Assembly (NCBI GenBank): GCA_947464785.1
Contig: CANHXZ010000003.1
Location: forward strand, 1 to 45,705
Direction of reading: 5' to 3'
DNA from: Flavobacteriales bacterium
GTDB lineage: Bacteria; Bacteroidota; Bacteroidia; Flavobacteriales; Schleiferiaceae
Length of the DNA: 45,705 nucleotides
In this document: positions 1 to 45,705 of the stretch, piece by piece
How the letters are laid out: every line of letters begins with the position of its first letter
How positions within the stretch are numbered: the stretch's first letter is position 1
Position numbers and translations under genes: made by a program
Notes under the pieces: generated by a model
Told to the model about the DNA's origin: nothing
The model's database searches: none
What the model saw: only the letters and a program-made list of their open reading frames with translations

Positions 1-1396
1 CGGCATGCGCAAACAGCGCGGCCTCCTCAAACCTTCCGGTGGTGAGGTGCAGTCCCCACGGAAGTCCGTTGGGGTGCAGTCCGCCCGGCAAACTCAAAGC
101 GGGCAAGCCGGTCAGGTTCGCATGCACGGTGTACAAATCTTCCAGGTACATGACCGTGGGGTCCGAGTTCTCGCGCCCGATGGGAAAGGCCGTGTGCGGA
201 GAAGTGGGAGACAGCAAGGCGTCGTACTGGGTCAGCAGCGATTCCGCGTGGTCGCGCAGCAGGCGTCGGCCTTTTTGCGCTTTGCCGTAATAGGCGTCGT
301 AGTAACCGCTGGACAAAACAAACGTGCCCAACAGAATGCGGCGCTGCACCTCCAAACCAAAACCCTCAGACCGCGACGCTTTCAGCAGCCCGTCCAAATC
401 GTCCACTTCTTGTTCCGAGCGGTGCCCAAAGCGAACGCCGTCGTACCGCGCTAAATTGGCGCTGGCCTCGGCCGTGGTCAAAACGTAGTACAAAGGGACC
501 AATTGATCCAGGTAGGGAAAATCGACGGCGTCTACCGTGTGTCCTGCGGAGCGGAGCTGGTCAAACAGGGCCTCCATGGCGGCACGGATGTGCGGATCCA
601 ATCCCGGATGGTCCATGGTTGCCTGAAAATACGCGTAGCGCTGGGGCCCCTCGGGGGCAACGGGCGGCGAGGACACCACCGGACGGGAAGAGACCGTGGC
701 GTCAAAGGCGTCGGCGCCGGACATAATTTCCAAAACCGCAGCAGCGTCTTCCAAGGTGTGGGCAAAGGGCCCGATTTGATCAAACGACGAAGCGTAGGCA
801 ATGAGTCCGTGGCGCGAAATGCGGCCGTAGGTAGGCTTCATGCCCACAATGCCCGTAAATGCAGCGGGTTGGCGGATGGAGCCGCCGGTATCTGAGCCCA
901 GGGCAACGTGACACACGCCCGCAGCCACCGCGGCGGCCGAGCCGCCCGAAGATCCGCCCGGAACTTTGCTGGGATCCAACGGATTGCGCACCGGTCCGTA
1001 GTAGGATGTTTCGTTGGACGAGCCCATGGCGAATTCGTCGCAGTTGGTGCGGCCCAAAAACACGGCACCCGCGGCTTCCAAACGTTCTACGGCCGTCGCT
1101 GAAAACAAACTTTCAAACGTTTCCAGCATTTTGGAGCCGGCAGAAACGCCGTGGCCGCGGTAGCACAAATTGTCTTTCAGCGCCACCACCATGCCCGCCA
1201 AAGGCAAGGACTGGCCGGCCGCCAAACGGGCATCCACGGCCGCCGCTTGGGCACGCGCAGATTCCGAGAACAATTCAATAAACATATTGAGATGGGCGGC
1301 CTGCTCTGCGCGCGCCAGAGCTTCCTCCACCAATGCGACACAGGTAGTCCTCCCCGCGGAAACCGCGCGGTAGTCCATCAGCGGCGAAAACCCCAT
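1..1396 (-). CDS. gatA: Asp-tRNA(Asn)/Glu-tRNA(Gln) amidotransferase subunit A (3' end beyond window)
   Basis: Manual minus-strand translation from ATG at 1396: MGFSPLMDYRAVSAG...PSKVPGGSSGGSAAAVAAGVCHVALGSDTGGSIRQPAAFTGIVGMKPTYGRISRHGLIAYASSFDQIGP; amidase signature motif. Open to the window edge, so missing from the ORF track. Start overlaps the tatA stop (ATGA). Confidence 0.95.
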   Translation of the reverse strand, partial: MGFSPLMDYRAVSAGRTTCVALVEEALARAEQAAHLNMFIELFSESARAQAAAVDARLAAGQSLPLAGMVVALKDNLCYRGHGVSAGSKMLETFESLFSATAVERLEAAGAVFLGRTNCDEFAMGSSNETSYYGPVRNPLDPSKVPGGSSGGSAAAVAAGVCHVALGSDTGGSIRQPAAFTGIVGMKPTYGRISRHGLIAYASSFDQIGPFAHTLEDAAAVLEIMSGADAFDATVSSRPVVSSPPVAPEGPQRYAYFQATMDHPGLDPHIRAAMEALFDQLRSAGHTVDAVDFPYLDQLVPLYYVLTTAEASANLARYDGVRFGHRSEQEVDDLDGLLKASRSEGFGLEVQRRILLGTFVLSSGYYDAYYGKAQKGRRLLRDHAESLLTQYDALLSPTSPHTAFPIGRENSDPTVMYLEDLYTVHANLTGLPALSLPGGLHPNGLPWGLHLTTGRFEEAALFAHA

Positions 1397-1590
1397 CAGT
1401 CTTTCTTTTCCTCTTTCTTCGCGGGAGCGTCTTCGTCCTTCATGGCGTTTTTAAACTCCTTCACGCCGCCTCCAAGGCCGCGCATCAATTCGGGAATTTT
1501 TTTACCACCGAACAACAAAACCACCACGGCAACGATCAATACGATCTGCCACGGTCCAACAATGCCCAGAAAAATAGCCCATGCATTCAT
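1396..1590 (-). CDS. tatA: Sec-independent translocase TatA/E family
   Basis: 64 aa, N-terminal TM helix followed by LLFGGKKIPELMRGLGGGVKEFKNAM, typical TatA/E hinge and amphipathic helix. Confidence 0.93.
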   Translation of the reverse strand: MNAWAIFLGIVGPWQIVLIVAVVVLLFGGKKIPELMRGLGGGVKEFKNAMKDEDAPAKKEEKKD

Positions 1591-1635
1591 AGCGGTGCAA
1601 TTTAGAACCCCAAAGGTACGAAGTCCGGCGGGGCC

Positions 1636-2634
1636 TTACGCTAATTTTTCGGCGAGCTTGGCCATCGTTTTGCGGGCAGACTCCCCGTCGTAGAGGATTT
1701 TGTACACCGCATTGGCGATGGGCATCCGAACGTCGTGGTTTTTCTTGACCGACTTGATCAACTTTGTGGCGTAGTACCCTTCCGCTACCATGTTCATTTC
1801 CAACATGGTGGAACGCACTGTATACCCTTTGCCAATCATGGTCCCGAAGGTGCGGTTTCGGCTGAATTGCGAATAGGCCGTCACCAAAAGGTCTCCCAAG
1901 TACTCCGAGCCGTTGATGTCTCGCTTGATGGGGTGCACGGCCTTGATGAACCGCTTCATTTCCTGAACGGAATTGCTGACCAGCACCGCTTGGAAGTTAT
2001 CTCCGTACCCCAAGCCGTGGCAAATGCCGCAGGCGATGGAGTAAATGTTCTTCAATACCGCGGCGTACTCCGTGCCGTAGATGTCGTCGGACACTTGGGT
2101 GCGCAAGTACGTGCACGCCAGCATGTCCGCCATGTACCGGGCGGCCTCCGCGCTCTCCGAGGCAATGGTCAGGTAACTGAGGCGCTCCAGAGCCACTTCT
2201 TCTGCGTGGCAGGGCCCCACAATTACCCCGAAGTCTTTGTAATCAACTCCGTAGGTGTCGTGCATGAACTCACCCACAATCTGGTTGCTGTCGGGCACAA
2301 TTCCCTTGATGGCGGAAAACACTTTTTTCCCTTCCAAGGAAACGTGCAGGTTTTCCAAGGCGGATTTCAAAAACGCCGAAGGCACGGCCAGCACAATAAT
2401 ATCTGCATCTTCCACCACGGAATCCAGGTCAGAATCAATCGCCAGGTGTTCCGTATTGAGCTCAACATCCGTGAGGTAGCGCGGATTGTGGTGGAAACGT
2501 TGGATGTGCAAGGCCGTCTCCGGATCCCGAACCCACCAGCCCACGTACTCGTTGTTGTTGGCCAGCAATTTGATGAGCGCGGTGGCAAAGCTACCGCCGC
2601 CAATGACGGCTATACGGGGAGATTTGGTACTCAA
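1636..2634 (-). CDS. gpsA: NAD(P)H-dependent glycerol-3-phosphate dehydrogenase
   Basis: 332 aa; N-terminal IAVIGGGSFATALIKLLANN, central VGPCHAEEVALERLSYLTIAS, AVLKNIYSIACGICHGLGYGDNFQA. Confidence 0.95.
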   Translation of the reverse strand: MSTKSPRIAVIGGGSFATALIKLLANNNEYVGWWVRDPETALHIQRFHHNPRYLTDVELNTEHLAIDSDLDSVVEDADIIVLAVPSAFLKSALENLHVSLEGKKVFSAIKGIVPDSNQIVGEFMHDTYGVDYKDFGVIVGPCHAEEVALERLSYLTIASESAEAARYMADMLACTYLRTQVSDDIYGTEYAAVLKNIYSIACGICHGLGYGDNFQAVLVSNSVQEMKRFIKAVHPIKRDINGSEYLGDLLVTAYSQFSRNRTFGTMIGKGYTVRSTMLEMNMVAEGYYATKLIKSVKKNHDVRMPIANAVYKILYDGESARKTMAKLAEKLA

Positions 2635-4286
2635 AATACGACGTCTTTGGCCAAGCGTTCGCCGTTTCGAACGAACACTACTTTGGCTTTTTGGCCCTTG
2701 CTGAACGAAGACAGGGCGGTCATGTAGGAGGTCATGTCCCGCACCGGCATGCCCCCCAATTCCACCACTACGTCGCCGGCCACCAGGCCGGCTTTCTCTG
2801 CTGGTTTGCCGGGAGAAACACCGGAAATACGCATGCCGCTGCCCGCAAAGGCGTAGTCCGGGACCACGCCCAAGGTTACTTTGAAGGAGGCAGCACTTTC
2901 GTTGGTGGGCTCCTTGACGTCCTGTTGCGTGAGTGCCGGAGCCTGGGAAAGCACTTCTACGGTGGCCAACAGGGTGCGCAGGGTGTACTCCACGCTGAGG
3001 GGTTCAATTTTCTCGACGTCGTCGGACGGACGGTGGTAGTCGCCGTGGGCGCCCGTGAAAAAATGCAAAACGGGAATGCCTTGGCGGTAAAAGGAGGCGT
3101 GATCCGACGCGCTCCCCGGAGCGGATTCGGTTTTCAAGGAGATGGGCAAGCACGTGGCGCGGCTCAAGACCTCCGGCCACTCCAACGCCGTTCCGGTGCC
3201 GCTCACTACCAGAGGATTGCCCTTTTCCATGCGCCCCACCATGTCAAAATTCAGCATGCCAAACAATTGCTTGAATTCAGCCGGCCGGTTGGCTACAAAG
3301 TGCTGCGATCCCAGCAATCCGTCTTCTTCCGCGCTGAAACCCACAATCAAGTAATTGAACGCCTTGGCGGTGGGCCATTCCTTCAAGAGCCGGGCCGCTT
3401 CCAGCACCACGGCAACTCCGGAGGCGTTGTCGTCTGCGCCGTTGTGGATGGCGGGCTCCCCGCGGTGCAACGAATGCTCCAAGCCCCAACCCAAGTGGTC
3501 GTAGTGCGCGCCCAACACCAGCGTTTTGGCGGCGCCGTGGTCCACAAAACCACATACGTTGGCGGCCTGCGCCGTTTCGCGCTGCACGAAGGCTTTTAAC
3601 TCGATCATTCCCCGCGGCACGGTGCCCTCTGGCAGGACGACTACCGGAATTCTTCCCGGACGCGTGCTTTTGTAAAACGGTTCGGGCAGCAGGTTGTCCT
3701 TTTTTCCGGGAACCAAAACCACGCCCACGGCGCCAGCGCTTGCGGCGCGATCGATCCGGGTGTCCAAGTCCAAGTGCTTGGCAAATTTTCCGTGCGGACC
3801 CTTGCCGTCCGGCGTGCCCGCTTGAATGACCGCAATTTTTCCGGCAATTCGTTTGTTTCGAAAGTCGTTGCGGCCCAAATCTTGGGCATCAATCCCGTAC
3901 CCAACGCGTTTGATTTTCCCGGAGGCTGCGCCGTTGGTGGTGTGGGGGTGGGGGAAGGTGTTTTTCAGCGCAACGCCCGTCTTTAGGGGCACCGCAGAGT
4001 TTCGATCTGGGGGAAACGACGCTAGCCGGGCCACGGTGAACCACTGCGAACCGTCGTCGGACACGGCGGGCAAAGCACCGTTCTCGCGCAGCACCTGAGC
4101 AATGTATTGACGTGCCTTTTCAGCGCCCTCAGTACCCGGATAACGCCCCTCCAATTCGTCCGAGGACAAATAGCCAATGTGGTGCATCATGTTCTCGCGG
4201 GCCATGTTCAAAGGCAGCTCGCAGGCAGACTGTCCGCGGGCCCCAAGGCTCCAGAGCAGCAGCACAAAAACAGAAAAACGCATCAT
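2631..4286 (-). CDS. Secreted M28-family metallopeptidase with C-terminal PDZ domain
   Basis: LVLGAHYDHLGW...HNGADDNASGVAVVLEAARLL...FSAEEDGLLGSQ; PDZ SGVSPGKPAEKAGLVAGDVVVELGG. Start placed at MMRFSVFVLLLWSLGARGQ (signal peptide); the longer ORF to 4520 overlaps lspA. Confidence 0.88.
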   Translation of the reverse strand: MMRFSVFVLLLWSLGARGQSACELPLNMARENMMHHIGYLSSDELEGRYPGTEGAEKARQYIAQVLRENGALPAVSDDGSQWFTVARLASFPPDRNSAVPLKTGVALKNTFPHPHTTNGAASGKIKRVGYGIDAQDLGRNDFRNKRIAGKIAVIQAGTPDGKGPHGKFAKHLDLDTRIDRAASAGAVGVVLVPGKKDNLLPEPFYKSTRPGRIPVVVLPEGTVPRGMIELKAFVQRETAQAANVCGFVDHGAAKTLVLGAHYDHLGWGLEHSLHRGEPAIHNGADDNASGVAVVLEAARLLKEWPTAKAFNYLIVGFSAEEDGLLGSQHFVANRPAEFKQLFGMLNFDMVGRMEKGNPLVVSGTGTALEWPEVLSRATCLPISLKTESAPGSASDHASFYRQGIPVLHFFTGAHGDYHRPSDDVEKIEPLSVEYTLRTLLATVEVLSQAPALTQQDVKEPTNESAASFKVTLGVVPDYAFAGSGMRISGVSPGKPAEKAGLVAGDVVVELGGMPVRDMTSYMTALSSFSKGQKAKVVFVRNGERLAKDVVF

Positions 4287-4942
4287 TTGGGTTGTTTTTT
4301 CCATTGAGTCAAGACGTACAAGCCCACGCCGGTAGAGATGGCGGCGTCGGCCAGGTTGAATATGGGCCGAAAGAAGATCAGGCGCTCGCCGCCCCATAGG
4401 GGGAAGGAGTCGGGCCATTGGGTGTCTACCAAAGGAAAGTACAGCATGTCCACCACATTTCCCATCAAGGGAGCGGCATAACCCCCACCCCATTCGGCCA
4501 CGCCGCCGTAGGGCACCCACGATTCAAACATCGGCAGGTAGGTCATCCCGCGGTCAAAGAGCACTCCGTAGAAGGCGCTGTCCAGTACGTTGCCCAAGGC
4601 GCCCGTGAAAATCAAGGCAATGGAGTAGACCAGCACGGGAGCAGACCAAAAACCGCGTTCCGCACAGTCCGCACGGCTGCTGCGCCACTCTTTCCAGCCC
4701 CACCAGCCAATAAAACCAATGGCCAACACCCGAAACAGGGAGAGGATCAATTTACCGGTGGTTCCGCCCCATTCCATCCCAAACGCCATGCCCGGGTTTT
4801 CCGTGAAATGCAGGTGAAACCAAGGCAATAGTTCCACGCTCTCGCCAAAAGCGAAGGTAGTTTTGATGTAGATTTTCAAGGCCTGATCGGCCAGCAACAA
4901 AAGGCCAACCAAGGCCAGGGGTCCGCGGGGTACTGAATTCAC
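4283..4942 (-). CDS. lspA: Lipoprotein signal peptidase
   Basis: LLADQALKIYIKTTF...FHLHFTENPGMAFGM...GALGNVLDS...PIFNLADAAISTGVGLY; NxxD and FNxAD catalytic motifs. Confidence 0.93.
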   Translation of the reverse strand: MNSVPRGPLALVGLLLLADQALKIYIKTTFAFGESVELLPWFHLHFTENPGMAFGMEWGGTTGKLILSLFRVLAIGFIGWWGWKEWRSSRADCAERGFWSAPVLVYSIALIFTGALGNVLDSAFYGVLFDRGMTYLPMFESWVPYGGVAEWGGGYAAPLMGNVVDMLYFPLVDTQWPDSFPLWGGERLIFFRPIFNLADAAISTGVGLYVLTQWKKQPK

Positions 4943-5323
4943 TTATCTTTTTTTCTTGGCTTCCATGCTCAGCGTGGCGTGTGGGACCAAGCGCAGCCGA
5001 TCCTTGCCAATGAGCTGGCCGGTCTCGCGGCAGATGCCGTAGGTTTTGTTTTCAATGCGCATCAGGGCCGCCTTCAGGTCCCGAATAAACTTTTCCTGAC
5101 GTGCGGCCAGTTGCGCGTTGGCTTCTTTACTCATGGTCTCTGACCCCTCTTCAAAACTCTTGAAGACGGGAGACGTATCGTCTGTTCCGTTGTTCAAATT
5201 GTTGGCGAATTGTTCGCGCAACAAGCCCAGATCTTGTTCTGCCTTGGCAATTTTGTCAACGATCAATAAGCGAAACTCTTCCAAGTCGGCGTCGGTGTAA
5301 CGGATTTTATGGGCTTCGGCCAT
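4943..5323 (-). CDS. DksA/TraR-family zinc-finger-like protein
   Basis: 126 aa; coiled-coil N-terminus, C-terminal YGICRETGQLIGKDRLRLVPHATLSMEAK. Confidence 0.85.
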   Translation of the reverse strand: MAEAHKIRYTDADLEEFRLLIVDKIAKAEQDLGLLREQFANNLNNGTDDTSPVFKSFEEGSETMSKEANAQLAARQEKFIRDLKAALMRIENKTYGICRETGQLIGKDRLRLVPHATLSMEAKKKR

Positions 5324-5371
5324 GGCGGTTTAGGTGGTTATTCGGTTTAGGAAGCGGTGAAGATAAAAAAG

Positions 5372-8300
5372 TTACGCCTTTTCCAATGCCACTTGGCACG
5401 TTAAACCTTCTACCTCGACTTCCGTCGGCACGGCAGATGCAGGTAGATCCTGCAAATCCCACGCCAAGCGAACGGCTAAAACTTCAGACGCCACCCATTC
5501 CGCATGCGCCATCAAGGCCTCATGCAGAGGGCTGGGCGCTTGCACCCAAAGCGAAATGCGGTCCGTAATTTCCAGACCGGAATCTTTTCGGAGGTTTTGG
5601 ATGCGGTTCACGGTTTCCCGGGCCCAACCTTCGGCTTCCAATTCTGGAGTGAGGGCAGTGTCTACGGCTACGGTGAGTCCGCGTTCGGAGGCCACTTCCA
5701 GTCCGGCTTGTACCTCGGTGGTGATTTCCACGTCTTCCGGCGTCAATTCAAAGGAACCGTTGGGCAGTTGGAGGGTCCAAGAACCGCTGCTTTCCAAAGC
5801 ATTCAGCGCCTCGGGGCTCAAGGAAGCGATTCCCGCCGCCACATCCTTCATGGAGGCGCCGGCCTTGGGACCCAAGGCCTTGAAGTTGGCCTTGGCTTTT
5901 TTGGTGAACACGCCGCTTTCTGCCGTTACGGGCACCAATTCTTTGATGTTGACTTCCGCCAGCACCAAGGGGGTGATCGCCGCCAATTCGGCCCGACGTT
6001 CCTCGCTCAGCACGGGCACGAGCATTTTCGCCAGCGGCTGGCGCACGCGCATTTTGGTGCGTTTGCGCACGCTCAGCACCAAGCTGGTCAGGCCTTGAGC
6101 CAAATCCATGCGGGCTTCCAATCCAGCATCTATTTGCGCGGCATCCACCTCCGGAAACGAAGACAAGTGCACGCTGGCTCCGCCGTTCAAGTCCCGGTAC
6201 AAACGGTCCGCGTAAAAGGGCGCCAGCGGCGCCATGAGCCGCGCCACGGTGTCCAAGCACGTATGCAGGGTGTGGTAGGCTGCGCGCTTGTCTGCGCCCA
6301 TTTCGCCCTTCCAGAACCGTCGGCGGCACAGCCGCACGTACCAATTGCTCAGGTGGTCCGTCACGAACTCCTGAACCGGTCGGTAGGCCTTGGTGGGCTC
6401 GTACTGGTCCATTTGCTCCGTCACTTCCGCCACCAAAGACTGCAGTCGGCTCAAAATCCAGCGGTCAATTTCCGGACGGTCCGACGGGTCCACCGCGGGC
6501 GTGGTTTTGGGATCAAAGCCGTCCACGTTGGCGTAAAGGGAAAAGAACCCGTAGGTGTTGTAGAGGGTACCAAAAAACTTGCGCTGAACTTCCGTCACGC
6601 CGTCCGGATCGTACTTCAGGTTGTCCCAGGGCTGGGCATTGGTGAGGAGGTACCAGCGCACCGCGTCCGCCCCGTGGAGGTCCATGGCCGCAAAGGGGTC
6701 CACGGCATTGCCCAAGCGCTTGGACATTTTTTGGCCGTTCTTGTCCAGGACCAAGCCGTTGGAGATCACGTTCTTGTAGGCCACGGAATCTTTTACGAGG
6801 GCCGCAATGGCGTGCAGGGTGTAAAACCAGCCGCGCGTTTGGTCCACGCCTTCCGCAATGAAATCTGCCGGAAAAGCAGACCCTCCGTCCACCGCCTCTT
6901 TGTTTTCAAAGGGATAGTGCAGTTGGGCAAAGGGCATCGCCCCGGAATCAAACCAAACGTCAATTAAATCCGTTTCGCGGCGCATGGGCTTGCCGGTAGA
7001 AGAAGTCAAAATCCATTCGTCTACGTGCGGACGGTGCAGGTCTACGGCGTCGTAGTTGGCGGCGGAAAAGTCCCCCGGGGTGAAGTGGGCCAAAGGATTG
7101 GAAGCCATGTGCCCGGCCGCAACCGAAACGTCCAACGCCTCCTTCAACTGCTCCAAAGAGCCCACGCAAACAGTTTCTTTTCCGTCTTCCGTTCGCCAGA
7201 GGGGCAACGGAATGCCCCAGTACCGGGAGCGGCTCAAATTCCAATCGTTCAGCGATTCCAGCCAATTTCCAAACCGACCGGTTCCCGTGCTGGCCGGTTT
7301 CCACTGGATGGTGCTGTTCAGGGCCTGCATGCGTTCTTTGACCGCGGTGGCCCGAATGAACCAGCTGTCCAGCGGGTAGTACAAGACCGGCTTGTCCGTC
7401 CGCCAGCAGTGCGGGTAGCTGTGCACGTACTTCTGTACTTTGAACGCCTTGTTCTCCGTTTTCAGCTGGATGGCGATTTCTTCGTCCACGCTCAACTTGG
7501 GCGCCTCCTCTTCAGAATAGTAGGCGTTTTTGACAAATTTTCCGGCCCACGAGCCGCCGGCTTGCGGAATAAAGCGTCCGCGCAAATCCACCAAAGGCAC
7601 GGGGTCGCCTTCTTCGTTCAACACCAACAGAGGCGGCACTCCGGCAGCAGCGGCCACCCGCGCGTCGTCCGCGCCAAAAGTAGGTGCCGTGTGCACCATG
7701 CCCGTGCCGTCTTCCGTGGTCACAAAATCACCCGGAATCACGCGAAAAGCCTGGTCTGCGTTCTCGTGGGGCAAGGCGCCCGGAAGCAATTGCTCGTAGC
7801 GCAGGCCCACCAAAGCGGAGCCCATGTGCGTGCTGCGTCGGGTCCAAACCGAACCCTCCTCCTCCGCCTTGAAATAATTGGGCACCAAAGCCGTGGCCAG
7901 CACCACTTCCACCGCCAAATGCGTGTAGGGGTTTTCCGCAGCAATGCGGGTGTACTCAATGTCCGGGCCCACCGTCAGCGCCGTGTTGGACGGCAAAGTC
8001 CACGGGGTGGTGGTCCAAGCCAAAAGGTGCACGGCGGAATCCCCAAAAAGCGCGCGGCTTTGGTCCGACGGCACCACGGCAAACTGTGCCGTTACGCTGG
8101 TGTCTGTAACGTCTTTGTAGCAACCGGGCTGGTTCAACTCGTGGGAGCTCAAGCCCGTACCCGCGGCGGGTGAATACGGCTGGATGGTGTACCCTTTGTA
8201 CAGCAAGCCCTTGTTGTAGATCTGGGAAAGCAACCACCAAACGGACTCAATGTAGGGCGTCTTGTAGGTGACGTAGGCGTTCTCCTGGTCCACCCAGTAG

Positions 8301-8722
8301 CCCATTTGCCGGGTTAAGTCGTTCCAAATGCCGGTGTACCGCATCACGGCCTTGCGGCACGCAGCGTTGTACTCCTCAATGGTGATGGTTTTGCCAATGT
8401 CTTCCTTGGTGATGCCCAACTCTTTTTCCACGCCCAGTTCCACCGGTAGCCCGTGCGTATCCCATCCGGCCCGACGGTCCACGCGGTACCCGCGCTGGGT
8501 TTTGTATCGGCAAAAAGCGTCCTTCAGGGTCCGCGCCATGACGTGGTGGATGCCCGGCAGCCCGTTGGCGGAGGGGGGACCTTCGTAAAAGACAAAATTG
8601 GGCGCCTCCTTACGCTGCGCCAAGCTCTGCGCAAACGTTTCCTCAGCTTCCCATTGCGTCAGCACCTCCCGCTGTACGGCAGCGAGGTCCAACTGGGTGT
8701 ATTCCGGGTAGTGCGTTTTCAT
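5372..8722 (-). CDS. ileS: Isoleucyl-tRNA synthetase
   Basis: 1116 aa; FYEGPPSANGLPGIHHVMARTLKD (HIGH region), KNGQKMSKRLGNAVDP (KMSKR), GWDTHGLPVE. Confidence 0.97.
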   Translation of the reverse strand: MKTHYPEYTQLDLAAVQREVLTQWEAEETFAQSLAQRKEAPNFVFYEGPPSANGLPGIHHVMARTLKDAFCRYKTQRGYRVDRRAGWDTHGLPVELGVEKELGITKEDIGKTITIEEYNAACRKAVMRYTGIWNDLTRQMGYWVDQENAYVTYKTPYIESVWWLLSQIYNKGLLYKGYTIQPYSPAAGTGLSSHELNQPGCYKDVTDTSVTAQFAVVPSDQSRALFGDSAVHLLAWTTTPWTLPSNTALTVGPDIEYTRIAAENPYTHLAVEVVLATALVPNYFKAEEEGSVWTRRSTHMGSALVGLRYEQLLPGALPHENADQAFRVIPGDFVTTEDGTGMVHTAPTFGADDARVAAAAGVPPLLVLNEEGDPVPLVDLRGRFIPQAGGSWAGKFVKNAYYSEEEAPKLSVDEEIAIQLKTENKAFKVQKYVHSYPHCWRTDKPVLYYPLDSWFIRATAVKERMQALNSTIQWKPASTGTGRFGNWLESLNDWNLSRSRYWGIPLPLWRTEDGKETVCVGSLEQLKEALDVSVAAGHMASNPLAHFTPGDFSAANYDAVDLHRPHVDEWILTSSTGKPMRRETDLIDVWFDSGAMPFAQLHYPFENKEAVDGGSAFPADFIAEGVDQTRGWFYTLHAIAALVKDSVAYKNVISNGLVLDKNGQKMSKRLGNAVDPFAAMDLHGADAVRWYLLTNAQPWDNLKYDPDGVTEVQRKFFGTLYNTYGFFSLYANVDGFDPKTTPAVDPSDRPEIDRWILSRLQSLVAEVTEQMDQYEPTKAYRPVQEFVTDHLSNWYVRLCRRRFWKGEMGADKRAAYHTLHTCLDTVARLMAPLAPFYADRLYRDLNGGASVHLSSFPEVDAAQIDAGLEARMDLAQGLTSLVLSVRKRTKMRVRQPLAKMLVPVLSEERRAELAAITPLVLAEVNIKELVPVTAESGVFTKKAKANFKALGPKAGASMKDVAAGIASLSPEALNALESSGSWTLQLPNGSFELTPEDVEITTEVQAGLEVASERGLTVAVDTALTPELEAEGWARETVNRIQNLRKDSGLEITDRISLWVQAPSPLHEALMAHAEWVASEVLAVRLAWDLQDLPASAVPTEVEVEGLTCQVALEKA

Positions 8723-9147
8723 GGGAGCACAGCGATCACTTTCAATTCAACGGCAATGGGGGTGGGCAAGGCGCCAACCTCTACCGTGGTGCGGCACGGA
8801 CGCGGATTCACGTCCGCAAAGTATTCCGCGTACAACCGGTTGAAGGCGGAGAAGTCGCGACGCATGTCGGTCAAAAAGACCGTTACGTCCACTAAATCAG
8901 ACCACTTCGCGCCGTTTTCTTCCAAAACCGTGCGCACATTCGCCATCACGCTGTGCACTTGGGCCTCAAAATCAAAGGATTGGTAGTTTCCGGCCGCATC
9001 CAAGGCGAGGCCGGGCACGCTGGAAGCTGCCGGGGCGCTCTTGGGCAGCCGGGGCCCAATGCCCGATACAAACAACAGGTTGCCCACTTTGCGGGCGGCA
9101 GGGTACAGCCCCACGGGCTGCGGTGCGTTGGAAGCGGAAGAGTCCAT
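8719..9147 (-). CDS. RidA/YjgF family protein
   Basis: MDSSASNAPQPVGLYPAARKVGNLLFVSGIGPR...LEENGAKWSDLVDVTVFLTDMRRDFSAFNRLYAEYF...PRPCRTTVEVGALP; start chosen at the ATG of MDSSASN. Confidence 0.9.
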   Translation of the reverse strand: MDSSASNAPQPVGLYPAARKVGNLLFVSGIGPRLPKSAPAASSVPGLALDAAGNYQSFDFEAQVHSVMANVRTVLEENGAKWSDLVDVTVFLTDMRRDFSAFNRLYAEYFADVNPRPCRTTVEVGALPTPIAVELKVIAVLP

Positions 9148-9525
9148 AGGAGGCAAAGATACAGCGCGCGCGAGGGATGGGCGAGGGAGCGGCGATTTGA
9201 GCCCTCCGGGGATCCGGCAAAATGCAGCACGGCGGCAGATTACCAAATTGTTAAAAAACGAAAAACGCCGCCCAAAAGACGACGTTTCTCTAACCCTTGT
9301 GTCGAAACAGCTCAGAAAAACCAATCCAACAGGGCAAATATAGAATAATTTTTCAAAGTGTGCGCAGTACACTAAGTAATTTTTTTATTTTTGTTACTCG
9401 AACAACGAACGGAGGGAGGTGGTCCTTGCGGTTTGGGGCGGTTGGTCCTTGATTTCTGAGCCTCTTCAAACGATTGCACGATCCCAAGCAGCGAGCCCAT
9501 CTTCTCCAGTTCGTACTTTTACCCC

Positions 9526-10977
9526 GTGGCCACCGTTAAAAAACTCGTCGGGGATGCTGCGCTTTACGGCGTGAGCAGCATTGTGGCCCGCTTGCTCAAT
9601 TTTTTGCTGACCCCGCTGCACACCGCGGTGCTTCCCAAAGCCGAGTACGGAGCCTACTCAGACCTGTACGTTTTCATAGCCTTTTTGATGGTGGTGCTCA
9701 CCTACGGCATGGAGACGGCCTATTTTCGGTTCAGCCAGCGGGCAGACGCCAATTCGGAGTCCGTGTACAGTACCTCGCTGCTGTCCATTTTGGGAACTAC
9801 GGTTTTTTTCTTGCTGGTATTGAGCTTGTTCTACCAACCTCTGGCCGAGGTTTTGCGGTACGGCAGTCGGCCGGAATTGGTCTTGGGCATGGGCCTCATT
9901 GTGGCGTTTGAAGCCGTCGCAGCGGTTCCCTTTGCCCGGCTTCGTGCTCAAGGAAAGGCGGCGCGCTTTGTGGCCATCAAGACCGGATTGATCCTGGTCA
10001 ACATTGTGCTCAACTTGTTCTTTTACCAATGGTACCCCGCGCAGAACCCGGCGTTTGACGCCCACACCGTGCAGTGGGTTTTGGTGGCCAACCTGGGCGC
10101 GTCCTTGTTCATGATCTTGTGTTTGTGGCCGGAATGGCGGGCCATTCGCCTTCCGTCCTTCAATTGGACCGTTTGGCGCCAAATGCTTGCCTTTGGATTC
10201 CCCCTGCTGCTGGCGGGATTGCCGGGCGTTGCCAACGAAATGGCCGACCGCTTTTTCATCAAGTATTTGCTGCCCGCTGAGACCAGTTTGGCCGACGTCG
10301 GCACGTATTCCGCCATTTACAAACTATCCATCTTTTTGGTCATGTTCAACCAGGCCTTTCGCTATGCGGCGGAGCCCTTCTTCTTCAAGGCCGGGGGCCA
10401 AGGCAATGCGGCACCGATGCTGGCCCGCACCACGCGCGCTTTTGTTGCGGTGGTAGGTTTGGGCATGGTATCGGTTTTGGCGGGATTGGACCTGCTCAAA
10501 CACTTTATTGCCGCCAAGTACTGGGACCACCTCCACCTGCTCCCCATATTGCTGTGGGCCAACCTGTTTTTGGCCCTCAACACCCAGTTGTCTATGGGCT
10601 ACAAACTGAACGACAAAACGTCGTTGGCGCTGCGCGTAACCCTGGTGGGATTTGCGTTGACCGTGGTGCTGAACTGGGTTTGGATTCCCCGATGGGGCAT
10701 TGAAGGCGCCGCTTGGGCCACCTTGGTGAGCTACGCCGGCATGACCCTGGTCTCCTACGGCTTGGGCACCAAGTACTTCCCCGTTCCGTATGAGGTGGGG
10801 AAAATCTCCTTGTACCTGGTTGCGGCGGCAGCGTGCGGCTACGGAGCGTTTTTGGCTTCCGGCGTGCCGCTCCTCCAAATCTTGGCCGCAGGGGTTTATG
10901 CCGCCGTCGTTTTTGCCGTGGAGCGCCCAGATCGTTGGCGCCGCAACTCCGTCCCCTCCCAAACGTCTAACCGATGA
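9526..10977 (+). CDS. Oligosaccharide/polysaccharide flippase (MOP superfamily)
   Basis: 483 aa polytopic protein, GTG start; [44 protein letters not shown]. Confidence 0.88.
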
Positions 10978-11414
10978 TGCACGTTTCTGTAGTCAACCGC
11001 TCCCCGTATCCCTTGCCGGCCTACGCCACCGTGGGCAGCGCGGGCTTGGACCTTCGGGCCCACGTGCAGGAACCCAAAGTGCTCCAGCCCGGCGAGCGGG
11101 CGTTGATCCCCACCGGCCTTTCCCTGGCGCTGCCGGAGGGCTTTGAAGCACAAGTGCGGCCGCGCAGCGGGCTCGCGCTGAAACACGGCATCACGGTCCT
11201 CAACAGCCCGGGAACCGTCGACGCCGATTACCGCGGTGACGTGGGTGTGATCCTCATCAACTTAGGCGCTGAACCCTTTACCATTGCCCCCGGTGACCGC
11301 ATTGCGCAGCTGGTCCTGGCCGCTTATGCCCAGGTGGAGTGGGCGCCCGTTGAGGTGCTCCCGGAAACCGAACGCGGCGCAGGAGGATTTGGGCACACCG
11401 GCACACAAAAATAA
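10974..11414 (+). CDS. dut: dUTP diphosphatase
   Basis: 146 aa; [59 protein letters not shown]: all five dUTPase motifs. Confidence 0.96.
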
Positions 11415-11538
11415 CATCAGCCGCCACCCCTGTTCAGGCTTGATTTCCCAGTGAAAGCAGGCCTTTTTGCCGGGAACCCGCTTGGCCGGAAGCGTTGCAA
11501 ATACTTGATTTACTGCAAAATTTACCTACCTTGGAACC

Positions 11539-12240
11539 GTGGAAGCGCATCATGTAATACCCTTTGGCTCCAGCTGGTGGTGGGGCGGATGGCTCATTTT
11601 TGCGGTCTACGGAGCCGTTGTTTTTTGGATTGGAAAGTCCGCAACGGAAGCCACGCGCGAGCGATTTGAGCGGTGGTGGGGATGGGTCATTTTGGGCTTT
11701 TTTGCCTTCGGACAATTCTACCAAGTACTGGACGGCTCTTGGAGCCTGCAAGAAAGTCTCCCGCTGCACCTGTGTTGGTTCAGCCGGTTCTTGGCGGTGC
11801 TTTACCTGACCTTCCGCCAGAAGTGGGCCTTAGTGCCGCTGTTCTTCTGGGGCATTGTGGGGGGCTTTCATTCGTTCCTAACGCCAGAAAGCACGCTGGG
11901 AAGCGGTTCCTTCATGCTGGTTGAGTACTACTTCAGCCACGCCGGCATCATTTTGGTTCCGCTCTACAGTGTGTTTGTGGGCGGATGGCGCATTCCGGCC
12001 AACGGCTGGTTGCAGGCGTTTTTTTGGAACAACGTCCTCTTGTTGCCGATTTACCTGATCAATCTGGCCGTAGGCGGCAACTACATGTTCTTGGTAGCAC
12101 CACCGGTGGCGGAGAATCCCTTTGTGGTGGGCGAGTGGCCTTACTACATCCTGGGCTTTGAAGCCGCGGCCTTGCTGCACTACGGCGTGTTGCGCCTTAT
12201 TTTCTTCAATTTTGTTCTTCCCAAAAGGGCAACCGCATGA
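11539..12240 (+). CDS. YwaF/TMEM164-like (TIGR02206-type) membrane protein, copy 1
   Basis: 233 aa polytopic; LPLHLCWFSRFLAVL, QKWALVPLFFWGIVGGFHSFLTPE, GGNYMFLVAPPVAENPFVVGEWPYYILGFE; GTG start. Confidence 0.85.
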   Translation: MEAHHVIPFGSSWWWGGWLIFAVYGAVVFWIGKSATEATRERFERWWGWVILGFFAFGQFYQVLDGSWSLQESLPLHLCWFSRFLAVLYLTFRQKWALVPLFFWGIVGGFHSFLTPESTLGSGSFMLVEYYFSHAGIILVPLYSVFVGGWRIPANGWLQAFFWNNVLLLPIYLINLAVGGNYMFLVAPPVAENPFVVGEWPYYILGFEAAALLHYGVLRLIFFNFVLPKRATA

Positions 12241-12923
12241 ACGAGCACCACGTCATTCCACTCGGCTCCTTTTGGTGGTTTATGGGATGGGCCCTTTTGG
12301 CGGCCCAGCTCTTGGTGGGTTATGGGGTATCCCGCTATGCCTCGGAGGCGTCCCGACGTCGGTTTGAACAGGGCTGGGGAATCGCCATCTTGGGAACGTA
12401 CGTCTTGGTGCAAGGGTACGTGGCCCTGCGCGGAGACTACACCTTGAGCAACAGTTTGCCCATTCACCTGTGCTCCTTCAGCCGTGTGTTGGCCTTTTTG
12501 GCCTTGACCCTGCGCAAAAAGTGGGCGTTTTACCCCTTGTTTTTTTGGGGAATCATGGGCGGAATGCACGCTTTGATCACTCCAGAAAACACCTTCGGCA
12601 ACAATCCCTGGACCTTTGCCGAATATTTCTTTGGTCATTCCTCGGTTATTGCCGTACCCATTTACTTGTTGGCCATCCGCGGCCGAACCCTGAAAAAGTG
12701 GTCTTGGCTGACGGCTTGGGGTTGGACCAATGCCTTGATTGTGCCCGTGTACGCGCTGTCTTGGTTGGTGGACGGCAACTACATGTACCTCCGCGAACGT
12801 CCCCTGGTAGCCAATCCATTTGTGGTGGGGGAATGGCCGTGGTACGTGGTGGGCTTTGAGCTCCTGGCCGTGGTGCATTTCTTGGTGTTTACGGCCGTCG
12901 CGTACAAACGAATTGAACGATGA
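12237..12923 (+). CDS. YwaF/TMEM164-like membrane protein, copy 2
   Basis: 228 aa; LPIHLCSFSRVLAFL, KKWAFYPLFFWGIMGGMHALITPE, DGNYMYLRERPLVANPFVVGEWPWYVVGFE; ATGA overlap with copy 1. Confidence 0.87.
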   Translation: MNEHHVIPLGSFWWFMGWALLAAQLLVGYGVSRYASEASRRRFEQGWGIAILGTYVLVQGYVALRGDYTLSNSLPIHLCSFSRVLAFLALTLRKKWAFYPLFFWGIMGGMHALITPENTFGNNPWTFAEYFFGHSSVIAVPIYLLAIRGRTLKKWSWLTAWGWTNALIVPVYALSWLVDGNYMYLRERPLVANPFVVGEWPWYVVGFELLAVVHFLVFTAVAYKRIER

Positions 12924-13624
12924 ACGCGCACGACTGGATTGCCACAGGCCTGGGCTGGTACCTCTTCGCGGCCGTTTTCGTTCTGTTGTGGTGGGTGGCC
13001 CCGCGCACGGGTTCGCCGCACCTGAAGACCTTTGAAAAAGGTTTGGCCGTATTCATTGCCCTCAACTACGTCTTCTACCATGTTTCCGCAGCGGTTTTGG
13101 GCGATTGGTCCGTGCAAGAGTCCCTGCCCTTCCATATGTGCAACCTCACCCAATTGATGCTGATTTGGCACTTACTCACCGGGCAGCAGTGGGCGTTTCG
13201 CATCTCAGCCATATGGGGCCCGTTGGGCGGCATTCAAGCGCTGTTTACCCCAGGCATCGAGGCAGATTATTGGTTTCCGCTGGTGGTTCAGTTTTTTGTT
13301 TCCCACAGCCTGGTGGTTTTGGTCCCGATTTACCTGATGGTTCGTGCCGGACGTCGGTTGCCCAAACGCTTCTTTTGGCCCATCATTGGGTACACGCACT
13401 TGGTTGCCTTGGTGCTGTACCTGATCAACCGGTCGTTGGGCAGCAACTACATGTACGTCAACCAACCCCCGCCCGTGGACCATCCGCTCCTGCACGGAAG
13501 CTGGCCCTACTACTTGTTTTGGATCGACGTGGCGTTGTTTGCCTTGGTGGCCTTGTTTCTCTGGGGGTTCCGGCGCTACACCCACCCGGAAGGCGAGGGA
13601 AACCCCTCGGTTGGGGAGGCTTAA
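12920..13624 (+). CDS. YwaF/TMEM164-like membrane protein, copy 3 (divergent)
   Basis: 234 aa; LPFHMCNLTQLMLIW, QQWAFRISAIWGPLGGIQALFTPG, GSNYMYVNQPPPVDHPLLHGSWPYYLFW; ATGA overlap with copy 2. Confidence 0.85.
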   Translation: MNAHDWIATGLGWYLFAAVFVLLWWVAPRTGSPHLKTFEKGLAVFIALNYVFYHVSAAVLGDWSVQESLPFHMCNLTQLMLIWHLLTGQQWAFRISAIWGPLGGIQALFTPGIEADYWFPLVVQFFVSHSLVVLVPIYLMVRAGRRLPKRFFWPIIGYTHLVALVLYLINRSLGSNYMYVNQPPPVDHPLLHGSWPYYLFWIDVALFALVALFLWGFRRYTHPEGEGNPSVGEA

Positions 13625-13688
13625 TATTTTCCTCATTTAACTGATAATAATCAGGTTGTTGCCGGTGCAAGGGATCTACCTTGTAACC

Positions 13689-14504
13689 ATGTATACGATC
13701 CTTTGCCCCACCGATTTCTCTGCCGGCGCAAGCCGCGCAGCCGAGTTTGCCGCAGAACTAGCCAAAGCGTGGAACGCGCCGTTGGTTTTGGTTCATGCCT
13801 ACGAGGTTCCCCAATCTGAAAATCTGGCCCTAGCTCGGTTGCTGGAGGAAGTGAAGCTACTGACGGTGGAGTCGCTGCAAAAAGAGGCCAAACGACTGGA
13901 GGGCCACGGAGTGCAAATCCGAACGGAAGCTTTGTACGGAAATGTGGTTTCGGTGGTCAAGGAACTTGTGGAGGACGACCCGTGGCACACTTTTGTGGTG
14001 ATGGGCACGTGCGGCGCGTCCGGCTTTGCGCAAGAACTTTTTGGCACCAATGCCTCGGCCCTCATGCACCGCCTCCCGTGCCCCGTATGGGTTGTGCCGG
14101 AAGAGGCTCCCAAAGGACTACCCAAACGCATTGCGTTGGCGGTGGACGGACTGTTGGAACCCGCAACGGACGGGGCCTTTGCCAACGCTGTAGTCTTGGG
14201 CAAACGTTTGGGCGCTCGCGTTGAAGCCGTACACATTCATTCGGACGGCGAAAAACCGCATGTGGACTGGCCGGAGAAGGAGCAGCGCATCCGCGCGCAC
14301 GGCCTGCCGGTGGAGGTTCGGAGGGCGCCGGAAGTGGAAGAAGGGCTGCTGCGATTCTTGGTTGAAACGCAGTCCGACGCACTGGCATTCATTGCGCGAA
14401 AGCACCACTGGTTGCTGGAAATAGGGCACCGAAGCGTTTCCAATGCCTTGGTTTTCCGCGCTCAGCAGCCCCTTTTGGTGATGCACGAAGACCGTTTGGC
14501 CTAG
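13689..14504 (+). CDS. Universal stress protein (UspA-like, tandem domains)
   Basis: MYTILCPTDFSAGASRAAEFAAELAKAWNAPLVLVHAYEVP...VVMGTCGASGFAQELFGTNASALMHRLPCPVWVVP; start placed at 13689. Confidence 0.9.
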   Translation: MYTILCPTDFSAGASRAAEFAAELAKAWNAPLVLVHAYEVPQSENLALARLLEEVKLLTVESLQKEAKRLEGHGVQIRTEALYGNVVSVVKELVEDDPWHTFVVMGTCGASGFAQELFGTNASALMHRLPCPVWVVPEEAPKGLPKRIALAVDGLLEPATDGAFANAVVLGKRLGARVEAVHIHSDGEKPHVDWPEKEQRIRAHGLPVEVRRAPEVEEGLLRFLVETQSDALAFIARKHHWLLEIGHRSVSNALVFRAQQPLLVMHEDRLA

Positions 14505-15505
14505 GCAGTTAGTCGGTGTTTTTGGTTGCTCAGCACGTTGCTCAACGTCCACGGAACGGATTCTTGGAAGGCGCTTGTTCGGTGCGCGCACTCCAGAGAA
14601 CAAATGCTGCAGGAAGTGGGGATGCACGGATCCGCGTGCACAAAGAGTTCTAAAGCGTCGTGGAAATGCGTGGCCGCAATGTGTTCCATGGCGGTAACTT
14701 CCTCGTGGGCCTCCTCTAAATTTACGTACCAAGGCAAGGTTAGGTGGGCGTCGATGTGGTAAGAACCTCCGTACTGCACAACCCGCAGGTTGTGGATGTC
14801 AATCCATCGGGGCCGACGGTTCTCCGCCAAGGTTTGAATGACTTTGGGCAGCACCTCCAGGTCTGCCGCGTCCATCAAGCCGGCCAGGGCGCGCCGCACC
14901 AAGCGGTAGCCCGTGAACAGCAATAAACCGGCAAACGCTAAGGCCAGGGCGCTGTCGAGCCAAACGATGCCCGTGAACCAGGCAACCGCCAAACCCACCA
15001 CCAACCCGGCCGAGGTGTAGGCGTCGGACAGCAAGTGGTGCCCGTCTGCTTGGAGTGCAGACGAGTGGATGTTCTTGCCGTGGCGCAGCAACAAAAAACC
15101 CAAAAATCCGTTGGCAGCACCGGCCAAAGCCACCAAGAGTATGCCCAAGTCCAGTTGCTTCAACGCAGCGGGATACACGAGACCTTGCACGGACTCGTAC
15201 ACAATGCCCATCCCGGCCATGAAAATGAGTCCGCCTTCCACGCCGGCAGACAAAAATTCAATTTTTCCGTGGCCGTAGGGGTGGTTTAGGTCCCGCGGCC
15301 GTAGGGACCACCACAAGCTGTACAGGGCAAAGGCGCCCGCAAAAACATTCACAATGGACTCCAAGGCGTCGGACAAAATGGCGTGGGATCCGGTGCGCTC
15401 GTAGGCCCAGAACTTGATGCCCATGATGCCTATGCTCGCCACCAACAAGAGCGACGGCAGCCGCAAGGCCTGAATTTTATTTTGTTTGGTATCGGGTTCT
15501 TTCAC
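14501..15505 (-). CDS. Cation diffusion facilitator (CDF) family transporter
   Basis: HAILSDALESIVNVFAGAFALYSLWWSLRPRDLNHPYGHGKIEFLSAGVEG and SSALQADGHHLLSDAYTSAG (HxxxD metal-site pattern). GTG start at 15505 inferred; the longer ORF to 15817 overlaps the divergent alkD-like gene. Confidence 0.88.
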   Translation of the reverse strand: MKEPDTKQNKIQALRLPSLLLVASIGIMGIKFWAYERTGSHAILSDALESIVNVFAGAFALYSLWWSLRPRDLNHPYGHGKIEFLSAGVEGGLIFMAGMGIVYESVQGLVYPAALKQLDLGILLVALAGAANGFLGFLLLRHGKNIHSSALQADGHHLLSDAYTSAGLVVGLAVAWFTGIVWLDSALALAFAGLLLFTGYRLVRRALAGLMDAADLEVLPKVIQTLAENRRPRWIDIHNLRVVQYGGSYHIDAHLTLPWYVNLEEAHEEVTAMEHIAATHFHDALELFVHADPCIPTSCSICSLECAHRTSAFQESVPWTLSNVLSNQKHRLTA

Positions 15506-15534
15506 AACAACAAGGTAAGCCGTTCCTTTGGGGC

Positions 15535-16212
15535 GTGAAACAAGAATCGCACGACTGGCTCGCCACACTGGCGGAGGTTTTGGAGGCAAATGCCAACCCG
15601 TTGCACTCCAGGGCCATGGCGGCCTACATGAAGGATTTGTTTCCGTTTTTGGGGCTGAAAAAACCCGAACGAACAGTACTTTGCAAGCCCTGGTTGGAAC
15701 GCGGAAATCGGCCCGCTCGGGAGGATTTGCCGGAGGTGTGTTTTCAACTTTTCCAACGACCCGAACGCGAGTGGGCCTATGTGGCCCTTGAATTGCTGCG
15801 ACTAGAACGCAAAACACTGGAATACAACGATCTAGAATGGTTGATGAAGCTTATTCGCACGCGTTCTTGGTGGGATTCTGTTGACATTCTGGCGTCGGAC
15901 ATGGTGGGCAGAACCCTGTTGCGCTACCCGGAGCGTTGGGAGGAATTCCTGGTACCGTTGATGGAATCGGAAAACGGTTGGGAGAACCGAACGGCCATGA
16001 TTGCCCAGTTGCGTTGGAAAGAAGAAACCCACACGGAACTGCTGGAACAAGCCTTGGTGGCGCACTTAGAGTCTAAGTGGTTTTTTCACCGAAAGGCCAT
16101 GGGTTGGGCCTTGCGGGAGTACCGGAAAACCAACCCGCACTGGGTGGATGACTTTTTGGACCGGTACGGGGAACAAATGAGCGGATTGAGCCGGCGCGAG
16201 GCGATGCGATAA
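15535..16212 (+). CDS. DNA alkylation repair protein (AlkD-like HEAT repeat)
   Basis: 225 aa; RAMAAYMKDLFPFLGLKKPERTVLCKPWL, KWFFHRKAMGWALREYRKTNPHWVDDFL; GTG start. Confidence 0.88.
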   Translation: MKQESHDWLATLAEVLEANANPLHSRAMAAYMKDLFPFLGLKKPERTVLCKPWLERGNRPAREDLPEVCFQLFQRPEREWAYVALELLRLERKTLEYNDLEWLMKLIRTRSWWDSVDILASDMVGRTLLRYPERWEEFLVPLMESENGWENRTAMIAQLRWKEETHTELLEQALVAHLESKWFFHRKAMGWALREYRKTNPHWVDDFLDRYGEQMSGLSRREAMR

Positions 16213-16253
16213 TCAGCCTCAGAACGCCCAAGACCGAGGGGGTGGCTACATGC

Positions 16254-16279
16254 AAAAAGCCGCCCAGAGGCGGCTTTTT
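16254..16279. terminator. Bidirectional-looking Rho-independent terminator
   Basis: AAAAAGCCGCC-caga-GGCGGCTTTTT, 11-bp perfect stem between the alkD-like gene and tRNA-Pro (convergent). Confidence 0.85.
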
Positions 16280-16283
16280 GAGG

Positions 16284-16359
16284 TGGTCGGGATGACTGGA
16301 TTCGAACCAGCGACCCCCACGTCCCGAACGTGGTACGCTACCAACTGCGCTACATCCCG
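16284..16359 (-). tRNA. tRNA-Pro (anticodon CGG), CCA encoded
   Basis: Minus strand CGGGATGTAGCGCAGTTGGTAGCGTACCACGTTCGGGACGTGGGGGTCGCTGGTTCGAATCCAGTCATCCCGACCA; 7-bp acceptor stem, anticodon stem CCACG/CGTGG with loop TTCGGGA, T-loop GGTTCGAATCC. Confidence 0.96.
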
Positions 16360-16447
16360 TTCCCAAAAATTGGGGCTACAAAGATAAATAATTTGGTAAA
16401 AATGAAGCCGAATCCTCCAGTTTGGGTTGGGTTACGGGGGATTCCTG

Positions 16448-16493
16448 TTGCACGAAATGCGGAACCACCAAGAAAATTCCGCATTTCGTGCAA
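16448..16493. repeat. 17-bp perfect inverted repeat
   Basis: TTGCACGAAATGCGGAA (16448-16464) / TTCCGCATTTCGTGCAA (16477-16493), 12-nt spacer, between tRNA-Pro and ywaF-like copy 4. Confidence 0.95.
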
Positions 16494-16559
16494 TTGCCCC
16501 CGGCACGCGTTGCGAATTCGTCTCTTTTTCCTCATTTTTGGAATCCTAAAATCCAAAAA

Positions 16560-17297
16560 ATGAGCTTTTTAATCGTTGAACAAACTACCTACGCCATCGG
16601 AACAACCGGGTGGTGGTCTGGATTGAGCATTGGTCTGGGCTACGCGGCCTTGGTGGTACTGGCGGCGCGCTTGCTGCGCGGCGATGACCGCGTTCGGTTT
16701 GAGCGCATTTGGGGCTTCGCAATCTTGGCGCTCATGATCTTCAAGCACGGCAATTTGCTGTACACCGGGCAGTGGAGTTCGCAGGACCACTTGGAAATGC
16801 AGCTGTGTGGATTCAGTCGGATTTTGGCCATTTTGTTGCTGGTGTTCCGCCAGTCGTGGGCTTTTTACCCCCTCTTCTTTTGGGGCATTGTGGGCGGATT
16901 GCACGCCTTTCTGACCCCCCAGTACACGGCGGGCTCCTCTCCCTTCATGTTTTGGGAATACAACCTGGCTCATGCGGGAATCATGATTGTACCCCTCTAC
17001 CATTATTTTGTTCACGGTTTTGAAATCAAGCGCTGGACCTGGGCCAAAATGCTGGCCGTCAACATTGCGCTCATGGTACCTGTGGGTTTGATCAACAAAG
17101 CCACGGGCGCCAACTACATGTTCCTGTCCCAAAAACCCATCGCCAACAACCCGTTCATTGTGGGGGAGTGGCCCACGTACATCTTGGGATTCGTGGCTGC
17201 CGGGGCACTCCACTACGCCTTGTTGACCGTTTTTTTTGCCCGACGTTCCCGCCGAATCAAGGTTGAATCAAGTTCGGACCAACAGCACCGCCCGTAA
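16560..17297 (+). CDS. YwaF/TMEM164-like membrane protein, copy 4
   Basis: MSFLIVEQTTYAIGTTGWWSGLSIG...LEMQLCGFSRILAIL, QSWAFYPLFFWGIVGGLHAFLTPQ, GANYMFLSQKPIANNPFIVGEWPTYILGF. Confidence 0.86.
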   Translation: MSFLIVEQTTYAIGTTGWWSGLSIGLGYAALVVLAARLLRGDDRVRFERIWGFAILALMIFKHGNLLYTGQWSSQDHLEMQLCGFSRILAILLLVFRQSWAFYPLFFWGIVGGLHAFLTPQYTAGSSPFMFWEYNLAHAGIMIVPLYHYFVHGFEIKRWTWAKMLAVNIALMVPVGLINKATGANYMFLSQKPIANNPFIVGEWPTYILGFVAAGALHYALLTVFFARRSRRIKVESSSDQQHRP

Positions 17298-17376
17298 ACT
17301 GTTTGAACGGAGCAAAGGGTCCTGGGCGATGAAACATTTTTCATCGCCGATGGTTTTACAAGAAAGGTATTCACCA

Positions 17377-18807
17377 ATGTTTCTGAGATTTGCTATCGCT
17401 GCCGTTGTTGCAGCACCGTCGCTATTGCTGGCTCAAACCAATTTCAGTGGGGGGATTTATTCCAACACCACGTGGACCAAGGCCAACTCCCCGTACATCC
17501 TCACGGGTTCCGTGGTGGTTTTTCCCGGCAAAACCCTCACCATTCAGCCGGGTGTGGTGGTGCAAATGCAGCCCAACCCCAACCTGCCAAACGACTACCG
17601 GTACCTGGAGGTTCGCGGAACATTGAACGCGTTGGGCACGGCGTTGGACCCCATTGTTTTTGAAGGACTCAACGCAGACACCAACGTAACGTGGAACGGA
17701 ATCCGGGTGGTTCAGTCGCAGGGAGGAACCTTGCAAATGGACCGATTTGAACTCCGCAATGCTTGGAACGGAATCGAAGGCGAGCAAGACTCCAACCGAT
17801 TGTACTGGAACAACTGTGTGTTTGAATACAACCACTACGCCATCCGAATTGGCTCTGCACTGGAACTCAACCAATGCCGTTTTTACAAGAACGAATATGC
17901 CGTGCTGGGCTCCAACACCACCGCTACGCCTTCTTTGGTGCGCAGTACCGTGTTTCGAAAGAACAACGTAGCATTCCAGGGATACCCCAATTTTTGGTTG
18001 GACCAATGCGTTTTGGACAGCAACCAAATGGGGTTTTACTTCAACACGGGGTACTGGTATATGCCCGCTAAATTCACCGGAAACACCTTTGCCCACAATT
18101 TTACTGCAGTTGCCACGCCACACCAGAGTCAATTCCGGGGCAATTTTTTCGACGGGAACACCTTCGGAATCACCGGTTGCGTGGACTGCAACCTAGACAG
18201 CAACTTGTTTACAAACAACGACGTCGGCGTTGGAATTTACGGGCAGTCGTGGTTTGCCAACAACCAGGTATTGGCCAACAAAACCGGCCTAGTTGTTGGG
18301 AAAGCGGCTTGGCCCGGATCTCCAGGAAACCCAACGGTGGTAGACAACCGGCTCTGCGGCAACCTGGACTACAACGTGGCCAACGGCGGTAATGCCAACT
18401 TGGATTTGGACGAAAACTGCTTCTGCCTCTCGGATTCCGCGGCCATCGACGCCAAGATCTTCGACGGCTACGACGACATCACCTTAGGCCTCATCAACTT
18501 CGCCGTGTACGACACTTCGTGTACCGTAGTTCAGAAGCGGGTGATTAAAGTGAATACGGCATCCTTCAACGAGTTGGAAACGCGTGTTGGGGCCTCGCCC
18601 AATCCGGCCGCCCAAGAAGTGCGCTTGGACGCCGTTGCAACCGAAGTCAAGGCAATGAGCGCCGACGGCCGTCTGTTTGTTTTGCCCAAGAAGGATGAAG
18701 AGGGTCTTCTGTGGTCTGTGGAACAACTGCCCGCGGGAATCTATCAACTGCTTGGCTACGACCGTTCGGGTTTGAAATTCCGAACCCGGTTGGCGGTGGT
18801 TCACTGA
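17377..18807 (+). CDS. Secreted right-handed beta-helix (NosD/PbH1-like) protein with T9SS sorting domain
   Basis: Signal peptide MFLRFAIAAVVAAPSLLLAQ; repeated NxFxxNxxGI-type strands; C-terminal VGASPNPAAQEVRLD...LPAGIYQLLGYDRSGLKFRTRLAVVH. Confidence 0.82.
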   Translation: MFLRFAIAAVVAAPSLLLAQTNFSGGIYSNTTWTKANSPYILTGSVVVFPGKTLTIQPGVVVQMQPNPNLPNDYRYLEVRGTLNALGTALDPIVFEGLNADTNVTWNGIRVVQSQGGTLQMDRFELRNAWNGIEGEQDSNRLYWNNCVFEYNHYAIRIGSALELNQCRFYKNEYAVLGSNTTATPSLVRSTVFRKNNVAFQGYPNFWLDQCVLDSNQMGFYFNTGYWYMPAKFTGNTFAHNFTAVATPHQSQFRGNFFDGNTFGITGCVDCNLDSNLFTNNDVGVGIYGQSWFANNQVLANKTGLVVGKAAWPGSPGNPTVVDNRLCGNLDYNVANGGNANLDLDENCFCLSDSAAIDAKIFDGYDDITLGLINFAVYDTSCTVVQKRVIKVNTASFNELETRVGASPNPAAQEVRLDAVATEVKAMSADGRLFVLPKKDEEGLLWSVEQLPAGIYQLLGYDRSGLKFRTRLAVVH

Positions 18808-19175
18808 GCGGCAGTATCCCATCGGTACAACGTCATCTCGGTGATCAATTCCAAGGGCAAGGGCGCGTCGTGCGGAAATTGCACGGCTCCTTTAGAATGT
18901 TTCCAGCGGTCCAACCGATGTTCGAATGCCGCGATTCCTGCGCCCGTGGGGTAAAACCCAATGTGCCGTTCGTAGGCAGCGATGTACACCAAAACAGGCC
19001 CCTTGGGGCCTTTTCGAAAGGCAGGCATGCCGTAGGAGATGCATCGAACCAATTCCGGTGCCCGTTCCCCAACGGCAGACTCAATCGCCTCCCGAACGTC
19101 GGACAAACGCTTTTGAAGGTGGTCCGGAAGGCCAGACCAATAGGCATCGTGGTGGGCGTAATTCGGCAAAACCAA
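18801..19175 (-). CDS. DUF1801/YdhG-like (iron-chaperone frataxin-fold) protein
   Basis: CISYGMPAFRKGPKGPVLVYIAAYERHIGFYPTGAGIAAFEHRL...KGAVQFPHDAPLPLELITEM; TTG start in the track is uncertain. Confidence 0.82.
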   Translation of the reverse strand: MVLPNYAHHDAYWSGLPDHLQKRLSDVREAIESAVGERAPELVRCISYGMPAFRKGPKGPVLVYIAAYERHIGFYPTGAGIAAFEHRLDRWKHSKGAVQFPHDAPLPLELITEMTLYRWDTAAQ

Positions 19176-19199
19176 TGCGTTTCACCCAAAGGTAAACGC

Positions 19200-19748
19200 T
19201 TAAAGCGTTTCCAAAAGCGGTTTGAGCGCTTCGTCCAGCTGATTTTGCCACTCCTCAGAAAGAAGCGCATCCGCAGATCGGTCAAAGTGAACCTTGAATT
19301 GGGGCAAGGCCGGCCCAGCAAAAACCTGTGCTCCGTGCCGCGGAAAGCGCTCCACCGCCGTTTGCAATACGGTCAATCCCCCCCGCGGACCCGGCGCGGT
19401 AGACGTAACCACAACAGGCTTACCGCCGAAGAACTTCAATTCCACGCGCGAGGCCCAGTCAAACAAATTCTTGAACCCTGCGGTATAGGAACCGTTGTAT
19501 TCGGCCAGCGATACCACCACCAAATCTGCGCTTAAAAGGTCCGCCACGAAGCGATGAGCGGCCTCTGGGATTCCGATTTCTTCCTCACGCTCCACCGTAT
19601 ACAGGGGAAGGTCGTAGTGGTTCAAGTCCAGCGAGTGAACCACCGCTTCAGCCGGTACGGCATTTGCGATTCGCTGCCCCACAAACTGGGCCCATTGACG
19701 GTTGATGGAGGTGCGGCTGTAAGAGGCGCCAAAGCTGACGATTTTCAT
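19200..19748 (-). CDS. NAD(P)H-dependent FMN reductase family protein
   Basis: MKIVSFGASYSRTSINRQWAQFVG...LVVVSLAEYNGSYTAGFKNLFDWASR...GKPVVVTSTAPGPRGG (flavodoxin-like). Confidence 0.88.
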   Translation of the reverse strand: MKIVSFGASYSRTSINRQWAQFVGQRIANAVPAEAVVHSLDLNHYDLPLYTVEREEEIGIPEAAHRFVADLLSADLVVVSLAEYNGSYTAGFKNLFDWASRVELKFFGGKPVVVTSTAPGPRGGLTVLQTAVERFPRHGAQVFAGPALPQFKVHFDRSADALLSEEWQNQLDEALKPLLETL

Positions 19749-19912
19749 GCAAGTTAGTTTGTGTTTGCAACGCCGGAAGCCGCCAATTGTTCTGCCCAAT
19801 GTTGGCGTTGACAAATAGAGACCTCTACAATCCTATGTCAAGCTTTCTGGGCTTGCCCGGCGCTTTACGTAATTTTTGAGAACAGGCCTTTTCGTGGACC
19901 AATAGGCGCTTC

Positions 19913-19942
19913 ACAAATTCATACAAATTCATACAAATTCAT
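19913..19942. repeat. Three perfect tandem copies of ACAAATTCAT (10-bp period)
   Basis: Direct reading: acaaattcat x3, upstream of ORF 20000 and the AraC-type gene. Confidence 0.95.
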
Positions 19943-19999
19943 AAAAACGAACACTAGAAATCAGTTAGTTAAAGAAATACCTATCCTATAACGAACACG

Positions 20000-20479
20000 A
20001 TGACGAAAATTTTCCGTACAATTTTTCTAAAGTTATTTGTATTTACCAATAACCTCGTTCGCTCGTTCACGCGAGGAGCACTTGTCCCTTGTTTGGCACG
20101 ATTGTCAAACAAGGGATTGCTAAAATTGAATATGGTCATTTTTTTAATAGGATTATTCAACCAAAAAGACCGGCACCAAAGTTTGCAGAGCAAGCTGGTA
20201 GCGTTCTTGGCTAAAGGACATTCTTCGGTTGACTGTACCACCGATGTCCGGGATGCGTTGAATCAGTACGAGTCCCTTTTAGTTGCGGTAGATAGGAAGC
20301 AACACAAGTTTCAACTGCGGTGGAGCGATAAATTGGCACTTGCCCAGTTCAGCAGAAGTGCCAAAAACGAGGTTGAGGGTCGCTCCTTGCGGTACAGTGC
20401 CAATTACATTGAACTGCGCAATCGGTGTTTGCGCGGTCAAGCGAATCGTCCCGATGAGTCTTTGAAAAAAGAGTTATGA
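20000..20479 (+). CDS. Hypothetical protein, ATGA-coupled to the AraC-type regulator
   Basis: 159 aa ORF overlapping the next start by 4 nt; an alternative start at 20132 (MVIFLIGLFNQKDRHQSLQSK) is possible. Confidence 0.55.
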   Translation: MTKIFRTIFLKLFVFTNNLVRSFTRGALVPCLARLSNKGLLKLNMVIFLIGLFNQKDRHQSLQSKLVAFLAKGHSSVDCTTDVRDALNQYESLLVAVDRKQHKFQLRWSDKLALAQFSRSAKNEVEGRSLRYSANYIELRNRCLRGQANRPDESLKKEL

Positions 20480-21564
20480 GTTCATTGGAGGTTTTTTTCA
20501 TAGACCTGAGTAAAATCTTTATTGTTTTAGCCCTTGTGGCTGCCGTGTTGGCAATGCTACTACATGAGCCCAAGTCTTCGTTATGGCAGCGTGGAACATT
20601 TGCATTGGGAATCCTTGGCGTGGCAGGATATTTGACCCTCTTGAATGGGACGCTCAACGGTAACGTTGAGCGCTTGTCGTGGATATATTCTTGGATAGCG
20701 GGCCTGTTGTTTGCCGCTCCCCCGGCGTTGTGGTTTTCGTTGCGCGGTAAAGACCGTTGGTCCGTCGGCTTGTGGGTCGCGCATTTTCTTCCTGCCCTTG
20801 TGGCGTTGTTTGTGCGAACAAGTCGTTTTGTTTTGGAGCCGTCCATGATGCGTCAAGATATCCTGTCCTCCATCGCATATGAATTGACTTATCCAGGAAA
20901 CCTGCTGTACGTCAAAACCTACGTTGTTTATTTCATGACGTTCGTGTCTGCTTTGTATTATTTACTGTTGTCAAAATTTACTCAATCAAGCAAAGTTGCG
21001 CGGACGTTTTTGGGCTTGTTGACGGTACTCTCCTTCACTCTGTTTTATCCCTATTTATTGGGAGATTTTTGGGAAACCTGGAGGCCCTTTCATCGGGGTT
21101 TGACGGTGTTTTTTGAAACCGTGGTTTTGGCGTACACCTTCTACATAATTGTGGAGCGGTACCGAGGAATGTACCATGTCGAGCAAGAACTCAACGCAGA
21201 AACGTCACCCAATTTGTTAACGAACGATGCCTTTGGTCTTTATTTGGAACAAATCTCGTTTGTGGAGAAGCGCTTTCTCCGGGAAGACTATACCATGGAC
21301 TTATTGGTATCGGACAGTGGATTTAGCGCGGCTGCTTGGCGAACCTACTTCAAATCCAAAAACACCACCTTCCTAGTGGTCAAAAAGCGCATGCGTATTG
21401 ACCACGCCACGCAACTCATCATTGATGGGTATTTGGACCACCACACCGTGGAGGCACTGACCTCAGAAATAGGATACGCGAGCCGCAGTACGTTTTACAC
21501 GGCCTTTCAGGAAATCAAAGGCAAACCGTTTCCGCAGTATTTGCAAGAATTGCGCAATTCGTAA
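20476..21564 (+). CDS. Membrane-anchored AraC/XylS-family transcriptional regulator (multi-TM N-terminus, C-terminal HTH)
   Basis: About seven hydrophobic segments, then FLREDYTMDLLVSDSGFSAAAWRTYFKSKNTTFLVVKKRMRIDHATQLIIDGYLDHHTVEALTSEIGYASRSTFYTAFQEIKGKPFPQYLQELR. Confidence 0.88.
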   Translation: MSSLEVFFIDLSKIFIVLALVAAVLAMLLHEPKSSLWQRGTFALGILGVAGYLTLLNGTLNGNVERLSWIYSWIAGLLFAAPPALWFSLRGKDRWSVGLWVAHFLPALVALFVRTSRFVLEPSMMRQDILSSIAYELTYPGNLLYVKTYVVYFMTFVSALYYLLLSKFTQSSKVARTFLGLLTVLSFTLFYPYLLGDFWETWRPFHRGLTVFFETVVLAYTFYIIVERYRGMYHVEQELNAETSPNLLTNDAFGLYLEQISFVEKRFLREDYTMDLLVSDSGFSAAAWRTYFKSKNTTFLVVKKRMRIDHATQLIIDGYLDHHTVEALTSEIGYASRSTFYTAFQEIKGKPFPQYLQELRNS

Positions 21565-21633
21565 CGGGTTCGCCGTAAAAATACCCGCCTTTGGGGAGGT
21601 GTCGTTCCCCGCGTTTTCCTTATTTTCGTTGGG

Positions 21634-22719
21634 ATGCACCCGCCCCAACCTACACCCGTAGCGCCCCCTTTTGCCAGTTCGTACACCCCGGGCTTTCCGG
21701 AGTTGATTCATCGGCTCGGCGGAACCTTGGGCGTTACCACATACCAAGCGGGAAAATTGATCCTCCTCAGTGCGCCGGAGCCCAACCGATTGGTTCAGCT
21801 GCCCCGGTCGCTTGAGAAACCCATGGGGATGGCCGTGCATCCGGACGGTCGTCGGCTCGCCGTGGCCTGCCGCAACAGCATCCAAACGTTTGCCAATGCC
21901 CCGGAATTGGCGGCTAATTACCCCAAAAATCCGCAGACGTACGACGCCCTCTTTTTGCCCCGCGCCACCTTCCACACCGGCCCCATGGATTGGCACGATT
22001 TGGCCTGGACCGACGAAGGACTTTTTGGCGTGAACACCTTGTTTTCGTGCCTTGCGCGCATCGACGATCAGCACCATTTTACCCCCGTTTGGACCCCACC
22101 CTGCGTTGCAGAGTTGGCCGGCGAAGATCGCTGCCACCTGAACGGTTTGGCCGTCCGGGAAGGGGAATTGGCCTTCGCCACCGCCTTCAACAAAGGAGAC
22201 AGCGCTAAAAGTTGGCGTACGGAGCTCTTGGGAGCAGGGGTAGTTTGGGACGTTGCGTCCAGTGAAGTGGTTTCCAGCGGTTTGTCCATGCCACACTCCC
22301 CCCGCTGGCACAACCACCAATTGTGGGTGCTGCAGTCCGCCACCGGACAGTTGGGAACCGTCGATTTAGCGACGGGGGACTTCCACGAGTGCATTCGTCT
22401 GGATCGTTTTGTGCGCGGCCTAACGTTGGTGGACCGCTACGCGTTTGTGGGCTACTCCAAAGCCCGAACGCAGTCCAGCAGTTTTGCGCACATGAATCTA
22501 AAGACGGTGGACCAATGCGGCATCGTCGCCGTGGATTTGCAAACACAGCAGGTGGTGGGCGAAATGCAGTGGGTCACCAGTGTAGACGAGTTGTTTGAGG
22601 TGCACTGGTTGACGGCGGGAAAACGCGTCAACCTGATTACGGCAGCCTCCGAAGAGCACCATTTTGGCGTTACAACCCCGGAAGCAACCTTTTGGGCGGC
22701 TGCTGCATCTCATCATTAA
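21634..22719 (+). CDS. TIGR03032-family protein
   Basis: 361 aa; FASSYTPGFPELIHRLGGTLGVTTYQAGKLILL, MGMAVHPDGRRLAVACRN, HDLAWTDEGLFGVNTLFSCLARID, HLNGLAV. Confidence 0.85.
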   Translation: MHPPQPTPVAPPFASSYTPGFPELIHRLGGTLGVTTYQAGKLILLSAPEPNRLVQLPRSLEKPMGMAVHPDGRRLAVACRNSIQTFANAPELAANYPKNPQTYDALFLPRATFHTGPMDWHDLAWTDEGLFGVNTLFSCLARIDDQHHFTPVWTPPCVAELAGEDRCHLNGLAVREGELAFATAFNKGDSAKSWRTELLGAGVVWDVASSEVVSSGLSMPHSPRWHNHQLWVLQSATGQLGTVDLATGDFHECIRLDRFVRGLTLVDRYAFVGYSKARTQSSSFAHMNLKTVDQCGIVAVDLQTQQVVGEMQWVTSVDELFEVHWLTAGKRVNLITAASEEHHFGVTTPEATFWAAAASHH

Positions 22720-22761
22720 TCTTGTCGTTTAAAAGATCTTCAAATCATTAATCCATATTCC

Positions 22762-24093
22762 ATGAAACAACTGATCCCCTTCGCGCGCAAGCGCCGTCAA
22801 TGGATGCGCGCCTGGGCCTCTGCGCACCGCGCCGTCGGTGCCGAGCGTGCCCGTTTTTTGCGGAAGCTGCGCCGTCTGGCTCATACCTTCCGCGCGGCGT
22901 TCACCGTGCCCCAGTGGGCGCGCGTAACCGCCGCCCTCGCCGCCCTGGCACTGGCTCCCAATGCGGCTGAAGCTCAGGTTTTTGCGGCACCCAACAACGC
23001 AGCCTTTGGCCTCAATGCCCTCTCCGCAAACACCTTGGTACTGCCCTCCTTCGTGGATATGGACAACGACGGAGATTTGGACCTGATGGCCTGCGACCTA
23101 TACGGTTCGGGGGCGTATTTTGTTCCCAATACCGGTACGGCAGCGGTTCCTGCCTTTGGCCTTCCCCAGCCGTCCCCCTTTGGCTTGTCGGACACCTCCA
23201 TGTTTTATTCGGGATTTTCGGATTTGGACAACGACGGAGATACCGACGTGTTGGCCTATAAGTTCGATTACTACGGGACCGGCAACGGCTTTTACTACTA
23301 CCAGAATACGGGCAGCGCAACGGCTCCTGTGTTTGGAACGCCCGCGTACAATCCCTTTGGTTTGAACGGAACACTGCCCACGACGCTTTTGTCCGTCGGA
23401 CGTTTCGCAGATATGGACAACGACGGCGACGACGACTACTTGGCCATGAACTTTTACACCACCGGATTCCGGTACTACCAAAACACCGGTACGGCCACGT
23501 CGCCTCAATTTGCGGCGCCCGTCTTCAACCCGTTTGGATTGACCACCGCAGGTTTGGGTGACGTTTCGTTTGTTGAAGTCGGAGACATCGATTTGGACGG
23601 CGATTTGGACGTCATTGCGGGTGAGTACGACTACGGAAATTGGAACGTCTACATCAACGGCGGCACGGCCGCTGCACCTTCGTTTCCCGCGCCCTTGGTC
23701 AACCCGTTTGGCCTGACCGGTGGTGGTGAGTTCCCGTTGTCGGACTTGGTTGATTTGGACGACGACGGCGATTTGGACCTGTTTGCCTTCAACTACAACG
23801 GCGACGCCAAGTACTACCAAAACAACGACCCCAGCGCCAGCGTGGACGAGGTCACGACCTTGGTGGGCCTAGCCCCCAACCCGGCCAAGGACCGCTTTTC
23901 GGTGGACCTGGGCACTGCCACAAATTGGTCTGTAGTGGTTTTGAATACCGCCGGCCAGGAAGTTTTCCGGACGGAATTGCGCGGCGAATCTCGTTTGGAC
24001 GTGGCGGCGAGCCAATGGCCTGCCGGCCTGTACACGGTTCGGGCACAGTCCGACGCCGGTGTGCAAACGGGCTCGGTGGTCATTCAACCCTAA
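22762..24093 (+). CDS. FG-GAP/VCBS-repeat surface protein with T9SS sorting domain and long Arg-rich leader
   Basis: Repeated DMDNDGDLDLMA / DLDNDGDTDVLA / DMDNDGDDDYLA / DIDLDGDLDVIA; C-terminal VGLAPNPAKDRFSVDLG...WPAGLYTVRAQSDAGVQTGSVVIQP. Confidence 0.88.
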   Translation: MKQLIPFARKRRQWMRAWASAHRAVGAERARFLRKLRRLAHTFRAAFTVPQWARVTAALAALALAPNAAEAQVFAAPNNAAFGLNALSANTLVLPSFVDMDNDGDLDLMACDLYGSGAYFVPNTGTAAVPAFGLPQPSPFGLSDTSMFYSGFSDLDNDGDTDVLAYKFDYYGTGNGFYYYQNTGSATAPVFGTPAYNPFGLNGTLPTTLLSVGRFADMDNDGDDDYLAMNFYTTGFRYYQNTGTATSPQFAAPVFNPFGLTTAGLGDVSFVEVGDIDLDGDLDVIAGEYDYGNWNVYINGGTAAAPSFPAPLVNPFGLTGGGEFPLSDLVDLDDDGDLDLFAFNYNGDAKYYQNNDPSASVDEVTTLVGLAPNPAKDRFSVDLGTATNWSVVVLNTAGQEVFRTELRGESRLDVAASQWPAGLYTVRAQSDAGVQTGSVVIQP

Positions 24094-24135
24094 ACCGTTT
24101 CTGAGGCCGCCCGTGGCGGCGGATGGGACAACCCC

Positions 24136-24164
24136 CCGCGGCGGAGCCGCGGGGGGTTTTTTGT
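24136..24164 (+). terminator. Rho-independent terminator
   Basis: CCCCCCGCGGCggagCCGCGGGGGG followed by TTTTTT after the VCBS-repeat gene. Confidence 0.9.
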
Positions 24165-24195
24165 GCCTGCGAGCCAATTTCGGTACCTTGGATGC

Positions 24196-24966
24196 ATGAA
24201 TCCAGAAGAATGGCTGCAGTACCGCAGTGTGGTGGTAGCGTGGGCTGAAAATACCGTTCCCACGTTGGTGGGCGCAGCCTTGTTGGGGTGGGTCGGATGG
24301 TGGGCCATCGGGAAGGCCAACAAGGCCTTGATGAAGACCATGGGCCTGCGTCGGGTAGATCCGGGGTTGATCACTTTTTTGAGTACGTTGTTTGTGCTGG
24401 GCACACGTGCGTTGTTGTTCATTACGGTGGCGGGCCAACTGGGTTTTCCAACCACGTCCTTGGCGGCGGTGGTGGGCGCCGTGGGTTTGGCCGTGGGCTT
24501 TGCGCTGCAAGGGTCCTTGGCCAATTTGGCCGGAGGGGTATTGATTCTGTTGTTCAAACCGTATCGGGTGGGGGATCGCATCACGGCCAACGGATACTGC
24601 GGCGTCGTGAAGGAAATTCAAATTTTCAATACGGTATTGGCCTTGGATAGCGGGGCCCAGGCCTTGTTGCCCAACGGTCCGGTGGCCAATACGGTGGTGG
24701 TGAACCACAGCGCCCACGAGCCAGTAACGCGTGCGTGGAAGTTGAGCATTCCCAAGTCTTCACCGTGGGAAGAGGTGCGGGAGCAACTGGAAGCCCAAGC
24801 CCAAGAGGCGTCGGCCCGCATGGAGTTTCAGTTGGTGGGGTGGAGTGCCGCTCAATGGAATGTGCGCGCGCAAACGTTGGGAGCCGTGTCCGATGCCGCC
24901 TTGGAGCAGTGGTGGCTGGCTTTGGCTCGTTGGGAAGGAAGTTCCGCGGAGGAGATCCTGGGCTAG
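24196..24966 (+). CDS. Small-conductance mechanosensitive channel (MscS family)
   Basis: AAVVGAVGLAVGFALQGSLANLAGGVLILLFKPYRVGDRITANGYCGVVKEIQIFNTVLALDSGAQALLPNGPV. Confidence 0.94.
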   Translation: MNPEEWLQYRSVVVAWAENTVPTLVGAALLGWVGWWAIGKANKALMKTMGLRRVDPGLITFLSTLFVLGTRALLFITVAGQLGFPTTSLAAVVGAVGLAVGFALQGSLANLAGGVLILLFKPYRVGDRITANGYCGVVKEIQIFNTVLALDSGAQALLPNGPVANTVVVNHSAHEPVTRAWKLSIPKSSPWEEVREQLEAQAQEASARMEFQLVGWSAAQWNVRAQTLGAVSDAALEQWWLALARWEGSSAEEILG

Positions 24967-24997
24967 GCGTACTTTTGAGCACTAATTGAACGCTACC

Positions 24998-26251
24998 ATG
25001 CCTCTTTTTCGTTCGTTTTTACGCTTTTTCGCAGCTTTTACCGTCCTCTTTGGGGCTTCCTCGTTGCACGCCCAAACCACCCAACGCGTGCTCTTTTTGG
25101 GCAATAGTTATACGGCGGCGAACAATTTGCCCCAGCTTTTTGCTTCGGTAGCAGCGTCGGCCGGAGATGCGGCGGTGGTGGACGCCAACACGCCCGGCGG
25201 GTTCACGCTGCAAGGGCATACCACCAACGCGGCCAGTCAGCAAAAGTTAAAAGCTGGCGGTCCTTGGGATTTTGTGGTGCTGCAGGAGCAAAGTCAACTG
25301 CCCTCGTTTCCGCCCACCCAGGTAGCTACATCCGTTTTTCCTTTTGCTAAAGCCCTGGTAGATAGCACGGTGGCCTTTCATCCGTGCGCCGAGGTGGTTT
25401 TTTACCGCACGTGGGGCCGCAAGTTTGGCGACGCGGGCAACTGCGCCAACTGGCCTCCCGTATGCACCTACGCGGGCATGGACAGCCTCTTGGCCCTTCG
25501 CTACCAGCAAATGGCAGATTCCAACCGGGCTTGGGTGTCCCCCGTGGGCGAGGTGTGGCGTTATTTGCGCCAAACGCAGCCCAATCTGGAGCTCTACGAT
25601 TCCGACGGCAGCCATCCCTCCCTCCTGGGAAGCTACGCAGCAGCCGTTTGTTTTTACTCCACATTGTTTCAGAAATCGGCCACTTTGGTGAAGACCGACG
25701 CGGGCCTCAATCCAGCATCCGCGGCGGCCGTTCGCGCGGCCGTGAATGCGGTGGTTTTTGACAGTCTTCCCCGGTGGAACGTGGGCCAATGGGGCGCAGA
25801 GGCGGCCTTTGCCGCACAAGTATCCGGCCAAACGGTTCAATTCTTCCAGCAGTCGCTGGACGCACAATCCTACGAATGGAGTTTTGGCGACGGCACCACG
25901 TCTACCGCCATCTCGCCCGCACACACGTATTCCGCTAATGGATCCTACAGCGTAGTTCTTAGGGCCATTGGATGCGCCACCGAAGACACGGCGTACGCCA
26001 CCGTTGTGGTAGGTGGAATGGGGTCGGTAGAACCAGAATCCCGGCACGCCACCTTTTGGCCCAATCCCGCCCGTGATCGAGTGGAATGGGTTCCAACTAC
26101 CGGATGGGTTGACGTTCTGGATGCCGTCGGACGTTGTGTGACCCGCTGGCCCGCCGAGCACGGCGAAGCGGAAGTCCAATTTTTGGCTCCAGGGCTGTAT
26201 TCCCTGCGCACCGGGGACGGGGTGGTTTGTCGATGGGTGAGGATCCGCTGA
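24998..26251 (+). CDS. Secreted SGNH/DUF4886-like protein with PKD domain and T9SS sorting domain
   Basis: RVLFLGNSYTAANNLPQLFASVA...FVVLQEQSQLP...DGSHPSLLGSYAAA; PKD YEWSFGDGTTSTAISPAHTYSANGSYSVVLRA; C-terminal WPNPARDRVEW...LAPGLYSLRTGDGVVCRWVRIR. Confidence 0.83.
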   Translation: MPLFRSFLRFFAAFTVLFGASSLHAQTTQRVLFLGNSYTAANNLPQLFASVAASAGDAAVVDANTPGGFTLQGHTTNAASQQKLKAGGPWDFVVLQEQSQLPSFPPTQVATSVFPFAKALVDSTVAFHPCAEVVFYRTWGRKFGDAGNCANWPPVCTYAGMDSLLALRYQQMADSNRAWVSPVGEVWRYLRQTQPNLELYDSDGSHPSLLGSYAAAVCFYSTLFQKSATLVKTDAGLNPASAAAVRAAVNAVVFDSLPRWNVGQWGAEAAFAAQVSGQTVQFFQQSLDAQSYEWSFGDGTTSTAISPAHTYSANGSYSVVLRAIGCATEDTAYATVVVGGMGSVEPESRHATFWPNPARDRVEWVPTTGWVDVLDAVGRCVTRWPAEHGEAEVQFLAPGLYSLRTGDGVVCRWVRIR

Positions 26252-26273
26252 TGGCGTAGGCGCACCGCGCCGA

Positions 26274-26702
26274 TCAGCCCTGTGCTCCCTGCTTTTTCTG
26301 GGTGCGCAGCGCCAACCAAGCCATGGGGAAGTAGGCCAGCGTCAAATCCAGCATTTCCATCCAAAGCGGTGCCGGGAGCATGACCACCATTTGTAGCCCG
26401 CCCAGAAAGAAGAGTCCGGCAAAGAAGTATGCGCTGAAAACCGGCCACAGGCCCCACCGGGCCACAATCAAGGCGGCCACCAAGGTGCCCGCGGCGTGCG
26501 CCAGAACTGGAATTAGCAACTGTACGGTCGTGTAGGTGGGAAGGGCCGCTTCCAGGCCGGCCATCGTTTTCAAATCAAACTGCGGATCCACCGGCCACAG
26601 CGCACTTCCGGCTTGCACAATACCCATGTTGGTGATTCCGCCCACAAAAAGGGCCAGCAAACCCACGGCTACGGCACCCAGAATTTGTTTCCAATTTTCC
26701 AT
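26274..26702 (-). CDS. Hypothetical four-TM membrane protein
   Basis: 142 aa with evenly spaced hydrophobic segments; coding-like composition. Confidence 0.7.
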   Translation of the reverse strand: MENWKQILGAVAVGLLALFVGGITNMGIVQAGSALWPVDPQFDLKTMAGLEAALPTYTTVQLLIPVLAHAAGTLVAALIVARWGLWPVFSAYFFAGLFFLGGLQMVVMLPAPLWMEMLDLTLAYFPMAWLALRTQKKQGAQG

Positions 26703-26801
26703 GGGGGAAAGGTACCGAAAAGTCTTTTGAGCCGCTGCGTTTTCGGTGTTCGGACCTCTGCAAAAGGAGCAGGTTACAAATCACGTTTTTACCTTTGCCG
26801 C

Positions 26802-27215
26802 ATGAAATTGCACGTCACCACCACCGTCCGCGCCACTCCGGATCAAGCTTGGGAGCGCCTGTTTGGAGCCAACCACTTGATTAACTGGTACTTTGCCCAC
26901 GAAAGTTGGTGCTGTCCGTCGGCGGAATTTAGCCCCATCGCGGGCGGCACGTTTTCCATTCGGATGGAAGCGCGCGACGGATCCTTTGGTTTTGATTTTG
27001 CCGGACGCATTGTGGAAGCGGAATTTCCTGTGCGGTTGGTGGCGGAATTGGGCGACGGCCGTGCGATGGAGTTTCAATTGACTCCCGTGGAGGAGGGATG
27101 TCGGGTAGACGAATGGTTTGAGCCGGAGTCTGAAAACTCCCACGAGCTGCAGCAGGGCGGATGGCAAGCCATCTTGAATCAGTTCCAAACGTATTCGGAC
27201 GGTTTGCCCGCCTAA
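26802..27215 (+). CDS. SRPBCC/START-like (AHSA1-type) domain protein
   Basis: MKLHVTTTVRATPDQAWERLFGANHLINWYFAHESWCCPSAEFSPIAGGTFSIRMEARDGSFGFDFAGRI...QQGGWQAILNQF. Confidence 0.87.
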   Translation: MKLHVTTTVRATPDQAWERLFGANHLINWYFAHESWCCPSAEFSPIAGGTFSIRMEARDGSFGFDFAGRIVEAEFPVRLVAELGDGRAMEFQLTPVEEGCRVDEWFEPESENSHELQQGGWQAILNQFQTYSDGLPA

Positions 27216-27231
27216 CGGTGCGCCCGTGGGC

Positions 27232-27546
27232 TCAAGCGACGTTCAACTTTTTGGCATAGGTTCGCTGCACCACTCCGTTGGGGTAGTGGGTAGTGGCTTC
27301 CAGCGTAAAGTCAGACAACCTGTTCGGGTGATCCAGCAACGAAATGCCGTTCCCAAGGAGCACCGGAACGGTGGTGATGATCCAGCGGTCTACCAATCCA
27401 GCTTGTAATATTTGATGGAGTAATTCAGCGCCACCGTCGCAGTAAAGGTCCTTTCCGGGGCGTTGTAATTCCGCCTTAACCCACTCCACGGGGTTGGTTG
27501 AGGCCCAGAGCCGACGCCCGTTATTTGGCCAGTGACCCGTCCTCAC
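27232..27546 (-). pseudogene. C-terminal remnant of a RibD/dihydrofolate-reductase-like protein
   Basis: About 104 aa resembling only the C-terminal half (KDLYCDGGAELLHQILQAGLVDRWIITTVPVLLGNGISLL); no room for an N-terminal half before the XRE gene at 27581. Confidence 0.62.
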
Positions 27547-27580
27547 TGCACGCGATGAAGCTGGTAACTAACCGCATGAA

Positions 27581-27952
27581 TTACAAGGACTTTCCTTGCT
27601 GCTCCAGGAACTTTCGGAGAAACTCAATTTCTTCCTCCAAGTGGTCAATCATCCTTTGGTATGCCCCTTTTTGTTCTGAATTCTGATTGATCACCATGTT
27701 CGACGCCGCTTGTCCGCCTTGTTGATTCGAGTTGTTTTGAATCATGGAAGAGGTCTCCCCAATGAGGGTCATGAGGTCGACGTCCAGAATTTTGGCCAGT
27801 TCCTTCAAGCGCCCCAGGGTAGCGCCGTCGGGCTTTTTTTCCAAATTGGAATAGGACTGCTGCGTGATGCCCAGTTTGAGCGCAACGAACTCCTGGCTGA
27901 AGCCGCGCGCCTGGCGGGTTGAGCGGATGGTGTCTCCAGAAGTGGGGTTCAT
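27581..27952 (-). CDS. XRE-family HTH regulator with C-terminal coiled coil
   Basis: MNPTSGDTIRSTRQARGFSQEFVALKLGITQQSYSNLEKKPDGATLGRLKELAKILDVDLMTLIG...RMIDHLEEEIEFLRKFLEQQ. Confidence 0.9.
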   Translation of the reverse strand: MNPTSGDTIRSTRQARGFSQEFVALKLGITQQSYSNLEKKPDGATLGRLKELAKILDVDLMTLIGETSSMIQNNSNQQGGQAASNMVINQNSEQKGAYQRMIDHLEEEIEFLRKFLEQQGKSL

Positions 27953-28050
27953 TACAATTGTTGTTGGTGAATTACAAATATATATCTTTTGATACAATTA
28001 TAGGTCATTTGATACAAAAACAAGGACATTTTCACGTTTGTCCGAGATGA

Positions 28051-30465
<2,415 letters not shown>

Positions 30466-30495
30466 TTCGTTCCGCGATTGCGGCACCGGTGCTGG

Positions 30496-30526
30496 AAAGG
30501 GCGCTCCGCAAGGGGCGCCCTTTTTT
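30496..30526 (+). terminator. Rho-independent terminator after katG
   Basis: AAAGGGCGCtccgcaaggGGCGCCCTTTTTT. Confidence 0.85.
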
Positions 30527-30592
30527 AGCATAAAATAGTGCGAGCGTATCGCTACAGGAGCTCTTTGCGAGGGCCTGTGCGATTAGCGGCCA

Positions 30593-30832
30593 TCATCGAT
30601 CGTTAAATCCTACAACGTAGCCCAGGAGACCCGCCGCCAGGCCCAAATGAACCACGGTTGTAATTTTCCGCCAAAGCGGAAGGTCCCGCCACCGCACATC
30701 GGTTTTGGGCAACAACACAACGCCCAATGACAAGGTGAAGGATGCCATGAGGTAATTCTCTTGGCGAAACAATCCCGCAGACAGGGCAATGCTTCCTGCG
30801 TAGGCCATCCAGTTGATCAGTGGGGAGTTCAT
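30593..30832 (-). CDS. Small membrane protein (hypothetical)
   Basis: MNSPLINWMAYAGSIALSAGLFRQENYLMASFTLSLGVVLLPKTDVRWRDLPLWRKITTVVHLGLAAGLLGYVVGFNDR; start chosen at 30832. Confidence 0.6.
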   Translation of the reverse strand: MNSPLINWMAYAGSIALSAGLFRQENYLMASFTLSLGVVLLPKTDVRWRDLPLWRKITTVVHLGLAAGLLGYVVGFNDR

Positions 30833-30842
30833 GGGCGGTGTT

Positions 30843-31019
30843 TCAGTCTGCCGTGGGTATGGGAAAGTGAATTTCCTCGTACGCACGGACGGTGTCCAGC
30901 ATGGTGCGCAAAAGATTCCCGTCCGATGATTCTGGAATAGGATTTGCGTCCAACAGCAATTCAATGCGGCTAAGGACGTCTTCGTAGTGTTTAGGGCTTT
31001 TAATGGGCGTGATTTCCAT
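30843..31019 (-). CDS. HigA-family antitoxin N-terminal-leader-like microORF (HTH domain absent)
   Basis: Manual translation, 58 aa: MEITPIKSPKHYEDVLSRIELLLDANPIPESSDGNLLRTMLDTVRAYEEIHFPIPTAD*; below the ORF-track length cutoff. Confidence 0.65.
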   Translation of the reverse strand: MEITPIKSPKHYEDVLSRIELLLDANPIPESSDGNLLRTMLDTVRAYEEIHFPIPTAD

Positions 31020-31070
31020 AAAGGAAAGTTATAAATTTAGGGAAACTTTGGTTATAAGCCCCCTGCAACT

Positions 31071-32042
31071 CTACCGTTTCCCCCGACTCCCCCCGCGGTT
31101 GGGCTTCGCGGAGCCCCCGCGTCCCGCGGGTTTGCTGCCCGCAGAGCGGTTGCCAAAAGAGGGCTTCGCTCCGGATTTCCCCCCAGGTCTGGCACTGGCA
31201 CCTGGCTTTGCGCCGGCACCCGGCTTGGAGCCTCCGCCCTTTTTTGGGGCGGGTATGCCCCCCGCCTTAACCGCAGGCTTCGTGCTGGGCTTCTTTCCTT
31301 TTGCGGCGGCGGGCGCATCGGAGGAGTCGTTGGCCACGGCGGCGTACAAGTACTCCACCTCCTCCGTGGTGAGGTCGCGCCATTCGCCCAGCGGCAGCTT
31401 GCCCAAGGTGATGTTCATGATCCGCACGCGCTCCAGCTTTTTAACCTCAAGTCCCACAAATTCGGCCATACGTCGGATTTGTCGGTTTAGGCCCTGGATC
31501 AGGGTAATGCGGAAGACGTTTGGTGCCTCCTGAACGATTTTGCACTTTTTGGTGGTGGTGCCCAGCATGGGCACGCCCTGGGACATGGTTTTTAGGGCCT
31601 GCTCCGTCAGCGGCTTGTTCACGGTCACCACGTACTCTTTTTCGTGTCGGTTGCCGGCCCGCAGGATCTTGTTGACGATGTCCCCGTCGTTCGTCAAGAA
31701 AATCAGCCCTTGGGAGTCCTTATCGAGCCGACCAATGGGAAAAATGCGTTCGCTGTGGTGCACAAAGTCCACAATGTTGTCCGCCACGCTGGATTCTGTG
31801 GTGCTGGTGATGCCCGTCGGTTTGTTCAACGCAATGAACACCAGGCGGTCCTCCGGCACGGGCTCCAGCACGTGGCCGTTGACCATCACGATTTGGCCGG
31901 GGTACACGGTGTCGCCTACTTGGGCGCGTCGGTTGTTGATTTTGACCCGACCGTCCTCAATGTACAAGTCCGCCTGACGTCGGCTGCAGTAGCCGCTTTC
32001 GCCAATGAACTTGTTCAGCCGGATGCCTCGTTTTTGGTGCAT
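31071..32042 (-). CDS. rluF: 23S rRNA pseudouridine synthase RluF-like, with basic low-complexity C-terminal tail
   Basis: S4 domain [68 protein letters not shown]; about 80-aa K/G/P/A tail. Confidence 0.9.
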
Positions 32043-32096
32043 GCGCAAAGGTAGCAACCGCAGCGGGGCGGTAGGGGGGTTAGAGGAGGGTCTGAA

Positions 32097-32321
32097 CTAT
32101 TTCACAATCCACCCCCAAAACTTCTGGTGCAGTTTGGGAATGAAAATGCCCATCAAAGGAACCAGTAGTGCGGTGAATATCAGGGTCTTAAGCAGTTGGT
32201 GCAGGTCCTGTACTAAGGGAAACACCACGGCGAACATGAGGTTGATGACCGGATAGACGAACAACCAACTGATGAGGAACATTTTCCATTTTTTGGGCGG
32301 GCGGGGGTCGTTGGTGTTCAT
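32097..32321 (-). CDS. Small membrane protein (hypothetical, DUF2798-like appearance)
   Basis: 74 aa: MNTNDPRPPKKWKMFLISWLFVYPVINLMFAVVFPLVQDLHQLLKTLIFTALLVPLMGIFIPKLHQKFWGWIVK. Confidence 0.65.
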   Translation of the reverse strand: MNTNDPRPPKKWKMFLISWLFVYPVINLMFAVVFPLVQDLHQLLKTLIFTALLVPLMGIFIPKLHQKFWGWIVK

Positions 32322-32399
32322 GGGTGAGGTGTAGGGGAATTTAGGAGTCAAAGAAACGTGTGGTTTTCCGCGCAATCGAGGTCTGCGCGTAAAGGAAGG

Positions 32400-32978
32400 T
32401 TACGGCTCAATGCGCAGCTGGTGCGCGTCGAGCAGGCCGGGAAGACCAGACAAAGTGAACCGGGCGCCGGTGAGTTTGTTGCGTTGGGGATCCATGGAAA
32501 AGCCGTCGGCAGTGCGCAGGTCTGCGCGTTCCAAAACGGTGTGGTCAAACGTTGCTCGGGTCAGGTTGGTGTCCGAAAAGTTGGCCTCCGTCAGGTCTGC
32601 TTCGGTGAAATCAGCCTCCACCAGAGAGGAACCGTCGAACCGTGTTTTTTTCAAACGCATTTGGTACCAAGAGGTGTGGTCCAGGGTGCAGTTGCGGAAC
32701 GATAGGGCCAGCCCAATGGGGTTGACGTGCTCCCAGCGCAGGCCCAGGAGTTTGCAGCGTTCGAATTGGACGTCTTGGAACGAAGTGCGGTGCAGAATCG
32801 CCAAGGACGCATTGCAGTCCCGGAAGGTGCAGTCTGCGAATTGGCTTCCGCTCCAGTCCACGCGCTCCAGGTTGCAGCCCACAAAGGTGCAGCCTTCGTA
32901 CTCGCCGGCGGCCCAGGAAACCTCTGTGAAGTCTTGGTTTTCAAAGGTTTGATCGGCAAAATAGGAAGCTGCGGCCAT
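32400..32978 (-). CDS. Pentapeptide-repeat protein
   Basis: Repeats ADFTEADLTEANFSDTNLTRATFDHTVLERADLRTAD; FADCTFRDCNASLAIL. Confidence 0.92.
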   Translation of the reverse strand: MAAASYFADQTFENQDFTEVSWAAGEYEGCTFVGCNLERVDWSGSQFADCTFRDCNASLAILHRTSFQDVQFERCKLLGLRWEHVNPIGLALSFRNCTLDHTSWYQMRLKKTRFDGSSLVEADFTEADLTEANFSDTNLTRATFDHTVLERADLRTADGFSMDPQRNKLTGARFTLSGLPGLLDAHQLRIEP

Positions 32979-33116
32979 GATGTAAAGGTAGGTTTTTTGC
33001 GGCGCGTGCGCATTCCGCGTGCGGTGCGCACGGAGTAGACGCGCGGCGCGCATGCGGCATTGAGCGAGCATCCACGCAGCCAAAAAACACTACATTTGGT
33101 TGTAGTTTCCTGGTTT

Positions 33117-34364
33117 ATGACGTTCCGATTTGTCGCCTTGTTTGGGTTCTGTTTTCTGCTGATGAGCGCCCCCGCGGGTGCACAGTCGGTAACGGTTTAC
33201 ACCCCACGGGTTGAGCCGCCCATCGATTTTTCCTATGCCACCCCAAAGCAGTGGAATAGGGCGATGTATGCAGATTACTTTTGGAATAAGCGCGATCAGT
33301 GGTTCCAGTATCTGGGGAAGTCCAAATGGATCTACGTGCGTATGCCGAAAAGGCAGCAAGTGTTGGCCGACAGCGCAGAAAGTTTGCGGGGCCCGTACAC
33401 CGAGTCTGTGGGTTGCAGCTGGTACTGCAGCGGTGGGCCGGATTCGGTTTATACATCAGCCGCAGGGGTTGGGGCCAATCGATCGAAATCGACCCGTGCG
33501 GCCGTGCATGCCCACGATTTTTCGCTGCTGCAGTCTTGGCAGGCCCAGGCGGCAAGCGGGCAGTTGTTCGCTCCGGACGAAGAATTGGTCTTTAGCTTTC
33601 GAGCGAAATCTCCGCGCGTCGATGAAATCAAAATTTGGAACGGCAACCACCGCACCTCAGAACTTTGGCAGGCCAGCACGCGAGTGAAAACGTTAGAACT
33701 GAGCTACGACGGCACCCCCGTAGCGGTGTTGGCCCTGGAAGACGTGCGCGGCAGGCAGTCTTTCAAACTGGGACCGTTTCCCGCCGAAATCAGCCCCCAA
33801 ACGTTTCGACTGTCCGTCAAAATCACCTCCGTTTATCCGGGCGCGGCGGGCACCCCCGCGGAATTTGCGGAAATCAACTTCGACGGGTTGGACGTCCATT
33901 GTTTTGGCCCGGAAACGCCGATTGCCCTGGCCAACGGCACCTCCAAACGAATCGACCGCATCGTTCCCGGTGACACGGTGCAAACGTTTAACTTCCGCAC
34001 GGGACAACTGGAACCCGCGCGGGTCAGCCGCTTGGTTGCTGCGGTCCACGCCCACCTCCTGCGCCTGCACTTTGAAGACCGCACGGTGGTGGCCACGGAC
34101 GACCACCCTTTTTGGACGGAATCCGGCGCGTGGGCATCGTACAATCCACTCAAATCCAATACCTTATACGTTCAAGGAACTCCCGTTCGCGCCCTCACCC
34201 CGGGAGACCGAATCTTCCTTCCGGAGGAGAATCGCTACGTGGAATGGTGCGGCGCGGAGCAGCTAAACGGTGCCCAAACCACCTATACGTTGGAGTTGGA
34301 GAACGGTCAGTCGTTCCTGGCCAACGGCCTGCTGGTGCAGACGGAGGCGGTTCTTCAGCCGTAA
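33117..34364 (+). CDS. Secreted protein with C-terminal Hint (hedgehog/intein-like) domain
   Basis: Signal peptide MTFRFVALFGFCFLLMSAPAGAQ; Hint blocks CFGPETPIALANGTSKRIDRIVPGDTVQTFN, VVATDDHPFWTESG, TYTLELENGQSFLANGLLVQT. Confidence 0.82.
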   Translation: MTFRFVALFGFCFLLMSAPAGAQSVTVYTPRVEPPIDFSYATPKQWNRAMYADYFWNKRDQWFQYLGKSKWIYVRMPKRQQVLADSAESLRGPYTESVGCSWYCSGGPDSVYTSAAGVGANRSKSTRAAVHAHDFSLLQSWQAQAASGQLFAPDEELVFSFRAKSPRVDEIKIWNGNHRTSELWQASTRVKTLELSYDGTPVAVLALEDVRGRQSFKLGPFPAEISPQTFRLSVKITSVYPGAAGTPAEFAEINFDGLDVHCFGPETPIALANGTSKRIDRIVPGDTVQTFNFRTGQLEPARVSRLVAAVHAHLLRLHFEDRTVVATDDHPFWTESGAWASYNPLKSNTLYVQGTPVRALTPGDRIFLPEENRYVEWCGAEQLNGAQTTYTLELENGQSFLANGLLVQTEAVLQP

Positions 34365-34407
34365 GGAGTAAACGCCTCCTTCGCACAAGCGTTGCCCTCG
34401 TGGGGAT

Positions 34408-35706
34408 TCAGCGCAGGTAGCTACTCAGAAGTGTCTTTTCAATGCCGTCCCGCAACGCAGGATCAACCTTGTATTGATCTGCATAAGTGCGCCATCGGCC
34501 AACCACTTGATCGACGGTGTCGACGATTTCACGGGCTCCTTTGATGTTCATTTTTCGCGCAACTTCCAGGAAGTCCGCGTGTTCTATCCGATCCCTTTTT
34601 CCATTGATGCTTAAGCAATGCTTGCTTACCCACGTACTGGACGGGCGGTAAGCATGGCAAACGTCGTAGGCTGGCGACAGGGACCACGCACCGCTTGGGC
34701 TCATGGTGAAGCCAAAATTCTTGGTGTGGTCGTCGCAATTGCGCGCCAGAACATTGAAAACCATTCTTTTAAATAGTTGCACCGCTTGCGGGTAGGGCAA
34801 TACCAAGAGTCTCATGGTTTCAAACAAATCTTCGTAGGAGTAAACCCCCACGTCCTTGAAGTCGTAATGACGCAGAGCGCAAAAAGACTGGGTGTGTATT
34901 TTGCCCTTTCCCCCCACGCGGTCAAATCTTTTCGTCATGAAATGCGCGCGTCCATTTTCTTCCAGCAGCGAACTCTCCATCATCTCAATCCCAGCATCCA
35001 GCGCCATTTGGTAGTAGGCCATTTCAACCCGACCGTACCCGTTGGAGACCCCAAACTGCTCGTCCTGAACGCCGTCGAATTTAATCAAGTAGTGTTTAAA
35101 TCCGTTAGGAGCATCGGCTTGTCCGCTGCGAATCTCCTGGGTTTCTGGGTTGTAGGCAATGATGCCCTTGGCCCGCGCGCCGCCTGCGGAAGTTCCAATT
35201 TTGAAGAGCGCGAGAAGTGCTTTTTCTTGGTCCGGTTCCAGCGGGGTTGTAAATGCTTGTCTTCCGGCCAGAATTCTGGACGACGCGTCAATCAAATCCT
35301 CCAGTTCCAACTTTACGGCCGTACCCCGTTCGGCGGGAACGGCAGGCTCAAACGTGAGGGCGCCCATGCCGCGTTCGCCAATGAAACACAAGGTTTCTAT
35401 GGGATTGAGGCTGTTGGCCGGTCGGTTGTTCTTGACCAGCCATTGATTGATGACCGCATTGCCGTATTGATCTGGAAGGACGTCCGCGAGCATTCCGGGC
35501 AGCCCTTTGAAGGTAGTGTTGTTGCGGAGTTCCGGGAATCGGTACGTTCTGGACGCATCGGGTAGGGTGATGGGGGATAGGTTCAGCCCCGTGGAGGCAA
35601 ATTCAGGATCGTACTCAAAAGTGGCTGTTCCGTCCTCTTCGTTCCAAGCAACGGCACCTACTCGTTGCCCCCAGATTTTAACAAAAGCCGCGCGGATCAT
35701 CACCAT
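34408..35706 (-). CDS. hipA: HipA-type kinase toxin
   Basis: LPDQYGNAVINQWL, FKIGTSAGGARAKGIIAYN, catalytic LARNCDDHTKNFGFTM, LSPAYDVCHAY. Confidence 0.94.
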   Translation of the reverse strand: MVMIRAAFVKIWGQRVGAVAWNEEDGTATFEYDPEFASTGLNLSPITLPDASRTYRFPELRNNTTFKGLPGMLADVLPDQYGNAVINQWLVKNNRPANSLNPIETLCFIGERGMGALTFEPAVPAERGTAVKLELEDLIDASSRILAGRQAFTTPLEPDQEKALLALFKIGTSAGGARAKGIIAYNPETQEIRSGQADAPNGFKHYLIKFDGVQDEQFGVSNGYGRVEMAYYQMALDAGIEMMESSLLEENGRAHFMTKRFDRVGGKGKIHTQSFCALRHYDFKDVGVYSYEDLFETMRLLVLPYPQAVQLFKRMVFNVLARNCDDHTKNFGFTMSPSGAWSLSPAYDVCHAYRPSSTWVSKHCLSINGKRDRIEHADFLEVARKMNIKGAREIVDTVDQVVGRWRTYADQYKVDPALRDGIEKTLLSSYLR

Positions 35707-36059
35707 TCTGATTTTTGAACGGAATCCGTGGATTGGGAGCCCCGGGCCCGACGCCTTTCGTTCTGTTCCAATTGGGCCAATTGCAGGGGACTTAGTTCCT
35801 GCACCACTTTGAGGTTTTTGAAAACGTGCAATTCGTCCAAGGTCCGCAGGACTTGAATCAACGTGACCAGGGTGCTTCGCTTCCCCAACTCCAGATCACG
35901 AACGGTAGTTCGGTGCACCCCCGCGTGCTCCCCCAATTGCGCCTGGGTCCAGTCTTTTTCCAGCCGAGCAGATCGTACAAACGTTCCGATGGCCTTAATG
36001 ATGGAATCGTCGGTCATTCGGTTCAATTCCAAGGCGGAAAATTCCTTCATAAAACCCAA
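35700..36059 (-). CDS. hipB: HipB-type HTH antitoxin
   Basis: FVRSARLEKDWTQAQLGEHAGVHRTTVRDLELGKRSTLVTLIQVLRTLDEL; overlaps the hipA start. Confidence 0.9.
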   Translation of the reverse strand: MGFMKEFSALELNRMTDDSIIKAIGTFVRSARLEKDWTQAQLGEHAGVHRTTVRDLELGKRSTLVTLIQVLRTLDELHVFKNLKVVQELSPLQLAQLEQNERRRARGSQSTDSVQKSEW

Positions 36060-36072
36060 AATTGCTGGTTAA

Positions 36073-36090
36073 TGATGTAAATATACATCA
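36073..36090. promoter_or_regulatory. Candidate HipB operator O1
   Basis: TGATG-TAAATATA-CATCA. Confidence 0.75.
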
Positions 36091-36127
36091 AAACTCTTTA
36101 TTATGTGGTTCGCAATTGGGATCTATT

Positions 36128-36145
36128 TGATGCGAAAAAACATCA
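36128..36145. promoter_or_regulatory. Candidate HipB operator O2
   Basis: TGATG-CGAAAAAA-CATCA. Confidence 0.75.
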
Positions 36146-36168
36146 TAACAAATAAAACAAACGTTTAA

Positions 36169-36186
36169 TGATGCATAAAAACATCA
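36169..36186. promoter_or_regulatory. Candidate HipB operator O3
   Basis: TGATG-CATAAAAA-CATCA. Confidence 0.75.
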
Positions 36187-36343
36187 TTGATTCCGTCTGG
36201 AACGAATACTACCAACGTCTCCAGGGTGTTATAGCCCAGAAAAGCCCAGTTCTTGAGCTATAAACAAACCCGTTATAGCCCAAAAGACTCCCAGCAGGCA
36301 GCCAAAACCAGCGCGCTCCGGCCAACGAGTACCCGCCAGTGCC

Positions 36344-37597
36344 TCAATCCATTTTGCTCACGCGCTCCACGCGCACGGTCTCGCCCAGCTGAATTTTAGC
36401 CCAGTACAGGCCCGCGGGAAGATGCGTGGCGTCCAAGCGAACCGGGCCTTCGCCTTCGGCCGTGGCGCACGGCTTTCCGTTCAAATCCAGCAGGTCCACG
36501 CGCATGGGGACGCCCGCAGGAGCGTCAAAGGTCCAGCTTGAGGCCGTGGGGTTGGGGTAAATCCGGTTGTTGGCGAGAGCGGCAGGTTCATCAGCGGACA
36601 ACGGGACGTTGGCGTACTTGACGTCGTCGAAGAAGAAGGTGGACTGTGCGGAGCCGTTGCCCACGTTGGTGCTACCGGCGGCAAAGTCAAACAGGAAGGC
36701 CAGGGTGGGCATGTCGCTCAAGGACCCCGCAAAGTCAAACGTCAGGGTTTCCCAGGCGCTGCTTTTGGTGGTTTGCACCGTGCGCTCCACGCCCCAAAAG
36801 GGCTTTTCCGTTTTCAGGGTGACCGAGGTGCCCACGGGCGCCGAGGTCCAGACCTTCAGGGTGATTTCCGAATGCGTGGCCAGGTCCATGGGGTTGCTGA
36901 ACGTGATTTTGCTGCCGCCGTACGGGGCGCCGCGGTAGCGAACCAGCTTGGCCACGGTGGCGCTGGTGTTGTCCGAATTCTGGTGGGGGTTGGGCACTAC
37001 CGCGAGTTGGGCACTCTCAAAGCTGAAGAAATGATCCGTCGTGGCGTTTGATTCAAAGGTGAGGGGCAATGCGGCCAGGGGCGCAGCGATGGTGCCCGCC
37101 GCTTGCTGGAGGTTGTCGATGTAAAAGGTGTTGCCGCCGCCGTTGGTGAAGGGCTGAGGCATGATGACGAGGTCCGCGCTGCCGGTGCAGGCGGGGATGC
37201 CAAAGTCAAACAGCAGGGTGTGCCACGCGCCGGAAGCGGTGGTGACGGCGTCCACTTCGCCCGTGTACGGGGCCTCCAACTTGATCTTGATGACGGTGCC
37301 CACCGGTTCGGTGGTGAAGACATCCATGGAGAGCACGCTGGTGCTGGCCTGCGCAAAGTTCAGCGACGTTACGCCCACAATCTTGCCGCCGGCCCACTGG
37401 TCTGCCGCATTCACCTTCACGATTTTGGCCGCATTGGCGCTGGGGTTGCCCACCGCACTGGGGTTGGGCACGATGGTAAATGAGGCGCCGTCGTAGCCTT
37501 GCATTCCGGGCGTGGCGGATTCAAAGGTGAAGGGCAGGGTTTGCGCGGTTGCCGCAACGGCGGCCAGGGCCAACAAGGAAGTCAGGATTTTGTGCAT
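36344..37597 (-). CDS. Secreted T9SS-sorted protein with two carbohydrate-binding-like beta-sandwich repeats
   Basis: MHKILTSLLALAAVAATAQ; two copies of LPFTFES...GGKI...FYIDNLQ / LPLTFESN...GGSKI...FFFDDVKYA; C-terminal NRIYPNPTASSWTFDAPAG...LPAGLYWAKIQLGETVRVERVSKMD. Confidence 0.82.
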   Translation of the reverse strand: MHKILTSLLALAAVAATAQTLPFTFESATPGMQGYDGASFTIVPNPSAVGNPSANAAKIVKVNAADQWAGGKIVGVTSLNFAQASTSVLSMDVFTTEPVGTVIKIKLEAPYTGEVDAVTTASGAWHTLLFDFGIPACTGSADLVIMPQPFTNGGGNTFYIDNLQQAAGTIAAPLAALPLTFESNATTDHFFSFESAQLAVVPNPHQNSDNTSATVAKLVRYRGAPYGGSKITFSNPMDLATHSEITLKVWTSAPVGTSVTLKTEKPFWGVERTVQTTKSSAWETLTFDFAGSLSDMPTLAFLFDFAAGSTNVGNGSAQSTFFFDDVKYANVPLSADEPAALANNRIYPNPTASSWTFDAPAGVPMRVDLLDLNGKPCATAEGEGPVRLDATHLPAGLYWAKIQLGETVRVERVSKMD

Positions 37598-37816
37598 TCG
37601 GTGGGGTTTGGCGAATGCATCGGAAAGAGGGCATACCGCGGGGTTGGAAAGATTTGGGAAATGCGTTTAAGCGAAGTTCAAGGTACGCGCTGAACGGCAA
37701 TAAATAGAATACCAGACCGACTCCCGATTAAACCGCAAATTTCACCACCTCGTTCAATGAGGGCATGAAAACGGGTCGCTCGTTGATCCGTGCGGCAACT
37801 TGCCCAACCGGCTGGA

Positions 37817-37849
37817 ATAAAAAAAGCCGCCTCCAAAAGGAGGCGGCTT
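37817..37849 (-). terminator. Rho-independent terminator of the giant T9SS gene
   Basis: AAGCCGCCTCC-AAAA-GGAGGCGGCTT with T-run on the minus strand. Confidence 0.88.
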
Positions 37850-37872
37850 GGTCACTCCCTAAGGAGTTCGTC

Positions 37873-40800
37873 TTAGTTCATCACCGTAACGCGGGCTACG
37901 ATGGTGCTTCCATCTTCAAAGATGGCCGTCACAAAGTACAGTCCGTTGGCGAATTGAGTAGCGTCCAGCTGTGTTCCGCTGATGCGGGCTACAACCTCTC
38001 CTACGTTGTTGGTCAAGATCACCGCAGCGAGGTCGGTACGCGAAGTCACAACGTTGATGACAGAGTTCGTTGGGTTCGGGAACACACGAATGCTGTTCAT
38101 CGAAGATTCGTCGATGCTTACACATGCTTCAACAATGACCGTAGTGGTGGCGCTGTTGGCGCAGCCGTTGGCATCGGTGTAGCTGTAGGTGATGGTGTGC
38201 GATCCAACACCTGCGGTAGCTGGGTCAAAGCTTGCTCCGGTAACGCCGTTACCCGAGTAGGTTCCACCTGCAGGAGCGGCTACAAGAGCAATTGGGCTGT
38301 AGTTAACACACGTGGTATCGTTGAGCGCAATAACCGTTACTGAAGGCAGGTTATTGACTACAATAGACTTGCTTACCGCAGCACTCGTACAACCATTAAC
38401 CGAAATGGTTACCGTGTACAGACCTGCATTGGCAGTTGTTGCGTTAGCAATGGTTACCGTAGCACCTGCGCCCGTGAAGTTCGGGCCAGTCCAAGAGTAA
38501 GAGGCACCTACGGCAAGCGTTGAGGCCGTCAACTGGATGGTCTCTCCTGCACAAAGTACGGAATCCGCAACGGTTGCAGTTACTGCTGGAATGGCATAAA
38601 CGGTCACCGTTTTGTTCTTAGAACTGCTGACACAACCGTTTGATGTTACCGTTACCGAGTATACTCCTGAGTTACTAACGGTGGTATTTGCAATGCTCAC
38701 AATAGGACCGTTGCTCGTAAATCCGTTGGGTCCGCTCCAAGTGAATGTTGCGTTCGGTGCGCTCGAAGCAGCGGTGAGTTGAATGGTTTCTCCAGCACAA
38801 AGTACAGAGTCAACAACCGTAACGCTCGGAGCTGAAGGAGCTGAGAAGTTCGCAATGGAGTACGGTCCGAAGCTTGCAGAACATCCTGCCGCGTTGGTTA
38901 CGCTGACGTTGTAAACACCGGCAGGCACGTTTGAAAGGTTAGCCGAAGTTCCAACTGAAGTGTTGGAGCTGTTCGTCCAGTTGTAGGTGAGGCCAGTTCC
39001 GGAGAACGTAGCACCGCTAATAGAACCGTTAGAGAGTCCACAACCTGCATTCGCCACCGTGGGGTTCGTAGTAAGGGTAGGAGGTGTAGATGGATTCGTA
39101 ACCGTGTACGGTCCGAAAGTAGCAACACAACCATTGGCGTTCGTAGCTGTAAGGGTGTATGCACCTGCTGGCAAGTTTGTCAAGGTTGCAGTAGAACCAA
39201 TTGAAGCGCCTGAAGCAGTGGTCCAGTTGTAGGACAGGCCGGTACCCGTTACGACTACGTTTGAAATAGATCCGTTCGACAGTCCACAGCTGGCGTTGGT
39301 CACCGAAGGAGTTCCCGTAAGTGAAGGAAGTGCAACAACCGTTACCAAGAAGTTGGCGGTATCCGCACAGCCTGAAGCGTTGGCACCGATTACCGTGTAC
39401 GTGGTAGTTGCCGTTGGAGAAACGGTAACCGCATTGGTTGTTGCTGCGTTGTTCCACGTGTAGGTAGCACCGCCATTCGCAGTGAGGGTAACGTTTTGAC
39501 CTGCGCAAATCGTCGCCGTTCCCGTGATAGCAACCGTCGGACGAGTAGTTACTGCTACCGATGAAGTGGTGCTGTTGGAGCAGCCTAGAGCATCGGTGAT
39601 GGTAACCGTGTAGTTTCCAGCGGCAGAAACCGTAATGGATTGAGACGTGGCACCATTGCTCCACAAGTAAGTAAACCCAGCTGGAGCTGAAAGCGTGGTT
39701 GATGAACCTTGGCACACCGTCAGTGAACCGGTCACCGAAGGAGCAGAAAGTCCGCACGCAATGTTGTTTACAAAAGGAGTGGCAGCAAACGATGCGCCTG
39801 TGAGCGCAATGGAGCTAGCGCCTGGGCGGTAATCGGGAGCCGTGTAGTTGTACGGTGTAGTCAAAATGTTCGCTGAGCTGGTCAACGAGTCATTTGCGTT
39901 GGCGCCAAAGAACGCCTTAATGTTGAAGGTAGCGCTGGTTTTGAAGAAACCTTGGTTTGGACGGTATCCCGCAAGAATGTTGTTCTTGAACTGTAGGTTT
40001 CCAGAGGTAGCTTGTCCCTCTGTGGTAGCACCGTCGATGAACAGACCCTTTCTGAAATCCATGAAGATTGAGTTGTGAATCTTCATTTCGCTGTTGCGAC
40101 GCAGGCGCAATGCACGTTCGTGCTTGGGGTCAATGGTTGCGGTGACATTTCCACGGAGCGGTCCTACCGCAGTCACGTTCGAGAACGTAGCAGCAGTCTT
40201 GGGGGTGCTTGCAGATCCACTTCCGTCGTTGTCGCACTCAAAACCTTCTGAAGTAGAACCGGATGACTGGTCAGCAATGGCCGGATCGCGCACAATCAGG
40301 GCGAACTGGATTTGCCCGCGGAAACCGAAGTCGCAGTCCATATCGTCGTCCAAACCACGGTAAGCAACGAGGTGCTTCGCGTTGACGGTACCGCCGAACC
40401 ACTCAAAAGAGTCGTCGTTGGTGTAAGAAGTTTGAACGTAGTCAATTACCGTGCTGCGACCAACAGAACCCATGGTGAGACCATTGATTTCCTTGTCGAT
40501 TTGGTAAGCGTAACCACCGAACTCAATGCGTACGTACTTCAGCACGCCGCTGTTGTCGTTGTCGTTGGGAGTAGCTCCGCCGCCGTATTCAGAATCAGCA
40601 GAGACGGGAAGGCCTTCGATGTTGCCAATGCCCGCGGGGGTTCCAGCAGTTGCATTCGCTGGCAAGTTGTTGGCAGCTTTACCTAAAACAATAATGCCAC
40701 CCCAATCACCAATGGCACGATTGCCTACGCCACCGCTTGAAGTAAATACAATGGGCGCATTTTTGGTGCCGTTCGCAACAATTTTTGACCCTTTGGTAAT

Positions 40801-42438
40801 GATGAGGGCAGAACCGGCTACGGCCTTGTTGCCACGGATCACAGTACCCGGCTCAATCGTTAATGTAGCGCCATTCTTCACGTAGATTGGACCGCTGATC
40901 ATGTACGTGTTGTTGGCCGTCCACCGTGTATTCGTGGTAATTTCCGTTGTGACGGTAACGGTAGGAGTTGGGTAAACGGTGTTCGCGGGATCCCAGTTGG
41001 TCCAAGTGTCGGTCCACATAGGCTCTGGAGCAGGAGCAAATGCACCACGGAAGGATGTGGTGGTAAACTGAGGGAATTCGGGATCGTTAAAATCCACATT
41101 GTTCAAAGCAATCGAGGTCGATGAAGGACGGTAATCAGGTGCCGTGTAGCTGTAAGGATTCACCAGGATGTTCGCCGAACTTACCAACGTATCGTTCATG
41201 TTATCCCCAATCCATTTCTTTGAATTAAAGGTTGCTGAAACAGTAACCATCTTGTTGGAAGGCTGGCATCCGGCAATGATGTTGTTGCGGAAACGCAGAA
41301 GATCTTCTCCAGCGCGCAGCTCGGAGGCGGTACCATCGACATGAATACCGCGCTTCCAATCCATGAAGATTGAGTTCAAGATTTTCATTTCGCTGTTGCG
41401 GCGAAGGCGAAGAGCGCGCTCAAACTTGCTGTTGATGGTGGCAGTAGGAACGCCGCGAAGTGGGCCAATGGCGGTGAAGTTTGAAAACATCGCCGCAGTT
41501 TTTGGCGTGTTGGTTGAGCCACTGCCGTCGTTGTCGCATTCAAAACCTTCTGATGTAGAACCGGAAGATTGGTCAGCAATGTTTGGGTCACGAACGATGA
41601 GTCCAAACTGAACTTTACCTCGGAAGCCAAAATCGCAGTCCATGTCGTCGTCCAAGCAGCGGTATGCAACCAAGTGCTTAGCGTTCACGGTGCCGCCAAA
41701 CCATTCAAACGCGTCGTCGTTCACGAATGAAGTTTGGAGGTAGTCAATCTCTGTTGCAGCTCCTACTGAGCCGAAGGTGAATCCATTGATTTCCTTATCG
41801 ATTTGGTAGGCGTAGCCCCCAAACTCAAGGCGAATGTACTTGAGGACACCGCTGTTGTCGTTGTCGTCGGGTGTTGCGCCACCGCCGTATTCGGAGTTGG
41901 TCGTAACGGGAAGACCTTCAATGTTGCCAATGCCGGCGGGCGTTCCAGCCGTAGCATTTGCAGGAAGGTTGTTGGTGGCCTTTCCAAGCACCACAATACC
42001 ACCCCAATCACCGATTTGACGGCTGCCTGGCGCGGCGCTTGAAGTGAAGACAATGGGCTGAGACTCTGTACCGGCAGCAATAATTTTTGCGCCCTTGGTA
42101 ATGATCAGTGCAGACCCTGCAACGGCAACATTACCGCGGATTACGGTTCCAGGCTGAATCGTCAGCGTTGCGTTGTTGGTGACGTAGATAGGGCCCGAAA
42201 GCAAGTATACGTTGGCAGAAGTCCACGTGGTATTCGCCGTGATGTTGGCTGCAACCGTTACCGTGGGTGTGCCGTATACCGTGGTTTGCGGATCCCAGTT
42301 GGTCCATCCGTTGGTCCACATCGGAGTTGGAGCTGGAGCAAAAGCACCACGGTAGTTTGTGGGCTCAAACTTCCAATTTACTTGGGCAAACGACGATGTC
42401 GCGAGAGCCGCAAAAAGGAAAGGTAAAAGTTTTTTCAT
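37873..42438 (-). CDS. Giant surface protein: duplicated ~430-aa module, Ig-like/SprB-type repeats, T9SS sorting domain
   Basis: MKKLLPFLFAALATSSFAQ leader; two near-identical RGAFAPAPxPMWT...TLTIEPGTVIRGN...DWGGIVVLGKA...GNIEGLPV modules; C-terminal IRVFPNPTNSVINVVTS...FANGLYFVTAIFEDGSTIVARVTVMN. Confidence 0.88.
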   Translation of the reverse strand: MKKLLPFLFAALATSSFAQVNWKFEPTNYRGAFAPAPTPMWTNGWTNWDPQTTVYGTPTVTVAANITANTTWTSANVYLLSGPIYVTNNATLTIQPGTVIRGNVAVAGSALIITKGAKIIAAGTESQPIVFTSSAAPGSRQIGDWGGIVVLGKATNNLPANATAGTPAGIGNIEGLPVTTNSEYGGGATPDDNDNSGVLKYIRLEFGGYAYQIDKEINGFTFGSVGAATEIDYLQTSFVNDDAFEWFGGTVNAKHLVAYRCLDDDMDCDFGFRGKVQFGLIVRDPNIADQSSGSTSEGFECDNDGSGSTNTPKTAAMFSNFTAIGPLRGVPTATINSKFERALRLRRNSEMKILNSIFMDWKRGIHVDGTASELRAGEDLLRFRNNIIAGCQPSNKMVTVSATFNSKKWIGDNMNDTLVSSANILVNPYSYTAPDYRPSSTSIALNNVDFNDPEFPQFTTTSFRGAFAPAPEPMWTDTWTNWDPANTVYPTPTVTVTTEITTNTRWTANNTYMISGPIYVKNGATLTIEPGTVIRGNKAVAGSALIITKGSKIVANGTKNAPIVFTSSGGVGNRAIGDWGGIIVLGKAANNLPANATAGTPAGIGNIEGLPVSADSEYGGGATPNDNDNSGVLKYVRIEFGGYAYQIDKEINGLTMGSVGRSTVIDYVQTSYTNDDSFEWFGGTVNAKHLVAYRGLDDDMDCDFGFRGQIQFALIVRDPAIADQSSGSTSEGFECDNDGSGSASTPKTAATFSNVTAVGPLRGNVTATIDPKHERALRLRRNSEMKIHNSIFMDFRKGLFIDGATTEGQATSGNLQFKNNILAGYRPNQGFFKTSATFNIKAFFGANANDSLTSSANILTTPYNYTAPDYRPGASSIALTGASFAATPFVNNIACGLSAPSVTGSLTVCQGSSTTLSAPAGFTYLWSNGATSQSITVSAAGNYTVTITDALGCSNSTTSSVAVTTRPTVAITGTATICAGQNVTLTANGGATYTWNNAATTNAVTVSPTATTTYTVIGANASGCADTANFLVTVVALPSLTGTPSVTNASCGLSNGSISNVVVTGTGLSYNWTTASGASIGSTATLTNLPAGAYTLTATNANGCVATFGPYTVTNPSTPPTLTTNPTVANAGCGLSNGSISGATFSGTGLTYNWTNSSNTSVGTSANLSNVPAGVYNVSVTNAAGCSASFGPYSIANFSAPSAPSVTVVDSVLCAGETIQLTAASSAPNATFTWSGPNGFTSNGPIVSIANTTVSNSGVYSVTVTSNGCVSSSKNKTVTVYAIPAVTATVADSVLCAGETIQLTASTLAVGASYSWTGPNFTGAGATVTIANATTANAGLYTVTISVNGCTSAAVSKSIVVNNLPSVTVIALNDTTCVNYSPIALVAAPAGGTYSGNGVTGASFDPATAGVGSHTITYSYTDANGCANSATTTVIVEACVSIDESSMNSIRVFPNPTNSVINVVTSRTDLAAVILTNNVGEVVARISGTQLDATQFANGLYFVTAIFEDGSTIVARVTVMN

Positions 42439-42486
42439 GAGTGGTTTGAAAATTTGGTACAAACCTACTCGGTGAAGAATATCTGT

Positions 42487-42536
42487 GTCTTAACGTATTG
42501 TTATGGTTGGGTTATGCGAATGAGAAGCGAATGTTA
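42487..42536 (-). promoter_or_regulatory. Five-unit 11-bp-period direct-repeat operator upstream of the giant surface protein
   Basis: Minus strand TAACAT-tcgct-TCTCAT-tcgca-TAACCC-aacca-TAACAA-tacgt-TAAGAC, then 19 bp to the -7 element TAGGTTTG (42460-42467). Confidence 0.7.
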
Positions 42537-42541
42537 AGAAC

Positions 42542-45361
42542 TTACATTCGGTAGGTAAGTCCCAGTGCAATGGTGGGGCCAAAATTGCTGCGCCACATTT
42601 GATCATCCCCTTCAGACCACTTTTGGTTGTTGTCGATGTCGTTGAAGAAAATCAAGTCTGGCGCAAGTAGGTCGCGAGCGGTCAACTTGATGCTTAGCTT
42701 TTCATTGACTTCTTGGTTCAAAGAGAGGTCGAGTACGGCGCGCCCTTTTTCCCAAATGCTGGGCTCTTGGCTTGATCCAACGATGAAAATTCGATCGCCT
42801 ACCTGATTGAATGCGGCGCTGATTGTGGTGCCGGACTCATCATTTTGGTACTGAATACCGGCATTGACCACATAAGGCGACTGTCCTTGCAGTGGCCGAA
42901 TGGAATCAACAGCCGTAGGCATATTAAGCGTTACCTGTGAGCGAATGAGGGCATAGTTTGCAAACACGGTCATCTTACTCAAGACCTTCTGGTCTGGCTT
43001 TCCAAACAAGGTGCTCAAGAGCAAGCGCCCTTCGAATTCAAGTCCAAAGTCTACCGCCTTCGGCACGTTGACGAAGGTGTACTCTGTTACTACATCCTCA
43101 CGAGTGGCCTGTTCAATAGGGTTGATGAAGTTCTTGTAAAAAGCAGTTACTGAAAACACTTGACCCTTTCCAGGATACCATTCGTAACGAGCGTCGAAAT
43201 TATCAATCGTAGAGCGCACCAACGTAGGATTTCCGGTAACGACGTAGCGCGTTTGGAAGTCATAAAACGCGAACGGAGCTAATTCGCGGAATTCGGGGCG
43301 GTTGAGGGTTCGCGAATAAGAAAGTCGCAGATTTTGCGCATCGTTGATGCTGTAAATAAAGTTAACCGAAGGAAGGATGTCAAGCAGCGTGCTTTCAACC
43401 TGTACCGTGTCGTTGTTGTCGGTTTTTGAATACATGTTTTGTTCAAAATTCTCTGCACGCAATCCCCAGTTCACACGGGTTTTTTCCAAGATTCGAGAAT
43501 CAAACTGAACGAATCCAAAAGATGTGGTGGCATTGGCTAAATAGGAATCGGAGGATTTCGTTCCCTCGCGCATGGAGAAGCCGCTCGTTGCGTTCATGTT
43601 TTGTGCTCCAAAGATCTCCTCAATTGGGGCATTCAATAAATTTTGGTCAAACGTCATGAAATTGGCCAAGACATACCCAAATTGACGAGCGGTGTAGGTT
43701 CGGTCCCGATACTGTCCGCCAATACCAACTTTCAAGTTGTTCCGAATACCAAGGTCCACCAAGTCAAGAGGTAATTCAAAAGTGGCTTGCCCACTCGTAA
43801 TCCCTTCAAGATTTAATCCGTAGAAACGACTGCCGGAATAATCTGGACCAACTGAGGTAGAGGTAATGCCGGCCCTCCACGAAGTGTCTGGCACATCGGT
43901 ATCTCCGTAGTAAAGGGTGTTTCGCAGGTTGGGTACACTGCGAGAAATGCCGCTGTACGAGGCCAACCATTGAAGTTTCCCTTTGAACGATTCAAAGTAG
44001 TGGGATCCGTTGAGTTGGCTACTGAGAATCTGGTTATTGGTAAACCAACGAGCACTTTGGCGAAGGACTTGATTGGGTGCGTCAATAGGTTGGCGTGTGC
44101 CATTGCGCATGAGTACCCGGTCTTGTGAGGTAATGGAGTACAAATTTTTCCATCCAATGGTTGTGTTGGGACCAGCGCTGTAGGAGATGTTTGCAAGAGC
44201 ACCCGCTAAAGTGTTCACAACGTAATTGTCGTCGAGCAAATCACTTTCCATGAGTGATTCCTCGTTTGAACCCACTGCGTTTTGCCAAGACTGCCGGCGC
44301 GTTGTGTTGTATTGGTTACTCTGGTTGTAGGTCAAAGAGTAGATTGCCCCCAGGCGTTTGGTGCCGATATCTTTGCTGCTTCCGCCGCTGTACTGAAAGG
44401 AGAGTGCAGGTAAAAAAGTCTTGTTTTGAAGCGCCCAATCGTTCTTGAATTTGCTTGCAACTTGTACGCGTTCTGAAGAGGAAAGTTGGAACATTTGATT
44501 GGAGGTAGGCATATTCGTTGGCAATGCGCGAGCACCGTTGTCAACGCCCAACCAGTCTGTTGAGCTGCCTTGGTAATCCAAACGATCTTTAAAAGTGGTG
44601 ATGGTGTTGTAGCTCGTTGAAAAACTGAACTCATGAAAGGCTTTGCCCGGAAAGCTTTTGGTGTTCACTTGAATGACACCCCCCGCGAATTCCCCGGGAA
44701 GTTCTGCCGAAGCCGTTTTTACAATCACCAGGTTGTCCAAAAGAGCGGCGGGGAATACGTCAAAAGCAAATGCCTTACGGTCGGACTCGGTTGAAGGAAG
44801 GGGCGCGCCATTGAGGTATGCGGCGTTGTATCGATCGTTCAAGCCACGGACAATCGCGAATTTGTTGTCTTGAATGGAGGCGCCAGAAACGCGTTTCAGC
44901 ACGTCTCCGGTGTTGCGATCCGGTGTCCGACGGATGGACTCGGACGAAATTCCATCCGATACCGATGAAAGAGATTTTTGCTGAATCAGAAGCGCATTAA
45001 CGTTCTCTCGTGTTGCTGAAGCGGTGATGGTAACTGTTTCCAAGGCCTCCCCCTTTGAAAATTCCATGGTCACATTGAGCGTAGTTTCACCACCGGCTTT
45101 GATGACGACGCCTGAGATGGACTTGTTGGAAAACCCAAATGACTTCACCAAAATGGTGTAGGTTCCCGCAGCCGCACTTAAGGAATATTCGCCGTCAAAA
45201 TTGGTGAGGGTGGTCAGATTGGTGCCCTCTACCAGGATGCGTGCACCGGGCATCGTTTCTCCGGTAGAACCGTCCACCACAACCCCAACTACCTTGCCGG
45301 ACTGGGCAAAGGCTGCGAAATTCAAAACTAAAACCGAAACAATGAGGAGGATGCGGTACAT
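42542..45361 (-). CDS. TonB-dependent receptor with N-terminal carboxypeptidase-like regulatory domain
   Basis: MYRILLIVSVLVLNFAAFAQSGKVVGVVVDGSTGETMPGARILVEGTNLTTLTNFDGEYSLSAAAGTYTI; plug DNKFAIVRGLNDRYNAAYLNGAPLPSTESDRKAFAFDVFP; C-terminal aromatic LGLTYRM. Confidence 0.92.
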   Translation of the reverse strand: MYRILLIVSVLVLNFAAFAQSGKVVGVVVDGSTGETMPGARILVEGTNLTTLTNFDGEYSLSAAAGTYTILVKSFGFSNKSISGVVIKAGGETTLNVTMEFSKGEALETVTITASATRENVNALLIQQKSLSSVSDGISSESIRRTPDRNTGDVLKRVSGASIQDNKFAIVRGLNDRYNAAYLNGAPLPSTESDRKAFAFDVFPAALLDNLVIVKTASAELPGEFAGGVIQVNTKSFPGKAFHEFSFSTSYNTITTFKDRLDYQGSSTDWLGVDNGARALPTNMPTSNQMFQLSSSERVQVASKFKNDWALQNKTFLPALSFQYSGGSSKDIGTKRLGAIYSLTYNQSNQYNTTRRQSWQNAVGSNEESLMESDLLDDNYVVNTLAGALANISYSAGPNTTIGWKNLYSITSQDRVLMRNGTRQPIDAPNQVLRQSARWFTNNQILSSQLNGSHYFESFKGKLQWLASYSGISRSVPNLRNTLYYGDTDVPDTSWRAGITSTSVGPDYSGSRFYGLNLEGITSGQATFELPLDLVDLGIRNNLKVGIGGQYRDRTYTARQFGYVLANFMTFDQNLLNAPIEEIFGAQNMNATSGFSMREGTKSSDSYLANATTSFGFVQFDSRILEKTRVNWGLRAENFEQNMYSKTDNNDTVQVESTLLDILPSVNFIYSINDAQNLRLSYSRTLNRPEFRELAPFAFYDFQTRYVVTGNPTLVRSTIDNFDARYEWYPGKGQVFSVTAFYKNFINPIEQATREDVVTEYTFVNVPKAVDFGLEFEGRLLLSTLFGKPDQKVLSKMTVFANYALIRSQVTLNMPTAVDSIRPLQGQSPYVVNAGIQYQNDESGTTISAAFNQVGDRIFIVGSSQEPSIWEKGRAVLDLSLNQEVNEKLSIKLTARDLLAPDLIFFNDIDNNQKWSEGDDQMWRSNFGPTIALGLTYRM

Positions 45362-45413
45362 GGCATTACTTAATTTGTTCAACGTGCAAATTACGCCCCG
45401 CCACATATCCTCA

Positions 45414-45441
45414 AGATTACGGGAATGTTAGCTAGATGTTA
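45414..45441 (-). promoter_or_regulatory. Three-unit 11-bp-period direct-repeat operator upstream of the TonB-dependent receptor
   Basis: Minus strand TAACAT-ctagc-TAACAT-tcccg-TAATCT, then 20 bp to TAATTTG (45387-45393). Confidence 0.65.
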
Positions 45442-45524
45442 CCAAGGTTATTTCACTTGAGCTCAACCAACCATTGCCCAGGGGGCAATTCTTTTGATTT
45501 CGAACAACTTGAATTTGAATAAAC

Positions 45525-45558
45525 AAAAAAGCCCCACTGTTCTGTGAGGCTTTTTTTT
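45525..45558. terminator. Bidirectional-looking Rho-independent terminator
   Basis: AAAAAAGCCcCACtgttctGTGaGGCTTTTTTTT. Confidence 0.75.
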
Positions 45559-45660
45559 GGTGGCTCCCCTTTTCGACGAAAGTTGCAGCTTTTTGCAGAT
45601 GATTGAGTACGTGATTATCAGAAGATTGAAGGGTTGAATAACGTGTCTGATTGCAGGAAG

Positions 45661-45691
45661 TTGTCAATATTACTAAGGCTTTCTACTTTTG
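45661..45691 (+). promoter_or_regulatory. Bacteroidota-type promoter for a gene entering at the window end
   Basis: TTG-N20-TACTTTTG; ATGAAAAAG begins at 45697. Confidence 0.5.
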
Positions 45692-45705
45692 TGAAAATGA
45701 AAAAG

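Follow-up and report, generated by a model that had tools for sequence, protein, structure and literature searches.

A tandem array of TMEM164-family proteins in a Schleiferiaceae genome, and an A/B gene pair as a candidate set of periplasmic phospholipid transacylases

Human TMEM164 uses PC as the donor and ether lyso-PE as the acceptor of C20:4 (PMC10474074). LhaT (YpjA) of Bacillus, a reconstituted lipoprotein N-acetyltransferase that carries out extracytoplasmic acyl transfer, has been placed in the ATGY superfamily to which TMEM164 belongs (PMC12345273). Bacterial members of the TIGR02206 or YwaF type usually occur as single copies; we saw this in the remaining families of the order as well as in a sample of the class. 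In contrast, the genome studied here carries four such copies, of which three form a coupled array; they fall into two old subtypes, termed A and B. The locus lies in a stretch of 45,705 nucleotides from an uncultured Flavobacteriales bacterium of the Schleiferiaceae (contig CANHXZ010000003.1), which was analysed as a whole and is referred to as the window.

Array layout and family membership

The array comprises three genes on the plus strand: W1 (11539-12240; GTG start, 233 aa), W2 (12237-12923; ATG start, 228 aa) and W3 (12920-13624; ATG start, 234 aa), which is its last gene. Neighbouring genes share ATGA overlaps at 12237-12240 (W1/W2) and 12920-12923 (W2/W3), likewise on the plus strand. 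An earlier note on this DNA had described three consecutive genes of one family joined in this way, and both its coordinates and its two junctions are confirmed. A fourth copy, W4 (16560-17297, plus strand; 245 aa), is absent from that note. It lies 2.9 kb downstream of the array, from which it is separated by genes for a universal stress protein (an identity that rests on the homologue in G007, a genome of the same genus), cation efflux and DNA alkylation repair as well as by a tRNA-Pro. A search of the whole source genome (84.7% complete, 163 contigs) returned W1 to W4 only and no fifth copy.

All four proteins score 136-146 bits against Pfam TMEM164 (PF14808; gathering cut-off 25 bits) and, like other bacterial TIGR02206/YwaF-type proteins, exceed the curated cut-off of 75 bits for NCBIfam TIGR02206, with 103-111 bits for W1-W3 and 97 bits for W4. 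The scores of W1-W3 are far above both cut-offs, so that the family match is not due to chance, and the assignment of the three array proteins to one family, as made in the earlier note, holds by HMM search. Its remark that the family is usually annotated only as YwaF/TIGR02206 is dated, since the current NCBIfam name reads 'TMEM164-related integral membrane acyltransferase'. Pairwise identities are 46% for W1-W2, 47% for W1-W4 and 37% for W2-W4, whereas W3 shares 24-30% with the other three copies (28% with W1, 30% with W2). Thus, W3 is the most divergent of the three array copies, as had been claimed for copy 3.

Two minor features of the array region were recorded. Upstream of W1, a TTG-N19-TACCTTGG element was picked out by eye at window positions 11505-11534, ending ~5 bases before the GTG start codon; it resembles a Bacteroidota promoter, and an mRNA starting from this promoter-like site could be leaderless. 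A 232-aa open frame antisense to W2 (12180-12878, minus strand) is probably a shadow of the W2 coding strand.

Fold, topology and candidate active site

Seven TM helices are predicted for W1, and the AF2 models of W1 and W3 (pLDDT 91.5 and 84.9, respectively) each contain seven long helices. For both models, human TMEM164 (9lw1) ranks first in the PDB with a TM-score of 0.62 and a probability of 0.99 for W1 and 1.00 for W3, while the next-best among the 50 matches listed reach probabilities of at most 0.20 and 0.33, respectively. The Foldseek E-values against TMEM164 are weak (0.27 and 0.019), though rank and probability are clear, and we count them against our preferred explanation. In addition, W1 and W3 share only 14-17% identity with the human protein in the fold alignments. 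When the family profile was compared with the PDB, human TMEM164 (9lw1) was the sole match below an E-value of 1, at 0.094, which is weak when taken alone.

All 88 proteins of the family alignment share, without variation, C79, T115-P116, H134 and N181-Y182 (numbered as in W1). The profile alignment to 9lw1 places C79 on residue 123 and H134 on residue 181, the latter by counting along the printed alignment, and each of the four copies has kept the Cys and the His that correspond to C123 and H181 of the human protein. Reed and colleagues reportedly proposed in 2023 that these two residues of TMEM164 are catalytic. Loss of the catalytic residues in the divergent W3 was considered and rejected, as C, TP, H and NY are all kept. 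In W4, the first His of an HxC motif is replaced, giving QLC; the same position is Q in the genus g13 and Y in five outgroup proteins. As this position varies in other intact members, we rejected the QLC motif as a sign of decay.

Could the four proteins be non-enzymes, that is, fold-related membrane proteins acting for example in transport or sensing, which keep the Cys-His pair for structural reasons? The literature searched, in which we found neither a biochemical test nor a substrate of a TIGR02206 or YwaF protein and hence no tested activity, would be in line with such a role and counts against our preferred explanation. However, Cys, His, Asn-Tyr and Thr-Pro are invariant in 88 proteins of otherwise low identity, and the Cys and His match those of TMEM164, which leaves this reading with a very slim chance, the smallest of those considered here.

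Lys and Arg residues are found in loops 1, 3 and 5 and at the C-terminus and are few at the N-terminus and in loops 2, 4 and 6, a pattern shared by all groups of the family. Under the positive-inside rule, this distribution would place the N-terminus and the three even-numbered loops on the periplasmic side, together with the invariant Cys, Thr-Pro and Asn-Tyr. Acyl-CoA is unavailable on the periplasmic side, which would make a lipid the natural acyl donor. By analogy, such a donor may be expected from TMEM164 and, albeit with a different donor molecule, from LhaT.

A predicted active site on the periplasmic face would also suit lipoprotein N-acyl- or N-acetyltransferases analogous to Bacillus LhaT, which shares the ATGY superfamily with TMEM164 (PMC12345273). 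However, Lnt is above cut-off in the source genome (G000:C16, 218.8 bits), in both genus mates and in most genomes of the genera g16 and g18, so that an enzyme for the normal N-acylation step is already at hand; a replacement of Lnt was rejected on this ground. Moreover, LhaT belongs to a different domain family, DUF1405 and not TIGR02206, and uses Ac-HepG as donor. A Pfam scan of W1-W4 detected no DUF1405 domain and matched TMEM164 instead. A role in lipoprotein acylation thus appears improbable.

Subtypes, gene order and turnover in related genomes

A tree of 88 proteins separates two subtypes by a long branch (1.69), in agreement with the distinct subtypes anticipated in the earlier note. 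W3 falls into a clade of 19 sequences (subtype B, clade III; support 100/100), which holds one sequence from each of three species of the source genus, g1, and from 16 genomes of g16; within the family, subtype B was found only in these two genera. W4 (subtype A, clade IV) groups with the first gene of the g16 gene pairs (19 rows, 100/100). W1 and W2 join this A group (27 rows, 96/92), which also includes a dispersed copy from three g16 genomes. These extra A-type copies (L039, L041 and L053) are located beside a transporter-like and a TonB-receptor-like gene, as named by eye. At 25 alignment columns, B is fixed (>=90%) to a residue rare in A, including N49, P101, Q106, Q124 and H188 (W3 numbering), which favours a different role over simple redundancy. 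For a union of A and B to the exclusion of the g13 single copies, the p-AU value was 0.46.

Constraining the tandem copies of g1 to one clade lowered lnL by 129 (p-AU 4e-104). One recent tandem triplication is thus rejected by the tree and the AU test, and W3 is, as judged by phylogeny, an old subtype and not a runaway tandem duplicate. The earlier note had envisaged an ancient duplication kept as one operon. The duplicated array on one strand agrees with this proposal; a single triplication unit does not, in view of the AU test and of a deletion of W2 in G006, the nearest relative. The deep clade that W3 forms with g16 sequences, the orthology of W4 to the g16 upstream gene and the restriction of W2 to the genus likewise speak against a single ancient triplication.

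A family member was present in 45 of the 88 genomes sampled from the Schleiferiaceae, with copy numbers from one to four: three to four in each of the three g1 species, mostly two in g16, and one in g13 and g18. The other families in the order sample (398 genomes) had single copies, two copies located apart from each other or one copy broken in two. Among the 395 genomes of the class sample, 18 carried a member, and no neighbouring copies were found except in the window genome. Within what was sampled, the tandem state is special to g1 and g16, and the earlier expectation of such an arrangement in close relatives is borne out for both genera. In the genera g3, g5 and g6, we obtained no TIGR02206 matches, and Lnt was mostly below its curated cut-off; one g6 genome reaches this cut-off by pieces taken together.

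In all 16 B-bearing g16 genomes, an A gene immediately precedes the B gene in the same orientation, the A-B junctions often overlapping by one base (TAATG), and this A gene is the orthologue of W4. One g16 genome has an A gene alone, which ends at a contig edge. In five g16 genomes (completeness 63-89%), the array and the adjacent enoyl-CoA hydratase gene are both missing, an absence near the expectation from incompleteness, to which we therefore gave no weight. In the window genome and in G007, both of g1, the B gene follows W2 and shares an ATGA overlap with it. B was never found without A in g1 or g16, and its constant position right after an A partner suggests that the two may work together.

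The composition of the array is less constant. G006 is ~90-92% identical to the window over most of the region and keeps W1, W3 and W4, while W2 carries an in-frame deletion of ~543 bases; its remnant (L034 8059-8172, minus strand) is a short open frame in which the start and end of W2 are retained. As the nearest relative has lost W2 through this deletion, it is the A-B pair, an A gene followed by a B gene, that forms the conserved unit and not the triplet. The deletion left 112 nt between W1 and W3, which we count against a coupled pair; likewise, the position of W4 apart from the array and the fact that no W4 was found in G007 count against the preferred explanation. In G007, W1, W2 and W3 adjoin a histidine kinase gene and an enoyl-CoA hydratase gene, a neighbourhood as in the g16 pairs. 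In G007 and g16, the array is immediately preceded by the hydratase gene (L035 6906-7670; L119 1495-2265), and the hydratase gene in turn by the kinase gene. In the window genome, kinase and hydratase genes still adjoin each other, at G000:C38, without the array, which together with the loss of W2 indicates that the array has moved and that A genes come and go.

Comparison of the window with G006 yielded dN/dS ratios of 0.074 for W1, 0.062 for W3 and 0.067 for W4, similar to the neighbouring flippase gene (0.076); purifying selection acts on each of the three. The in-frame loss of W2 in G006 with the rest retained, and the variation in copy number across the family, are compatible with functionally redundant duplicates that share one activity and owe their retention to dosage or drift. 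However, the long A/B branch with its differing fixed residues, the selection acting on each of the three genes and the absence of B without A in g1 and g16 render redundancy unlikely.

Proposed function of the A/B pair

Taken together, the best explanation is an A/B pair of TMEM164-type phospholipid transacylases, acting as a heteromer or with two specificities, to which we assign a probability of roughly two in three. W1-W4 would be TMEM164-type (ATGY) acyltransferases with seven helices in the inner membrane. A membrane lipid may donate an acyl group to their invariant Cys (C79 of W1), aided by the invariant His (H134 of W1), and an acceptor on the periplasmic face would then receive this group from the Cys. 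W3 and an A-type partner, namely W1 or W2 here and the W4 orthologue in g16, would represent a co-inherited, translationally coupled pair; the two would either form a heteromer or serve one lipid-remodelling step as separate transacylases that differ in specificity. The data establish the family, the fold, the alignment of Cys and His with TMEM164, the two subtypes with their co-conservation and the purifying selection; acyl transfer, its periplasmic side and the functional A/B pairing are what we infer. C20:4 ether lyso-PE, the substrate of TMEM164, would not be expected in the source bacterium.

Although the family itself is not new, its A/B pairing appears to be. With only two genes and an invariant Cys-His pair, the A/B unit would offer a compact test bed for periplasmic lipid acyl transfer and for the effect of pairing on specificity, and results on A and B would bear on substrate choice by the human enzyme TMEM164, which is important in ferroptosis.

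The earlier note had offered a heteromeric complex or related but distinct activities; the latter fit the data at least as well and are favoured, a heteromer being possible. Its strictest form, an obligate A/B heteromer in Schleiferiaceae-like bacteria whose subunits have different lipid-binding surfaces or serve the donor and the acceptor side, is a tentative and rather doubtful proposal. ATGA overlaps are common in compact genomes, and linkage and coupling are therefore no proof of a complex. The PDB holds 4 chains over 2 TMEM164 entries (9lw1, 9lw3), which would fit a dimer.
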